Positions 1 to 64,000 of a stretch of 64,000 nucleotides of DNA are shown piece by piece (the stretch's first letter is position 1; each line of letters opens with the position of its first letter). Where the stretch lies: positions 1-64,000 of the forward strand of contig JAFXGM010000024.1 of assembly GCA_017513195.1 (NCBI GenBank), in the 5' to 3' direction. A model generated the notes under the pieces. It ran no database searches, had not been told where the DNA came from, and was given only the letters and a program-made list of their open reading frames with translations. The DNA comes from Clostridia bacterium. Its GTDB lineage: Bacteria; Bacillota; Clostridia; Oscillospirales; Acutalibacteraceae. A program made the translations under genes and the position numbers.

Positions 1-2
1 CT

Positions 3-464
3 TGCAGCCAAAACGGAAAATGCATTATTGATGATATTGTCAATGCGGTTTCGCCCAAATTCGAGGAGTGCGACGGCATGGTCATCGCCAGCCCCGTATA
101 TTACGCTTCACCCAACGGAACTTTGGTTTCATTCCTTGACAGACTTTTTTACAGCACTTCGTTTAACAAAACCATGAAGGTCGGTGCCGCGGTTGCAGTT
201 GCTCGCCGTGGTGGATGCAGCGCCACGTTTGATCAGCTAAATAAATACTTTACTATAGCAGGTATGCCTGTGGCATCAGGTCAGTATTGGAACAGTGTAC
301 ACGGTCGCAAGGTGGGTGAGGCCATAGGTGACGAAGAGGGATTGCAGGGGATGAGAACACTTGCCGAGAATATGTCTTTTTTAATTAAGAGTATAGCCCT
401 TGGTAAAGAAAAATACGGCATCCCCGAAAAAGAAAAGTGGATAATGACAAACTTTGTAAGATAA
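3..464 (+). CDS. Flavodoxin-family NAD(P)H-dependent FMN reductase, 5'-truncated
   Basis: The reading frame is open from the first bases, so the N-terminus with the FMN phosphate-binding loop lies outside the window. The visible part has the family signature of a hydrophobic strand ending in SPVYYASPNGTLVSFLDR, which contacts the flavin ring in iron-sulfur flavoprotein/NADPH-FMN-reductase folds, followed by a GGCSATFDQL segment and a C-terminal helix with a KEKYGIPEKEKW tail. The family transfers electrons from NAD(P)H to FMN in the cytoplasm; the substrate cannot be told from the sequence. Whether an iron-sulfur cluster is present depends on the missing N-terminus. A strong terminator follows directly. 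Confidence 0.8.
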   Translation, partial: CSQNGKCIIDDIVNAVSPKFEECDGMVIASPVYYASPNGTLVSFLDRLFYSTSFNKTMKVGAAVAVARRGGCSATFDQLNKYFTIAGMPVASGQYWNSVHGRKVGEAIGDEEGLQGMRTLAENMSFLIKSIALGKEKYGIPEKEKWIMTNFVR

Positions 465-466
465 TA

Positions 467-501
467 AAAAAAGATAGGTCGGTTAAGACCTATCTTTTTT
501 G
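467..501. terminator. Bidirectional intrinsic terminator
   Basis: AAAGATAGGTC / GACCTATCTTT stem with a 6-nt loop and T-runs on both sides, between the convergent flavodoxin gene and the transglutaminase gene. Confidence 0.9.
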
Positions 502-514
502 TGTTTTATCTATT

Positions 515-2293
515 TTATTTTTTCTTAACAATTACAACTGTAATTACAATGCCGGCTGTTATAACTAATGCTGCGGCACCGCAAATAAGAATCCACGTCA
601 TAGCATCGCCGTTAGGTTTTTCGTCTTCATAGATTATTTCTTCTATGGTTTCATTTTGTGTAACATTATCATTGTCGGTAGTTGTATCGTTATTTGGTAC
701 GTCGGTCTCTACCTTGCTTTCGGTCTCGCTCGAAGTATCATCTACCGAGGTGGTAGGTGTTTCGTCTTTGCTGGAGGTAGTTGGAGCCGATGGGGTAGAC
801 GGTGTGGTGTTAGCGTTGCCGCTACTATTGTTGTTGCTGGTATTGTCAGTAGCCGTACCGCCGCCTATAACAATGTTACCGCTTTGGTCGGGCTTTGATA
901 AACCGTAACCGCAGGTGTCACACTTGTAGTCTTTATTTTTGTCTGCATGAGAGCCACGTGTGTTTGCAGTCTCGCTACCACACTTTGTGCATTCTTTCCA
1001 GTGGTTTGCTGCGTCGTTTTTCCATCCTGACGGTGTGTGTGACAGTGCCGGAATTTCAAGCTCACTATCGCTTGATATTTGTTTTGTACAAGCCGAATCA
1101 GAGAACTTAAGGCCGCAATCGCATACATAATACGCCTTTGTACCGTTTGAAAGGCAGGTAGCATTTACTTGTTTGACGGTGGTTTTGGTCTTATGTGTAT
1201 GATTTTCAGAAACTACAACAACATTTAAAATAAGAGCGTTTTGAAGGGTGGAAGCACTATACGAAACAGTAAATGCGCCTTTGCCGCCAAGCTGTTCACC
1301 AATAGTTAAAAGGTTTGTGCCTACAGAATTTAAGAAGCTGTTAATGTTTCCGGTAATATATATTTGTGTTTTGTTATTATCTTTTTTAAGAAGTTCAACA
1401 AGCCTTGCTTGGTCATAGCCCGAAAATTCGCGGTTCTCTTTTTTGTAGAAGTTAGCGTCGGTGGCGGTTGCTTGCGGTACTAATTTTTCATATTTTGCAT
1501 CAAGGGTATGACCTTGCTTCATTTTGGAAGTTGTTATATTAAGATACTCATAAAACGTATTTTCGCCCTGGTCATCCCAAGTAACGTCGGTGTAGTACCA
1601 CTTGCCGTCAAGCTTTACAATATTCCAAGCGTGACCTATAGGTGCGCCGGTCGAAGGGTTGATACTTGAACCTGTAACAAACCAGGTAGGAATACCCGCC
1701 TTGTTCATAAGGTGCTGGTAAGCACGGGCATAGCCGTTACAAACTGCCTTACCCTCTACCAATGCACCGTAAGCGTTTTGGTCGTTGTTTGTAGAAACGT
1801 ATGTAACGGTATCAATAAGACGGTCGTGGATTATTTTAGATTTTTCGTAATCTGATTTTCCGCTAAGACCTTTGGTAAGCTCATCTACCTTTGTATTGTA
1901 TTTGGATTTTGCAGTAGATAGGGTAGAGCCAGTCATATAGTAAAGTGGGGTTAAAGTGAGTTTTGTTGTAGTTGAGTCTGAAAAAACACTAGCGCTATCC
2001 CAACCATTTACAAGCCAGAAATATTCAGGGTAATCGCTGTAGAACATACTAAAAATAAAGCTTAAGTCATTTTCAAAATTTATGTTTTTACCACTGATAT
2101 CAATTTCAATTTTAGCATTTGCATCTTTACATCCTGTAACCAATGCATCGTAAACGTATTTTTGGTCGGCGGTTAGCTTTGTTCTGCCATATCTTGCGTC
2201 ATCATCTGCTGCAAAAACAGTGATTGTCGGCAAGGTTAAAGCGATTATAACAAACGCTAAAACAACGGCTGTAATTCGTTTGAAGTTTTTCAT
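515..2293 (-). CDS. Secreted, membrane-anchored transglutaminase-like surface protein
   Basis: A 592-residue exported protein. The ATG at 2293 is chosen because an AGAAGG site precedes it and a signal peptide (MKNFKRITAVVLAF..VFAA) follows. The central transglutaminase-like domain carries the Cys-His-Asp triad: C185 in KAVCNGYAR, H221 in GHAWNIV and D236 in YYTDVTWDD. Such domains are cysteine proteases or cross-linking enzymes; which activity applies here cannot be told. After it come CxxC-containing repeat units (residues about 370-470), a Ser/Thr/Asn-rich linker, and a C-terminal membrane helix ending in VIVKKK, so the protein should be tethered with its catalytic domain outside. It is the last of four surface genes on this strand and has its own promoter. 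Confidence 0.85.
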   Translation of the reverse strand: MKNFKRITAVVLAFVIIALTLPTITVFAADDDARYGRTKLTADQKYVYDALVTGCKDANAKIEIDISGKNINFENDLSFIFSMFYSDYPEYFWLVNGWDSASVFSDSTTTKLTLTPLYYMTGSTLSTAKSKYNTKVDELTKGLSGKSDYEKSKIIHDRLIDTVTYVSTNNDQNAYGALVEGKAVCNGYARAYQHLMNKAGIPTWFVTGSSINPSTGAPIGHAWNIVKLDGKWYYTDVTWDDQGENTFYEYLNITTSKMKQGHTLDAKYEKLVPQATATDANFYKKENREFSGYDQARLVELLKKDNNKTQIYITGNINSFLNSVGTNLLTIGEQLGGKGAFTVSYSASTLQNALILNVVVVSENHTHKTKTTVKQVNATCLSNGTKAYYVCDCGLKFSDSACTKQISSDSELEIPALSHTPSGWKNDAANHWKECTKCGSETANTRGSHADKNKDYKCDTCGYGLSKPDQSGNIVIGGGTATDNTSNNNSSGNANTTPSTPSAPTTSSKDETPTTSVDDTSSETESKVETDVPNNDTTTDNDNVTQNETIEEIIYEDEKPNGDAMTWILICGAAALVITAGIVITVVIVKKK

Positions 2294-2324
2294 AAAAAAG
2301 CCTTCTTTCAAAGTTTGTGATTTA

Positions 2325-2353
2325 ATTATAATACAATATGTAACTAATGTCAA
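2325..2353 (-). promoter_or_regulatory. Sigma-A-type promoter of the transglutaminase gene
   Basis: On the minus strand TTGACA (2353-2348), a 17-bp spacer and TATAAT (2330-2325), both consensus; predicted start near 2318, about 25 nt before the ATG. Confidence 0.8.
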
Positions 2354-2360
2354 ACTCTTT

Positions 2361-2387
2361 AGCGGCAACGGTATTGCCGTTGCCGCT
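2361..2387 (-). terminator. Stem-loop after the CxxC-repeat surface gene
   Basis: Perfect 11-bp stem AGCGGCAACGG / CCGTTGCCGCT with a 5-nt loop, just past the stop codon of the 1246-residue gene. There is no good T-run, so it may be a weak terminator or an mRNA-stabilising structure. Confidence 0.55.
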
Positions 2388-2398
2388 AATTGCTTTAA

Positions 2399-5300
2399 TT
2401 ATCTTTTTGAAGTTCTTTTTTTGCAGAATGCAAATGTACTAAACCCACTAACAAACATAAGTGCGGCAAGTGCAAAAACTGTGTTGTCAGATGTTTGCGG
2501 GCTTTGTTGCTCGGTAGAAGGTTTATTTGTATCCGGAGTAGGATTAACGGTTGGTTCGTTCACAACCTTAGGTACTGCCACGATAGAATAACAACTAAAG
2601 TGATCGGTTACAAATGTAACTGTGCCATCATCGTTTACAGTGGTTTCGCACGGTGTAACGTTTCCGTTATCGTCAATATAAACTACGGTAATATCAGTGT
2701 AGTCGGCTGCATTAATGTTTTGTGGTAGGGGTATATTAACCTCTACATCACCGCCGGGTTGAATTTCTGCGCCGTTCAGCAACATTGAAATATCATAGGT
2801 TGCAAGTGCTTCGGCATTGTCGCCAATTTCTTGTTCAATATTTTCTTGTGCAGTGTTGCTGACCGCTTCGTCGGTTTTTTCTACCTGAAGAACTGTAGTA
2901 GAGTCGATTACTGCTGTACTGCCTTCAGGAACGCTAACAGAAACTTTTTCTTCTTCGTGGGTTATGTTATCGGTTGCGGTGTAATCTATAATCATTTGTC
3001 TACCACAATCGTTACAATAATAAATTATTACGTCATTGTCGGCAAAATCGGATGGTCCTAAAATAACCTTGCCATCGTTATAATTGCAGTTCTTAGTTTC
3101 GTTTTCGCCACAAGCACATTCACGATAGTGTTTGTTTTCTGTTGTTTCGTCGATGGTCCAGTCGCCAAACTCGTGGTCTGGTGTTTTGTCAATCTTTTCG
3201 TCCTTGGTAGCGCCACAATCAGCACAGGTAAAGGTCTTGATGCCTTCTTCGGTATGTGTAGGCGGCTCGGTTACAACACCGGCATCCCAGATACAATCCT
3301 TAGTTTCGGTTTCATTACAGATGCATGATCTGGTGTGGGTGCCGTCCTTGTTGTCGGCCCAGTCGCTCCATTCGTGTTCTTCCAGAGCAGGCTGTGTGCC
3401 AATTTTTACATAACCACAATCGGTACAGGTATAGTGGATCTCGCCGGGAGCCAGGTGTGTCGGCCAGTTGATTACAACGCCGTCGTCGAAGTTATGATTT
3501 TCGGTTTGTGTTTCGTTGCAGCGGCAGGAACGGATATGTGTGGTCTCATTGTTCTGACCCCAATCGCTCCAGCTATGCACGTGCTCAAGCTTGTCGACAG
3601 GCTCGGTCTTGGTATGACCGCAATCGGTACAGGTGTAGGTCTTAACTCCCTCTTCCTCCTCAGTGGGTTGTGTCGTGATTACACCCTCGTTCCAGCTGTG
3701 TGTAGCAGTGCGTGTGCCCGAGCAAATAGAACAGGTCTTTTTGTGATTGGTATTACCATCTGGTGTCCATTTGCCCCAATTGTGACCTAATTGCTCTTTT
3801 TCGCCACAATTGTCACGCTGACAAGTGTGAGTATGGGTATCTGTGGCGGCGTTAGCACCGTCGTCAGACCAAGTGCTCCAATCATGATTGAGAGCATCAA
3901 TAGCTTCGGTCTTGGTTGCTTTACAATCGCTGCAAGTAAATGTTTTTTCACCCTTTTCGGTACATGTGGAGGCCTTAGTTTCTACGCCGTTATCCCAGTT
4001 GTGAGATTTTGTTTCCGTCTTGCCACATTCTGCATCCTTACAAGTACGGGTATGGGTATCGCTATTGGTATCTGCTACCCAATCACCGAAATCGCAGGTG
4101 TGAGCAGGTGCCACATCAGAGGCATAGAGGTAAATGCTAACCTGTGTACCGACATTAAGCTCTATGTACTCATATGTTTCAGGATCCATAACACTGCTGC
4201 CACCCACAAAATCAATGGTGTCGTCAACATCTCTCAAACGAATAGAGTTGTGGAGATTTTCTCTTGCGTTCTGAAGACCTCCAAACATATCGTGAGTAGA
4301 ATAAATCAGCACAGAACCATCAGACACTGAAAAAGCAGTTGTTTCAAAATCTTCCGGCAATACCGAGACTTCCTTTATGACATAGTCCCCTAACTCGTAA
4401 TCATATTCTTCTACTTCAATCGTCTTATCCTTGATATCATCATAAAAATAGAAACGCCACATAGTTTGATCGCCGTACATAGGACGATCTTCCATATACG
4501 CACGATTCGTCCAGCAGAAATAGGGTTGCAGCCACAGATTAGGCGACTTCATCATCAGATTGCTCTTAAGTCCCTGACGATAGGCCTCCTGTTCTTCCTC
4601 CGTCATATCCGGATTGTACTCCAACTCAAAACCGAGATTCATTTCGATATCTTCATCACTAAGCATTTGAGTCAGTTCAAAGCAAAGAATATGGTCATTG
4701 GAAAGAGTGATTGTGCCGTCTGCGTTGGGAATAACCTCGATAGCTCCCATGATACCGCCTTCATAAGCGTTGGCGCTGTATACATCATCAAACAGACCAC
4801 CAAAATCCATGTTGTACCAATAATTCTGATAGTCGTACCAATCAACAATGCCGTCATTATTGACCAGGTCTGTTTCCAGATAGTCCCAAACACCGTTACT
4901 ATCTTCATCAATTTCAAGGCAGTCCGGAGTACCATTGTTATTGTTGTCAATCTCGATGATGTCCTCGTACATATCACCGTTGGCATCGATTCTCTTAGCC
5001 AAAGCTTCGGGATCGCCGCCATCAAGGACATAGGTTTTACCACCATATTGGGCAACCAGGATAAAGGACGCATTATCTCCAAGTGCCGAAAGCTGTTCCA
5101 TAGTGGTAATCTTAGTGTAAACCGGCGTTGCTAAACCACAGTTGTTGCAACCGTTTGTTCCCCAGTCGTGACCTGTTGCGGCTAAAATGGGTTCAAAATA
5201 GCCATCAGGGGTGAGATATGCTTTGTGAAGCTGTGTCAATGCAGCATCCTTGAAGTAACGCTCACAGCCGTGGCAGTACCAATACTCTGCACAACCCTTG

Positions 5301-6139
5301 TCCATACAGGTAGGTGCATCGTACGCCACATGGTCGATCTTGCTCTGATGTCTGCAGGCTCCACTGAAGAGATATCCTTCAACTCCAAAACCTTGTTCTT
5401 GCTGTGTTTGCCACGCGTCATATTCCAATGCTTCATCGTTTATTGTGCGCCAGTAAAACTCATATCCACCGTTGCCATCTTCCCGCAAATCCACAGCATA
5501 ATCTACATAGTAGTTTTTGTAGTTTATAGATCTTCTTGAATATTGATAGAAGGTACCAGAATGATTATCCGGCGTGGTTTGCCACAGCATTGACGAGCCG
5601 GATGCATCAGCACTTTGAGCGGTAAAGCGCATAGTTTCGGACAAAATATTGTCATAGCCTTCATCCCACACTCGTGTCATACTGTACCCAAGACAGGCAT
5701 TGCCGTTAACACGCTCTACCAAATCCATTTCGTAGAAAGATGGGTTGACATCTTCGTACCGAATAAATGCCACGTTGCCGGGATCGGCCGGTATAGTTAC
5801 CGATTTGCCATCAGCGGCGATCCAATCAGTCACTTCAACAGCAGCGATTGTGTCAAATGGTTCTTCGGAAACAGACATTTCCTGCATAGCATAATACTTG
5901 CCATCTTTCTTGATTACAAACAAATAGTCCTTTCCGAGACCATAGTTGCTGTCAAAGCCGTACTCATAGGTCTCTATGGTCAGAGTGCTTCCTGACGGCA
6001 CCGAGTATTCCGTTGTTGCACCGTCCACAGCTGGTGCTATCGGAGTATGTTCTGCCATAATCGTTGTCGGCACTAAGCCAACCAGTATCACAAAGCAAAG
6101 CAAGATACTTAGCATTCGCTTTTTAATTTTATTTTTCAT
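2399..6139 (-). CDS. Large secreted surface protein with CxxC repeats and variant sorting signal
   Basis: 1246 residues. A signal peptide (MKNKIKKRMLSILLCFVILV) is followed by a unique N-terminal region (about 40-330) and an acidic stretch at about 383-435 with several DxNxDG-like loops, resembling calcium-binding thrombospondin/EF-hand-type repeats. A middle domain of unknown type comes next, then about five degenerate repeats (about 745-1055) with paired CxxC motifs and HxW/HxF spacing that look like zinc ribbons or structural disulfide units. The tail is SPQTS (1213-1217), a hydrophobic helix and KKRTSKR, i.e. a cell-wall sorting signal with Ser in the usual Gly position. Likely a wall- or membrane-anchored adhesin or binding protein; no catalytic motif was recognised. 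Probably co-transcribed with the two genes upstream. Confidence 0.8.
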   Translation of the reverse strand: MKNKIKKRMLSILLCFVILVGLVPTTIMAEHTPIAPAVDGATTEYSVPSGSTLTIETYEYGFDSNYGLGKDYLFVIKKDGKYYAMQEMSVSEEPFDTIAAVEVTDWIAADGKSVTIPADPGNVAFIRYEDVNPSFYEMDLVERVNGNACLGYSMTRVWDEGYDNILSETMRFTAQSADASGSSMLWQTTPDNHSGTFYQYSRRSINYKNYYVDYAVDLREDGNGGYEFYWRTINDEALEYDAWQTQQEQGFGVEGYLFSGACRHQSKIDHVAYDAPTCMDKGCAEYWYCHGCERYFKDAALTQLHKAYLTPDGYFEPILAATGHDWGTNGCNNCGLATPVYTKITTMEQLSALGDNASFILVAQYGGKTYVLDGGDPEALAKRIDANGDMYEDIIEIDNNNNGTPDCLEIDEDSNGVWDYLETDLVNNDGIVDWYDYQNYWYNMDFGGLFDDVYSANAYEGGIMGAIEVIPNADGTITLSNDHILCFELTQMLSDEDIEMNLGFELEYNPDMTEEEQEAYRQGLKSNLMMKSPNLWLQPYFCWTNRAYMEDRPMYGDQTMWRFYFYDDIKDKTIEVEEYDYELGDYVIKEVSVLPEDFETTAFSVSDGSVLIYSTHDMFGGLQNARENLHNSIRLRDVDDTIDFVGGSSVMDPETYEYIELNVGTQVSIYLYASDVAPAHTCDFGDWVADTNSDTHTRTCKDAECGKTETKSHNWDNGVETKASTCTEKGEKTFTCSDCKATKTEAIDALNHDWSTWSDDGANAATDTHTHTCQRDNCGEKEQLGHNWGKWTPDGNTNHKKTCSICSGTRTATHSWNEGVITTQPTEEEEGVKTYTCTDCGHTKTEPVDKLEHVHSWSDWGQNNETTHIRSCRCNETQTENHNFDDGVVINWPTHLAPGEIHYTCTDCGYVKIGTQPALEEHEWSDWADNKDGTHTRSCICNETETKDCIWDAGVVTEPPTHTEEGIKTFTCADCGATKDEKIDKTPDHEFGDWTIDETTENKHYRECACGENETKNCNYNDGKVILGPSDFADNDVIIYYCNDCGRQMIIDYTATDNITHEEEKVSVSVPEGSTAVIDSTTVLQVEKTDEAVSNTAQENIEQEIGDNAEALATYDISMLLNGAEIQPGGDVEVNIPLPQNINAADYTDITVVYIDDNGNVTPCETTVNDDGTVTFVTDHFSCYSIVAVPKVVNEPTVNPTPDTNKPSTEQQSPQTSDNTVFALAALMFVSGFSTFAFCKKRTSKR

Positions 6140-6197
6140 ATTTGAAAACTCGCTTTCGTTTTCTCGTGAATTTTGTTTTATAGATGCAAAGCTCTAA

Positions 6198-7553
6198 TTA
6201 TTGGGCTTTTTTCTTTTTAATCAGTACAAATGCAGTAGCACCGCCTGCAATGACAACAACTGCCACTATAACAATCCAAATCCAAGCATAAGATTTTTCT
6301 TGTTCGGTTTCATCGTCATTATTGATGGTTTCGTTTGATGCATCATCGTCAGCATTGGGTTCGGTTGAGTCAGTTGGAGGAACAGAATCAGTTTGAGAAG
6401 TGGAATCTGTTGAATCGGTCGGGGTTGAATCGGTGGACTGTGTTGGTGCGCTTGTTGATGTCGTCTGATCGTTTTCTGTGCTTGTTGTAGCACCGTCTTT
6501 GATTGTGATATCAAAGCTGGTACTGTCTTCGTTTCCGTTTTCACTTACGGTACGAATGTTAACATGACAATTACCTGCTTTGGTTGGCTTTCCTTCAATT
6601 TCACCGTGTTGAGTTAGAACTAATCCGAATTCAGATAGTTGTGAACCCATAATCTCGGAAAATACGGCATCGGCGTCGGTGCATTCTAATTTAACGTAAT
6701 AGTCCTTACCTTTTGTGGCATTGGGGAGTGATTTGGTTGTGATTTTAGGTGTGGAATTGGAGGGGGTATCGGTATTTGTTGGTGTGCTTGTAGCAAGTGC
6801 AGGATATTCCATCTTGACTTGTAGCATATTACCGTTGTTTTGACCAATGGTGCAAGCTTTTCCGTTTATTGTTGCCTGTACGTTTTTAGGGAACTCATAA
6901 CCCGACTTTGCCTTTATGTAGATTCCAAAGGTATATTGATGCCCTGCTTGGAATTTATCTCCTTTAGTCAAATATACTTGTTGAACACGATCGAGCCAGA
7001 ACATTCCGCTGGATGCATCGGTAGAATATATATTACATGTAGTTTCTTGCAAACTTACGGAAAAATCAGCTGCATTGTCAGCTTTGGGCGCATCTAAACC
7101 CGAGATTGTTACGTGATTAATATAAAGATTATCCGCAGTTAGTGTAATGGTTGCTGTTGCGTGACTTACATCTTTCACAGAAAGTGTAGCGGCATCTCCA
7201 TTTACTGTGATTGACGGTGGTGTAGAAACTGAAAAAGAGTATCCGGTTTTAGAAAGCAAATATACAGACAACTCATATTTTTGTCCACCGACAAAGGTAT
7301 CGTTTTCGTCCATATATTCGCCGGTAGATAGGTCTTTCCAGCGTAATCCGTTTTTGTGGCCCTTAGAGTTATAGGTAGAGTCAACCTGACAGTTACCGTA
7401 TACCTGTAAAAACGTCTCTGGATTTTCCAAATGGGCGGGGTGGGTGATCATAATGTCTGCGCTGTCAACATTTGCAGCAGCATAAGCGGTTATAGGTAAC
7501 AAGCAAATTACCATAGCCAAACAAAGCATTAAACTAAAAATTTTCTTTTTCAT
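6198..7553 (-). CDS. Membrane-anchored surface protein with Ig-like domains
   Basis: 451 residues with a signal peptide (MKKKIFSLMLCLAMVICLLP), two copies of a roughly 110-residue domain also found in the next gene upstream (pattern ..ITHP/ITPP.., ..YELSVYL..GYSF..), and a putative Ig/cadherin-like domain (about residues 270-350, LPNATKGKDYYVKL..GEIEGKP..). A Thr/Ser/Asp-rich spacer and a C-terminal membrane helix ending KKKKAQ follow. The start is supported by AAGGAG located inside the end of the upstream gene, with which it overlaps by 20 bp; the two are therefore probably translationally coupled. Function unknown; the architecture suits adhesion or binding at the cell surface. Confidence 0.8.
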   Translation of the reverse strand: MKKKIFSLMLCLAMVICLLPITAYAAANVDSADIMITHPAHLENPETFLQVYGNCQVDSTYNSKGHKNGLRWKDLSTGEYMDENDTFVGGQKYELSVYLLSKTGYSFSVSTPPSITVNGDAATLSVKDVSHATATITLTADNLYINHVTISGLDAPKADNAADFSVSLQETTCNIYSTDASSGMFWLDRVQQVYLTKGDKFQAGHQYTFGIYIKAKSGYEFPKNVQATINGKACTIGQNNGNMLQVKMEYPALATSTPTNTDTPSNSTPKITTKSLPNATKGKDYYVKLECTDADAVFSEIMGSQLSEFGLVLTQHGEIEGKPTKAGNCHVNIRTVSENGNEDSTSFDITIKDGATTSTENDQTTSTSAPTQSTDSTPTDSTDSTSQTDSVPPTDSTEPNADDDASNETINNDDETEQEKSYAWIWIVIVAVVVIAGGATAFVLIKKKKAQ

Positions 7554-9627
7554 TGTGTTTTTCTCCTTTTTTCTTATAAATAATTATTGTTGCAGCAATT
7601 GCTCCAATAACAATAATTGCAATTAAAGCAATCCATATCCACAACGAACTATTTTCGTAATTGTTGTCTGACTGACCAAGCTCATCGGTTTCAAGATTGT
7701 CGGATCCGGTTTTATCGTTGTTATCATTATTTATATCTACATCAGAGTCAACGTAGGTATTGGGTTCCGTTTTTATGGTAGTACCGTCGTATCCGCAGGT
7801 GGTGCATTTTTCGTTTTCTGTTTCGTGTGCCAACTGTGTTTCGGCTAGAACTTCCTTACATACTGTACAAATACGCCAATGGTTGTTTTCGTCATAGTTC
7901 CAATCGTCTGAAATATTGTGGCCCAAAGGTGCGATTACGGTATTATCAATTTTGGTTTTTGCACCTTTGTCTGCAAAGAAATCCGAACAACCGTCACAGG
8001 CGTAATATTCAACGTTGCCGGGCTTGGTACAGGTTGCATCAATCTTAGCAACTTTGGTTAATTTGTGTTTGTGATTTTTAGCGGGTACAATGATATAGCC
8101 GCAAACCGTACATTTTTGTGGTTGCGTTTCGGTGGCTGCGGGGCCGGGGTTGTGGTCTTCGGTAATTGCGTGTGCACCGCAGTCCTTACACAAATGAGCG
8201 TGGTACAAATTACCGCAAGCTATCCATTTGGTTGTGTCGGGATTGTGGTTTTCGTTTTCTTCGATATAAGCAAAACCACAAACGGTGCATTTGCCTTTTT
8301 GGTTACAAGTAGCTGTACCGCCGCTATGGTCTTCTTGCGTTAGAAAATCTCCGCAGGTAGTACATACCTTGTAATGATACACTTGATTTGTGCGCCAGGC
8401 GGATGGTGAGTGGGTATGTGTATCTGTCTGACTGGGCACTGTAAAGGGAATATCATATACCGAAATATATTTAGTGTAGGATGAACCCATAGTCCAAACT
8501 GCAGTATATTTTTTACCGTTCACATAAACCGATGCGCCCTCGGCAAAGGTGTAAGGGTCTTTTGAAACCAAGTTAATATCTAGATAATAGGTCTTGCCCG
8601 CTTCAAAGGTCTTGTTGTTGAAGTCGTTTAGATTGCTACCGTCTTTGGTGGTAGACCAACCTAAAGAAACGGAATACTTGCTTGTGGTAGACACAATGCC
8701 CGCCTTAGAGGTTGCACCTGCAAAGGGTTCTGTTACATCATAGTTTGCAGATTTAATAACGTTAGCGCCCAAGGGTATATCTTCCCATATTGCTGTGAGG
8801 GTAGTATCTTTCCATACAATTATTTTTCTGCCTGATGGTTCAATTCCGTAGTTGCCGGGCCAAATGCTCCAACCTGCAAAACGCTTTCCCGAGGGCGCGG
8901 TAAAACCGCATTCGGGCAGGGTATATTCGCCGTATCGGTTTGTTGCTTTTGACATATTTCCAGTACCGCCGTTTGCATCAAAGGTTACGGTGTAGCCGCT
9001 TGCAGGTATATCGTTCCAAGATGCATATACGGTGGTATTTTCAAGTACGTTAATCGTATCGTCAGGATCTCTTAAATAACTGTTTACTGACCAACCGGCA
9101 AAATATTTACCCACAGGGGCAGTGAACATACAGGAAGGCAACTTATAGTTGTCAAAAACACCTGCGATAGAGTCGGTAGTATTGCTTCCATCATTTTTAT
9201 TAAATGTTACGGTATAGGTGGGACAAGTGGGGTCAGCCGCATATAGATAAGTGTAACGAAATTCGTTGCCGTCTTTACTGTAGCATCCCGTTGTACCACC
9301 GTTAATGGTAAACACGCAGTCTTCTGCAAATGTATAGCCAAATTTGGCTCGAAAAATTACTCTAAGCTCATAACGTTCGTGAGTTTTGAACTCAACTGCA
9401 CTTGCAGGAGTGACGGTGCCATATGCCATTAATCCCCAATCGTCTACATCGGCATAATACTTTTGAGGGTCCGATGACACTGCAGAAAGATCGGGAAGTT
9501 TTCCGCCAACAGGAGGTGTTATTGTAATATTAGCGGAAGTAATTTCAATTTCCGCTGCAGATACTGTCATTGGCAACAAACCAATAAACAGTATAAAGCA
9601 GAGCAATAATACCAAAATTTTTCTCAT
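7534..9627 (-). CDS. Membrane-anchored surface protein with InlB-type and CxxC repeats
   Basis: 697 residues, first gene of the surface operon. The ATG is preceded by AGGAGAG. A signal peptide is followed by an Ig-like domain shared with the next gene and by two Listeria-Bacteroides/InlB B-type repeats (YTVTFNKNDGSN..FAGWS.. and YTVTFDANGGTG..FAGWS..). Then come a second copy of the shared domain and four or more CxxC units with HxxxxW spacing like those in the 2399-6139 product. The end is an acidic Asp/Asn linker, a membrane helix (SSLWIWIALIAIIVIG) and a basic tail. InlB-type repeats in other bacteria occur in adhesins; no enzyme motif is visible here. Expression may depend on the divergent membrane LuxR-type regulator. 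Confidence 0.82.
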   Translation of the reverse strand: MRKILVLLLCFILFIGLLPMTVSAAEIEITSANITITPPVGGKLPDLSAVSSDPQKYYADVDDWGLMAYGTVTPASAVEFKTHERYELRVIFRAKFGYTFAEDCVFTINGGTTGCYSKDGNEFRYTYLYAADPTCPTYTVTFNKNDGSNTTDSIAGVFDNYKLPSCMFTAPVGKYFAGWSVNSYLRDPDDTINVLENTTVYASWNDIPASGYTVTFDANGGTGNMSKATNRYGEYTLPECGFTAPSGKRFAGWSIWPGNYGIEPSGRKIIVWKDTTLTAIWEDIPLGANVIKSANYDVTEPFAGATSKAGIVSTTSKYSVSLGWSTTKDGSNLNDFNNKTFEAGKTYYLDINLVSKDPYTFAEGASVYVNGKKYTAVWTMGSSYTKYISVYDIPFTVPSQTDTHTHSPSAWRTNQVYHYKVCTTCGDFLTQEDHSGGTATCNQKGKCTVCGFAYIEENENHNPDTTKWIACGNLYHAHLCKDCGAHAITEDHNPGPAATETQPQKCTVCGYIIVPAKNHKHKLTKVAKIDATCTKPGNVEYYACDGCSDFFADKGAKTKIDNTVIAPLGHNISDDWNYDENNHWRICTVCKEVLAETQLAHETENEKCTTCGYDGTTIKTEPNTYVDSDVDINNDNNDKTGSDNLETDELGQSDNNYENSSLWIWIALIAIIVIGAIAATIIIYKKKGEKHNEKENF

Positions 9628-9653
9628 AAAATTCTCTCCTTTTTTTACATTAC

Positions 9654-9682
9654 TTGACCAAAACTCAAAGATATGCTATAAT
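9654..9682 (+). promoter_or_regulatory. Sigma-A-type promoter of the membrane LuxR-type regulator
   Basis: TTGACC (9654-9659), 17-bp spacer, TATAAT (9677-9682). The start near 9689 gives a leader of about 127 nt, which contains the GTGTGGG boxes. Confidence 0.75.
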
Positions 9683-9692
9683 CTTGGTATAA

Positions 9693-9726
9693 ATTATAAT
9701 ATAAACTCATATTAAAATCCCCACAC
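9693..9726 (-). promoter_or_regulatory. Candidate activator-dependent promoter of the surface operon
   Basis: Minus-strand TATAAT at 9698-9693 with no recognisable -35 at the right distance. Instead a GTGTGGGG box (9726-9719, minus strand) covers the -35 region, as expected where a regulator replaces the -35 contact. Inferred from spacing only. Confidence 0.45.
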
Positions 9727-9791
9727 AATGAAAAATAAAAGTGTGGGAAAATTACGTTTTTTAATAAAAAAGTGTTGGAAAAAGTGTGGGA
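9719..9791. repeat. GTGTGGG boxes between surface operon and LuxR-type regulator
   Basis: Three forward copies, GTGTGGGA (9741-9748), GTGTTGGA (9772-9779) and GTGTGGGA (9784-9791), and one inverted copy, CCCCACAC (9719-9726). Start-to-start distances of the forward copies are 31 and 12 bp. The inverted copy and the first forward copy could also pair as a hairpin in the regulator's leader RNA. Confidence 0.6.
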
Positions 9792-9815
9792 ACACTAAAA
9801 AATGAGGAGAAAAGA

Positions 9816-10778
9816 ATGTCTGGGATATCAATAATATATATAGCGGCGGCGATATGCTCGCTTATACTGCTTATCATATACAGCATCTGTATCAAAAAGA
9901 AAAACACGTGGTTTTGGGTGTTGTTTTCATGTATATGTGTGGTAAACGTTGGCTATTTTGCGCTTTCAATTTCTAAAACGCTTGGTTCTGCGTTAATGGC
10001 TAACCGTGTGGCGTATTTAGGCTCGGTTTTTTTACCGTTGGCCATGCTTATGATAGTTTTGAATGCAAGCGGATTAAAATATCACAAATTGCTATGGGTA
10101 CCGCTTGTGTGCCTTGGCGTTGCTGTGTTTTTTGTGGCGGCAAGCCCGGGGTATCTTGATATATACTACAAAGACGTAGAGCTTGTAACCAAAAATAACG
10201 TATCCGTTTTGGACAAAGAATACGGGTCTTGGCACATGCTTTATTTGTTTTATTTGATAGGGTATTTTATTGCTATGATAGCCGCAGTGATTCATGCTAC
10301 GGTTAAAAAGAAAATAGCGTCAACCGCGCAAGCGGTAATGCTGCTTAGCGCTGTATTTGTAAATATTTGCGTGTGGCTTATTGAGCAGTTTGTAAAGATA
10401 GAGCTTGAATTTTTATCTATTTCTTATATTATTACCGAGCTATTCCTTATAGGCGTTTATATTATGATTCAAGAAAATGAAAAGCGCATTGCCCTTGCGA
10501 AAGAGCAGTTTACTACTCAAAATAATATGCTGGAATCATCAATAAACAATGCCGAATTTTCAGAGCAGACAATAGAATTGTTTAGGCAAGGTATAACAGC
10601 GCTTACACAAACCGAAAAGCTTATTTATGATTTGTATATTGAAGGCAAATCTACAAAAGAAGTTTTAGACGAGATGAATATAAAAGAAAACACCCTTAAA
10701 TACCATAATAAAAACATTTATGGTAAATTGGGTGTAGGGTCTCGCAAAGAGCTAAAAGCAATTGCTAAAATAATATAG
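9816..10778 (+). CDS. Membrane-bound LuxR-type transcriptional regulator with 7TM sensor
   Basis: 320 residues from the ATG at 9816, preceded by GAGGAGA. Residues about 1-215 form seven hydrophobic segments with the look of the 7TM module found at the N-terminus of some histidine kinases (HisKin_7TM-like). After a short coiled linker the C-terminal 65 residues are a GerE/LuxR helix-turn-helix (LTQTEKLIYDLYIEGKSTKE..NTLKYHNKNIYGKL). The protein thus joins a membrane sensor directly to DNA binding, without a kinase or receiver domain. It diverges from the surface-protein operon, its most likely target, and is followed by a terminator. The signal sensed is unknown. Confidence 0.8.
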   Translation: MSGISIIYIAAAICSLILLIIYSICIKKKNTWFWVLFSCICVVNVGYFALSISKTLGSALMANRVAYLGSVFLPLAMLMIVLNASGLKYHKLLWVPLVCLGVAVFFVAASPGYLDIYYKDVELVTKNNVSVLDKEYGSWHMLYLFYLIGYFIAMIAAVIHATVKKKIASTAQAVMLLSAVFVNICVWLIEQFVKIELEFLSISYIITELFLIGVYIMIQENEKRIALAKEQFTTQNNMLESSINNAEFSEQTIELFRQGITALTQTEKLIYDLYIEGKSTKEVLDEMNIKENTLKYHNKNIYGKLGVGSRKELKAIAKII

Positions 10779-10780
10779 TA

Positions 10781-10816
10781 TAAAAACTGCGTTTTAATTT
10801 TAAAACGCAGTTTTTG
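10781..10816 (+). terminator. Intrinsic terminator of the LuxR-type regulator gene
   Basis: AAAACTGCGTTTTA.. / ..TAAAACGCAGTTTTT inverted repeat followed by T's. Confidence 0.88.
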
Positions 10817-10870
10817 TTACTTTATATAATTAAAACCAAAAAGAAGGTTTAATTTTATCTAATTTTTAAC

Positions 10871-10899
10871 TTGTTTTTAAAAGTTTGTTGTGCTATACT
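10871..10899 (+). promoter_or_regulatory. Promoter of the antiporter gene
   Basis: TTGTTT (10871-10876), 17-bp spacer, TATACT (10894-10899), 40 bp before the GTG start. Confidence 0.55.
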
Positions 10900-10938
10900 T
10901 ACTCCCGTACGAAATTTTTAGTTTAAGAGGGGATTTTT

Positions 10939-12198
10939 GTGGAGATTTTACTCACATTGTCTGTAGCAATTTTTGCAGGACTTATGCTGTCGCGTGTGGC
11001 TAAAAAATTAAAGCTGCCTGCAGTAACTGCCTATCTTGTGGCAGGTGTGCTTATAGGACCTTTTGTTTTGGGTGCTTTAGGTATTGAGGGCCTTGGTTTT
11101 ACAAGCCACGAAAACGTTAAATCATTTGGTCTTTTAAGCGATATTGCGCTTGGCTTTATAGCCTTTGCTATTGGTAATGAGTTTAGACTTGCACAACTTA
11201 AAAAGATTGGTAAGCAGGCAACTGTGATAGGTGTTTTTCAAGCGGTATTTACAACCATTTTGGTCGATGCGGTGCTTATTGGCTTGCACTTTATTATTCC
11301 CGATAAATTTCCAATTGAGGCGGCTGTGGTTCTTGGTGCGGTGGCAGCCGCAACAGCTCCTGCGGCAACGCTTATGGTTGTTCGTCAGTATAAGGCTAAG
11401 GGCCCTGTTACTGATGTTTTGCTACCGGTCGTAGCACTCGACGACGCAGTAGGTCTTGTGCTTTTTGCAATATCGTTTGGTGTGGCAAAGGCAATAAGCA
11501 GTGGCACAGTGGATATGCTATCTGTAATTGTAGAGCCTATTGCAGAGGTTGTTATGTCGTTATTGCTTGGCTTTGTAATGGGTGCAATCTTTACATTTTG
11601 TGAAAGATTTTTCCATTCCCGTTCAAAACGTCTTGCTATGTCGGTGGCGTTTGTGTTGGCAACCGTAGGTCTTTCTAAAATCAAGTTTGAAATCGGCGGT
11701 GTGCATATTGCATTTTCATCGCTTCTTGTTTGTATGATGCTTGGCACCGTATTTTGCAATATGTGTGATTTCTCCGAAAATCTTATGGACCGACTTGACC
11801 GTTGGACTGCGCCACTGTTTATACTTTTCTTTGTAATAAGCGGTGCCGAGTTTGAGTTATCTATTTTTAAAGATATTACTATTGTAATTATTGGTCTGGT
11901 TTACATACTTTCTCGTTGTGTTGGTAAATATTTTGGTGCTCGTATAAGCTCGCAGATGGTTAAATGTGATCCTAATATAATAAAATATTTGGGCATTACG
12001 TTATTCCCACAAGCAGGTGTGGCACTTGGTATGGCAATAAAGGCCGAAGAGTTGGGCGATGTTGGTATAGTTGTTGCTAATATAACGTTATTTGCCGTGC
12101 TTATTTACGAGCTCGTAGGCCCTGCACTTACAAAAATGTCGCTTCTTAAAGCGGGCGAAATTAACCCTGAAGGCGCTGTCAGCGAAAGAAAAAAATAA
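10939..12198 (+). CDS. Cation:proton antiporter (CPA2/Kef-type membrane domain)
   Basis: 419 residues with about 12 hydrophobic segments; GTG start preceded by AGAGGGGA. The fold signatures of the Na+/H+ exchanger superfamily are visible: a first helix with KLKLPAVTAYLVAGVLIGP, a TAPAATLMVVRQY segment and an acidic DDAVGLVLFAISFG helix that should carry the proton/cation-binding Asp. There is no C-terminal TrkA-N (RCK) domain, so it is the membrane part only. Likely exchanges Na+ or K+ for H+ across the cytoplasmic membrane; the ion cannot be assigned. Stands alone with its own promoter and a terminator shared with the convergent kinase gene. Confidence 0.88.
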   Translation: MEILLTLSVAIFAGLMLSRVAKKLKLPAVTAYLVAGVLIGPFVLGALGIEGLGFTSHENVKSFGLLSDIALGFIAFAIGNEFRLAQLKKIGKQATVIGVFQAVFTTILVDAVLIGLHFIIPDKFPIEAAVVLGAVAAATAPAATLMVVRQYKAKGPVTDVLLPVVALDDAVGLVLFAISFGVAKAISSGTVDMLSVIVEPIAEVVMSLLLGFVMGAIFTFCERFFHSRSKRLAMSVAFVLATVGLSKIKFEIGGVHIAFSSLLVCMMLGTVFCNMCDFSENLMDRLDRWTAPLFILFFVISGAEFELSIFKDITIVIIGLVYILSRCVGKYFGARISSQMVKCDPNIIKYLGITLFPQAGVALGMAIKAEELGDVGIVVANITLFAVLIYELVGPALTKMSLLKAGEINPEGAVSERKK

Positions 12199-12211
12199 AC
12201 TAAACAGTAAA

Positions 12212-12254
12212 ATAAACATTCCTTGCTATAACACAATAGCAAGGAATGTTTTTA
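12212..12254. terminator. Bidirectional intrinsic terminator
   Basis: AAACATTCCTTGCTAT / ATAGCAAGGAATGTTT stem with a T-run, between the antiporter and the convergent kinase gene. Confidence 0.9.
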
Positions 12255-12256
12255 GT

Positions 12257-12973
12257 TTATAGTGCTTCGGCAAGTTTTTGGGCTGATTGATATCTATCAA
12301 GGGGGTTTACACTAGTACACTTTTTAACAATTTTACCCGACCTGCCGCGTGCCAATGTTTCACTTGGGTGTTTACCGGTTAGCATTACGTTAAGCAATAT
12401 ACCCATTGCGTAAATATCGGTTCTGGCGTCGCTGCTTGTTACACCCAACTGCTCGGGTGAAGCATAACCAACCGTGCCCATTATAACGGTGTCCCTTGTG
12501 TTAGCGGATGCAATTCTTGATATGTTTAGGTCTATTAATACAACACGACCTTCGTCTGAAATAATTATGTTTTCGGGTTTGATATCTCGGTGAACGATAT
12601 TTTTTTGATGCAAAACGTTAAGTGCATTGCAAACCGAGGTAAGCACGCGCTTTGCACCACGATATTTATAGTTTCCGCTTTTCATAACGTCGGCAACGGT
12701 TATGCCGTTGATAAATTCTTCTAAAACAATCTGCCCGTCGCTAAGGGTTACCACGTCATATATTTCGGGTAGATTTTCGGCTTTAATGCTGCATAAAATT
12801 TCGTATGCCGTAACAATTTGAGGAAAGCTATGTAACACTAAATCGCGGTTTAAGTGCTTATGTCTTATGCGCAAGGTTTTGCAATCATTTTTATCGGAAA
12901 GAACAGAGATAATTTTGTAATTTTGAAGTAATTTTTTGATGTATTGTTCTCGCGTTGATTTAGAGCTGTTCAT
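12257..12973 (-). CDS. Ser/Thr protein kinase-like protein with degenerate N-lobe
   Basis: 238 residues, a bare kinase domain with no membrane helix or sensor. The C-lobe looks active: HRDIKPEN (HRD at 128-130, N135), a DLN motif (148-150) at the DFG position, and an activation segment MGTVGYASPEQ. The N-lobe is unusual. The glycine loop is replaced by VLSDKNDCKT (about 24-33) and the VAIK lysine position holds H48 (RDLVLHSF), so ATP binding is either non-canonical or lost. Its start overlaps the stop of the zinc-ribbon gene (ATGA), indicating translational coupling. It may phosphorylate or bind its neighbours, or act as a pseudokinase scaffold. Confidence 0.8.
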   Translation of the reverse strand: MNSSKSTREQYIKKLLQNYKIISVLSDKNDCKTLRIRHKHLNRDLVLHSFPQIVTAYEILCSIKAENLPEIYDVVTLSDGQIVLEEFINGITVADVMKSGNYKYRGAKRVLTSVCNALNVLHQKNIVHRDIKPENIIISDEGRVVLIDLNISRIASANTRDTVIMGTVGYASPEQLGVTSSDARTDIYAMGILLNVMLTGKHPSETLARGRSGKIVKKCTSVNPLDRYQSAQKLAEAL

Positions 12974-13977
12974 TTAATTTCGCCGCCGTTCCATTCTTGG
13001 TATAAAGCACTGTAATTGTCGGCTATATTTCGATAATACTTATAATCAAAGTTTTTGCAGTCATAAGCGCAATGTATAGTTAGTGCTCCGGTACTATTCG
13101 ATTTATCTGCAAAGGCGGTTTTAAATATATCTATGATTTTGCCTTCAACATAAATATCGGTTAGGTTATAGCAGTTAGAAAATGCATTTTGCCATATCGT
13201 TTTAACCGTAGCAGGAACTACAACCTTTTTAACCGTTTTGCTTATTGCCAAATCACAAAAAGCGTTGGGCATAATTGCGCCGACACGTTTTCCGTCGATT
13301 TCTGGTGGTATAGTATATATTCCATCGCTTGCGGCTGTTTGTACACCTGTAATCACAATAACATCCGAAATGGGTTGTGCAGGTATATTGCCTTCGGTAT
13401 AGCAATCGGCGGCAACAGCATCGCGGTAGATATAAACCGCTTGGGTGGGTGTGATTGTTTCTTGTGTGTTATCTTCTTCTGAACTTTGACTATCGTTGTT
13501 ATCACTTTGTTGATGTTCGGATTGTGATGGGGTTGATGTACTAACGTTACTCGATGCTTCACTATTAATATTGCCGCTTTGTGAACTGTTGAAAGACGTG
13601 GTTTCGTTGCCTTTGTCATCGAGTTCGGTTACAGTGTCTTTACTATTTTCAGGTAGTGAATTATCGGTGTTTGCGTCGTTGCTAATAATTTCGTTCGACG
13701 AAATATCGCTTTGATTAGTAGAAATTTTTTCTGATGTTATTTCGCTTTGTGTTATATAATCACTAGAAGCGTTATTTACCTCATTTCCACCTAAAGCAAA
13801 TATTGTTACAACAAAAGTGAGCACAAGCAACAAAAAGGCGGCAAGTATATACGGCCACCTTTTATTGTTTTTTGGTTGATTTTCAATTGTTTGTTTTTGC
13901 TCTAAAGAGGACATACAAAACACGCAAAACCGAGCGTTATCTTCTATATCAGCGTGACAAAACGGACATTTTTTCAT
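12970..13977 (-). CDS. Zinc-ribbon membrane protein with extracytoplasmic BspA-like repeat domain
   Basis: 335 residues. The N-terminus is a cytoplasmic zinc ribbon (CPFCHADIEDNARFCVFC, two CxxC pairs), followed by one transmembrane helix (about 40-63), a long Ser/Asn/Thr-rich low-complexity region and a C-terminal domain with BspA/LRR_5-like repeats (IDGKRVGAIMPNAF..VKKVVVPATVKTIWQNAFSNCYNLTDIYV). The order is zinc ribbon inside, membrane, presumed extracellular ligand-binding domain outside. Sits between the HTH-like gene and the kinase gene and overlaps the latter by 4 bp. This suggests one sensing or signalling unit; the ligand is unknown. Confidence 0.8.
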   Translation of the reverse strand: MKKCPFCHADIEDNARFCVFCMSSLEQKQTIENQPKNNKRWPYILAAFLLLVLTFVVTIFALGGNEVNNASSDYITQSEITSEKISTNQSDISSNEIISNDANTDNSLPENSKDTVTELDDKGNETTSFNSSQSGNINSEASSNVSTSTPSQSEHQQSDNNDSQSSEEDNTQETITPTQAVYIYRDAVAADCYTEGNIPAQPISDVIVITGVQTAASDGIYTIPPEIDGKRVGAIMPNAFCDLAISKTVKKVVVPATVKTIWQNAFSNCYNLTDIYVEGKIIDIFKTAFADKSNSTGALTIHCAYDCKNFDYKYYRNIADNYSALYQEWNGGEIK

Positions 13978-13983
13978 TTTTGC

Positions 13984-14406
13984 TTACCCCAAAGTATCTA
14001 AACCGTATTCGTATAATAACTCGTTAATCTCAATTACCGAAAGGCCTTTACATATACCGTAAAGTACGATGCTGTCAAAGGGGAGTTTCACATAAAGTGG
14101 TGAATAACCTGCCGTTTTAAGCAAGGTCTGCATTTCGTCGATATTAAGCTTCATTGCCACCGCTAAGCACAAAAGCTTTTTGCGTTCAGGCACACGAAGT
14201 CCCGAAAAAATCTGATAGCCGTAAACCTCGCTCATTTCTGCCTCTTTTATAACGGCAGATTTTTTTAATCCTTTTTTCGCAAGCAATTGTTCAAGCATTT
14301 CTGATAACGTATCTTTAATTAAATACTGCTTGTTTTCGTTATAAAAGGTTGTAAAATCGGGGCAAAGTCCCAACTCTTCTACAATTTTTGATGTATCTTT
14401 TTGCAT
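13984..14406 (-). CDS. Small HTH-like cytoplasmic protein, first gene of kinase module
   Basis: 140 residues. The ATG at 14406 is preferred because AAGGGTGA precedes it. The middle (about 30-100: MLEQLLAKKGLKKSAVIKEAEMSEVYGYQIFSGLRVPERKKLLCLAVAMKLNIDEMQTLLKTAGY, read here in pieces) follows the pattern of an XRE-like helix-turn-helix, with a KKSAVIKEA..YGYQIFSG recognition region. The C-terminus is helical with no known motif. It probably binds DNA or couples the kinase to transcription; this is inferred from the fold only. Six bases separate it from the zinc-ribbon gene, so the three genes form an operon. Confidence 0.65.
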   Translation of the reverse strand: MQKDTSKIVEELGLCPDFTTFYNENKQYLIKDTLSEMLEQLLAKKGLKKSAVIKEAEMSEVYGYQIFSGLRVPERKKLLCLAVAMKLNIDEMQTLLKTAGYSPLYVKLPFDSIVLYGICKGLSVIEINELLYEYGLDTLG

Positions 14407-14564
14407 TGCCGTCACCCTTTCACCACATAATAATACCATAAACGACAAAAAAATACAACTATGCTGTCAGCATAAGACTTTTTGAATTAAAAGAGTTAAA
14501 ATGTTTTCAAATGCAGTAGGCATATAGATGTTTATTGCATAATAAAGGAAAAGAGGTAAAAATT

Positions 14565-15104
14565 ATGGGATTTATGGAAAAGGTTGGAGCTAAAATAGCT
14601 ACAAAGTACGGCACGGTTACAGAGGGTGTTTACAAGGGCACACAGGTGGCCCTTGGTAACGAGCCAAACAAAAAGGTAGAATTTACCGACCGATTTGAAC
14701 AAATTATATTTGTTGACGGAACTGAAGAAAAGGGACGTCACAATATAAACGACGAAATAGTTGGCGTTTTAATAAACAGCCAGTCTGTAAACGGCCTTGA
14801 TGTTGCGGTAATGTTCCGTGATGAACAAAAATTTATGTTTGTTCTTGAGTGGAAAAAAGAAGACGGTTTTGGTAAGGACCTTTTAAAACAGTTTTTGGGT
14901 GCCAAGAAAACCAATCAGACCGAAAAAGAGAAAAACGAGGACAAATATCATCACATTAAAACCTTTGTGTTATCGGTATTTACAAAGCTTACCCCCGATT
15001 CTGTAGACTTCTTAGAAGATTTTTATCAAAGACACGATATTATGGATGAAATAAGCGAAAAAATGTTTAGCTTATTAAAAGAAAGATTTGGCAAAAGCGA
15101 ATAA
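14565..15104 (+). CDS. Conserved-looking cytoplasmic protein of unknown function
   Basis: 179 residues from the ATG at 14565, which has AGAGG at a good distance; an upstream in-frame ATG at 14535 lacks a ribosome binding site. The product is soluble, has no signal peptide or membrane helix, and is rich in charged residues. A beta-rich segment (VEFTDRFEQIIFVDGTEEKGRH..VGVLINSQSVNGLDVAVMFRDEQKFMFVLEW, residues about 36-100) resembles a small sheet domain, and the C-terminal half is helical. The family is not recognised. Two small genes of unknown function follow on the same strand. Upstream is a short perfect palindrome (ATGCTG T CAGCAT, 14461-14473) that could be an operator. Confidence 0.6.
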   Translation: MGFMEKVGAKIATKYGTVTEGVYKGTQVALGNEPNKKVEFTDRFEQIIFVDGTEEKGRHNINDEIVGVLINSQSVNGLDVAVMFRDEQKFMFVLEWKKEDGFGKDLLKQFLGAKKTNQTEKEKNEDKYHHIKTFVLSVFTKLTPDSVDFLEDFYQRHDIMDEISEKMFSLLKERFGKSE

Positions 15105-15130
15105 ATAGATAAGAAACGAGGTAAATTATT

Positions 15131-15340
15131 ATGTCAAAAACATTTACTCCCAGCACAAAATGCTGTGGCACATGCGCAAACTGGGGTGGCCCACGAATAG
15201 TTAAACTTGGCAATTCCGAAACGGATTCTCCAAGCACCAGAGGCAAGTGTTATGCAGGGGTTCCTGCAGATGCAACACCCGGACCTACCGCTTGCAAAAT
15301 GGGTTGTCCTAAATACACAAAGTGGTCTGCACTAAGATAA
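15131..15340 (+). CDS. Small cysteine-rich protein
   Basis: 69 residues with cysteines at 11, 12, 15, 40, 55 and 59 (CCGTCANWGG.., ..GKCYAG.., ..ACKMGCPKY). The spacing suggests a metal site (zinc or iron-sulfur) or disulfides; without a signal peptide, metal binding in the cytoplasm is more likely. An ACGAGG site precedes the ATG. Begins 26 bp after the preceding unknown gene and shares its direction, so it may be co-transcribed. Function unknown. Confidence 0.6.
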   Translation: MSKTFTPSTKCCGTCANWGGPRIVKLGNSETDSPSTRGKCYAGVPADATPGPTACKMGCPKYTKWSALR

Positions 15341-15361
15341 TATTTATTACATAGCTAAAAT

Positions 15362-15401
15362 CAACAACGGCAGAACACACTGTCGTTGTTGCATATTTTT
15401 T
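15362..15401 (+). terminator. Intrinsic terminator
   Basis: CAACAACGGCAG / CTGTCGTTGTTG stem (one G-T pair), 6-nt loop, then CATATTTTTT. Confidence 0.8.
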
Positions 15402-15415
15402 AAGGAGGAATATAA

Positions 15416-15607
15416 ATGGCACGAGAAGCGATTAAAGACTGGACCGGTAAAATACTTGGCTGGGTTGAATGGTCGGGTAATAGAAAATGGTTAAGCGATT
15501 TTAACGGAAGACGATTGGGTTATTATGACAAGTCGCTTGATAAAACCTGCGATTTCTATGGTCGTCAGGTAGGCAGAGGCGATATTTTATTAACACTGCT
15601 TAGATAG
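15416..15607 (+). CDS. Small protein with DxxGxxLG repeats
   Basis: 63 residues, with AAGGAGG immediately upstream. The sequence is built from three short units with the pattern D-x-x-G-x-x-(L/V)-G: DWTGKILGWVEW, DFNGRRLGYYDK and DFYGRQVGRGDI. These probably form a small beta-meander. No signal peptide, membrane helix or cysteine cluster is present. It sits downstream of a terminator, so expression from a separate promoter or by read-through is possible. Function unknown. The excellent ribosome binding site and repeat regularity argue for a real gene. Confidence 0.6.
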   Translation: MAREAIKDWTGKILGWVEWSGNRKWLSDFNGRRLGYYDKSLDKTCDFYGRQVGRGDILLTLLR

Positions 15608-15616
15608 TTATAGACG

Positions 15617-15653
15617 AAAAGGCACGGTATGCGTCGGCATTACCGTGCCTTTT
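15617..15653. terminator. Bidirectional intrinsic terminator
   Basis: AAAAGGCACGGTA / TACCGTGCCTTTT stem between the small repeat protein and the convergent HAD gene. Confidence 0.88.
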
Positions 15654-15662
15654 AACTATTAA

Positions 15663-16646
15663 TTATTTACCTAATATAGTAGACAACAAGGACATAAGCC
15701 CGTCGTTTTCGCGCTTATCATAAAGGAAGGGGAGCATACCGCTTTGATTTAAATTGCCGCCTGCAACACCAAGTGCTGCAAAGCCTGCAAGGCGAATAGA
15801 CATTACACCTGCTGCAGAATCCTCGATACCAATAATTCGGCTTTTGTCGGTTACGCCAAGTGCCATAGCGGTTTCGGCATAAAGCCAAGGATGTGGTTTA
15901 GCCTCTATTTCGCCTAAAGTACCCGATTGACCTTTACGAATGGCGGTACCTGCTGTGATAATAGCATCGTAAAAATCTACAGGGTCGCCCATACCAAGCG
16001 TTTGAAAAGCGTTAAGTATTTCGGGCCAAGCTTTTTGATAAAGGCCCGAGGTTACAAGACCTATTTTTACACCGTTTTCTTTAAGAGTATATAAAAACTC
16101 CTTTAGATTGGGTGCAGGGGTAAAGGCTCCCGGTTTGCCGCGACCAGAGAGAATTTCGTTCATTTCATACTCGGTAATTTCAAAATACTTGTTTACCGCA
16201 TCCTTAATATCGGTTTTGGGTGAGTATTTTTTTATGCAGTATGAAAGATGCTCGGTAACCGAATAACCCGAAACGTGTGGCAAATCCTCGGTTTCAAAGC
16301 TAAAGCTTTTGTTACCCGTCATCCAAGAGGTTACCTGCTCGATAATCCAAATCCAAAAGCTCTCACTATGAACGCTTGTACCGTCAAGATCCATAAGCAC
16401 TGCTTGCGCAGGCGACACAAACTCGGGCTTTTTAAGCTCGTATATAGCGGGGTGGCCTGATGAGGATTTTACATACGTTAGGGTTTTATTGTCAAACTCT
16501 ATAAGCTGAAGCTTTTGGTCAAGGGTAGAGTATATACCACTTACTCCGTCTTTACCGCTTACAAAAAGGTTGTTTTCGCTTTTTTTAAGCGGTATAAGGC
16601 TTTTTTGTTCTTCTTGGTTTAAATTACCAATACCGTTTATATACAT
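15663..16646 (-). CDS. HAD-superfamily hydrolase (beta-phosphoglucomutase-like) with N-terminal extension
   Basis: 327 residues from the ATG at 16646, which has AAGGGGT upstream; an in-frame ATG 24 bp earlier overlaps the preceding gene. Residues about 80-327 are a HAD domain of the phosphatase/mutase subgroup: motif I MDLDGTSVHSE (D86, D88), motif II LVTSG, motif III lysine in EAKPHPWLY, motif IV GIEDSAAGV. Residues 1-75 are an unrecognised extension (GNLNQEEQKSLIPLKKSENNLFV..) not usual in the family. It follows the beta-mannosidase by 11 bp in one operon. A role in dephosphorylating or isomerising a sugar phosphate from mannoside breakdown is plausible but not shown. Confidence 0.8.
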   Translation of the reverse strand: MYINGIGNLNQEEQKSLIPLKKSENNLFVSGKDGVSGIYSTLDQKLQLIEFDNKTLTYVKSSSGHPAIYELKKPEFVSPAQAVLMDLDGTSVHSESFWIWIIEQVTSWMTGNKSFSFETEDLPHVSGYSVTEHLSYCIKKYSPKTDIKDAVNKYFEITEYEMNEILSGRGKPGAFTPAPNLKEFLYTLKENGVKIGLVTSGLYQKAWPEILNAFQTLGMGDPVDFYDAIITAGTAIRKGQSGTLGEIEAKPHPWLYAETAMALGVTDKSRIIGIEDSAAGVMSIRLAGFAALGVAGGNLNQSGMLPFLYDKRENDGLMSLLSTILGK

Positions 16647-16657
16647 TTTGTTACCCC

Positions 16658-19099
16658 TTATCTGTCCCATTCGTCAAGCCATGTCTTAACGGCTATATCT
16701 GCGGTAGCAAAAGGTTGGTCGGCCTTAATTTCGATAACTCGGGTTTCGCCTTTTTCCATATCAAAGAAGTTATCGGACATATATGTACCGCTAAATTCGG
16801 GAACAATGATATTTACCATACGCGCATAAGCAGCAGTAGCGGTAATTGTAACGGTAGCACACTTGTCGCACTTGCGCTCGATTGATACTTTAAGTTTTGG
16901 GTCGCACCAAGCAACGTCCTTCCACAAATCAGGGAAGTAGAAGGTTTTTGTTGTGTCAGTATCGGTTATAAGCTCGGCTATGACGATGCGATTTGTACCG
17001 CTTTCGATAATATCATCAAGGTAAAGTATCTTTGCTGATGTGTTAGGTGCTACGTTGACCGTGGCGCTTTTTTCGCTATATATATTACCGTTAACATCGG
17101 TGTAGCGAATATTTAAAGTACCGTTTATATCACTTAAAGTGTCATTTACAACAAATGCAAACGTACCATCTTTGTGCTTTGTAACGATTGGCGTTACGGG
17201 TTTATACGAGCGCTTTGCAGCATAATATGACGCCTTTGGTATCATATAGTAATCAAGCAAAGCCCAAGTTCCGCTTGGCCAAATGTCAGAGCACATCCAA
17301 AACATAGCGCCGCCGCAGTCGCCCTTGCGAGAGCGATGGAATTCACTGTCGGCACGAACGTATTCGCTGTGAAGCGCCATAGAGTGCTTTACATAGCCTG
17401 TAAGGCAATCAAATTCGCCAAAGGCTTCGGTTGCGGCCTTGATTTGCTTTTCAACAAAAGGAATGCCGCCGTAGCCATCGTATGGGTTGCGTGTAAAATG
17501 CAGATTGTAAATTTCGTTTACAGGCCAAAGACTTTCTTGTGGTATATATTTTTTAAGTGATTCTACACGACAAGCACCCTGAACCGCAATTTCAGATGCC
17601 ATTGGTGCTTCACGCTCGGCCAAAATATCACGGAATTCGGTAAAACGACCGTGACCTATAGACGGCTCATAGCTGTTAACGTGGCTATCACCTGAGGTTA
17701 AATCGTTACCAACACTACCAAAAGAATATGGCGAAGACGGCATATAAGGTCTTGTGCCGTCAAGGTGGTGGCACATACCGCAAAGGGTATAATAAACAAG
17801 GTGGTCGCCGCGACTTTTAAGCTGACCTACTGTACCGGTTTTTTCGTTACCGCCTGTTGCCACGAAAAAGCTTGGATGTGTCTGAAGTCTGCTTATTTGA
17901 TATTCAACCTCTTCAATTACCTGCTCGTTAAAGCCCTCGTAATCATCGGGAATATCGGCACACGCAAACTGAAAATCCTGCCAAACTAACATACCGGTCT
18001 CATCGCAAAGGTCAAAGAAAATGTCTTTTTCATAAATACCACCGCCCCATACGCGCAGACAGTTAAAGTTTGCGTCGTGCGCCATCTGTATAGCCTTGCG
18101 GTATTTATCGTCGGTGATGCAGCCCGTCATAATATCAAGCGGCACCCAGTTAGCACCTTTAAGGAATATTTCTACTTCGTTGATTTTAAATTTGCAGTAA
18201 AATTTTTGTGTATCGGCAGGGGATTGATCGTGCTCTACTGTGCGGAAGCCAAAACGACCACACTTTGTGTGGGTTTCTTTTTCATTTTCAATGAGCGTCA
18301 CTTCGTAGTTATAAAGATGTGGTTCGCCTAAGAATTTCGGCCACCAAAGCTTTACATCGTCTATAAAGATATTGCATATCGTTTTATAACCGTCAACGCT
18401 TACGGTCTTTTCAATGGTGGTGTCGCAGTCCCACACCTTTACGCGAAGGAATTTTCCGCCTACATCCCACGGATTAAGATCCTTACCTAAATGAACAATT
18501 AAAGCCGCTCTGCCGTCAAGCTCGGGCCTAATTATTACGTGAGAAATTTCATTGCCGGGTAAAATCTCAAGCTTTACGTCCTGCCATATACCCATGGCGG
18601 GGAAATTTGGTGCCCAGTCCCAAGAAAAGTGGCACTGCGCTTTGCGAATAAATATACGCTGAATATCAAAGCAACCAAAGTAACCCTCTTTTGGAAATTC
18701 GCTTGCCTTTTTACGAATGGACAAAAGCTTTACTGTAAGCGTGTTTTCACCTACCGACACATAGTCGTTAATTTTGAACGCATAACGCAAAAACATATTA
18801 TTGGTATCGGCAATTTTGACATCGTTTATATATATCTCAGAAAAGGTATCAATGCCGTCAAAAACAAGCTTGATTTTATCTTGAAGCATTTCTTCGGTAA
18901 TGTTGAACTTCTTTTCATAAATCCAATCTTGCTCGGCAACCCAAGCGCAGTTGTTTGCATTATCAGAATAATAGGGATCCGGAATAACAGAAGAATTTAA
19001 AAGATCGTTATGAACGTCACCCGGAACGGTTGCCTTGTATGTAGTGTTGGTTTGTGGGTTTTTTAGCAACCATTCGCCATTAAGCAAAATCTTTTCCAT
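16658..19099 (-). CDS. Beta-mannosidase, glycoside hydrolase family 2
   Basis: 813 residues, typical family length; ATG preceded by AAGGAG. No signal peptide, so it should be cytoplasmic and act on imported oligosaccharides. The GH2 order is visible: N-terminal sugar-binding domain (CAWVAEQDWIYEKKF..), Ig-like domain, then the TIM barrel with LRVWGGGIYE and WQDFQFACADIP, both typical of beta-mannosidases. The acid/base E419 is in GGNEKTG and the nucleophile E503 in ASEIAVQG. Hydrolyses terminal beta-D-mannose from mannans or N-glycan cores by a retaining mechanism. First gene of an operon with the HAD hydrolase. Exact substrate uncertain. Confidence 0.87.
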   Translation of the reverse strand: MEKILLNGEWLLKNPQTNTTYKATVPGDVHNDLLNSSVIPDPYYSDNANNCAWVAEQDWIYEKKFNITEEMLQDKIKLVFDGIDTFSEIYINDVKIADTNNMFLRYAFKINDYVSVGENTLTVKLLSIRKKASEFPKEGYFGCFDIQRIFIRKAQCHFSWDWAPNFPAMGIWQDVKLEILPGNEISHVIIRPELDGRAALIVHLGKDLNPWDVGGKFLRVKVWDCDTTIEKTVSVDGYKTICNIFIDDVKLWWPKFLGEPHLYNYEVTLIENEKETHTKCGRFGFRTVEHDQSPADTQKFYCKFKINEVEIFLKGANWVPLDIMTGCITDDKYRKAIQMAHDANFNCLRVWGGGIYEKDIFFDLCDETGMLVWQDFQFACADIPDDYEGFNEQVIEEVEYQISRLQTHPSFFVATGGNEKTGTVGQLKSRGDHLVYYTLCGMCHHLDGTRPYMPSSPYSFGSVGNDLTSGDSHVNSYEPSIGHGRFTEFRDILAEREAPMASEIAVQGACRVESLKKYIPQESLWPVNEIYNLHFTRNPYDGYGGIPFVEKQIKAATEAFGEFDCLTGYVKHSMALHSEYVRADSEFHRSRKGDCGGAMFWMCSDIWPSGTWALLDYYMIPKASYYAAKRSYKPVTPIVTKHKDGTFAFVVNDTLSDINGTLNIRYTDVNGNIYSEKSATVNVAPNTSAKILYLDDIIESGTNRIVIAELITDTDTTKTFYFPDLWKDVAWCDPKLKVSIERKCDKCATVTITATAAYARMVNIIVPEFSGTYMSDNFFDMEKGETRVIEIKADQPFATADIAVKTWLDEWDR

Positions 19100-19146
19100 A
19101 AAAAAACTCCTTTGCGTCTTTTATTTTAAAAATCTATTACAAATTA

Positions 19147-19175
19147 ATTATACAAATAAATATACGACGATTCAA
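19147..19175 (-). promoter_or_regulatory. Promoter of the beta-mannosidase operon
   Basis: Minus strand TTGAAT (19175-19170), 17-bp spacer, TATAAT (19152-19147), about 48 bp before the ATG. Confidence 0.7.
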
Positions 19176-19312
19176 TAAGATTTACAAAAATATTATTACA
19201 ATTTATTGACTAATTTAAAAACATTTATGATAGTATTACACACCTTGTTTTAACAGCTTTACGAAGCAAATCCCGATTTCTTTTATTTTTAAAAAGATAC
19301 TTACGATTTGAG

Positions 19313-19341
19313 TTGAAAATTATTAGTATAATATGTATAAT
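19313..19341 (+). promoter_or_regulatory. Promoter of the membrane sigma-factor gene
   Basis: TTGAAA (19313-19318), 17-bp spacer, TATAAT (19336-19341); start near 19348, leaving a leader of about 22 nt. Confidence 0.75.
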
Positions 19342-19369
19342 AAAAAATATCTTTGGGGGTGTGAGCATA

Positions 19370-21526
19370 GTGGACGAACAATTTAATAATAATAATCAAC
19401 TTTATAATATACACGGCAAACTTGCAACCGTTCAAGACGCGGAGAGTAATTCTACCCAAAACCGCGAGCTAATTCAAAAGGCTATGAGTGGAGATAAAAG
19501 AGCTTTTGAACAGCTTTATATGCTAAGCTACCAATATGTATATTTTGTAGTGCGTGACTATATTTCCGATGATGAAACAGTATACGATATTATTCAAGAA
19601 ACCTTTATAAAAGTGTATAAGGGTATAACAACACTACGTTCGCCCGATGCTTACTATAGCTGGGTTACCACCGTTGCAAAAAATACTGCCAAAAACTTTT
19701 TACGCACAAAGCAGTACCACATTTTAATTGACGATAACGATGATTATTCTACATTTTTATTAACTCAAGACCAAAGTCAAAAAGATGTGTCAATGGATAT
19801 CCAAACCGTACTTAAAGAATTGGACACACAGGATGCCGAGCTGTTGTCATTGGTTTATTATGACGGAATGACTGCGGCACAAATCGCAAAAATGCGTGAT
19901 ATGCCAATAGCTACTGTTTATACGCGTATTAATCGCGCCAAGAAAAAGCTTAAAGCACAACTTGCAGTTCACGGCATAGACAAGGCGATTTACAGCGGTA
20001 ATTTTATGTCTATGGTAACCACCGCTATTCGCAATATAATTGGTACGGCATTACTTAGCCTTGTAATAGCGCAACAAATTTTAGACAGTGTTATAAACGG
20101 TAAAGGTAAAAAAGAAATTGCGGTAGCAAAAGTTATCCGCGCTCAACAGAAAAAAACTGTGCTAAAAATAGCTTCAGTTATTGTTGCAATATCTATGATA
20201 ACCTCAGCTGTAACGGCGCTTGCGTTTACCGACTGGAATCGATTTAAAATTTCAGAAGATAAAAATAACAGCACCGAAACTGTTACAGAATACCATGATT
20301 ACAATGAGGTGGAAAAGGACGATAATTCATCACAAGACAGCGGTGGATTTTGGGGCAATCTATTTGGTGGCGACAGCAGCGATTCAAAAAATTCAAGTGA
20401 TACAAATACCTCAAGCAATGCTTCATACTCTTCGTCACAACAAAACAAACCGTCAAGTTCAAGCAGCGGCTCTGATACCAACAGTTCAAAAAACCCTACC
20501 GCTAACGGCAGTACACCGTCAAATTCAACCCCCGATAATTCAACTTCTACAGATATTACCGACAAACCCGCGGAGGTTGTTAAAGTTTTTGGCAACAACC
20601 CTAACAATGTAATGACTACCAATCAACAATTAGAACAATACGAAACAGGCTTAGTTGCAAAACAGGGTGAGTGGATATATTTTGTTCAGCAATATGGCCG
20701 TATTATGAAGGTTAAAACTGACGGTTCAGATATGCAGGCGGTTTTTGAAGTATCGGGCTTTTCATATATAGAATGTCTGAATGTAATTGGCGACACAATT
20801 TATTATATAAACGGTGGCGTCTGGAGTGTAAAAACCGATGGCACTAACAGAAAACAACACACCAGCAAAGCCGCACACAACTTATTGGTGCGTGGCAAAA
20901 CAGGTTGGTTTGTAGAGTTTATAGAACAAACGGAATACCCTCGTGGATGCAGTTATAATTTATATCAAATTGATTTTTCAACAGGCGATATAACTACGCT
21001 TGTTGAAACTGGAGTAGGTTTTGGCTTAAAAACGGTTGTTGACAACAAGCTGATTTATGCAAACGGCTTTAAAGTCTATTCACGTGATTTATCTACAGGT
21101 AGCGAAGAGGTCATATTTGATGTTTTGGCTCAAGCGCAGGATGTGCCTTCAACTAATAATTTTGGTATAGAAGGTATGATCATGGGGTCTGATTATAATA
21201 TGTATATTGAAAGAGGTACTACTTCCTTTAATTATATTACATATAAAATAAACCTGAACCAGCCGAATGTTGTCTTAGAAACATATGATTGTTTTGATAG
21301 AATTTATAATTATTTTGATCATAACGACGGAGCATTTTTTGCTATTCGTGGCCTTTCTTTCACTTTTTATGATTTACAGGGCAATTCCTTGTGTGAAAAA
21401 GATGAAAACCTACATCGTTATACGGGCATTTACACTTTTGATGACGGGTACGCATATTATTTTGATGAAAATCGCACAGCCCTTTATCGAATGCGACCTG
21501 ATGGCACAGGTTTGAAAATATATTAA
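19370..21526 (+). CDS. Membrane-tethered ECF sigma factor fused to an extracytoplasmic sensor domain
   Basis: 718 residues from the GTG at 19370, chosen because GGGGGTG lies 8 bp upstream and the promoter starts at about 19348, which excludes the earlier ATG at 19313. Residues about 32-115 are sigma-70 region 2 (AFEQLYMLSYQYVYFVV..YDIIQETFIKVYK) and about 145-200 region 4 (ELLSLVYYDGMTAAQIA..ATVYTRINRAKKKLK). A weaker hydrophobic stretch (222-240) is followed by a clear transmembrane helix (264-287), a Ser/Asn-rich linker (about 288-410) and a C-terminal domain (about 415-718). That domain has repeated motifs such as GRIMKVKTDGSDMQ, GVWSVKTDGTNRK and ALYRMRPDGTGLK, resembling a DUF5050/TolB-like beta-propeller. 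Sigma, membrane and sensor parts are thus one polypeptide, with no separate anti-sigma gene nearby. Confidence 0.82.
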   Translation: MDEQFNNNNQLYNIHGKLATVQDAESNSTQNRELIQKAMSGDKRAFEQLYMLSYQYVYFVVRDYISDDETVYDIIQETFIKVYKGITTLRSPDAYYSWVTTVAKNTAKNFLRTKQYHILIDDNDDYSTFLLTQDQSQKDVSMDIQTVLKELDTQDAELLSLVYYDGMTAAQIAKMRDMPIATVYTRINRAKKKLKAQLAVHGIDKAIYSGNFMSMVTTAIRNIIGTALLSLVIAQQILDSVINGKGKKEIAVAKVIRAQQKKTVLKIASVIVAISMITSAVTALAFTDWNRFKISEDKNNSTETVTEYHDYNEVEKDDNSSQDSGGFWGNLFGGDSSDSKNSSDTNTSSNASYSSSQQNKPSSSSSGSDTNSSKNPTANGSTPSNSTPDNSTSTDITDKPAEVVKVFGNNPNNVMTTNQQLEQYETGLVAKQGEWIYFVQQYGRIMKVKTDGSDMQAVFEVSGFSYIECLNVIGDTIYYINGGVWSVKTDGTNRKQHTSKAAHNLLVRGKTGWFVEFIEQTEYPRGCSYNLYQIDFSTGDITTLVETGVGFGLKTVVDNKLIYANGFKVYSRDLSTGSEEVIFDVLAQAQDVPSTNNFGIEGMIMGSDYNMYIERGTTSFNYITYKINLNQPNVVLETYDCFDRIYNYFDHNDGAFFAIRGLSFTFYDLQGNSLCEKDENLHRYTGIYTFDDGYAYYFDENRTALYRMRPDGTGLKIY

Positions 21527-21542
21527 GTATCAAATATTAATT

Positions 21543-21579
21543 AAAGCGCTTGCTACATTTTTGTAGCAAGTGCTTTTTT
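21543..21579 (+). terminator. Intrinsic terminator of the sigma-factor gene
   Basis: GCGCTTGCTAC / GTAGCAAGTGC stem (one G-T pair), loop ATTTTT, followed by TTTTTT. Confidence 0.88.
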
Positions 21580-21582
21580 GTG

Positions 21583-21660
21583 TCAACGATTAATTTCCTT
21601 TTTGTTTGATCTACCTAAAATATAATCGGTAGAAACTTTGTAAAAATCAGCAAACTGAAT
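21583..21660 (-). pseudogene. C-terminal remnant of an XRE-family repressor
   Basis: On the minus strand 25 codons read IQFADFYKVSTDYILGRSNK followed by KEINR and a TGA at 21585-21583. This matches the end of a Cro/CI-type HTH domain (family pattern LxxLADxFxVSxDYLLGR). A stop codon lies directly upstream in frame (21661-21663) and no helix-turn-helix could be found beyond it in any frame. The gene is therefore decayed or truncated. It lies in a 343-bp stretch without an intact gene (21527-21869) that otherwise holds the sigma-gene terminator and two palindromes. Confidence 0.6.
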
Positions 21661-21677
21661 TTAAAATTCGAAAAGGT

Positions 21678-21723
21678 AGTGCTTATAAGTACTGATTTTA
21701 AAAAAATTCAAAAATTTTGAATA
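21678..21723. promoter_or_regulatory. Two palindromes beside the XRE remnant
   Basis: AGTGCTTATAAGTACT (21678-21693) is a palindrome apart from one symmetric pair, and ATTCAAAA A TTTTGAAT (21707-21723) is a perfect odd palindrome. They may be old operators of the lost repressor or operators of the downstream Mor-like and collagen genes. Inference from symmetry only. Confidence 0.4.
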
Positions 21724-21869
21724 ATTTTCTCGATTTGGTGTGTCTTTATATATAAAAGCTTAAAATCTAAAAAAATATGTACATTTTACAACGACAATAA
21801 TTTTTTATTTTGGTAGTTAGCAATGTTTGGAAAAATATTTTATTATATAAAGAAAGGTTGAATTATGGA

Positions 21870-22142
21870 GTGAGATTTGGTTTGAAATTAAAAAATGAAG
21901 ATAATTACATAAATAATGTTTATGCAAAGATTGCTAATCTTATTGGTGTGGAAAATGCAAAAATACTTTTTAACGAGTATCGTGGTCAGCAGATAACTTT
22001 TCCTGTAGAGTTTTATAAAAAGGAATATATATACAGTGAAATTGTGGCAGAATACAATGGCGAAAATATTAAAGAACTCGCAAAAAAATACAATTACAGC
22101 GAGCACACCATAAGGCGAATTTTAAATAAGTATCTAAACTAA
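21870..22142 (+). CDS. Mor-like DNA-binding protein
   Basis: About 90 residues from a GTG at 21870. A longer reading from a TTG at 21810 has no ribosome binding site, and AGAAAGG lies 12 bp before the GTG; the start remains uncertain. Domain order follows the Mor transcription activator family: a helical N-terminal part (YINNVYAKIANLIGVENAKILF), the GQQITFPVEFYKKEYI core, and a C-terminal HTH (ENIKELAKKYNYSEHTIRRIL). Mor activates middle transcription in phage Mu; chromosomal relatives in Firmicutes are mostly uncharacterised. It ends 40 bp before the collagen-like gene on the same strand and could control it. An ATG at 21865 in another frame is closed after two codons. Confidence 0.65.
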   Translation: MRFGLKLKNEDNYINNVYAKIANLIGVENAKILFNEYRGQQITFPVEFYKKEYIYSEIVAEYNGENIKELAKKYNYSEHTIRRILNKYLN

Positions 22143-22182
22143 TAATTTTGTTAAAATATAATATTACGGAGGAAATAGAAAA

Positions 22183-25815
<3,633 letters not shown>

Positions 25816-25830
25816 ATTAGATAAAACATT

Positions 25831-25893
25831 AACACAGGGGACGGTTCTCTGATTACTCTGATTAAAAACGGAACGACACACAGGTCGTTCCCT
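25831..25893. repeat. Possible REP/IS-end-like intergenic repeat
   Basis: Contains ACACAGGGGACGGTTCTCTG, a string resembling ends of small transposon-associated repeats in Clostridia, then a perfect hairpin GGAACGAC ACACAG GTCGTTCC (25870-25891) followed by CTACA. No transposase is nearby. Assignment rests on memory of similar strings, not on a search. Confidence 0.4.
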
Positions 25894-25915
25894 ACAAATA
25901 AAACATTTTTCTCAC

Positions 25916-25940
25916 GGCGGGGAGTCATCCCCGCCTTTTT
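25916..25940 (+). terminator. Intrinsic terminator of the collagen-like gene
   Basis: GGCGGGGA GTCA TCCCCGCC followed by TTTTT. Confidence 0.9.
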
Positions 25941-26072
25941 CATTTTCACACTACGCATTTAATTTTCATAAAATGCAGTAAGGCGAAATTTATATTTTGC
26001 CGTGATTATATTTTTACAAAAAGGGTAAAAATAGTAATGCAACAATGTAATATTTCGGAGTGTGAATAGTCA

Positions 26073-26426
26073 ATGAATATAAAACGAGGAGAAATATATT
26101 ATGCCGACCTAAGCCCCGTTGTTGGCTCTGAACAGGGTGGGGTGCGGCCTGTGCTTATAGTGCAAAACGATGTCGGTAATAAATACAGTCCTACGGTAAT
26201 TGCCGCCGCGATTACCAGTCAACACGATAAATCTAATTTGCCCACGCATATAGAGCTTAACGCGGATTGTTGCGGGCTTGCTAAGGATAGTATTGTATTG
26301 CTTGAACAGGTGAGAACCATTGACAAGCAGCGCCTTAAAGAAAGAATGGGTACAATCGATTCTACGGCTATGAACCGTGTGGACAAGGCTTTGTCCGTCA
26401 GTTTTGGACTTGGAAGGTTTAGTTAA
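26073..26426 (+). CDS. mazF: MazF/PemK-type mRNA interferase toxin
   Basis: 117 residues, full family length. The start MNIKRGEIYYADLSPVVGSEQGGVRPVLIVQND is the classical EndoA/NdoA N-terminus, and PTVIAAAITSQ, PTHIELNADCCGLAKDSIVLLEQVRTIDKQRL and the C-terminal helix match the same family. It would cleave single-stranded mRNA at a short recognition sequence. No antitoxin (MazE/EndoAI-type ribbon-helix-helix) gene is found in the 257 bp upstream, and the downstream neighbour is phosphoglucomutase. The gene is thus an orphan toxin here; an antitoxin may be elsewhere. Ribosome binding site GGAGTG precedes the ATG. Confidence 0.92.
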   Translation: MNIKRGEIYYADLSPVVGSEQGGVRPVLIVQNDVGNKYSPTVIAAAITSQHDKSNLPTHIELNADCCGLAKDSIVLLEQVRTIDKQRLKERMGTIDSTAMNRVDKALSVSFGLGRFS

Positions 26427-26459
26427 ATAATTTTGTCGAAACCTCTTACTAAATTTTGG

Positions 26460-26488
26460 TTGACAAGTTATAAAATGCATTATAAAAT
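26460..26488 (+). promoter_or_regulatory. Promoter of the phosphoglucomutase gene
   Basis: TTGACA (26460-26465), 17-bp spacer, TAAAAT (26483-26488), 33 bp before the ATG. Confidence 0.75.
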
Positions 26489-26520
26489 TATAATGTATAT
26501 AATTTAGGGAGGTTTTGACA

Positions 26521-28230
26521 ATGGTTAATGAGCAATACAAACTTTGGTGCGAAAAAGCAACAATTGATGCTGACTTGGTTGCAGAGCTTAAAAGCATTGA
26601 AGGTAACGACGAAGCTATAAATGATGCTTTTTACAAAGACCTTGAATTCGGTACAGGCGGTCTTCGCGGTGTTATAGGTGCAGGTACCAACCGTATGAAC
26701 GTTTATACCGTAGGTAAGGCTACGCAAGGTCTTGCAGATTACGTTAATTCGGTAACTAAAAACGGCAGTGTAGCAATAGCTTATGACAGCCGTATTAAAT
26801 CAGATGTTTTTGCGCGTGACGCTGCGGCTATTCTTGCGGCAAACGGCATTAAGGTATATATTTATAAAGAGCTTATGCCTACTCCAATGCTTTCGTTTGC
26901 AGTACGTCATTTAAAATGTGATGCAGGTATTGTTGTTACAGCCAGTCACAACCCATCAAAATATAACGGTTACAAGGCTTACGGTAACGATGGTTGTCAG
27001 TTAGGATTAGAGGCGGCCGATTATGTGCTTTCGGTTATGAATCAGGTTGATATTTTTGATGGCGTTCGTCGTGTGGATTTTGATACCGCTTTGGCTGAGG
27101 GCAAGATTGAATACATAGGCGAAGACGTAATTGACGCTTATCTTGCTGCTGTAGAAGACAGACGCGTAAACCGCGATATTGATATGTCAAAGCTTAACGT
27201 GGTTTATACACCGCTTCACGGCTCGGGTAACAAGCCTGTTCGTGCAATTCTTTCAAAAATTGGTGCTACTAACGTAACTGTAGTTCCCGAACAGGAATTG
27301 CCAAATGGTAATTTCCCGACAGCACCATATCCAAACCCTGAAATTCGTCAAGCATTCGAGTGCGCTTTAAAGCTTGCCGAAACTGTTAAGCCCGATTTGC
27401 TTCTTGCAACCGACCCCGATGCTGACCGCGTTGGTATAGCTGTACCAAACGGTGACGAGTATCGCTTGTTTAGCGGTAACGAGGTTGGCGCGTTATTGCT
27501 TGAATATATATTAAAATGCCGCAAAGCAAACGGCACTTTGCCCGAAAATCCTGTTGCGGTAAAGACTATTGTTACAAGCGACGTTTGTCTTAAAATTGCC
27601 GAGGATTACGGTTGCGAGCTTCGTGACGTGCTTACTGGCTTTAAGTTTATAGGCGAGCAGATTGCAAACCTTGAGGCAGAAGGTCACCCCGAGCGTTACG
27701 TGTTCGGCTTTGAAGAAAGCTATGGCTATTTGGCAGGCACCTACGTGCGTGATAAGGACGCGGTAATTGCGTCAATGCTTATCTGCGAAATGGTAGCTTA
27801 TTATAAGTCACAGGGTAAAAATCTTATTGAGGTTCTTTCAGAGCTTTATGACAAATACGGTTATTACTACTGCTCACAAAAGAGCTTTACCTGTGAGGGT
27901 CAAGCCGGTATGAAGCAGATTGCCGATATTATGGAGCGCTTGGCTACTAATCCGCCCGGTGAGGTTGACGGTATTAAGGTTGTTCGTTTTGATAACCTTA
28001 ATAAGAGTGAAAGCCTTGACATAGAAAGTAGTAAAATCACAGCTATCAATTTACCAAAATCAAACGTTTTGGGCTTTTATCTTGCAGACGGCAGCTCGCT
28101 TATAGTTCGTCCGTCAGGTACCGAACCTAAAATTAAGCTTTATATCAGCGCAGTTGGTGCTACCGACAGCGATGCCACTGCAAAACGCACTATGCTTGAA
28201 ACAGCAGGTACCAAGCTTTTAGGCTTCTAA
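26521..28230 (+). CDS. pgcA: Phosphoglucomutase/phosphomannomutase (alpha-D-phosphohexomutase)
   Basis: 569 residues from the ATG at 26521 after GGGAGG; the TTG two codons earlier is less likely. All four phosphohexomutase signatures are present: phosphoserine loop VVTASHNPSKYNG (S142), metal loop DPDADRVG (D298, D300, D302), sugar-binding GFEESYGYL and the phosphate-binding RPSGTEPKIKLY near the end. It interconverts glucose-1-phosphate and glucose-6-phosphate (and possibly the mannose analogues), feeding cell-wall and lipid glycosylation as well as glycogen. Monocistronic, with its own promoter and terminator. Confidence 0.92.
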   Translation: MVNEQYKLWCEKATIDADLVAELKSIEGNDEAINDAFYKDLEFGTGGLRGVIGAGTNRMNVYTVGKATQGLADYVNSVTKNGSVAIAYDSRIKSDVFARDAAAILAANGIKVYIYKELMPTPMLSFAVRHLKCDAGIVVTASHNPSKYNGYKAYGNDGCQLGLEAADYVLSVMNQVDIFDGVRRVDFDTALAEGKIEYIGEDVIDAYLAAVEDRRVNRDIDMSKLNVVYTPLHGSGNKPVRAILSKIGATNVTVVPEQELPNGNFPTAPYPNPEIRQAFECALKLAETVKPDLLLATDPDADRVGIAVPNGDEYRLFSGNEVGALLLEYILKCRKANGTLPENPVAVKTIVTSDVCLKIAEDYGCELRDVLTGFKFIGEQIANLEAEGHPERYVFGFEESYGYLAGTYVRDKDAVIASMLICEMVAYYKSQGKNLIEVLSELYDKYGYYYCSQKSFTCEGQAGMKQIADIMERLATNPPGEVDGIKVVRFDNLNKSESLDIESSKITAINLPKSNVLGFYLADGSSLIVRPSGTEPKIKLYISAVGATDSDATAKRTMLETAGTKLLGF

Positions 28231-28239
28231 AAATATTTA

Positions 28240-28272
28240 TAAGGCAACTGAAAAAATTTTCAGTTGCCTTAT
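28240..28272 (+). terminator. Intrinsic terminator of the phosphoglucomutase gene
   Basis: AAGGCAACTGAAAA / TTTTCAGTTGCCTT inverted repeat followed by ATTTATT. Confidence 0.85.
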
Positions 28273-28279
28273 TTATTAC

Positions 28280-28318
28280 TTGAAAAACAAACTTTAAAAC
28301 TGTATAATATATACAGTT
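28280..28318 (+). promoter_or_regulatory. copA promoter with overlapping palindromic operator
   Basis: TTGAAA (28280-28285), 17-bp spacer, TATAAT (28303-28308). The -10 lies inside a 21-bp perfect palindrome (28298-28318) with 9-bp arms AACTGTATA / TATACAGTT around ATA, which would let a bound repressor block RNA polymerase. Confidence 0.7.
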
Positions 28319-28343
28319 AGCATAAGATAACCGAGGTGATAAA

Positions 28344-30797
28344 ATGCAAAAATTTAAGGTTACGGGTATGAGCTGTGCCGCTTGTAGTGCCCGCGTTGAA
28401 AAGGCGGTAGGCACCATTGACGGTGTAACACAGTGTAGTGTTAATCTGCTTACAGGTGATATGTCGGTCGAAGGCAAGGTAGAGGCTAATACCATTATTG
28501 ATGCCGTTATAAAGGCGGGTTATGGTATAGAGCAAAATGCCAAAAAAGAAAAGAAACAAGTGTCACAAATCGCAGATAACAAATCTAACAAAACGGTTTT
28601 GGTGCGACTTATAAGCTCATGCATTTTACTCGCCATACTTATGTATTTTTCAATGTTCCACGGTATGTGGGGTGCTCCACTTCCAAGCTTTATAGCCAAT
28701 AATTTTATGGCGCAGGCGCTGATACAGTTGCTTCTTACAACAGCAGTTATGGTTATAAACCAAAAATTTTTTATAAATGGCTTTAAGGGTATTATAAATC
28801 GCGCGCCAAATATGGACACGCTAGTAGCACTTGGCTCTGCGGCGGCTTATGGCTACAGTCTTGCAAATGTCTTTAAAATGACAGTGGTAACATCTCACGA
28901 GCAACAACACCTGTTGCATGGATTGTATTTTGAATCTGCCGCTATGATTTTAACACTTATAACGGTTGGCAAATTGTTAGAGGGTTATGCTAAAGGCAAG
29001 ACAACGAATGCAATAAAATCATTGTTAGAGTTAGCGCCAAAAACTGTAACACTTGTAAAAGACGGCAAAGAAGTTACTGTAAACGCTGATGAGGTTTTAA
29101 AGGACGATATTTTCATAGTGCTACCGGGTGAAAGCTTTGCGGTTGACGGCGTTGTGCTTGAGGGTAGTAGTGTGGTTGATGAATCGGCCCTTACCGGCGA
29201 GAGCATACCGTCTGATAAGGTAATCGGCAGTCGAGTATCAAGCGGCACTATAAACAAAACGGGTAGGCTTGTGTGTCGTGCTACTGCAGTGGGTGAGGAC
29301 AGCACTCTTGCAAGAATTGTAAAGATGGTAAGCGATGCTTCGGCCACAAAGGCACCCATTGCTCGCGTTGCCGATAAAGTGTCAGCAGTGTTTGTGCCGG
29401 TGGTGTTGGTTATTGCTGTTATAACATTAATCGTGTGGTTAATTGTTGGCGAAACATTTGGTTTTGCAATAGCGCGTGCAATTTCAGTGCTTGTAATAAG
29501 TTGCCCGTGCGCGTTAGGTCTTGCAACACCTGTTGCCATAATGGTTGGCAGTGGTGTTGGTGCGCGCCGAGGAATACTTTTTAAAACCGCATCAGCACTT
29601 GAAGTTTGCGGTAAATGCAGTATTGTTGTGCTTGATAAAACGGGCACTGTAACCAGCGGAACACCTGCTGTAACGGATGTTATACCAATAGGCAACACCG
29701 AACAAAACAAGCTTTTGCAAACAGCATATACACTTGAAAACGGCAGTGCTCATCCGCTTGCGTTGGCTGTTAACGAATATGCAAAACAGCAAGGTACCTG
29801 TAAATTAGAAATATTAGATTTTAATGAAACAGCCGGCTTTGGTGTAGGCGGAATTATTGACGGTAAATATTGTTTTGGTTGCAGTGTGACTTCTGCGGTA
29901 GAAAAAGGAATAGATATTAGTGCTGTCAACGAAATTACCGACAAGCTTTCAAATGAAGGCAAAACACCACTTTTGTTTGTAGAAAACAATGTGTTAATAG
30001 GTATTATCGCGGTAGCAGATACCATAAAGAAGGAAGCAATATCCGCAATAAAAACACTTAAAAAAATGGGTGTGCGTGTGGTAATGCTTACGGGCGACAA
30101 CCAAAAAACAGCAAATGCTGTGGCCAAAACCGTCGGTATAGACGAGGTGAAATCGGGTGTTAAGCCTGATGGCAAGGCCGACGTTATTACGGCTCTTAAA
30201 AAAGAGGGCAGAGTAATAATGGTGGGTGACGGCATTAACGATGCAGTAGCGCTAACTTCCGCCGATATTGGTATGGCAATTGGCAGCGGTATGGATATTG
30301 CAATCGAGTCTGCCGACATTGTGCTTACAAACAGCCGACTTACCGATGTTGTTGATGCTGTAAGACTTAGCCGAAAGACGTTTACCAATATAAAAGAAAA
30401 TCTATTCTGGGCGTTTATTTACAATACGATCGGTATACCGCTTGCGGCTGGGGTGTTCATATCGCTGCTCGGTTGGGAACTAAATCCGATGTTTGGTGCA
30501 GCGGCAATGAGCCTTTCAAGCTTTTGTGTTGTAACAAATGCGCTTAGACTGAACTTTTTTAAAACCACAAAAAAGGAGAACAAAAATATGAAAAAGGTAA
30601 TTAAAATAGAGGGACTTATGTGCCCTCACTGTGAAGCTCACGCAAAGACAGCCCTCGAAAATCTTGGTGGTGTAACTGTTTTAGATATTAGTCATAAAAC
30701 AGGTATTGCAAACGTAGAATTAAGCGAAAATGTTGCTGATGAAGCGCTTAAAAATGCGGTGGAGTCTCAGGGCTACAAGGTGATTTCGGTTGAATAA
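28344..30797 (+). CDS. copA: Copper-transporting P1B-type ATPase with N- and C-terminal HMA domains
   Basis: 817 residues. The N-terminal metal-binding domain has TGMSCAACS (C11, C14). The P1B core shows eight hydrophobic helices, TGES in the actuator domain, the transmembrane metal site CPC (C387-P-C389), the phosphorylated D431 in DKTGTVTSG, and GDGIND. This pattern exports Cu(I) from the cytoplasm at the cost of ATP. Unusually, the last 70 residues are a second HMA domain (KIEGLMCPHCEAHAK) joined by a lysine-rich linker, corresponding to a CopZ chaperone. The DNA at the junction keeps a ribosome binding site and ATG, so the chaperone may also be made separately. No csoR or copY gene is adjacent. 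Confidence 0.9.
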   Translation: MQKFKVTGMSCAACSARVEKAVGTIDGVTQCSVNLLTGDMSVEGKVEANTIIDAVIKAGYGIEQNAKKEKKQVSQIADNKSNKTVLVRLISSCILLAILMYFSMFHGMWGAPLPSFIANNFMAQALIQLLLTTAVMVINQKFFINGFKGIINRAPNMDTLVALGSAAAYGYSLANVFKMTVVTSHEQQHLLHGLYFESAAMILTLITVGKLLEGYAKGKTTNAIKSLLELAPKTVTLVKDGKEVTVNADEVLKDDIFIVLPGESFAVDGVVLEGSSVVDESALTGESIPSDKVIGSRVSSGTINKTGRLVCRATAVGEDSTLARIVKMVSDASATKAPIARVADKVSAVFVPVVLVIAVITLIVWLIVGETFGFAIARAISVLVISCPCALGLATPVAIMVGSGVGARRGILFKTASALEVCGKCSIVVLDKTGTVTSGTPAVTDVIPIGNTEQNKLLQTAYTLENGSAHPLALAVNEYAKQQGTCKLEILDFNETAGFGVGGIIDGKYCFGCSVTSAVEKGIDISAVNEITDKLSNEGKTPLLFVENNVLIGIIAVADTIKKEAISAIKTLKKMGVRVVMLTGDNQKTANAVAKTVGIDEVKSGVKPDGKADVITALKKEGRVIMVGDGINDAVALTSADIGMAIGSGMDIAIESADIVLTNSRLTDVVDAVRLSRKTFTNIKENLFWAFIYNTIGIPLAAGVFISLLGWELNPMFGAAAMSLSSFCVVTNALRLNFFKTTKKENKNMKKVIKIEGLMCPHCEAHAKTALENLGGVTVLDISHKTGIANVELSENVADEALKNAVESQGYKVISVE
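30588..30797 (+). other. Possible internal translation start giving free CopZ-like copper chaperone
   Basis: Inside and in frame with copA, AAGGAG (30573-30578) precedes ATG (30588) by 9 bp. The resulting 69-residue product, beginning MKKVIKIEGLMCPHCEAHAK, is exactly one HMA domain of CopZ size. The region reads like a former intergenic spacer (CACAAAAAAGGAGAACAAAA) whose stop codon was lost. Confidence 0.5.
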
Positions 30798-30802
30798 ATT
30801 TA

Positions 30803-30841
30803 TTAAAGCTGTTCGATATTTCCGGACAGCTTTAAATTTTT
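30803..30841 (+). terminator. Intrinsic terminator of copA
   Basis: TTAAAGCTGTTCG / CGGACAGCTTTAA stem (one G-T pair) followed by ATTTTT. Confidence 0.88.
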
Positions 30842-30879
30842 GACAACCACAGGTTGCGAAATTAGCAATCTCAAGTTTA

Positions 30880-30908
30880 TTGTGTTTTTACAAAAGGGTT
30901 GATATAAT
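30880..30908 (+). promoter_or_regulatory. Promoter of the HTH-ADP-ribosylglycohydrolase operon
   Basis: TTGTGT (30880-30885), 17-bp spacer, TATAAT (30903-30908), 27 bp before the ATG. Confidence 0.6.
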
Positions 30909-30935
30909 AAGAAAAAATAAATAGGAGCGGTGGTT

Positions 30936-32519
30936 ATGGCAGTAAATAACGTTATCAGTAAATTGCGTGCAAACGCCAATATGTCACAAGAGCAGTTTGC
31001 AGAGCTTTTTGGTGTTTCGCGTCAATCGGTGCAAAAGTGGGAAAGCGGTGCATCGTTACCCGAGCTTGACAAGCTTATAAAGATGTCAAAGCATTTTGAT
31101 ATTTCACTTGATGCCCTTGTTTTTGAAAGTGACGCCAGAATTACGGAAGAACTTAAAGGAACAAAGGACTTAAAGCCAAAATATGAAAACATACATAGCT
31201 GGGAGTCTTATTATTCATCGCTTGGACTTAAAACCGAGTATCAGCAGTCGATAGAAGAAGGACTTGATATTGCACAGTATGAAGAGCTTTTTACCGTTGT
31301 GACAAGGTTGCCGCAAGATGAGGTGAAGAAAAAGCTTGGCGATGTTTTGTTCCAGATTGTTCATAATGCGAAAATGGTTGAAGGCTATAAATATAACGAG
31401 CCGTCCACACTTGACGAAATTAAAGCGCTTAGAAAAAATCCTGAATTTAAGGGCACTGTAGATAAGAAAAATCTTAAAGATAAAATTCACGGTGCGTGGA
31501 TGGGCAGAATTTGCGGTTGCCTTTTGGGCAAAACGGTCGAGGGCATAAAAACCGACGAATTGATACCTGTGCTAAAGAGCTCAAACAATTACCCAATGCA
31601 TAGATATATCGTTCGTGGCGATATAGATACCCAAATGGTAGAAAATTATAGATTCCGTTTTGAAAAGCGCCCATTTGCTGATGAAATGGACGGTATGCCT
31701 GTTGATGATGACACAAACTACGTAGTACTTGCCCAAAAGCTTATTGAAAAATACGGAAAAGATTTTACCGATTATGATATGTCGCGTATTTGGCTTAGCC
31801 TGCAACCCAAAGATGCATACTGCACCGCCGAGCGTGTAGCATTTTGCAACTTCGTAAATGGCTTCGAGCCACCCGAATCGGCAGTATATAAAAACCCTTA
31901 TCGTGAGTGGATTGGCGCACAAATACGCGGTGACTATTTTGGCTATATAAATCCAGGTAAACCACAGCTTGCCGCAGAAATGGCATTTCGCGATGCGTCA
32001 ATTTCTCACATAAAAAACGGCATATACGGTGAAATGTTTGTAGCCGCTATGCTTGCAGCAGCGGCAACCACCAACGATATAAAAGCCATAATTAATTGCG
32101 GACTTGCACAAATACCTTATACCTCAAGACTTTATGAAGCAATTACCGACGTTATAATAGGTTATGAAAAAGGTGTATCACAAGAAGACTGCTTTAAAGA
32201 TATTCACAGCCGCTATGATGAATATACCTCTTATGGTTGGTGCCATACCATATCTAATGCTATGGTGGTAGCAGCATCATTGTTATACGGTGGCGGTGAT
32301 TTTGGCAAATCTATTTGTATGTCGGTAGAAACAGGCTTTGATACCGACTGCAACGGCGCAACCGTTGGTTCAATTTTGGGTCTTGCTTTTGGTATAGACT
32401 GCATTGACGAGGTTTGGACAAAACCAATTAACAACAAGCTTCACACCTCAATTTTTGGTGTAGGCACAATAAAGGTTACCGACGCAGTAGATACTACTAT
32501 GAAGCATATAGAGTTGTAG
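30936..32519 (+). CDS. XRE helix-turn-helix fused to ADP-ribosylglycohydrolase domain
   Basis: 527 residues from ATG 30936 after AGGAG. Residues about 1-60 form a Cro/CI-type HTH (LRANANMSQEQFAELFGVSRQSVQKWESG..). Residues about 180-525 are an ADP-ribosylglycohydrolase (DraG/ARH) domain: HGAWMGRICGCLLGK, the metal-binding PVDDDTNYVV, and the second metal cluster ETGFDTDCNGATVGSILGL. The family cleaves N- or O-glycosidic bonds of ADP-ribose or related ribosides. Joined to a DNA-binding domain, it may sense a riboside and control its own operon. The PfkB kinase gene follows after 4 bp, which suggests hydrolysis of a riboside and phosphorylation of the released sugar. Substrate unknown. Confidence 0.82.
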   Translation: MAVNNVISKLRANANMSQEQFAELFGVSRQSVQKWESGASLPELDKLIKMSKHFDISLDALVFESDARITEELKGTKDLKPKYENIHSWESYYSSLGLKTEYQQSIEEGLDIAQYEELFTVVTRLPQDEVKKKLGDVLFQIVHNAKMVEGYKYNEPSTLDEIKALRKNPEFKGTVDKKNLKDKIHGAWMGRICGCLLGKTVEGIKTDELIPVLKSSNNYPMHRYIVRGDIDTQMVENYRFRFEKRPFADEMDGMPVDDDTNYVVLAQKLIEKYGKDFTDYDMSRIWLSLQPKDAYCTAERVAFCNFVNGFEPPESAVYKNPYREWIGAQIRGDYFGYINPGKPQLAAEMAFRDASISHIKNGIYGEMFVAAMLAAAATTNDIKAIINCGLAQIPYTSRLYEAITDVIIGYEKGVSQEDCFKDIHSRYDEYTSYGWCHTISNAMVVAASLLYGGGDFGKSICMSVETGFDTDCNGATVGSILGLAFGIDCIDEVWTKPINNKLHTSIFGVGTIKVTDAVDTTMKHIEL

Positions 32520-32523
32520 ATTT

Positions 32524-33402
32524 ATGAAAATTTATAATTTAGGTTCACTTAATATTGATTACGTTTACTCGGTTGAACATTTTGTTGGCGCGGGTGAAAC
32601 ACTGGCTTCTGGCAATATGCAAATTTTTCCGGGCGGTAAGGGGCTTAATCAATCTATTGCACTCTCTCGCGCAGGAAGCAATGTTATTCACGGTGCTATA
32701 TTAGGCAGTGACGGTGAATTTTTAAAACAAATTATGTTTGATAGCGGTGTTGATATATCACGCATCAAGTCTGTGAAACATCCCAGCGGTCACGCTATTA
32801 TTCAGGTTGATAAAAGCGGACAAAACAGCATTTTACTGTACGGCGGCACCAATAGAGAGATTGACAGAGAATATATTGAGCAGTTTCTTTCGGACGCTAA
32901 TGAAGACGATATATTGGTGCTTCAAAACGAAATAAGTAATTTGTCGGCTGCGTTTGAAATCGCAATAGAGCACAAAATGCAGATTGCATTTAATCCATCG
33001 CCTTTTGATGAAACAATACATGATTTGCCACTACAACACGTAAAGTGGTGGTTTTGTAACGAAACTGAGGGTGAGGCACTTTTTGGTAGCAGTAATCCAG
33101 AGGAAATTGCTGAAAGCTTTATACAAAAATATCACGACAGCAACCTAATACTTACTTTAGGCGAAAAAGGCTGTATTTTTAAAAATGCTGACACATTTAT
33201 AAGACAGCCAATATATGAAACCGTGGTTATTGATACTACAGCCGCGGGGGATACGTTTACAGGCTATTTTATAAGCGCTGTTTCTTGCGGAAAAGATATT
33301 GAATATGCGCTTAAAATCGCTTCAAAAGCATCGTCTGTTACTGTATCTCGCAAAGGCGCCGCAGTATCTATACCATACAATAATGAAATAAGCATAGCGT
33401 AA
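32524..33402 (+). CDS. PfkB-family carbohydrate kinase (ribokinase-like)
   Basis: 292 residues, typical size. The first PfkB signature region is FPGGKGLNQSIALSRAG and the second is IDTTAAGDTFTGYFISA, with the catalytic Asp in AAGD and an anion hole next to it. It phosphorylates a sugar or nucleoside with ATP in the cytoplasm; ribokinase is the closest match by motif (GGKGxNQ). It is the second gene of an operon with the ADP-ribosylglycohydrolase fusion, making ribose or a related pentose the likely substrate. Ends at a strong terminator. Confidence 0.85.
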   Translation: MKIYNLGSLNIDYVYSVEHFVGAGETLASGNMQIFPGGKGLNQSIALSRAGSNVIHGAILGSDGEFLKQIMFDSGVDISRIKSVKHPSGHAIIQVDKSGQNSILLYGGTNREIDREYIEQFLSDANEDDILVLQNEISNLSAAFEIAIEHKMQIAFNPSPFDETIHDLPLQHVKWWFCNETEGEALFGSSNPEEIAESFIQKYHDSNLILTLGEKGCIFKNADTFIRQPIYETVVIDTTAAGDTFTGYFISAVSCGKDIEYALKIASKASSVTVSRKGAAVSIPYNNEISIA

Positions 33403-33410
33403 TTAAATGT

Positions 33411-33446
33411 AAATGTCGTTGCAAAAATATGCAACGACATTTTTTA
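33411..33446 (+). terminator. Intrinsic terminator of the PfkB operon
   Basis: AATGTCGTTGCA / TGCAACGACATT stem followed by TTTTTATT. Confidence 0.9.
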
Positions 33447-33458
33447 TTGCCATAACAC

Positions 33459-33487
33459 TTGAAAAACAATTAGTAATTCTATATAAT
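33459..33487 (+). promoter_or_regulatory. Promoter of the rodA-lacZ-cdd-tcdA transcription unit
   Basis: TTGAAA (33459-33464), 17-bp spacer, TATAAT (33482-33487), 37 bp before the GTG of the RodA-like gene. Confidence 0.75.
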
Positions 33488-33523
33488 AATTGTGTATATA
33501 AATTTGAAAGGCAGGTGGCAAAT

Positions 33524-37478
<3,955 letters not shown>

Positions 37479-37492
37479 TAAGGAATAAATAT

Positions 37493-37888
37493 ATGAATAA
37501 ACAAGAATTATGCAATGTTGCTATTACCGCTACCGATAAATCATATTCGCCATATTCGGGCTGTAAGGTAGGCGCGGCGCTGCTTAGTGCTGACGGTCAA
37601 GTTTTTACGGGCTGTAATATTGAAAATGCTTCATTTTCGCCCACCATTTGTGCCGAACGTACAGCGTTTGCCAAGGCGGTAAGCGAGGGCGTTACTAAGT
37701 TTTCGGCTATAGCTATTGCGGCTAAAAGGGGCGGTAAGCTTAGCACCTTTACACCTTGTGGCGTGTGCCGTCAGGTAATGTCTGAATTTTGTGATGCCGA
37801 CTTTAAGGTTTTGGTTGTAACGGGTGAGAACACTTTTGAGGAATATACACTTGCAGAGCTTCTTCCTGCATCGTTTAAGTTAGATTAG
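37493..37888 (+). CDS. cdd: Cytidine deaminase
   Basis: 131 residues, the standard length of the tetrameric enzyme. The zinc site and active centre are intact: C53-A-E55 in TICAERTAFA with E55 as proton shuttle, and C89/C92 in TPCGVCRQV. It converts cytidine and deoxycytidine to uridine and deoxyuridine in pyrimidine salvage. AAGGAATAA precedes the ATG; it starts 14 bp after the beta-galactosidase and ends 7 bp before TcdA. Confidence 0.95.
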   Translation: MNKQELCNVAITATDKSYSPYSGCKVGAALLSADGQVFTGCNIENASFSPTICAERTAFAKAVSEGVTKFSAIAIAAKRGGKLSTFTPCGVCRQVMSEFCDADFKVLVVTGENTFEEYTLAELLPASFKLD

Positions 37889-37895
37889 GTGTTTT

Positions 37896-38576
37896 ATGGA
37901 AAATCAATACACACGTTCTGTTGCCGTTTTAGGTGAGGATGCTATAACCAAACTAAAAAACTGTCGCGTTGCAGTTTTTGGTGTGGGTGGAGTCGGCAGC
38001 TACACTGTCGAGGCGCTTGCGCGCGCAGGTGTTGGTACTATTGACCTTATAGACAACGACACATTTAACGTTACTAACATAAACCGTCAGCTTTATGCCA
38101 CACACAAAACAATAGGGCAGTATAAGGTTGATGTTGCCCGTGAAAGAATACTTGACATAAACCCCGAGTGCAAGGTAACGGCACATAAAATGTTTTATCT
38201 GCCCGAAAATGCAGACGGGCTTGATTTGTCACAGTATGATTATATTGTTGATGCTATTGATATGGTTGCCGCCAAGGTAGAGCTTATAGTTCGGGCTGAT
38301 AAAGTTGGCACAAAAATCATCAGCAGTATGGGTACGGGTAATAAACTGCACCCCGAAATGTTTGAGATAACCGATATATATAAAACAACCGTTTGTCCGC
38401 TTGCAAAGGTTATGCGCACCCGTCTTAAAAAAGAGGGTATCAAAAAACTAAAGGTTGTATATTCTAAAGAAGAACCAATTACAAACCCTGATAATATAGT
38501 TGGCTCGGTGCCTTTTGTGCCTAGTGTAGCAGGGCTTATAATAGCCGGCGAAGTGGTAAAAGATTTAGCAAAATAA
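37896..38576 (+). CDS. tcdA: tRNA threonylcarbamoyladenosine dehydratase (TcdA/CsdL)
   Basis: 226 residues of the E1-like HesA/MoeB/ThiF superfamily. The ATP-binding loop FGVGGVGS lies at residues 28-35, followed by DNDTFNVTNINRQLYA with the Arg and Asp residues of E1 enzymes and SSMGTGNKLHPEMFEITDIYKTTVCPLAK, typical of TcdA rather than ThiF or MoeB. It cyclises t6A37 to ct6A37 in tRNAs that read ANN codons, using ATP. Slightly shorter than the E. coli enzyme. Last gene of the rodA-lacZ-cdd-tcdA unit before a repeat element. Confidence 0.9.
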   Translation: MENQYTRSVAVLGEDAITKLKNCRVAVFGVGGVGSYTVEALARAGVGTIDLIDNDTFNVTNINRQLYATHKTIGQYKVDVARERILDINPECKVTAHKMFYLPENADGLDLSQYDYIVDAIDMVAAKVELIVRADKVGTKIISSMGTGNKLHPEMFEITDIYKTTVCPLAKVMRTRLKKEGIKKLKVVYSKEEPITNPDNIVGSVPFVPSVAGLIIAGEVVKDLAK

Positions 38577-38590
38577 ATTATATTGATATT

Positions 38591-38690
38591 AATGCCTCCC
38601 TTATGCCTCCCTTGCCTAAAGGGAGGGGGACCAAGCTTGCTTGGTGGTGGGATTCGGGAGGGGGACCACGGTAGTGGTGGAGGGATAACA
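38591..38690. repeat. REP/MITE-like intergenic repeat with three hairpins
   Basis: GCCTCCCTTATGCCTCCC followed by three successive hairpins: CCTCCCTT/AAGGGAGG (38606-38626), CCAAGC TT GCTTGG (38631-38644) and CCAC GGTA GTGG (38666-38677). GGAGG-type motifs are interspersed. The G-rich strand pattern is quite unlike the neighbouring coding DNA and resembles short intergenic repeats common in gut Clostridia. Its last bases, GGAGGGATAACA, run straight into the ATG of the GDPD gene. Confidence 0.7.
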
Positions 38691-39416
38691 ATGCCAAACA
38701 CAATTAAAATTGAAAACAAAAACGGAACAAAATTTGTAGCGCACAGAGGTCTTTCGGGTCTTGAGCTTGAAAACACAATCTCTGCCTTTGTTGCGGCAGG
38801 TAACCGTAGCTACATAGGTATTGAAACCGACGTTCACGTAACACGTGACGGCAAGTTTGTGGTGTATCACGATGATACTACCGAGCGCCTTTGCGACGAG
38901 GATATAAGAATTGGTGACACCGATTATAAAAAGCTTAAATCACTTACATTAAAGCCGCAAAAAAACCGCGCAGTAGGCAGTGATTTTGTAATTCCCGATT
39001 TAAAAGATTATCTATCAATCTGCGCATTTTATGATAAGGTTGCCGTTCTTGAATTAAAAGAGCGAATGACACCCGAGGTTATAAAAGGAATTTACGCTGA
39101 GGTAGAAAAATATTACGACCCAGAAAAGCTAATATTTATTTCTTTTTCTCTTGAAAATCTAAAGGATTTAAGAGCGCAGCAGCCAAATGCTAATATACAA
39201 TATCTTGTTCAGCGCTTTGATGACGAAATTTTAGGTTATTTAAAGGAATATAAGCTTGATTTAGATATCGGCTATTGGGTATGCTCTAAAGAGGTTATTG
39301 ACACCTGTCACGAAAACGGTATAAAGGTAAATGTTTGGACAGTAGATAACCCCGGCGACGCCGAGCGACTTATAGACTACGGCGTAGATTATATAACAAG
39401 TAATATATTGGAATAA
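38691..39416 (+). CDS. Glycerophosphodiester phosphodiesterase
   Basis: 241 residues from ATG 38691 after GGAGGG; an in-frame reading further upstream would translate the repeat element and is rejected. The GDPD signatures are intact: VAHRGLSGLELENTISAF (catalytic His-Arg and Glu-Asn), IETDVHVTRDGKFVVYHDDTTERL (metal-binding E/D and catalytic His) and a C-terminal VNVWTVDNPGDAERLIDYGVDYITSN. It hydrolyses glycerophosphodiesters to glycerol-3-phosphate and an alcohol. No signal peptide, so cytoplasmic. Followed by a strong terminator. Confidence 0.9.
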   Translation: MPNTIKIENKNGTKFVAHRGLSGLELENTISAFVAAGNRSYIGIETDVHVTRDGKFVVYHDDTTERLCDEDIRIGDTDYKKLKSLTLKPQKNRAVGSDFVIPDLKDYLSICAFYDKVAVLELKERMTPEVIKGIYAEVEKYYDPEKLIFISFSLENLKDLRAQQPNANIQYLVQRFDDEILGYLKEYKLDLDIGYWVCSKEVIDTCHENGIKVNVWTVDNPGDAERLIDYGVDYITSNILE

Positions 39417-39419
39417 AAC

Positions 39420-39452
39420 GAAACGGACGAGTACACCTCGTCCGTTTTTGTT
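39420..39452. terminator. Bidirectional intrinsic terminator
   Basis: AAACGGACGAG TACAC CTCGTCCGTTT with T-runs, between the GDPD gene and the convergent lipoprotein gene. Confidence 0.9.
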
Positions 39453-39482
39453 TTATTTTATTATTCGGCAAACATTTACAAG

Positions 39483-40262
39483 TCATTTTGCATTTATGTA
39501 CACACCGGTTGGAACCGTCATTGAGCCTGAGACTCCCGGAGCAAATGTATATACAGGGAAAAGTAAAATAATTTCACCGTTTTCTACAGAAAAATTAAAT
39601 TTATCTAAAGTATAATCCTGCAACGTATCGTATGCCTCTGCAAACAATTCATCCCCTCGTTCGTTTGTTAAATAACTCCACGTTTTTTCTTTAAGTTGGG
39701 ATTCCAGCGTTTTAGAATCTATACCTGTAAGTTCGGTAAGGGTTGCATGTGAACCTGTGTTAAGGTTAAATGTCATACCATACCAAAGGCTATTGTGCAC
39801 ACCACCCATATACCATTCTGTAAACATTTTAATGGATATATATCCGTTAGCGTTATGTGTTACTTCTGCTGTATAATTCGACTTATACGCAAATTCCGGT
39901 GTTGCATGTTGCGCATAATTTTGCATATCCTCGGGCTTAAGAAAATTTTCATGCATATCGTTACTAATCGCACTGTTTATTAAAGAAATACTTTCACTAT
40001 CGCCTTTAAGAATAACTTGATCGTAGTAATTTTCAATCAAAATCTCACCGTTCTGGTTCCGATATGAATTGTCCTGACGAGAAATCTGATATTCGACACT
40101 TTCGATTTTTTCATCTTTCTGTGATTTTTCTGTAACCTGAATATCGGAATTTTTATTGTAAAAAGAAGAATTATCATTTGTGCTTGTAGTGTTTGTTTTA
40201 TAACAAGCACAAAGTGATAATGTAAGAAACAATGCAGTAATAGATAATAAAAATTTTTTCAT
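39483..40262 (-). CDS. RsiV/DUF3298-like lipoprotein
   Basis: 259 residues; AAGGAG precedes the ATG. The N-terminus MKKFLLSITALFLTLSLCAC is a lipoprotein signal with the lipid-modified Cys at 18 or 20, followed by a Thr/Ser/Asn spacer. The remainder resembles the DUF4163-DUF3298 pair seen in RsiV and related lipoproteins: LIENYYDQVILKGDSESISLINSAI, then a MTFNLNTGSHATLTELTGIDSKTL strand pair and FSVENGEIILLFPVYTFAPGVSG at the end. In RsiV this part binds lysozyme; here no sigma factor is adjacent, so that role is not implied. Second gene of an operon with the 871-residue exported protein. Confidence 0.75.
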   Translation of the reverse strand: MKKFLLSITALFLTLSLCACYKTNTTSTNDNSSFYNKNSDIQVTEKSQKDEKIESVEYQISRQDNSYRNQNGEILIENYYDQVILKGDSESISLINSAISNDMHENFLKPEDMQNYAQHATPEFAYKSNYTAEVTHNANGYISIKMFTEWYMGGVHNSLWYGMTFNLNTGSHATLTELTGIDSKTLESQLKEKTWSYLTNERGDELFAEAYDTLQDYTLDKFNFSVENGEIILLFPVYTFAPGVSGSMTVPTGVYINAK

Positions 40263-40277
40263 AAAATTCTCCTTAAT

Positions 40278-42893
40278 TTATTGCTCACCCACACTAACCT
40301 TGTCTAACAAAAGTGGGGAATAGAATTTTTGTGTGCCGACAGGCACCCAGTTCCAAGTGGCTGACATTTCGTGTTCTTCTTTACTTACCCAAACGTACCG
40401 TATATCAACGTTGGATGCTACGTATGACTGATAGCATTTACCGTCCATTGTGATAATTTCGATAGTTTCAGGCTGCATTTCATCAATATCACGACTCATA
40501 GAAAAAGAGTTGTTTGGTGTGTTATAGGCATACCAAACGGTGTCAGGTGATTTGAAAAAATGAGGAGCCATAAACGCGGACATAAGCTTATAAAATTCGG
40601 ATTCGCTTATTTTGTTTTCGTTGTGGTAAAAAATTTCTTCATCACCCACTTGTTCGGTTTTACCGTCAAAATAGGTATCTACCGTAACGTTAAGGTTTTT
40701 ATCAAAACTTGCAATTTCGTATGAAACACCTGTGGTGGCAAGACTCCAATAAATTTTTTTGCTTGCCAAAAGATATTTTAGTGATGATGAACCTGCAGGG
40801 GATGAATAAATCATTTTTAGCTCGCCATTATCGTATGAAAAGACATCCATAGTATAGCCATCGGTTACAAGCTCGGGAATACCGTCGTCATTAAGGTCAA
40901 ATAGCGTAAACGCATCAATGCCAGACAGTGTAATATTGCGACAATTTAAGTCGGATATATAAATATAGTCTTTGCTTTGTGCTGGCTTATTGGGTGTTAT
41001 GTTTTTGGCAACTGCTTTACCATTTAAAAAGTTTGTGAAAGCGTCAATGGCGGGTTGTTGTTTTTCGTTTACCGCAACCAATTTTAACAAATAGTTATCG
41101 ACGTTTATTTTATAGCTTTCCACCTGCGTGTTGGCAAACCGCCAACCATTTTCGGTGTTTTGTAATATAAATATACTTGTTTCATCGGGTAATTCGTGGT
41201 CGTTTACACTTACAATAATTGTGTTTTTAAATTGATTTAAAATTTTTAAACTTGAAATATCAAAATTAGAATTATAACCGTGACCGTTACAGTTGTAGTA
41301 AAGCTTACCATCCTTTTCTAAAAAGCGGGGAGATGGTGTCTGTTGGTCAAGTCTCATACCAAACGCTCTGTGAGCAGCATCCATAGTAAATGCAGTATAG
41401 GTGTAATTCCATACATCGTCTAATTTTTGAAAGTTATTATCGGTTATCAGTGAATAAGAACTTCCGTCATCGGTTTTGAAAGCGATTTCTTTTTCATATT
41501 TAAAGGTAGCAGAATCGTTAATTATGGTTTGCTCTACTTCTACCGCTTTTGCAAGCAGCGGCTCAAATATCTTTTTAACCTTTTCGATTGATAACGGATT
41601 ATCGCTTGGTGTAGTATCCACCGAAAAATCGGTTTCCATAGTTGTTACTAATTTATTCCACTTATCAGAATCTAATTCCCAAAGGCCGCCATCCTCGTAA
41701 TAGGGAACTACGTCGGGATTTTGTTTTGGTATAAGGTAGTACTCGTGCAGAGGCACGTAAAACTCGTTTTTTACACTTCTTTTGCCATCTTTGTAACTGT
41801 ATTCTACAAAATGATATTGGTCGTTCTTTGGTGATATTGATATGCCGCCTATAGACACATAATCTTTTGTGTTATCATCATAATAATCCATACCGAAGCT
41901 CATTATACTGTCACCGCTACTGCTATGTAAAATGCGGCGGTTTTTAGTATCAAGTGCAGGGTTTGGTAGTTGTTTGAAAGAAGGTGCTTCTATAAACTTT
42001 TGTTGTTTTGTGTTGTAAATATATGCATTATAGAATATGGCGCGAGCAGGGTGCATATCGGGAATAAGTATATCAAGATACCCGTCAAAGTTAATATCTA
42101 CGGCATAGATATTTCTGTCAGTTTTAGGTAGGTCCTCCGAGCGATTGAGCGGTATTGTTTGCAAGATGTTTTTTGTAGTGTCATCATAAATTTTTAAGTT
42201 CTTCGCGGTTAACTCTTCAAACTCAACAACAGCCACGTATTTATTAGCTCCGCTTACAAAACTTATCGCGTCATTTCCTTGAAAATCAAGAGGTACATAT
42301 TGTGTAAAGGTTATAACATTTTCATAAAGTATTTTAGCTTCGGCAACCATTTCTTTGTAATCACTTATATCTACCCAATATGGTTCGTCGGCAGAATAGT
42401 AATATTCGCAAAGCTTAGTTATACTTATATTGTCATCACATAATGTTAAATAACTATAGTGGTCGCAACCACCGCCAACGGTATATACAAAAATACCACT
42501 GTAATTATCAGACTCTAAAAATTGAAAGGTGCCCGTTACAAAATCGTGGCTACCGATTTGTCGTACGCCGTTATCGTCGTATGTGTAAATATAAAGTGCA
42601 CAGTTTTCAAGAATAAGCAGTTCGTATACTCCGTTACCATCTATGTCTTTATAATGGTAGTAAAACTCCGGCACATTTTCGTTAAAGCTTTTCATAAGGT
42701 TGCCATAGGTGCTTGGTGTTTTTGACGGTTCAACATTTTGAATTGTAGGATTTTGTATTGCCGGATTTTGAGTTTCTGTTTTTTTGTTATTGGTTTCAGG
42801 CGGCATTAAAACAAAAACTGATAATATAATACTTGCCATTAATATAAAAATGCCCATGATGAAAATTATTTTTCTTTTGTTTTTAAATTTCAT
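40278..42893 (-). CDS. Membrane-anchored protein with FG-GAP/VCBS-like repeats
   Basis: 871 residues from ATG 42893, which lies closest to the GGGGGG upstream; an ATG five codons earlier is possible. A single N-terminal membrane helix (about 8-30) anchors it with the bulk outside. Several repeats have the calcium-loop form D-x-(D/N)-x-D-G: KDIDGNGVYELLILENCALYIY, VDINFDGYLDILIPD and FDLNDDGIPELVTDGYTMDVF. These resemble FG-GAP/VCBS units of propeller-like surface proteins. The central part is a large unrecognised region. No enzyme motif was seen. First gene of a two-gene operon with the RsiV-like lipoprotein, controlled by a promoter with two upstream palindromes. Confidence 0.72.
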   Translation of the reverse strand: MKFKNKRKIIFIMGIFILMASIILSVFVLMPPETNNKKTETQNPAIQNPTIQNVEPSKTPSTYGNLMKSFNENVPEFYYHYKDIDGNGVYELLILENCALYIYTYDDNGVRQIGSHDFVTGTFQFLESDNYSGIFVYTVGGGCDHYSYLTLCDDNISITKLCEYYYSADEPYWVDISDYKEMVAEAKILYENVITFTQYVPLDFQGNDAISFVSGANKYVAVVEFEELTAKNLKIYDDTTKNILQTIPLNRSEDLPKTDRNIYAVDINFDGYLDILIPDMHPARAIFYNAYIYNTKQQKFIEAPSFKQLPNPALDTKNRRILHSSSGDSIMSFGMDYYDDNTKDYVSIGGISISPKNDQYHFVEYSYKDGKRSVKNEFYVPLHEYYLIPKQNPDVVPYYEDGGLWELDSDKWNKLVTTMETDFSVDTTPSDNPLSIEKVKKIFEPLLAKAVEVEQTIINDSATFKYEKEIAFKTDDGSSYSLITDNNFQKLDDVWNYTYTAFTMDAAHRAFGMRLDQQTPSPRFLEKDGKLYYNCNGHGYNSNFDISSLKILNQFKNTIIVSVNDHELPDETSIFILQNTENGWRFANTQVESYKINVDNYLLKLVAVNEKQQPAIDAFTNFLNGKAVAKNITPNKPAQSKDYIYISDLNCRNITLSGIDAFTLFDLNDDGIPELVTDGYTMDVFSYDNGELKMIYSSPAGSSSLKYLLASKKIYWSLATTGVSYEIASFDKNLNVTVDTYFDGKTEQVGDEEIFYHNENKISESEFYKLMSAFMAPHFFKSPDTVWYAYNTPNNSFSMSRDIDEMQPETIEIITMDGKCYQSYVASNVDIRYVWVSKEEHEMSATWNWVPVGTQKFYSPLLLDKVSVGEQ

Positions 42894-42958
42894 TGTAATG
42901 CCCCCCATTTTTTACTATATATTTGACGAACAAAATTCCAATTTTTCTCAGTAATTTA

Positions 42959-42987
42959 ATTATATATTTTGAAAAAATTTTGGTCAA
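42959..42987 (-). promoter_or_regulatory. Promoter of the FG-GAP protein operon
   Basis: Minus strand TTGACC (42987-42982), 17-bp spacer, TATAAT (42964-42959); start near 42952. Confidence 0.78.
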
Positions 42988-42995
42988 ACAACAAT

Positions 42996-43047
42996 TTTGT
43001 AATGTGAGGTAACAAAAAACACACAATTTGTAACAATAGGTTACAAA
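42996..43047. promoter_or_regulatory. Two tandem 21-bp imperfect palindromes upstream of the FG-GAP operon
   Basis: Copies at 42996-43016 and 43027-43047, both of the form TTTGTAAnnnnnAGGTnACAAA. Starts are 31 bp apart (three helical turns), just upstream of the -35, centred about 54 and 85 bp before the predicted start. This is an activator-like position. Confidence 0.6.
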
Positions 43048-43053
43048 AATGTA

Positions 43054-43086
43054 AAAAGTCATTGCGTGTAGCACGTAATGACTTTT
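43054..43086 (-). terminator. Intrinsic terminator of the AraC gene
   Basis: AAAAGTCATTGCGTG TAG CACGTAATGACTTTT (one G-T pair), with A-rich flanks giving a T-run on the minus strand. Confidence 0.8.
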
Positions 43087-43089
43087 GGA

Positions 43090-43908
43090 TTATATTTTAT
43101 TATATTCCTTTTTCGGTGCTTTGCCGTATTCTTTGTAAAAAGCACGATAAAATACCGAATAATCGTTAAATCCGCAAAGCGTTGCGGCACGTGTGGGGGA
43201 GATACCCTCTGATAACATTCGTTTGGCGTTTACAAGTCGCTTAGCGTTTATATAGTTTTGCACGGTAGAGCCGGTAGCGGCCTTAAAGCTACGGCACAGT
43301 TGAGCTTTACTTATATAAAACTTGTTGCATATAGTATCAAGGGTTAGGCTATCATTTATGTGGTTGTTTATATATCTTACTATACGCTGTGTGGGGGATT
43401 CGCCCTGTGCTTCGGTGTCGCGACGAGATTTATACACCTTGTATATTTCGTTGAGTAGTGGCAACATATTGCAGCTAACCTGTAAATGTCGATTTTGTGA
43501 TTCGCTTAAAAGATTTTGCACCAATAGGTTATATATTTCGGGTTTAAAGTCGTCACGGGTATAGCGGTTAAAGCTGCCCGGCTCATGATTTAAAAATGCT
43601 TCAAGCAACACGCCGTCTTTATCAAAGGCTTTAAAGAAGTCATTGCTAAAGTGCGCCGAAAAACGCTCGTAGGGCTTGGAAGCATCAATATCTATGTAAT
43701 GCGCTTCGGTAGGGCGCATCAGCATAATATCGCCGTGGGATAGGGGGTATTCATTACCTTCTATCAAAAATTTACCGCGCCCGTGCACAAAGATATATAG
43801 CTCAAACGTGTCGTGCGTATGCAGTTTAAAAGACTCTTTGTCGGGGTGCTCGTCACAGTAGTAATGACAGTTAAGCCCGTCTTGTTTATGCGTAAAATAC
43901 TTGCTCAT
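43090..43908 (-). CDS. AraC-family transcriptional regulator of the uxu operon
   Basis: 272 residues from ATG 43908 (GGTGAT upstream); the longer reading from 43953 has no good ribosome binding site and would begin near the promoter. The N-terminal cupin (HTHDTFELYIFVHGRGKFLIEGNEYPLSHGDIMLMRPTEAHYI) is the sugar-sensing part. The C-terminus holds the two HTH motifs of AraC (LTLDTICNKFYISKAQLCRSFKAATG and RAATLCGFNDYSVFYRAFYKEYGKAP). It is divergent from the mannonate operon and separated by 166 bp that contain a direct repeat overlapping both promoters, so it most likely controls uxuA and itself, with an uronate-derived compound as signal. Confidence 0.87.
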   Translation of the reverse strand: MSKYFTHKQDGLNCHYYCDEHPDKESFKLHTHDTFELYIFVHGRGKFLIEGNEYPLSHGDIMLMRPTEAHYIDIDASKPYERFSAHFSNDFFKAFDKDGVLLEAFLNHEPGSFNRYTRDDFKPEIYNLLVQNLLSESQNRHLQVSCNMLPLLNEIYKVYKSRRDTEAQGESPTQRIVRYINNHINDSLTLDTICNKFYISKAQLCRSFKAATGSTVQNYINAKRLVNAKRMLSEGISPTRAATLCGFNDYSVFYRAFYKEYGKAPKKEYNKI

Positions 43909-43924
43909 ATTATCACCAAAAACC

Positions 43925-43953
43925 ATTATACCACACTTTGATACAATTTGCAA
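43925..43953 (-). promoter_or_regulatory. Promoter of the AraC gene
   Basis: Minus strand TTGCAA (43953-43948), 17-bp spacer, TATAAT (43930-43925). Its -35 lies inside the first ATTTGCAAT repeat. Confidence 0.6.
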
Positions 43954-43976
43954 TGTTTAAAGATAATATTTGCAAT
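43946..43976. promoter_or_regulatory. Direct repeat ATTTGCAAT, candidate AraC operator
   Basis: ATTTGCAAT at 43946-43954 and again at 43968-43976, 22 bp apart (about two turns). The first covers the araC -35, the second abuts the position of the uxuA -35. This is the classical arrangement for an AraC-type dimer. Confidence 0.55.
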
Positions 43977-43998
43977 TCCATTGTGAAAAGTAATTTTG

Positions 43999-44004
43999 TA
44001 TAAT
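43999..44004 (+). promoter_or_regulatory. -10 element of the uxu operon promoter
   Basis: TATAAT without a consensus -35 at 17 bp (TTCCAT at 43976-43981). The weak -35 is in keeping with activation from the adjacent ATTTGCAAT repeat. Confidence 0.5.
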
Positions 44005-44074
44005 ATATATAACAATGGTATATTATGCCTAAGAAATCGTTGTTAAAAATTTAAAAAACGGATGGTGTAAGCAC

Positions 44075-45157
44075 ATGCAAATGACATTTCGTTGGTACGG
44101 CGAGGGTAATGACAAAATCTCGCTGCAAGACATCAAGCAAATCCCCGGTGTTACGGGAATTGTTTGGGCTCTTCACGACAAAATGCCCGGTGAAATCTGG
44201 AGCGAAGAAGAAATCGCAAAGGTAAAGGCACAGTGTGACGAATACGGCTTTAATATTGACGTTGTTGAGTCGGTTAACGTTCACGATGATATTAAAATCG
44301 GTTTGCCTTCACGCGATAAGTACATTGAAAACTATATTCAAACAATACGCAATCTTGCAAAGTTTGGTGTAAAGGTTATTTGCTATAACTTTATGCCTAT
44401 CTTCGACTGGACCCGTTCGGATTTGTTCCACCCTGTAGGTGACGGCTCTACCGCACTTTTCTATGAAAAGGGTATGATTCAAGACGACTACAATGCAATG
44501 GCAAACTACATTCTTGAGTTTACCGAAAAATATAATATGTCATTTCCGGGTTGGGAGCCTGAAAGAATGGCAAAGCTTGACGAGTTGTTTAAGGCTTATG
44601 AGGGCGTTGACCACGAAAAGCTTTGGGCAAATCTAAAATACTTCCTCGAAAAATTGATGCCCGTTTGTGAAGAAACAGGTATCAAAATGGCAATACATAT
44701 GGATGATCCACCATGGGATATATTTGGTCTGCCACGTCTGCTTATTGACGAGCCAAGTATTGACCGCTTCTTAAAGATGGTTGACAGTCCCTATAACTGC
44801 TTAACACTTTGCTCGGGTAGCCTTAACGCTAACCCTGAAAACAATGTTGCCGACATTGTAAGAAAGCACTGCGACCGCATTGCTTTTGCTCACGTTCGTA
44901 ACGTTAAGCATTTCGAGAACGGCGATTTCTCAGAAGCAAGCCACCGCGACTGTGACGGTGACACAGGTATTCTTGATATACTTAAGGCTTACCACGATTG
45001 TGGCTTTGACGGATACATCCGTCCTGACCATGGTAGACATTTATGGGGCGAAAAGGCAGGTACTGTACGTCCCGGTTATGGTTTATATGACCGTGCGCTC
45101 GGCATTATGTATATGCTTGGCGTTTGGGATACACTTGAAAAGGAAGGTAATAAATAA
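44075..45157 (+). CDS. uxuA: D-mannonate dehydratase
   Basis: 360 residues, full length for UxuA. Family signatures include MTFRWYGEGNDKISLQDIKQIPGVTGIVWALHDKMPGE read in parts, CYNFMPIFDWTRSDL, IHMDDPPWDIFGLPRL and VRNVKHFENGDFSEASHRDCDGDTGILDILKAY, which contain the Fe/Mn-binding and catalytic residues. It dehydrates D-mannonate to 2-keto-3-deoxygluconate in hexuronate catabolism, in the cytoplasm. First gene of a six-gene operon; its stop codon overlaps the start of uxuB (TAATG). Controlled by the divergent AraC regulator, by inference. Confidence 0.95.
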   Translation: MQMTFRWYGEGNDKISLQDIKQIPGVTGIVWALHDKMPGEIWSEEEIAKVKAQCDEYGFNIDVVESVNVHDDIKIGLPSRDKYIENYIQTIRNLAKFGVKVICYNFMPIFDWTRSDLFHPVGDGSTALFYEKGMIQDDYNAMANYILEFTEKYNMSFPGWEPERMAKLDELFKAYEGVDHEKLWANLKYFLEKLMPVCEETGIKMAIHMDDPPWDIFGLPRLLIDEPSIDRFLKMVDSPYNCLTLCSGSLNANPENNVADIVRKHCDRIAFAHVRNVKHFENGDFSEASHRDCDGDTGILDILKAYHDCGFDGYIRPDHGRHLWGEKAGTVRPGYGLYDRALGIMYMLGVWDTLEKEGNK

Positions 45158-45981
45158 TGGAAAAAGTAATAGTTGTAACAGGAGCAGGCGGCGTGCTTTG
45201 CTCGGGCTTTGCAAAATTTTTAGCAAGTAAGGGTGCTAAGGTAGCACTTTTAGACCTTAACGAAGATGCAGCAAAAAAGGTTGCCGATGAAATTAATGCT
45301 GATGGCGGTGTTGCAAAGGCTTATAAATGCAACTGCCTTGACAAGGCAGACATTGAAGCAGTTCACCAGCAGGTTCTTGCTGATTTTGGCAAGTGCGATA
45401 TTCTTGTAAACGGTGCAGGCGGTAACAACCCCCGTTGCACAACTGCACACGAGGAATATGTAAAGGGCGACGAAACAGCCGAGGATTTCCTTACATTCTT
45501 TAACATTGATGAAAAGGGCTTTGATTTTGTATTTGACCTTAATATGAAGGGCGTACTTCTTCCAAGCCAGGTATTTATGGTAGATATGATTGGCCGTAAG
45601 GGCTGCTCGGTACTTAACGTTTCTTCAATGAACGCTTACCGTCCTCTTACCAAGATTCCTGCTTACTCTGCAGCAAAGGCAGCAGTAACCAACTTTACCT
45701 CTTGGCTTGCAGTTCACTTTGCAAAAGAGGGTATCCGTGTAAACGCTATCGCACCGGGATTCTTTGTATCAAACCAAAACCGTGCGCTTCTCTTTAACGA
45801 GGACGGCACACCAACACCTCGTACCGATAAGATTTTGCGTTCAACCCCAATGGGACGTTTTGGCGAAGCAGAAGAACTTTTGGGTACAGTAGAGTGGTTG
45901 CTTGACGAAACAAAATCAGGCTTTGTTACCGGCATTACCGTACCGGTAGATGGTGGCTTCTCAGCATATTCTGGTGTATAA
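45157..45981 (+). CDS. uxuB: SDR-family D-mannonate oxidoreductase (UxuB type of Firmicutes)
   Basis: 274 residues of the short-chain dehydrogenase fold: nucleotide loop VVTGAGGVLCSGFAKFL, NNAG-like ILVNGAGGN, and the Ser/Tyr/Lys triad in VSSMNAYRPLTKIPAYSAAKAAV. The insert with ..NNPRCTTAHEEYVKGDET.. and the C-terminal RFGEAEELLGTVEWLLDE..GFVTGITVPVDGGF match the B. subtilis YjmF-type mannonate oxidoreductases. It interconverts fructuronate and mannonate with NAD(P)H. Overlaps uxuA by one base, which fixes the pairing. The KDG kinase and aldolase needed to complete the pathway are not in the window. Confidence 0.88.
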   Translation: MEKVIVVTGAGGVLCSGFAKFLASKGAKVALLDLNEDAAKKVADEINADGGVAKAYKCNCLDKADIEAVHQQVLADFGKCDILVNGAGGNNPRCTTAHEEYVKGDETAEDFLTFFNIDEKGFDFVFDLNMKGVLLPSQVFMVDMIGRKGCSVLNVSSMNAYRPLTKIPAYSAAKAAVTNFTSWLAVHFAKEGIRVNAIAPGFFVSNQNRALLFNEDGTPTPRTDKILRSTPMGRFGEAEELLGTVEWLLDETKSGFVTGITVPVDGGFSAYSGV

Positions 45982-45994
45982 GAGGTAAATTGTT

Positions 45995-46849
45995 ATGAAT
46001 AATAATGTTAAAATTTACGGCTTTGCTGATGAAGCAAGCCCAATGATAGACGAACAAATCAAGGCTATGCACCGCAACGGTCTTGCAGGTCTTGAAATTC
46101 GTAATGTGGACGGCACTTGGATTGCAGGTGTTGAGGTTGATAAAATTCGTGAAGTAAAGGCAAAGATGGATGCCGCAGGTCTTGAAACCTGGTCTATCGG
46201 TTCATCTATCGGTAAAATCGACATTGAAACCGGCGATTTTGCGGCTCACCTTGAAAATCTTAAAAAGATGATTGAGTTTGCTCATATACTTGACGCTAAA
46301 AATTTGCGCGCATTCTCATTCTTTATTCCAAAGGGTAAGGACCCCGCTGATTACAAAAACGAGGTTATGGACCGCCTTGGCAAAATGCTTGATATAATTC
46401 GCGGCTCAGGCGTTACATTCTGCCACGAAAACGAAAAGGGCATTTACGGCGACATTGCTTCACGCTGTCTTGAAATTCTTGATACATTCCCTGAAATTGA
46501 GGGTGTATTTGATACCGCTAACTTTGTTCAATGCGGTCAAGATACCGCTGAAGCTTGGAATATGCTAAAGCACCGCATTAAATACGTTCACGTTAAGGAC
46601 GCAAGAATGTCTGACGGTGTTGTAGTGCCTCCCGGTCGTGGTGACGGTAACTATGGCCTTATTATTCCGGAATACTTAGCTCAAGGTGGCACAGTGTTTA
46701 CTATGGAACCACACCTTACCGAGTTTGTAGGCCTTGCAGGTCTTGAACGCGAGGGCGAGGAAAGCGCTGTTGGTGAAATTAAATTCAGTAGCAATGAAGA
46801 AGCATTCGATTATGCTTGCACCACATTCAAATCTTTATTGGAGGGATAA
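45995..46849 (+). CDS. TIM-barrel sugar (phosphate) isomerase/epimerase family protein
   Basis: 284 residues, AP endonuclease 2-like TIM barrel. Metal-binding residues are recognisable in FCHENEKGIYGD (His, Glu), GVFDTANFVQCGQD (Asp), RIKYVHVKDARMSDG (His) and the final MEPHL (Glu). The family includes xylose isomerase-like epimerases, inosose dehydratases and 3-keto-sugar-processing enzymes; the reaction cannot be assigned from motifs. Lies 13 bp after uxuB and 3 bp before a second barrel protein, so a step before or beside the mannonate pathway is likely. Shares its fold but little sequence with its neighbour. Confidence 0.82.
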   Translation: MNNNVKIYGFADEASPMIDEQIKAMHRNGLAGLEIRNVDGTWIAGVEVDKIREVKAKMDAAGLETWSIGSSIGKIDIETGDFAAHLENLKKMIEFAHILDAKNLRAFSFFIPKGKDPADYKNEVMDRLGKMLDIIRGSGVTFCHENEKGIYGDIASRCLEILDTFPEIEGVFDTANFVQCGQDTAEAWNMLKHRIKYVHVKDARMSDGVVVPPGRGDGNYGLIIPEYLAQGGTVFTMEPHLTEFVGLAGLEREGEESAVGEIKFSSNEEAFDYACTTFKSLLEG

Positions 46850-46852
46850 AGC

Positions 46853-47623
46853 ATGGAAATAGGTATTCAGTTCTATACTTTACGTGACCATTGCAAAAAT
46901 CTTGATGATTTTGCAGAAACGCTTAAAAAGGTAGCCGATATTGGTTATAAAAACGTTCAGATAAGCGGTGTTTGTGACTACGAACCCGAATGGCTTGCAG
47001 AAAACCTAAAGAAAAATGGTCTTAAGTGCGTTGTAACCCACACTCCACCCGCACAGCTTACCGATGACGTAGCAAAGGTTTGCCGCAACCACGAAATTTT
47101 TGGTTGTGATTACGTTGGTCTTGGTATGTACAATTTCTCACTAAAGCGTGAAGGTAATTTGTATAGCGATTTTATAAAAGAGTATGGTCCTATCATTAAG
47201 GGTATTAAGGAAAATGGTAAAACATTTATGTACCACAACCATGCTAAAGAGTTTTTAAAGATTGACGGCAAAACAATTATGGAAAAATTGGCGGAGGACT
47301 TTAAACCGGAAGAACTCGGATTTATCCTTGATACTTTCTGGATTCAAGCGGCAGGCGGTAATCCGGCAGAATGGATTAAAAAGTTTGCAGGTCGTATTCC
47401 TGTTATTCACCTTAAAGATTACTCATTTGAAGAGGACTTTAAAGTATTTGGCGACAATATCGCAGTAGTTGGCGAAGGCCTTATCAACTTTGACAAGGTA
47501 TTTGAGGCTGCTGCTTGCAGCGGAGTTGACTATATGCTCGTAGAGCAGGATAACTGCCACGGCGAAGATGAATTCGACTGTATTACACGCAGCTATAAGT
47601 ATCTTAAATCTTGCGGTTTTTAA
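46853..47623 (+). CDS. TIM-barrel sugar (phosphate) isomerase/epimerase family protein, second copy
   Basis: 256 residues of the same barrel superfamily: MEIGIQFYTLRDHCK, CVVTHTPPAQL, FMYHNHAKEF (His), FILDTFWIQAAGGNP (Asp), IPVIHLKDYSF (His) and VGEGLINFDKVF..YMLVEQDNC (Glu). The QAAGGNPAEWI..HLKD pattern is common in barrel proteins annotated next to Gfo/Idh/MocA dehydrogenases. A cytoplasmic metal-dependent isomerase, epimerase or lyase acting on a (keto)sugar is expected. Starts three bases after its paralog and is followed by an 85-bp imperfect inverted repeat. Confidence 0.82.
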   Translation: MEIGIQFYTLRDHCKNLDDFAETLKKVADIGYKNVQISGVCDYEPEWLAENLKKNGLKCVVTHTPPAQLTDDVAKVCRNHEIFGCDYVGLGMYNFSLKREGNLYSDFIKEYGPIIKGIKENGKTFMYHNHAKEFLKIDGKTIMEKLAEDFKPEELGFILDTFWIQAAGGNPAEWIKKFAGRIPVIHLKDYSFEEDFKVFGDNIAVVGEGLINFDKVFEAAACSGVDYMLVEQDNCHGEDEFDCITRSYKYLKSCGF

Positions 47624-47707
47624 AATTGCCCACAGCACCATTTTTTTGCTCGGGGCGGTATAAAATATACAGCACCGCTCGCGTCAAAAAGGCACTGTGA
47701 ACAATTT
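47623..47707. repeat. 85-bp imperfect inverted repeat (MITE-like or structured RNA)
   Basis: Arms run from AAATTGCCCACAGCACC (47623-47639) to GGCACTGTGAACAATTT (47691-47707). They pair over AAATTG, ACAG, CC, a T/A-tract and GCGGTATA / TATA..CCGC around a central AAA, so nearly the whole segment folds into one long hairpin between two genes of the uxu operon. Confidence 0.55.
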
Positions 47708-47754
47708 CCTTTAAAAATCTTTTTATATTCTTATTAGAAGGGAAAGTAATTATT

Positions 47755-48933
47755 ATGGATAAAATTAAACTTGGTATAATTGGCTTTGGTAATATGGGTA
47801 CAGGTCATACTTCTAACATTATGGGTGGCAACTGCCCCGAGGTTGAGCTTGTTGCTATCTGCGATAAAAACCCAGACAGATGCGAATTTGGTAAAAATAA
47901 GTACCCCGATGCAAATATTACATACTTTACCGATGCTATCGAAATGCTTGACAGTGGTCTTATCAATGCTTGTCTTGTTGCAGTTCCACACTATGATCAC
48001 GCTAAATATTCAATGGAGTGTATGAAACGCGGCATTCACGTTATGTGTGAAAAGCCTGCAGGTGTTTATACACGTCAGGTTCGTGAGATGATTGCCGAAT
48101 CAGAAAAGCACCCAGAGGTTGTTTTTGGTATGATGTTTAATCAACGTACCAACCCCGTTTATCGCAAGATGCACGAGCTTGTTCATTCGGGCAAGTACGG
48201 TGAAATCCGCCGTACAAACTGGCTTATCACCAACTGGTATCGTTCACAGGCTTACTACAATTCAAGCGACTGGCGTGCTACCTGGGCAGGTGAAGGCGGC
48301 GGTGTTCTTCTTAACCAGTGTCCTCATCAGCTTGACCTTTGGCAGTGGATATGCGGTATGCCCGTAAAGGTTCAGTCAAAGATTAAGTACGGCAAATGGC
48401 ACGACATTGAGGTTGACGACGACGTAACAACATTTGTTGAGTATGAAAACGGTGCAACAGGTGTATTCATTACCACAACAGGTGACGGCAAGGGTACCAA
48501 CCGTTTTGAAGTTCAAATGGACGGCGCTAAGCTTGTTGTAGAAGATGATAAGCTTACAGTTACCGAATTTGAAATGAAGGAATCCGAATTTACAAAGACT
48601 AATACCGAAGTTTTTGGTTCTGTTAAAACACATAATCTTGAAATTGAAATTGAAAAGACCAACCCACAGCACATAGGTGTTATAAATGCTTGGGCAGGTA
48701 AGATTTTGCACGGCACACCACTTATTGCCGAAGGTGCTGAAGGTCTTAAGGGCGTTATTCTTTCAAATGCAATGCATCTTTCTGATTTCTTGGGTCATGA
48801 GGTTGAAATTCCATTTGATGAAGACCTTTATTATGAAGAGCTTATGAAACGCGTTGCAACATCTAAAAAGAAAGAAAACGTAACGGCAACCTTTGCAGAT
48901 ACAAACGGTACATACGGTAGCGCAAAGGTATAA
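47755..48933 (+). CDS. Gfo/Idh/MocA-family NAD(P)-dependent sugar dehydrogenase A
   Basis: 392 residues; AAGGGAAAG precedes the ATG. The Rossmann start KLGIIGFGNMGTGHTSNI binds NAD(P), CEKPAG marks the substrate-side lysine, and the C-terminal sheet domain holds GEGGGVLLNQCPHQLDLWQW with the catalytic His. This last motif is typical of members that oxidise glycosides or free sugars at C3 or at the ring. It is clearly paralogous to the next gene (many identical blocks such as FNQRTN, ITNWYR, WRATWAGEGGGVLLNQ). Fifth gene of the uxu operon; an oxidation coupled to the two TIM-barrel enzymes is suggested. Confidence 0.85.
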   Translation: MDKIKLGIIGFGNMGTGHTSNIMGGNCPEVELVAICDKNPDRCEFGKNKYPDANITYFTDAIEMLDSGLINACLVAVPHYDHAKYSMECMKRGIHVMCEKPAGVYTRQVREMIAESEKHPEVVFGMMFNQRTNPVYRKMHELVHSGKYGEIRRTNWLITNWYRSQAYYNSSDWRATWAGEGGGVLLNQCPHQLDLWQWICGMPVKVQSKIKYGKWHDIEVDDDVTTFVEYENGATGVFITTTGDGKGTNRFEVQMDGAKLVVEDDKLTVTEFEMKESEFTKTNTEVFGSVKTHNLEIEIEKTNPQHIGVINAWAGKILHGTPLIAEGAEGLKGVILSNAMHLSDFLGHEVEIPFDEDLYYEELMKRVATSKKKENVTATFADTNGTYGSAKV

Positions 48934-48945
48934 TAACAATTGTTA

Positions 48946-48977
48946 ATCGTAGCAAAACAAAATTGTTTTGCTACGAT
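48946..48977 (+). other. Intercistronic 15-bp hairpin
   Basis: ATCGTAGCAAAACAA AA TTGTTTTGCTACGAT, a perfect stem without a T-run, between the two Gfo/Idh genes. Better suited to mRNA stability or processing than to termination, as the next gene's ribosome binding site follows directly. Confidence 0.7.
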
Positions 48978-49001
48978 GCTAATTCTAAAGTAGGTGTTAC
49001 T

Positions 49002-50180
49002 ATGGATAAGGTTCGCATAGGTATAGTAGGTATTGGTAACATAGGTACTGCACACGCAAACACACTTTTTGGTGGCAAGGTAGAGGGTGCGGTGCTTGGC
49101 GCCGTGTGCGATATTTCGTCTGACCGTCGTGAGTTTGCTAAAGAAAATTACTTAGGTGTAGAAACTTTTGATGATTACAATCAAATGTTTGCTAGTGGTC
49201 TTATTGATGCCGTTATAGTATCTACTCCACACAAGCTGCACTGTGATATAGCAATGGATGCTTTGCACGCAGGGCTTAATGTTTTGGTTGAAAAGCCGGT
49301 TGATATTACCGTAAGTAAAGCGAAAGCCATTAATGAGCTAGTCAAGACTACTGACAAAAAGTTTGCTATTATGTTTAATCAGCGTACAAACGATGTGTTT
49401 GCCAAAGCACGCGAAATTGTAAAAAGCGGTGCTTTGGGCGAGCTTAAACGCACTGTTTGGATAATTACTAACTGGTACCGTACACAGCGTTATTATGATT
49501 CTGCCGGTTGGCGTGCTACATGGGCAGGCGAAGGCGGTGGTGTGCTGCTTAACCAAGCGCCACACAACCTTGATTTGTGGCAGTGGATTTGCGGTATGCC
49601 TATAGAAGTACAGGCTAACTGTGAGGTAGGTAAATACCACAACATAGAAGTTGAAGACGACGTAACCTTGCTTACCCGTTACGAAAACGGTGCTACAGGT
49701 ATGTTTGTTACTTCTACCGGTGAATTCCCCGGCACTAACCGACTTGAAATTTCGGGAACTAGCGGCAAAATTGTTGTAGAAAACGGTACGCTAAAATGGT
49801 GGAAGTTACCCGAGGACGAACGTGAAATCTGCTTTAATGCTACCGATTTGTTTCCAAGTATAAAATGCGAGTACGAAGAGTTTGTTACACAAAGCAAAGA
49901 CGGTGAAGCGCATAAAAAGATTATTCAAAACTATGTAAATTCCATATTAAACGGCGAAGAATTGCTTTCTCCCGGTACAGACGGTATTTACGAGTTAACT
50001 CTTTCGAACGCGGCATATCTTTCATCGTGGAAGGGCGGAGTTCCTATTAAGCTTCCGTTTGATACACAGGAGTTTGATACAATTTTGGGTGAAAGACAAA
50101 AAAACTCAAAAACCAACGACCCAAAAGAAAATAAAAATGCAAGCGGTAAATATTCAAAACGCTGGCAGGTGAATTGGTAA
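49002..50180 (+). CDS. Gfo/Idh/MocA-family NAD(P)-dependent sugar dehydrogenase B
   Basis: 392 residues from ATG 49002 after AGGTG; the in-frame ATG at 48963 lies inside the hairpin and is rejected. Rossmann motif VRIGIVGIGNIGTAH, VEKPVD with the substrate lysine, and GEGGGVLLNQAPHNLDLWQW with the catalytic His. A gene duplicate of the previous one that keeps the active site but differs in the substrate-facing C-terminal part (DERQ../YSKRWQVNW tail). Probably catalyses a related or reverse oxidation-reduction step on another intermediate. Last gene of the operon, followed by a strong terminator. Confidence 0.85.
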   Translation: MDKVRIGIVGIGNIGTAHANTLFGGKVEGAVLGAVCDISSDRREFAKENYLGVETFDDYNQMFASGLIDAVIVSTPHKLHCDIAMDALHAGLNVLVEKPVDITVSKAKAINELVKTTDKKFAIMFNQRTNDVFAKAREIVKSGALGELKRTVWIITNWYRTQRYYDSAGWRATWAGEGGGVLLNQAPHNLDLWQWICGMPIEVQANCEVGKYHNIEVEDDVTLLTRYENGATGMFVTSTGEFPGTNRLEISGTSGKIVVENGTLKWWKLPEDEREICFNATDLFPSIKCEYEEFVTQSKDGEAHKKIIQNYVNSILNGEELLSPGTDGIYELTLSNAAYLSSWKGGVPIKLPFDTQEFDTILGERQKNSKTNDPKENKNASGKYSKRWQVNW

Positions 50181-50184
50181 AATT

Positions 50185-50223
50185 AAATCCCGATTGTTCT
50201 TTTGAACAATCGGGATTGTTTTA
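50185..50223 (+). terminator. Intrinsic terminator of the uxu operon
   Basis: AATCCCGATTGTTC TTTT GAACAATCGGGATT followed by GTTTT. Confidence 0.9.
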
Positions 50224-50286
50224 TATACCTATAAACGTTTTTGCCGTAGGTAACAACATCATTGATGGTGCGTTGGTATGTTTAAA

Positions 50287-50547
50287 TTATTTTTTTCTAA
50301 ACTTATTAATAACAAATAAAATCGTGCCAACAATTAGCGAAACAACACCCCAAAATGTAAGTTTGCCGTATATGGAACCTGCCCAAAGAGAATAAGTTAA
50401 AATAGCAGTCGGACCATCCGCACCGCCGATTATACCGATAGATGCCGAATCTCTAGGGATTAAAAGAGAGGAAATTAGTGGAAAAGCAATACCTAAAACT
50501 ATCAACGAGGCGCCAATAATAATGGTTATAATTGAAATCTTTTTCAT
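50287..50547 (-). CDS. Small two-helix membrane protein with the OadB-type GGADGPTAI motif
   Basis: 86 residues from ATG 50547 (GGAGATG upstream). Two membrane helices (about 4-26 and 63-82) flank a short loop ASIGIIGGADGPTAILTYS. That string is a signature of the membrane beta subunit of sodium-pumping decarboxylases (OadB/MmdB/GcdB), where it is part of the ion path, but those proteins are over 370 residues long. Here the motif stands alone in a mini-protein. No decarboxylase genes are near. It could be a remnant, a regulator, or a member of a family of small proteins carrying the motif. Function unknown. Confidence 0.65.
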   Translation of the reverse strand: MKKISIITIIIGASLIVLGIAFPLISSLLIPRDSASIGIIGGADGPTAILTYSLWAGSIYGKLTFWGVVSLIVGTILFVINKFRKK

Positions 50548-50655
50548 ACTTAACATCTCCTTTAAAAACATATTATCATAATACAAACTACTATGCAAGT
50601 AAAAGTGATTATAAACTTTAAAACTAAACAATAATATAATATGTAAGATTTATTC

Positions 50656-50685
50656 TTGACAAGTTATATACAATAATAGTAAAAT
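50656..50685 (+). promoter_or_regulatory. Promoter of the rnj-ftsH gene run
   Basis: TTGACA (50656-50661), 18-bp spacer, TAAAAT (50680-50685), giving a leader of about 107 nt before RNase J. Long leaders are common for autoregulated RNase genes; no riboswitch was recognised in it. Confidence 0.6.
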
Positions 50686-50798
50686 AATATAGATATTATC
50701 TTGGGGTATTATAACTATTCGATTTTAAACTTTATTCTGTGTTGGTAGAATGCAGATGATATACATATTTAAAAGCAATTGGAGGAAAATTTATTTTA

Positions 50799-52700
50799 AT
50801 GATTGAAAACAAAACACAGCAAAAAAGAAAAAACAATACAAATAATAAAAAACAAAATGAATCTGCGGCTAAACGTGCAGTACAAAACCTTGTAAGTGGT
50901 GGCAATAAACCGAATACAAAACAATCTTCTAAACAGAATGTTGCGAAGAATTCAAAGCACAACGCATTGCCGGCTCAAAAGAAGACAATTTCCAATAAAC
51001 CGTCTGCCTCTAAAAAGCGTAGTTCAGCGCCAAAGGCACCCGCAAAGCCCGTAAAAATCATACCCCTTGGCGGTCTTGGCGAGGTGGGTAAAAACATAAC
51101 CCTTTATGAATATGACGGAGATATGATTCTTGTCGACTGCGGTATGACCTTCCCCGATGAAGATACTCCCGGCATTGATAGTGTTATTCCGGATTTTAGT
51201 TATATCTTGGAAAATCAAGATAAAATAAAGGGGCTTGTTGTAACCCACGGTCACGAGGACCATATAGGCGCTATTCCTTATCTTTTAAAGCAGTTTAATG
51301 TACCGATATATGCTACACGACTAACTATTGGTCTTATTTCAGGTAAGCTTAAAGAGCATAAGCTGTTGGGCGACGCCAAGCTTAACGAGGTTAATGCAGG
51401 TGGTGTGGTAGCACTTGGGAAATTTAAAGTAGAGTTTATTCACGTAAATCACTCTATACCCGATGCGGTTGGCTTTGCCATTACGTGCGGTGCGGGTACG
51501 GTGGTGCATATGGGTGACTTTAAGATAGACACAACACCTATTGATGATAAGGTTATTGATATTGCTCGTTTTGCCGAGCTTGGTAAAGCGGGAGTTCTTG
51601 CAATGCTTTCCGATTCTACTAATGCAGAGCGTCCGGGCTATACGTCGTCTGAGCGTTTAGTTGGCGAATCGCTTTCAAACCTATTTAAAAAGGCAGAGGG
51701 CCATAGAATAGTTGTTGCAACCTTTTCTTCAAACATTCACCGCATACAGCAGATTATTGACGAAGCCGCTCGCTGCAAGCGTAAGGTTGCGGTATCGGGC
51801 AGAAGTATGCTAAACGTTGTAAACGTAGCATCAGAGCTTGGGTACTTAAATGTTCCAAGCGGAATACTTGTTGAGATTGAAACAATAAAGAACTATTCGC
51901 CGCGTGAGCTTGTTGTGATTACAACCGGTAGTCAGGGCGAGCCTATGTCAGCCCTTACACGCATGGCTACTAACGAGCATCGTCAGGTAGAGATAGCTCC
52001 CGGTGATATGATAATTATTTCGGCAACACCAATACCGGGCAATGAAAAGCTTGTAAGCCGAGTTGTAAACGAGCTTATGAAGCGTGGCGCTAACGTTGTA
52101 TATGAAAAAATGTATGACGTTCACGTTTCGGGTCATGCTTGTCAAGAAGAACAAAAGCTTATGATGAGCGTCGTAAAACCACAGTATTTTATTCCTGTTC
52201 ACGGTGAACAAAAGCATCTTTATAAGCATGCACAGTTAGCCTATGCTATGGGAATTGATTATAATAACGTTGTAATCGGCGCTAACGGCAGCGTTATAGA
52301 ATTATCAAAAAGCGGTATAAAATGTACCGAAACCGTACCTGCAGGCCGAGTGCTTGTTGACGGCTTGGGCGTTGGAGACGTTGGCAGTATAGTGCTTCGT
52401 GACCGTAAGCATTTGGCTGAAGACGGTATCATTATAGTAAACGTGGCAATCGACAGCTTTACTCGCGAGGTGGTGTCGGGTCCCGATATAGTATCACGCG
52501 GATTTGTTTACGTTAAAGAATCCGACGAGCTTATGGAAGCGCTTGACGGCGTTGTTTGCAACGTACTGGAAAACTGTTACGTTTTAGGCGTTAAGGATTG
52601 GAACACAATAAAAACACGCATCAAAGACAGTGTTGCAAAATTCTTATACAATAAAACGCACAGAAGTCCAATGATACTTCCCATTATTTTGGAGGTATAA
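50799..52700 (+). CDS. rnj: Ribonuclease J
   Basis: 633 residues. After a 70-residue basic, Lys/Asn/Ala-rich tail (about 1-80) comes the metallo-beta-lactamase/beta-CASP core: IIPLGGLGEVGKNITLYEYDGDMILVDCG, the zinc motif HGHEDH (150-155), VHMGDFKID, beta-CASP RIVVATFSSNIHRIQQIID and SGRSMLNVVNVASELG, then HVSGHACQEEQKLM and a C-terminal dimerisation domain. It is a 5'-3' exo- and endoribonuclease in mRNA turnover and rRNA maturation. The N-terminal extension is longer than in B. subtilis RNase J1 and may bind RNA or partners. AGGAGGAAAA lies upstream. Confidence 0.93.
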   Translation: MIENKTQQKRKNNTNNKKQNESAAKRAVQNLVSGGNKPNTKQSSKQNVAKNSKHNALPAQKKTISNKPSASKKRSSAPKAPAKPVKIIPLGGLGEVGKNITLYEYDGDMILVDCGMTFPDEDTPGIDSVIPDFSYILENQDKIKGLVVTHGHEDHIGAIPYLLKQFNVPIYATRLTIGLISGKLKEHKLLGDAKLNEVNAGGVVALGKFKVEFIHVNHSIPDAVGFAITCGAGTVVHMGDFKIDTTPIDDKVIDIARFAELGKAGVLAMLSDSTNAERPGYTSSERLVGESLSNLFKKAEGHRIVVATFSSNIHRIQQIIDEAARCKRKVAVSGRSMLNVVNVASELGYLNVPSGILVEIETIKNYSPRELVVITTGSQGEPMSALTRMATNEHRQVEIAPGDMIIISATPIPGNEKLVSRVVNELMKRGANVVYEKMYDVHVSGHACQEEQKLMMSVVKPQYFIPVHGEQKHLYKHAQLAYAMGIDYNNVVIGANGSVIELSKSGIKCTETVPAGRVLVDGLGVGDVGSIVLRDRKHLAEDGIIIVNVAIDSFTREVVSGPDIVSRGFVYVKESDELMEALDGVVCNVLENCYVLGVKDWNTIKTRIKDSVAKFLYNKTHRSPMILPIILEV

Positions 52701-52728
52701 TGTAGGGGGAGGCATTTATGCCTTCCGC
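52701..52728. repeat. Short palindromic intergenic element
   Basis: TGTAGGG followed by GGAGGCAT TT ATGCCTTCC, a hairpin directly after the RNase J stop codon. Its TGTAGGG lead resembles the reverse of the CCCTACA after the 25870-25891 hairpin, so both may belong to one repeat class. No T-run, so not a terminator. Confidence 0.4.
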
Positions 52729-52768
52729 AATACATAATTGATTAACACTTTGAAAGGAAGTTTTATAT

Positions 52769-53209
52769 ATGAAGGTTATTTTATTGGCCGATGTAAAAGG
52801 CAAGGGCAAAAAAGGCGAGCTTTGCAACGTATCTGACGGATACGCTCGTAATTTCCTTTTTCCAAAGAATTTAGCTATCGAGGCAGACTCTGCCGCTATG
52901 AGTGAACTTAAAAGTCGCGAGGCTGCAGCCGCTCACCACAAGCAAGAGGAAATTGACGCCGCAAAGGCAACTGCCGCAAAATTAGAGGGTAAGAGCGTTA
53001 CCATTAAGGCAAAAGCAGGTAGTAACGGCCGCCTTTTTGGTAGTGTAACATCAAAAGAAATTGCCGAACAGATAAACAAAGAGCTTGGCATTACGGTTGA
53101 CCGTAAAAAGATGAGTGTTGCCGATATAAAGAACTTTGGCGAATACACTGCCGAAATCAAGCTTTATGTAGGCATTACAGCAAAAATTACAGTAAAGGTA
53201 ACGGAGTAA
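52769..53209 (+). CDS. rplI: Ribosomal protein L9 (bL9)
   Basis: 146 residues, typical length. The N-terminal domain [39 protein letters not shown] binds 23S rRNA, a long connecting helix follows, and the C-terminal domain ([21 protein letters not shown]..) matches L9. It sits in the large subunit near the L1 stalk and influences frame maintenance. Eight bases separate it from dnaB, a pairing widely conserved in Firmicutes. The GdpP phosphodiesterase gene, often upstream of rplI, is absent. Confidence 0.96.
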
Positions 53210-53216
53210 TTTTATC

Positions 53217-54590
53217 ATGAGTGATAACAACATTATTTATGATATTGACGGCGGCAGACTTCCATATTCGGTAAGTGCCGAGCAGGCGGTATTGGGTTCT
53301 ATGATTAGTGACCCTGAATGTATCAATGAAGTTGCAGTTCAGGTAAGACCAGAATATTTTTACATACCGCAACACAAGGATATTTATACCGCTATTTCGT
53401 CAATGTATGAATTTAGTCAGTCTATTGACTTTATATCTTTGCTTGAAAGATTAAAAAAGGACGGCGTGTATGACGAGGCGGGCGGCAAGGAATATCTTAC
53501 AAAGCTTGTACAAACGGTGCCGTCATCGGCCAACGTGATGACCTATGTTGCCATTATTCGTGAGCAGTTCTATCAGCGCGCGCTTATGGGTGCCGCAAAG
53601 GGAATACTAAAGGATATTGACGAAAACGCTATGGATTCGGGCAAGCTGTTAGACAGTGCCGAACAGCGTATTTTTGAAATTCGTGACGGTCGCGAAATCG
53701 GTGGTCTTACACACATTAAAGATGTAATTTCTGCCGAAACCTATGACCGACTTACAAAAATTAACGACCCAGAGACGCGCAATGATTACATAGGAATTCC
53801 AACAGGTATTGGCGAGCTTGACCGCATTACAACGGGTCTTAATAAATCTGACCTTATTATTCTTGGTGCACGACCCGGTATGGGTAAAACATCTTTTGCG
53901 CTTAATATTGCGCGCAACGTTGCGGTTAATGCCGGTAAAACGGTATGCTTTTTCTCACTCGAAATGTCGCGCGACCAATTAGCACAGCGTATGCTTTCAA
54001 GCGAAGCTGCAATCAAGAGCGAAAAGCTTCGCACGGGCGATCTCGCGCCGGAAGAATGGACAAGACTTACCCAGGCGGGTGAAAATCTTTCAAAGGCCGA
54101 GTTGTATTTTGATGAAAGCTCTAATATTACTGTTCCGGAAATGAAGGCAAAGCTTCGCCGTATGAAGCGCGTGGATTTGGTTGTTATCGACTATTTGGGT
54201 CTTATGCACTCACCACGTCATAACGATAACCGTGTTCAAGAAATATCCGAAATTACTCGTAGCCTTAAAATAATGGCAAAGGAACTTAAGGTGCCCGTAA
54301 TTGCCTGCGCACAGCTTTCTCGTGCTACAGAAACCAAGGGCAAGTCACACAAGCCTATGCTTGCCGATTTGCGTGATTCGGGTTCTATTGAGCAGGACGC
54401 TGATATAGTATTGTTCCTTTATCGTGAGGCGTATTACGACAGTGAAAAGGCATCAGATGAAGATAAAACCGATACTTCAAAATCGATGTGCATTGTTGCT
54501 AAAAATCGTCACGGTGAAGCCAATGTTGACGTACCGCTTTATTGGGACGGTCAGCACACAAGATTTATGTCGGTGGATGGTTTTAGATAA
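53217..54590 (+). CDS. dnaB: Replicative DNA helicase DnaB/DnaC
   Basis: 457 residues. The N-terminal domain (LPYSVSAEQAVLGSMISDPECI) is followed by a linker and the RecA-like ATPase with Walker A GARPGMGKTS (217-226), Walker B-like LVVIDYLGLM, and the C-terminal PVIACAQLSRATE..PMLADLRDSGSIEQDADIVLFLYRE motifs (H3/H4 loops). It unwinds DNA at the replication fork as a hexamer, loaded by DnaC/DnaI-type helpers. No intein is present. Its stop overlaps the start of tilS by one base. Confidence 0.96.
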   Translation: MSDNNIIYDIDGGRLPYSVSAEQAVLGSMISDPECINEVAVQVRPEYFYIPQHKDIYTAISSMYEFSQSIDFISLLERLKKDGVYDEAGGKEYLTKLVQTVPSSANVMTYVAIIREQFYQRALMGAAKGILKDIDENAMDSGKLLDSAEQRIFEIRDGREIGGLTHIKDVISAETYDRLTKINDPETRNDYIGIPTGIGELDRITTGLNKSDLIILGARPGMGKTSFALNIARNVAVNAGKTVCFFSLEMSRDQLAQRMLSSEAAIKSEKLRTGDLAPEEWTRLTQAGENLSKAELYFDESSNITVPEMKAKLRRMKRVDLVVIDYLGLMHSPRHNDNRVQEISEITRSLKIMAKELKVPVIACAQLSRATETKGKSHKPMLADLRDSGSIEQDADIVLFLYREAYYDSEKASDEDKTDTSKSMCIVAKNRHGEANVDVPLYWDGQHTRFMSVDGFR

Positions 54591-55891
54591 TGCTTAAAAA
54601 AGTAACCGAAGCTATCACACGCTTTAATTTGCTAACGGCTAAAAAGCACGTTACTGTAGCGCTTTCGGGTGGCGCCGATTCTATGGCATTGCTTTGCGCA
54701 TTGTGTGAACTAAAGAACGAGCTAAAATTAGAGAAGATTAGCGCCGCTCACTTTAATCACCAAATTCGTGGCGACGAGGCTATGCGCGACCAAAAATTTG
54801 TTGAAGATTTTTGCAAAAGCCGAGATATAGAGTTGTATTTAGGCGAAGCTGACGTACCACAATTTGCCAAAGAACAAGGGATTAGCCTTGAACTTGCGGC
54901 AAGAAAATTGCGTTATGAATTTTTTGAAAATCTTGATACTGATTATATTGCTACAGCGCATACGGCAAGCGATAATATTGAAACAGTGCTGTTTAATATT
55001 ACTCGCGGCACTGCTTTGTCGGGTCTTTGTGGAATTCCGGTAAAGCGTGACCGATATATTCGTCCGCTTATACTGTGTACGCGTGATGACATAGAGGCTT
55101 ATTGTGAAAAAAACAATATTAACTATGTAACCGATAGTACGAACTTATGTGACGATTATACCCGTAATAAAATCAGGCACAACGTAGTACCTGTGTTAAA
55201 AGATATAAACGAGTCGGTTGAAAATGCCGTTAGTCGTATGACAACGGCTTTACGCGAAGATGATGATTTTATAAGTGATATTGCACAGCGTGAATATGAC
55301 AATTTGATTTGTGATGACGGGTTAAAGCTTACAAATTTTAATACTTTGCATTCTGCCGTTGCAAAAAGGATTATTGCAAAATATTGTTCAAACCTTGAAA
55401 TTGAGGTAGATAATTATCATATCAATGCAATTTATGATATTTGTTTACAAGGCGGTAAAATTAGCCTTTCGGGTAAAAATGTTGCATATATTAAAAATAA
55501 CGTTTTAAAGCTTGAAAAGGCTGATAAACCGATAGAAAAGATCTGTTTTACGGTTGATATACAAAAGCATAGCAATAACTTATTTGAAAATAATAAAAAA
55601 GTTCATAATTTGTTATTAAAAAACGTATTGGACTGTGATAAAATAGTTGGGAATTTGGTATTGCGTCAAAGAATTTCGGGCGATACCATCCGTCTTAAAA
55701 ATAAAAACTGCACAAAAACTTTAAAAAAGTTATTTTGTGAATATAAAATACCGCTTAATGAGCGTGAAAATTTGCCCGTTCTTGCTGATGACAATGGTGT
55801 AGTATGGATTTATAAAATTGGCGTCGCAGAACGTGTAGCAGCTGATGAGAGCAGTAACAACATATATATAATAACAGTAGAAAAAATTTAA
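54590..55891 (+). CDS. tilS: tRNA(Ile)-lysidine synthase
   Basis: 433 residues. The PP-loop SGGADSM (26-32) binds ATP; HFNHQIRGDEAMRDQKFVEDFC and ATAHTASDNIETVLFNITRGTALSGLCGI are typical of TilS, with a C-terminal domain (LRQRISGDTIRLKNKNCTKTLKKLFCEYKIP) that recognises the tRNA. It converts C34 of the tRNA(Ile) reading AUA to lysidine, an essential step. Located in the conserved run tilS-hpt-ftsH, overlapping dnaB and 10 bp ahead of hpt. Confidence 0.94.
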   Translation: MLKKVTEAITRFNLLTAKKHVTVALSGGADSMALLCALCELKNELKLEKISAAHFNHQIRGDEAMRDQKFVEDFCKSRDIELYLGEADVPQFAKEQGISLELAARKLRYEFFENLDTDYIATAHTASDNIETVLFNITRGTALSGLCGIPVKRDRYIRPLILCTRDDIEAYCEKNNINYVTDSTNLCDDYTRNKIRHNVVPVLKDINESVENAVSRMTTALREDDDFISDIAQREYDNLICDDGLKLTNFNTLHSAVAKRIIAKYCSNLEIEVDNYHINAIYDICLQGGKISLSGKNVAYIKNNVLKLEKADKPIEKICFTVDIQKHSNNLFENNKKVHNLLLKNVLDCDKIVGNLVLRQRISGDTIRLKNKNCTKTLKKLFCEYKIPLNERENLPVLADDNGVVWIYKIGVAERVAADESSNNIYIITVEKI

Positions 55892-55901
55892 GGGGAATTT
55901 T

Positions 55902-56447
55902 ATGGAAAGAGACGTAGAAAGCATTTTAGTTTCCGAAGAGGAAATTAAACAAATATGCAAACAGCTTGGTGAGCAAATAACCCGTGATTATGAAGGTAAA
56001 AACCTACTTGTAGTAAGCGTGCTTAAGGGTGCTGTAGTTTTTATGGGTGATCTTCTTCGTGAAATTAAGTGTCACTGTCTTATAGATTTTTTGTCGGTAT
56101 CATCATATAGCGGTACAAAAACCACAGGAGTTGTTAAGTTTAAAAAAGACCTTGATATAGATCCCGACGGTATGGACATACTTATAGTTGAGGATATTTT
56201 GGATTCGGGAATTACTCTTTCGTATTTAAAGGGTGTACTTATGGGTAGAAATGCTAACAGCATAAAAATTTGCACTCTGCTTGACAAGCCCGCAAACCGC
56301 AAGGCCGATATAAAGGCTGATTATATAGGCAAGGTTATACCCGATGCATTTGTTATAGGCTATGGTCTTGACTATGATGAAAAATATAGAAATTTACCCT
56401 ATATTGGAATTCTTAAACCATCGGTTTATGAAGAGAAAGGTGAGTAA
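55902..56447 (+). CDS. hpt: Hypoxanthine phosphoribosyltransferase
   Basis: 181 residues. The PRPP-binding loop is [14 protein letters not shown]; the N-terminal [19 protein letters not shown] and the flexible-loop [16 protein letters not shown] complete the type I PRTase fold. It converts hypoxanthine and guanine to IMP and GMP in purine salvage. The tilS-hpt-ftsH order is conserved in Firmicutes, where TilS and HprT can associate and activate ftsH transcription in B. subtilis. Cytoplasmic. Confidence 0.95.
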
Positions 56448-56452
56448 AAGAT

Positions 56453-58309
56453 TTGAAAAAAAGTTTTAAAAACACACTACTGATTATTTTGATTCCTATT
56501 GTGCTTTTCGGTTCTTTTTTGATAGCAAGCAAGGTTGCCGACACAACGGAAACTAAAAAATATAACGAGATAGTAGACCTAATTAAAAACAATGAAGTAT
56601 CAGAGTTTGAGTTGAATTTATATAGTGGTGACCTTACCTATAAGCTTCGCGAAAACGATGGTAAAAAGGCAAAAACCGAACATTATACCGTTGCTGATGC
56701 AAACTTCTTTTACAATGATATAAACGCTGCAGTAAAAGAAATTAATGAAGCAAACAAGGGTACTGATAAGGTAATAAAATACGACTATATCAGAGGCGGC
56801 GAAAGCTCTTGGATTATGGCAATGCTACCGCAGATTTTGCTTATCGGCGTTATGATATTGCTTGGCGTGCTCTTTGTTAAAAAGATGGGCGCATCAATGG
56901 GCGGCGACAAAACCATGAACTTTGGCAAGGCCAAGGTTCGCAAGGACGACGGCAAACGCAAAACCACCTTTGCCGACGTTGCGGGTGCCGACGAAGAAAA
57001 GGAAGAAATGGCAGAGATTGTTGATTTTCTTAAAGACCCCAAAAAGTTTAACGAATTGGGTGCGCGTATTCCAAAAGGTGTATTGCTTGTTGGCCCTCCC
57101 GGAACGGGTAAAACCTTGCTTGCTCGTGCAGTTGCAGGTGAAGCGGGTGTACCGTTTTTCTCGATATCGGGTTCTGACTTTGTTGAAATGTTTGTAGGTG
57201 TGGGTGCGTCACGTGTACGTGATTTGTTTGGCGAAGCCAAGAAAAATGCCCCTGCAATCGTATTTATAGATGAAATCGATGCCGTTGGTCGTCAGAGAGG
57301 TGCCGGTCTTGGTGGTGGTCACGATGAACGTGAACAAACACTTAACCAGTTGCTTGTTGAAATGGACGGCTTTGGCGCAAACGAGGGTGTTATTGTTATG
57401 GCGGCTACTAACCGTCCTGACATACTTGACAAGGCGCTTTTGCGCCCGGGTCGTTTTGACCGTCAGATTACTGTTAACTACCCAGACGTTAAGGGTAGAG
57501 AAGAGATACTAAAGGTTCACTCTCGCGGTAAGCCACTAGGTCCTGACGTAAGTCTTGCTACCATTGCAAAATCAACTTCAGGCTTTACGGGTGCTGACCT
57601 TGAAAACCTGCTTAACGAAGCAGCACTTCTTGCTGTTCGTCACGGTAAAAAGGCAATCACTCAAGAAGAGATTGAGGAAGCTACCATTAAGGTTGTAATG
57701 GGTACTGAAAAGAAATCTCACAAGGTACGTGAGAAGGACAAGATGGTAACCTCTTATCACGAGGCAGGCCACGCTATTGTATCGTATTTCTTGCCGACCC
57801 AAGACCCTGTGCATCAAATCTCGATTATTCCACGCGGTATGGCAGCAGGTTATACAATGTATTTGCCTACCGAAGAAAAGGGTCACACCAGCCGCAACCA
57901 GATTTTAGAGCAGATTTGTTCACTTCTTGGCGGTCGTGCCGCAGAGCAGCTTACACAAGATGATGTTTGCACCGGCGCTTCAAATGATATTCAGCGTGCT
58001 ACCGAGCTTGCCCGCAAAATGGTTACACGTTTTGGTATGAGCGACAAGTTAGGTCTTGTAGTTTACGGTGACGACAATAACGAGGTGTTCTTAGGTCGTG
58101 ATTTCTCGTCAACACCTAACTACTCTGAAAAGACAGCCGCTACCATTGACGACGAAATTGAAGCAGTTGTTATGAAGCAGTATGAAAAGGCGCTTGAGCT
58201 TCTTAAAGGAGCAATGCCCAAGCTTCACGAGGTTGCAAAGGTACTATTTGAAAACGAAAAAATTTCGGGCGACGACTTCCGCGCAATTATGGAAGCAAAA
58301 GCAGAATAA
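56453..58309 (+). CDS. ftsH: ATP-dependent zinc metalloprotease FtsH
   Basis: 618 residues from a TTG start, with AAAGGTGAG upstream. Two membrane helices (about 5-25 and 118-140) frame an extracytoplasmic domain, followed by the AAA module with Walker A GPPGTGKT (214-221), Walker [12 protein letters not shown], the [22 protein letters not shown], and the protease motif HEAGH (H436, E437, H440). It degrades membrane and regulatory proteins as a hexamer. End of the core gene run; a terminator follows. Confidence 0.97.
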
Positions 58310-58310
58310 A

Positions 58311-58352
58311 ACAACACAAGGCTTGAGGTTAAACCTCAAGCCTTGTATTGTT
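58311..58352. terminator. Bidirectional intrinsic terminator
   Basis: ACAAGGCTTGAGGTT A AACCTCAAGCCTTGT between ftsH and the convergent DppA-like gene, A/T-rich on both sides. Confidence 0.9.
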
Positions 58353-58360
58353 TATAAATA

Positions 58361-59161
58361 TTAAGAATTTAAAAGTAACACTAAATCATCAAAGTTATCT
58401 TTTTTTATCGTTAGTTGGGGTGAGGTTTCCGTTGCTCTAAAGATAACGGTGCGCGAATAGGGAGGATGAATTTTTATCGGTCTAAAAACATTTGGGTTTG
58501 CCATATATCTTTTAAGCGATTTTTTAGCTCCTCTGCGTATTAGTTTGCACGCTTTTTTGTGTTTAAGATGCACTGCCGCAGTGTTACGAACCTCATATTC
58601 TTTCGGTCCACATTCGTCGCCGGTACCCGATTTAGTACCTTTTTTAACAGCAACGGTTTCAATGCCTTTAACTAAGCTTTTTGCTTCTTTTGTAAAGGCG
58701 CGGCATCCACTGGCAAAAATGGGTATTACATTGAATATCTGTCCTAAAAAGACGTGCACTCCATATTCACCAACCGAAATATTATTTATTGTTGAGTCAA
58801 GAACTGCCATGGACCCCGTATGGCACAAATGACCATACTCTGTTCCCGACTTTGGATGTTGACCTACCCACGCCATTACATCATAGCTTTCGTTTAACCC
58901 AAAAGGGTATGGACCGTCCCATTTGTTTTGAAGGGTAGCACGTTTGTCCAACAGATTTATGTCTATGGCACCGGTACCGTGACCGTCTTGAACAACTACT
59001 TCATCGGCACCTGCGGCAAAAAAACCGTCAATTGCTGCATTAACTTCGTCGGTTAATAGTTTTTTTGCCAGATCATAATACCGACTGTTGTTGCAACACC
59101 AGTTGGCAATATCCAATACTCCTGCCACACCCTCTAAATCGGTCATCAAATAAACCTTCAT
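58361..59161 (-). CDS. M55-family D-aminopeptidase (DppA-like)
   Basis: 266 residues; AAAGGAG precedes the ATG. The zinc ligands of DppA are in place: D8 and E10 in MTDLEGVAGV, D59 in QDGHGTG, H102 in VGQHPKSGT and E132 in SVGEYGVH, with the nucleophilic H114 in HTGS. DppA of B. subtilis is a self-compartmentalising D-aminopeptidase for D-Ala peptides. Here it is the last gene of an operon with amidohydrolases, an aminotransferase and a sugar dehydrogenase, so a related hydrolysis of an amide or D-amino-acyl bond is possible. No signal peptide. Confidence 0.87.
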   Translation of the reverse strand: MKVYLMTDLEGVAGVLDIANWCCNNSRYYDLAKKLLTDEVNAAIDGFFAAGADEVVVQDGHGTGAIDINLLDKRATLQNKWDGPYPFGLNESYDVMAWVGQHPKSGTEYGHLCHTGSMAVLDSTINNISVGEYGVHVFLGQIFNVIPIFASGCRAFTKEAKSLVKGIETVAVKKGTKSGTGDECGPKEYEVRNTAAVHLKHKKACKLIRRGAKKSLKRYMANPNVFRPIKIHPPYSRTVIFRATETSPQLTIKKDNFDDLVLLLNS

Positions 59162-59177
59162 ATTTTCTCCTTTTACA

Positions 59178-60188
59178 TTAGGTGTTGCTATAAATCTTTT
59201 CTATCATTTTTATGGCTTTCCTGCCCTCAATGCCATCTACAAGCAAGGGTTCATCGCCCCTTATTGCACCTACAAAATTTTGCAGTTGTAACAAATGTAG
59301 CCCACAAAGTATTTTAGTAGGGTCATTTGCAGTTTTAACTATTTGTTCCGAATTGACTCGGTCAATTATTTTTTCGCCGCCCAGCATCAATTTTTCAATG
59401 TTGTTTTCTTTTAAAACAACGTAACCCTTATCGCCTTGAATTTTAAGCCGTCTTGAAAAACCGGGATAAGCGCAGGTAGAGCTTTCAATAACACCAAGTA
59501 CACCACTTTCAAATTCTACTATTGCAACGGCGGTATCTGGGGCTTCAATATTGTGTACAAGCGTGGCTGTCTTTCCTTTAACGTCTTTAACGGGTCCCAA
59601 AATATATTCAATAAGGTCGATGCCGTGAATGCCTTGATTCATAAGTGTGCCGCCGTCAAGGGTGAGCGAGCCGCGCCAATTACTGCCCGAATAGTATTCG
59701 GGGGTGCGATAATAATTCATTGAAAGACTGCATAGTGAAATTTTACCAAATGCGTTTTCTGAAAGTAGTTTTTTAATTCTTTCAACATCGGGCGAAAAAC
59801 GAATTTGCGAAATAACCGTTACAAGCTTTCCGTTGTCGTGACTTGCCTTTATTATAGCGTCGGCATCATCACTTGACATTGCCATTGGCTTTTCTACTAC
59901 CGCGTGCTTGCCGCTGTTTAAAATATTGATTGCATTTTCGGTATGTAAAAAGCTTGGTGTGCATACGCAAACAATATCAACTTCTCCGTCATTTAGCAGT
60001 TCATTGAAGCTGTTATAAGAAATTATATTATACTTTTGGGAAAAGGTTTCGCGGCTTGATATATTGGGGTCAAAAACGCCTTTTAGCGCAGCACCTTCAA
60101 GCTGGTTTATAGCATCTGCATGAATGGTAGCCGCCACACCGCAACCAAGAATTGCAAAGGTGAGGGGATGTTTATTGCTTTTTATCAT
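59178..60188 (-). CDS. Gfo/Idh/MocA-family NAD(P)-dependent dehydrogenase C
   Basis: 336 residues from ATG 60188; a longer reading from 60242 would overlap the preceding gene by 71 bp, the chosen one by 17 bp. The Rossmann loop FAILGCGVAATIHADAI, EKPMAMSSDDAD with the substrate lysine, and LDGGTLMNQGIHGIDLIEYILG with the catalytic His are intact. Coupling to an upstream DegT-type aminotransferase recalls NtdC/NtdA, which oxidise and transaminate a sugar at C3 in kanosamine formation. A keto-sugar or keto-cyclitol intermediate is therefore plausible. Not closely related to the two dehydrogenases at 47755-50180. Confidence 0.83.
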   Translation of the reverse strand: MIKSNKHPLTFAILGCGVAATIHADAINQLEGAALKGVFDPNISSRETFSQKYNIISYNSFNELLNDGEVDIVCVCTPSFLHTENAINILNSGKHAVVEKPMAMSSDDADAIIKASHDNGKLVTVISQIRFSPDVERIKKLLSENAFGKISLCSLSMNYYRTPEYYSGSNWRGSLTLDGGTLMNQGIHGIDLIEYILGPVKDVKGKTATLVHNIEAPDTAVAIVEFESGVLGVIESSTCAYPGFSRRLKIQGDKGYVVLKENNIEKLMLGGEKIIDRVNSEQIVKTANDPTKILCGLHLLQLQNFVGAIRGDEPLLVDGIEGRKAIKMIEKIYSNT

Positions 60189-61494
60189 AGTCAGATCCAT
60201 ACCATATTCCTTCGATTTTATTCTTGTTAAGGTCTTCTTCAAGAAGCTCTTGGTAATTTTCTACCACCTTTTTATAAACCTGAACATAGCGGTCAATCCA
60301 TTCTTTGTTTAAGTTTTTAAACCAAGGTACCGAAATGCATTCTTTTTTTAATGATACATCCAAGGTGGTATCATCGGCTATATAGTCCTTCTTTGTGGTT
60401 GAATGGCGTGGGTCAAAGGTTTTAAAATATTTGTGTGTGTGTAAACAATAGTTTGCACCTGCGCGGCAGCCGCCTGCGCCATTTAGTTCGGCGGTTACAG
60501 CCGCGGCAAAGCGACTTGATGAAAGACCGCCAAGCTCTTCGGGGAAATATAAAAGCTGTGGGCTATAGTAACCACCCATATGTGAACCGTCAGATTCGTC
60601 TATGCGGTGGGGTTTAATGCCGGGTAAACCCTCGAGACAGTCATAAAAATAATTCATAGCACGTCTAATTTCGGTACAACGCTCATCATAATACTTTAAC
60701 TGTCCGCGACCTAAAGCGGCGCAAAGCTGATTAACACGGCCTTTCACACCACCTAAAGCTATATGAAAATAGTCTTTAAGCTCTTCGCTTTCCTCAATAA
60801 ACTTTTCGTTGTTACGCTCATAATGTCCAAAAGCGATGGCGCGCTCATAAAGCTTGCGGTCATCGGTAATAAGCATACCCATTTCGCCTGCCGCAAAAGC
60901 CTTTTGACTCATCATAGACATTGCTGCTATATGACCAAAATTACCTACCTTTTTCCCTTTATATAATGAACCTTGTGCGTGAGAAACATCTTCTACAACA
61001 TAAAGGTTATGTCGGTTAGCAATTTTCATAATTTTGTCCATATCACAAGGGTAGCCAAAGTAATGCACCACCATAATAGCTTTAGTTTTGGGAGTAATGC
61101 AACGCTCTAAATCATCAGGATCCATATTAAGATTATCTTTAATATTGCAAAAAACTACCTTTGCGCCAAAATATGCCGCCTGAGAAATGCTTGCCCAGTA
61201 TGTTTTGGTAGGGCATATAATTTCGTCGCCTTCGCTTAGCCCTATTGCAAACATAGCCGCCGTAAGTGACATAGTACCGTTTGTAAAGGCAAGGGCATAT
61301 TTGCGGCCCTGCCACTCGGCAAACTCGTCTTGAAACTGTATGGTAATATCGGTGCCTGAAAATTTATTATTTACTATAACCTCGGTTGCGGCATCAATAT
61401 CTTCTTGTGTAAGTATAGGCCATTTAAACAGATCTTTTGGTGCTCTTTCTTGAGTGAAGAGTGGTTCTCCGCCAAGTAGTGCTAATTTTTTCAT
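60172..61494 (-). CDS. DegT/DnrJ/EryC1/StrS-family PLP-dependent aminotransferase
   Basis: 440 residues, fold-type I. Substrate region GGEPLFTQERAPKDLFKWP, catalytic lysine K198 in SMMSQKAFAAGEMG, cofactor contacts FTNGTMSL, and EDVSHAQGS with the Asp that holds the pyridine nitrogen. These enzymes aminate keto-sugars or keto-cyclitols with glutamate or glutamine, or run in reverse. The GGxP N-terminus is common to scyllo-inosose and AHBA-type members. It starts 5 bp after the amidohydrolase gene and overlaps the dehydrogenase gene, so the three are co-transcribed. Confidence 0.87.
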   Translation of the reverse strand: MKKLALLGGEPLFTQERAPKDLFKWPILTQEDIDAATEVIVNNKFSGTDITIQFQDEFAEWQGRKYALAFTNGTMSLTAAMFAIGLSEGDEIICPTKTYWASISQAAYFGAKVVFCNIKDNLNMDPDDLERCITPKTKAIMVVHYFGYPCDMDKIMKIANRHNLYVVEDVSHAQGSLYKGKKVGNFGHIAAMSMMSQKAFAAGEMGMLITDDRKLYERAIAFGHYERNNEKFIEESEELKDYFHIALGGVKGRVNQLCAALGRGQLKYYDERCTEIRRAMNYFYDCLEGLPGIKPHRIDESDGSHMGGYYSPQLLYFPEELGGLSSSRFAAAVTAELNGAGGCRAGANYCLHTHKYFKTFDPRHSTTKKDYIADDTTLDVSLKKECISVPWFKNLNKEWIDRYVQVYKKVVENYQELLEEDLNKNKIEGIWYGSDYDKKQ

Positions 61495-61499
61495 AATTA

Positions 61500-62408
61500 T
61501 TACTCCATTCCTTCAAGTTTTAAGAGTTTTATTGCATTGCCGCGTACAAGCTTGTAATAATTTTCTTCGCTTATCATACCGATAGTACGCATTTCGGTAA
61601 GAAAATTGTCAAAGTCAAATTGAAAGGTGTTAAACATCTGACATATATCACAGCCATATAAAACGCGGTCAGAAAATTCCTCTATAAATTTCGCGGCATA
61701 TTCTATATCGCGCATTAATGCATTTGCACCGCTTCCCGCCGAAAATTCGCAATAAAGATTGTCATATTTGCGCATAAGCTCGGCAATTTTGCCTTCGATT
61801 ACCTTACCTTTTAGATAGCTGTTTCGATTTTCATTGGTTACATCGTTACCAATCTCTGCCCAGAATGGTTGAGAGTGACCGATTATTTTTAAGTTTTTAT
61901 GCTTTTGAAGCATTTTCTCAAGTCTTGGAAGACCAAGGTCATCAACGATTCCGTAGGAGTTTCCAAAATGTGGAGCTATATGAATGGTAACCGGCATATC
62001 ACAAGCAGCACAGTGATAAAGCAAATTATCCATAAGCGGATCATCAAAATAAAGCTGAGGGGTCAGTTCTCCGACACCCTTTGCGCCTAAAGATTTGTAA
62101 TATTCAAGCAAGGGCGTAAAATTTGCATCAGGTCGGTTGCCGCACGAACGTGGGTCTATGTTGCAAAACCAGAAAAAACGTTCAGGATATTTTTCTGCTG
62201 TGTGTGCGCAATCAGCGGAGGTGACAAGAAACGAATGATATTCGGGGGAGACAAGCGGTAGTAATACACCCTTTTCAATATTGAGCTTATCGTAAAACTC
62301 TATAACCTCGCGAGCACATACAAAGGATTCATCGCGCGCATAGACGGGTGCGATATGTTCAAACGGTCTTGCATGAGCATGCATATCTATTTTTTTGATT
62401 GCCTTCAT
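61500..62408 (-). CDS. Amidohydrolase_2-family metal-dependent hydrolase or decarboxylase, copy A
   Basis: 302 residues; AGGAGAT precedes the ATG. TIM-barrel metal site: H10/H12 in DMHAHARP, H143 in VTIHIAPHF, H178 in IIGHSQPFW and D254 in LYGCDICQMF. All ligands of the family (as in ACMSD-like enzymes) are present, so it should be an active Zn/Mn-dependent hydrolase or decarboxylase. It shares most residues with the gene directly upstream, evidence of a tandem duplication. Cytoplasmic. The substrate may carry an amide, lactone or carboxylate linked to the amino-sugar chemistry of the following genes. Confidence 0.83.
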   Translation of the reverse strand: MKAIKKIDMHAHARPFEHIAPVYARDESFVCAREVIEFYDKLNIEKGVLLPLVSPEYHSFLVTSADCAHTAEKYPERFFWFCNIDPRSCGNRPDANFTPLLEYYKSLGAKGVGELTPQLYFDDPLMDNLLYHCAACDMPVTIHIAPHFGNSYGIVDDLGLPRLEKMLQKHKNLKIIGHSQPFWAEIGNDVTNENRNSYLKGKVIEGKIAELMRKYDNLYCEFSAGSGANALMRDIEYAAKFIEEFSDRVLYGCDICQMFNTFQFDFDNFLTEMRTIGMISEENYYKLVRGNAIKLLKLEGME

Positions 62409-62432
62409 AAAATATCTCCTGTAAGGTTTTTT

Positions 62433-63341
62433 CTACTCTGCCTCATCCAACTTTAATAACTTTATAGCATTTCCGCGTACAATTTTATAGTAGTTTTCTT
62501 CACTGATCATTCCATCAGCACGCATTTGGGTAAGAAACTCGTCAAAATCAAATTGAAAAGTATTAAATATTTGACATATATCGCAGCCGTATAAAATGCG
62601 GTCAGCGAATTCTTCTATAAAACTTGCGGCATATTCGGGATCACGCATCATAGCGTTAGAGCCGCTGGTTGCAGATAAATCGCAGTAAAGATTTTCGTAT
62701 TTGCGCATAAGCTCGGCAATTCTGCCTTCTTTTACCTTGCCTTTCGGGTAACTACTTCTGGTTTCTTCGGTTACATCGGAACTGATTTCCGACCAGAAGG
62801 GAGCAGAATGACCAAGTATTTTTAAATTTTTATGTTTTTGAAGCATTTTTTCAAGTCTTGGAAGACCAATATCGTCTACTATTCCATAAGAGTAGCCAAA
62901 ACGGGTTCCCATATCTATAGTAACTGGCATATCGCAAGCGGCGCAGTGGTAAAACAAATTATCCATAAGCGGATCATCAAAATAAAGCTGTGGCATAAGC
63001 TCGCCAACGCCCTTTGCACCTAAGGATTTATAATATTCGAGCAAGGGAGTAAAGTTTGCATCTGGTCTGTTGCCGCAACCACGCGGGTCTATACTGCAAA
63101 ACCAAAAAAATCGATCGGGGTGTTTTTCTGCCGTGTGGGCACAATCGGCAGACGTAATAAGAAATGAGTGATATTCCGGCGAAGTAATCGGCAGCAGAAC
63201 GCCCTTTTCAATATTAAGTTTATCGTAAAAATCTATAAGTTCGCGCGCACACACAAAGGATTCACCTCGCGAATAAACGGGTGCGATGTGTTCAAAAGGT
63301 CTTGCGTGAGCGTGAATATCTATTTTTTTGATGGTTTTCAT
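62433..63341 (-). CDS. Amidohydrolase_2-family protein, diverged copy B
   Basis: 302 residues, first gene of the operon; AAAGGGG precedes the ATG. A tandem duplicate of the next gene with identical length and long identical blocks (FDDPLMDN..YHCAACDMPVTI). H10, H12, H178 and D254 are kept, but the position of H143 holds D143 (VTIDMGTRFG) and H147 is R147. The metal site is thus altered: an Asp could still bind metal, or the protein has lost catalysis and serves another role, such as a partner of copy A. Both genes follow one promoter (63367-63395). Confidence 0.83.
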   Translation of the reverse strand: MKTIKKIDIHAHARPFEHIAPVYSRGESFVCARELIDFYDKLNIEKGVLLPITSPEYHSFLITSADCAHTAEKHPDRFFWFCSIDPRGCGNRPDANFTPLLEYYKSLGAKGVGELMPQLYFDDPLMDNLFYHCAACDMPVTIDMGTRFGYSYGIVDDIGLPRLEKMLQKHKNLKILGHSAPFWSEISSDVTEETRSSYPKGKVKEGRIAELMRKYENLYCDLSATSGSNAMMRDPEYAASFIEEFADRILYGCDICQIFNTFQFDFDEFLTQMRADGMISEENYYKIVRGNAIKLLKLDEAE

Positions 63342-63366
63342 AATGACAACCCCTTTCTTTTAGAAA

Positions 63367-63395
63367 ATTATATCATTATGTGAGCCGTTTAACAA
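63367..63395 (-). promoter_or_regulatory. Promoter of the amidohydrolase operon
   Basis: Minus strand TTGTTA (63395-63390), 17-bp spacer, TATAAT (63372-63367), 26 bp before the ATG. Confidence 0.65.
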
Positions 63396-63445
63396 TAGCC
63401 GATAATGTTATATTTTTGGATTATATTGCTTTATTTTGCTGTAAA

Positions 63446-63481
63446 AATAAAAAAATCCTTGCAAAAATGCAAAGATTCTTT
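63446..63481 (-). terminator. Probable terminator of the partial AraC gene
   Basis: AATCCTTGCA AAAA TGCAAAGATT (one mismatch), followed on the minus strand by a T-rich run; overlaps the stop codon of the AraC gene. Confidence 0.55.
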
Positions 63482-64000
63482 ATTTTCTTGGTGTTGTACC
63501 GGTTATTTTTTTATAGCAACGATAAAAATAACTTATATCATTATATCCACAAAGAGTAGCAACCTCTTGTATGGTTTTGCTTTTATCTTTCAGCATTGCC
63601 TTGGCTATATTAATTCTGTGCCGGGTGATATAGTTTATTGGTGTATCGTCCGTTACCTCTTTAAATATGCGACAAAAATAATATTTGCTCAGATGACAAA
63701 GGGATGATAACTCTTCAACCGTTATGTTTTGGCTATAATCGTTAAAGATTTTTGTAATTGCCGGCTCTATTAAAGCAACCTTTTTAATCTCTTTTGTAGT
63801 TAAAAGACGTGGTTTGCCTTGATATAGATGTTCGCGAAGCAGTAGGCAGAAAAATTGTGCCATAAGATTTCGTATTATTGATTGATAATATTCTTTTTGT
63901 TCATTAGCCTCTTTTATAACCTGCATTATTATTTCGTTTAGCCTGCTGTTGTTTTTGATGTGGTTATTAAATGCGGCCCCGTTTGTTATAAGCAAACTAC
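63480..64000 (-). CDS. AraC-family transcriptional regulator, N-terminus outside the window
   Basis: 173 codons are visible and the frame is open to the window edge, so the ligand-binding N-terminus is missing. The C-terminal 100 residues are the AraC double HTH: ITVEELSSLCHLSKYYFCRIFKEVTDDTPINYITRHRINIAKAML and TIQEVATLCGYNDISYFYRCYKKITGTTPRK. It lies upstream of the amidohydrolase operon on the same strand, 139 bp away, and is the natural candidate for its regulator. Sensed compound unknown. Confidence 0.9.
   Translation of the reverse strand, partial: SLLITNGAAFNNHIKNNSRLNEIIMQVIKEANEQKEYYQSIIRNLMAQFFCLLLREHLYQGKPRLLTTKEIKKVALIEPAITKIFNDYSQNITVEELSSLCHLSKYYFCRIFKEVTDDTPINYITRHRINIAKAMLKDKSKTIQEVATLCGYNDISYFYRCYKKITGTTPRK

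Follow-up and report, generated by a model that had tools for sequence, protein, structure and literature searches.

Tethered sigma factors of the ECF type and the exchange of their predicted outside domains in Clostridia-type genomes

We identified a real, conserved and uncharacterized family of tethered ECF-type sigma factors whose outside domains are exchangeable. The member described here is encoded in the window, the whole 64,000-nucleotide stretch of contig JAFXGM010000024.1 (assembly GCA_017513195.1, a Clostridia bacterium of the gut) that was analyzed. A single gene (19370..21526, + strand) encodes an ECF-type sigma factor, a predicted membrane helix and a predicted outside propeller. 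On balance, and judging from sequence, we lean toward a model in which the protein is held inactive at the membrane until proteolysis frees the sigma factor to transcribe the neighboring operon from an ECF-like promoter. That operon is likely turned on when something outside the cell is sensed. Among the papers listed in literature searches, titles and opening lines of abstracts yielded no description of this family. If the model is true, outside sensing, membrane holding and promoter choice are combined in one bacterial protein, and the predicted output, a single operon beside the gene, would make input, release and output testable with one gene and one reporter.

Architecture of the protein

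The gene is one intact open reading frame, as the preliminary description of this DNA had it; it runs over 718 residues from a GTG codon at 19370. A mechanical ORF list gives an alternative TTG start at 19313; this codon sits in the first hexamer of the gene's predicted promoter, which makes GTG the better start. Sigma-70 region 2 (residues 50-115, 19517..19714, + strand; PF04542, Sigma70_r2, E 2.2e-10) and region 4 (residues 142-194, 19793..19951, + strand; PF08281, Sigma70_r4_2, E 1.8e-11) lie within the span, about residues 32-200, first proposed for them. Pfam places only PF04542 and PF08281/PF04545 above cut-off on the protein. By family membership it is an ECF-type sigma factor: it has regions 2 and 4 but lacks 1.1 and 3, and the TIGR02937 sigma70-ECF model scores 86.8 bits versus a cut-off of 42.9. 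Solved-structure matches of the sigma part are ECF factors, and each of the narrower NCBIfam sigma models scores the protein below its cut-off. A conserved N-terminal motif precedes region 2 (19400-19453; consensus D-I-K-G-N-x-I-T-x-x-D-A-K). The genes on either side are a divergent mannosidase-like gene upstream and a Mor-family HTH gene downstream; no anti-sigma gene adjoins on either side, in agreement with the earlier reading.

The strongest hydrophobic segment of the protein, residues 267-285 (20168..20224, + strand; KD 2.18), is a predicted transmembrane helix. It falls within the helix proposed earlier (264-287), and topology prediction gives a single helix with the sigma side in and the C-terminus out. 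A hydrophobic 19-mer is present at 262-300 in 34/34 aligned relatives. Mean net charge is +6.1 before the helix (245-267) and -3.3 behind it (288-320), and in every one of the 34 rows the more positive charge lies on the sigma side. This bias predicts a cytoplasmic sigma factor and an ectodomain outside; the topology stays a prediction because segment 223-241 is itself moderately hydrophobic (KD 1.68).

Residues 200-243 (19967..20098, + strand) form a conserved juxtamembrane segment, a candidate built-in element that would hold the sigma factor. In 34 relatives, some of them LRR-bearing, the most frequent residue at a position accounts on average for 0.83 of the rows in this segment, compared with 0.79 for region 2, 0.83 for region 4, 0.72 for the membrane helix and 0.40 for the ectodomain. 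With only residues 196-292 as query, a search among proteins of 0.55-1.75 times the query length recovered 95 proteins, 94 with sigma-70 domains plus one piece (P0067). Pfam on the segment alone gave no family above cut-off and residues 197-264 lack cysteine in all 34 rows, so the segment is no zinc-type anti-sigma domain. The window protein has no cysteine anywhere in residues 1-264, and Pfam detected neither a zf-HC2-type nor a FecR-type domain in it. It may represent a novel type of anti-sigma element built into the sigma protein itself. Docking of the juxtamembrane segment onto the sigma part was attempted in two AlphaFold models; in both, confidence was low there (pLDDT mostly <60), and we make no claim from them.

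Behind the helix, residues 300-404 (20267..20581, + strand) form a linker that is predicted to be disordered. Of its 105 residues, 28 are Ser, 12 Thr and 13 Asn, which bears out the Ser-rich linker of the preliminary description. Residues 406-718 (20585..21523, + strand) are predicted to be an outside beta-propeller. The AlphaFold model of this part has pLDDT mostly near 90, and among solved folds it is matched best by the 7-bladed propeller 3s25 of Eubacterium rectale (TM 0.67, normalized to target length; Foldseek E 3.6e-10); the propeller-like C-terminal domain suggested from the letters alone thus finds a structural counterpart. Pfam placed nothing above cut-off on the C-terminal half, DUF5050 (PF16472) and WD40 included, and DUF5050 is found in the ectodomains of many relatives.

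Relatives and exchange of outside domains

The protein search, which scored the 7998 candidates that share most words with the query at 0.55-1.75 times its length, returned 100 relatives, 98 of them with sigma-70 domains in the same protein. Of the other two, P0067 is a piece that begins within the juxtamembrane segment, and P0098 (406 aa) has DUF5050 as its only domain and no hydrophobic peak. Many of the relatives are near-identical entries of one 720-aa type. In a six-frame search of 70 genomes of the genus (E up to 1e-60), 5 genomes were found to hold 6 copies between them, every one in a single frame of 574-799 aa. The architecture first described is kept in 98/100 relatives, and on these counts and the single frames of the genus copies we rejected a frameshift or assembly join. 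No split into a sigma gene and a membrane gene was seen among relatives in the length range searched. At the family level, at least 8 of 398 genomes have a match at 1e-50, a lower bound because up to 2 candidates were scored per genome. A scan of viral contigs revealed no relative, and a viral origin was dropped.

The outside part varies in kind. BspA-type LRRs (PF13306, LRR_5) take the place of the propeller in 10 of the 100 relatives. Ten more distant loci include seven with a callable sigma ORF, with outside parts assigned to LRR_5 (three), DUF5050 (two) or no family (two). The close loci are the window and five others: L022 and L025, both from one Oscillospiraceae MAG, and L023, L024 and L026, from Clostridia MAGs of goat, roe deer and water deer gut. 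The host genome also carries a second tethered-type sigma gene (L043:10325-12715, contig C37; 796 codons), the sigma part of which is 23% identical to that of the window. This gene has no Mor neighbor, and its outside half has no Pfam match, LRR included.

Sequence comparisons indicate that ectodomains have been exchanged between relatives. The window protein and P0015 are 0.96 identical in the sigma part and 0.90 in residues 201-288 versus 0.37 in the propeller; with P0003 the corresponding values are 0.61, 0.86 and 0.91. The widest disparity shown by these pairs is between P0066 and P0083 (0.99, 0.83 and 0.24). Identity in the sigma part correlates with that in the propeller at only 0.30 across 820 pairs (41 proteins). 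Outside domains swapped on a near-unchanged sigma factor (99% vs 24% identity) would constitute a natural series for studying how a transcription switch is re-tasked.

Gene order points the same way. HAD and mannosidase-like genes upstream and a phosphomannomutase-like gene downstream mark the window slot, which has a syntenic counterpart in L025; the sigma gene at that position in L025 is of the LRR type. Propeller identity between the window and L022 is 91%, and in L022 the sigma gene adjoins proline-synthesis-like genes (recognized by eye) common to L023. Window and L022 proteins are identical at 114/200 positions in residues 1-200 and at 472/518 (91%) in residues 201-718, and beyond the stop codon the match goes on to about 21687, with 130 bases matched. 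The promoter stretch behind that point is nearest L025 (46/72 positions); L024 is nearly as close (45/72), which leaves the right-hand end of the exchanged piece no more than suggested. We tentatively consider, while holding it rather improbable, a fuller scenario of a one-protein cassette: the sigma factor would stay tethered and switch on only the operon beside its gene, and recombination at the juxtamembrane boundary would swap the outside sensor along with matching surface-protein cargo, re-tasking the sigma module to new signals from outside. As a separate observation, the divergent gene adjoining the sigma gene of L023 (L023:8501-9763) encodes a PGA_cap-type capsule-synthesis-like protein.

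The neighboring operon and its promoter

Immediately upstream of the sigma gene we identified a housekeeping-type promoter, TTGAAA-N17-TATAAT (19313..19341, + strand), with 11/12 consensus bases; a TTGA(C/A)A-N16-17-TATAAT site occupies this position in 6/6 close loci. Behind the gene lies a terminator-like hairpin (21543..21576, + strand) with a 15-pair stem and a T-rich tail, followed by an ECF-like promoter, TAATTTT-N13-GTCTTTA (21722..21748, + strand), that is exact in all six close loci. The sigma gene and the Mor operon are thus predicted to be separate transcription units. Autoregulation is common for ECF factors; no ECF-like site was found upstream of this sigma gene.

The exact motif occurs in 6/6 gaps between sigma and Mor genes and nowhere else in 377,441 bases (24 sequences), and the host genome has one exact site, about 200 bp behind the sigma gene. 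Across the 70 genus genomes there are 12 exact sites: the five sigma-bearing genomes account for six, each of them at the locus, and 6 of the 65 genomes without a tethered sigma have one stray site apiece. The reversed control pattern has 14 sites in the 70 genomes, four of them in the five sigma-bearing ones; given this and the AT-rich motif, single matches elsewhere mean nothing. Around the motif the loci agree at 22-41 of 58 positions, far less than in the motif itself. With up to 1 mismatch the host genome has 8 sites versus 3 for the reversed control, so we do not claim a wider regulon. The site can also be read as CGTAAT-N15-CGTC (AATAAT-N15-TGTC in the window), which we take to be the shape of an ECF promoter. 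Its form is TGTGTC in the window and L025 and TCGTC in the other close loci, and the window sigma part is nearest that of L025 (118/170) among the six; across these six loci only, there is a hint in the sequences that promoter form tracks the sigma part.

The first gene behind this promoter (21810..22142, + strand; start codon uncertain) encodes a Mor-family HTH protein (PF08765, E 4e-12; 46.5 bits versus a cut-off of 24.9). A gene of this family, of some 90-110 codons, is next downstream in 6/6 close loci. When the genus was scanned with a Mor model built from the close-locus proteins, those proteins came out best, as they must by construction, at 149-161 bits. Seven weaker genes, each in a different genome, scored 60-118 bits; no tethered sigma gene lies near the weaker seven within the stretches read. 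Mor is near one (L056) of the ten more distant loci. The linkage of promoter and Mor gene thus rests on 6 loci in 5 genomes.

Next comes a gene for a collagen-like, BspA-LRR protein with a hydrophobic N-terminus (22183..25815, + strand; PF01391, E 1.5e-67; PF13306, E 1e-22), which is likely the cargo of the operon. The preliminary description had guessed that this gene is a target of the sigma factor. The conserved ECF-like promoter 5' of the Mor/collagen-like pair supports that guess; the nearest downstream gene is Mor, which went unmentioned. Collagen-like genes follow Mor in the window, in L022 (where the frame is open at the contig end) and in L023, and these three loci share one propeller subtype (0.70-0.91 identity). 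In L024, L025 and L026, other exported or unassigned proteins are encoded behind Mor.

Several smaller features were recorded nearby. Rfam gave no match on 19000-26500, and a candidate conserved RNA hairpin in the Mor leader was dropped (consensus energy -0.46 kcal/mol, with an unfavorable covariation term). By eye, the sigma-Mor gap of L022 (L022:12200-12450) holds an apparent small reverse-strand HTH gene, of which 21587-21660 in the window looks like a remnant. Farther along the window, 26073-26426 encodes a MazF-like protein (sub-cut-off NCBIfam matches). The reverse strand at 12257-14448 encodes a protein-kinase-like protein (PF00069), a zinc-ribbon/LRR protein and one unassigned protein, and similar zinc-ribbon genes stand beside a Mor gene at L078.

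A proposed switch, its alternatives and known systems

In the model that we favor, the protein would be made steadily from the housekeeping promoter and inserted in the membrane with the sigma part inside. Without a signal, the juxtamembrane segment and the tether would keep sigma off polymerase; residues 200-243 may mask sigma surfaces and so replace a separate anti-sigma factor. Binding of a ligand or wall partner by the propeller (or LRR) domain could expose a site-1 cut in the linker, after which an RseP/RasP-type metalloprotease of the genome (M50, site-2) would free the sigma part. Three M50 matches were found in the host genome, the best of which is L019 (350 aa, HEFGH motif). The freed sigma factor could then use TAATTTT-N13-GTCTTTA to drive expression of the Mor regulator and the collagen-like surface protein, and Mor may in turn tune the circuit.

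Release by proteolysis has to be weighed against a sigma factor that works while tethered, in the manner of ToxR or CadC, with the outside domain changing shape or clustering inside so that polymerase is captured at the membrane for the adjacent promoter. The single exact site of the predicted promoter in the host genome is roughly 200 bp from the end of the sigma gene, which would suit a protein acting close to where it is made. Conservation of the juxtamembrane segment is what a moving part would show, and membrane-bound one-component activators are known in the partial accounts consulted. The same kind of source describes no tethered sigma factor as active at the membrane, and the characterized one, IutY, is cut; we regard action in the tethered state as doubtful, though worth keeping in view. 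Far less probable is a protein that crosses the membrane twice (223-241 and 267-285), with a cytoplasmic propeller serving as an inside sensor. Segment 223-241 is moderately hydrophobic and conserved, but its insertion score is poor (+6.2, compared with +0.1 for 267-285), the loop between the two passes would put a net charge of about +6 outside, and a distant relative (P0099) has glutamates within the segment. Ser/Thr-rich linkers and LRR_5 or propeller domains also fit an outside position. On the insertion score and flanking charge we judged a second crossing unlikely and retained it as a rival.

The link between sigma factor and promoter can be read differently too. The ECF-like promoter might belong to another sigma factor or to Mor, with the tethered sigma serving unrelated genes. 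There are 13 region-2 matches in the host genome in all, the flanks of the site are AT-rich, and the genes behind Mor vary between loci. Against this stands the placement of the exact sites, which in tethered-sigma genomes are all at the locus (6/6), other genomes having a single stray each in 6 of 65 cases; we consider a different user of the promoter unlikely. Least probable of all, in our view, is that the protein is a membrane decoy or ligand-controlled sink, whose sigma-like part binds polymerase or Mor and no longer drives transcription. Moderate Pfam scores of regions 2 and 4 would suit such a role, whereas the strong conservation of both regions (0.79 and 0.83) and the conserved ECF-like promoter that accompanies the gene in 6/6 loci would not.

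Tethered sigma factors are already known, as partial texts of earlier reports make clear. The preliminary description had framed a one-protein tethered sigma as a departure from the usual arrangement; the fusion stands, and its novelty in kind does not. IutY of Pseudomonas putida (ECF243) unites sigma and anti-sigma in a single polypeptide that Prc and RseP process (PMC8999054, PMC7593790, as excerpted). The window protein resembles it in joining a sigma factor and a predicted membrane helix in one polypeptide, and by analogy residues 200-264 are a candidate for the anti-sigma function. IutY is described as answering an outer-membrane siderophore receptor in a Gram-negative cell, in contrast to the propeller/LRR domains and Clostridia-type genome seen here, and the inside segment of the window protein has no match to a Pfam anti-sigma family.

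ECF52 (SCO4117, Streptomyces), ECF48 and ECF53 combine a sigma factor, a transmembrane region, a low-complexity linker and an outside binding domain in one protein, and their release by proteolysis has been proposed (PMC5826349, PMC8999054, in the available portions). The window protein has the corresponding fused parts, the helix and outside domain being predicted. Unlike this family, in which 0/34 rows have a cysteine in 197-264, those groups carry a zinc-finger anti-sigma domain, and the same excerpts report them only in Actinobacteria, as opposed to the Clostridia-type genome of the window. A propeller-type domain joined to a sigma factor is also described, in partial sources, for ECF57 and the planctomycete WD40 sigma factors. 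In ECF57, a conserved cysteine pair is described as linking regions 2 and 4; the window protein differs in lacking cysteine in 1-264 and in having no WD40 match. By analogy, the family may also be compared with SigI-RsgI of Clostridium thermocellum (PMC12203970, in part), which likewise has several sensors with different outside domains and transmembrane signalling through RseP cleavage. There, sigma factor and membrane anti-sigma factor are separate; here they would be one protein.

The downstream regulator matches PF08765, as does Mor of phage Mu, which according to the available part of one report binds two 5-bp inverted repeats centered at -43.5 (PMC4390567). Unlike the phage gene, the window gene sits on the chromosome next to a tethered sigma gene. 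Absent from the window and L025 and present in imperfect form in L023 and L026, a perfect dyad, ACAAGG-N8-CCTTGT, stands just before the first hexamer of the sigma promoter in two loci (L022:9750-9922, L024:3177-3345); by our own count, its position is approximately that at which Mor is described, in the same partial source, as binding the Pm promoter of phage Mu (-43.5).
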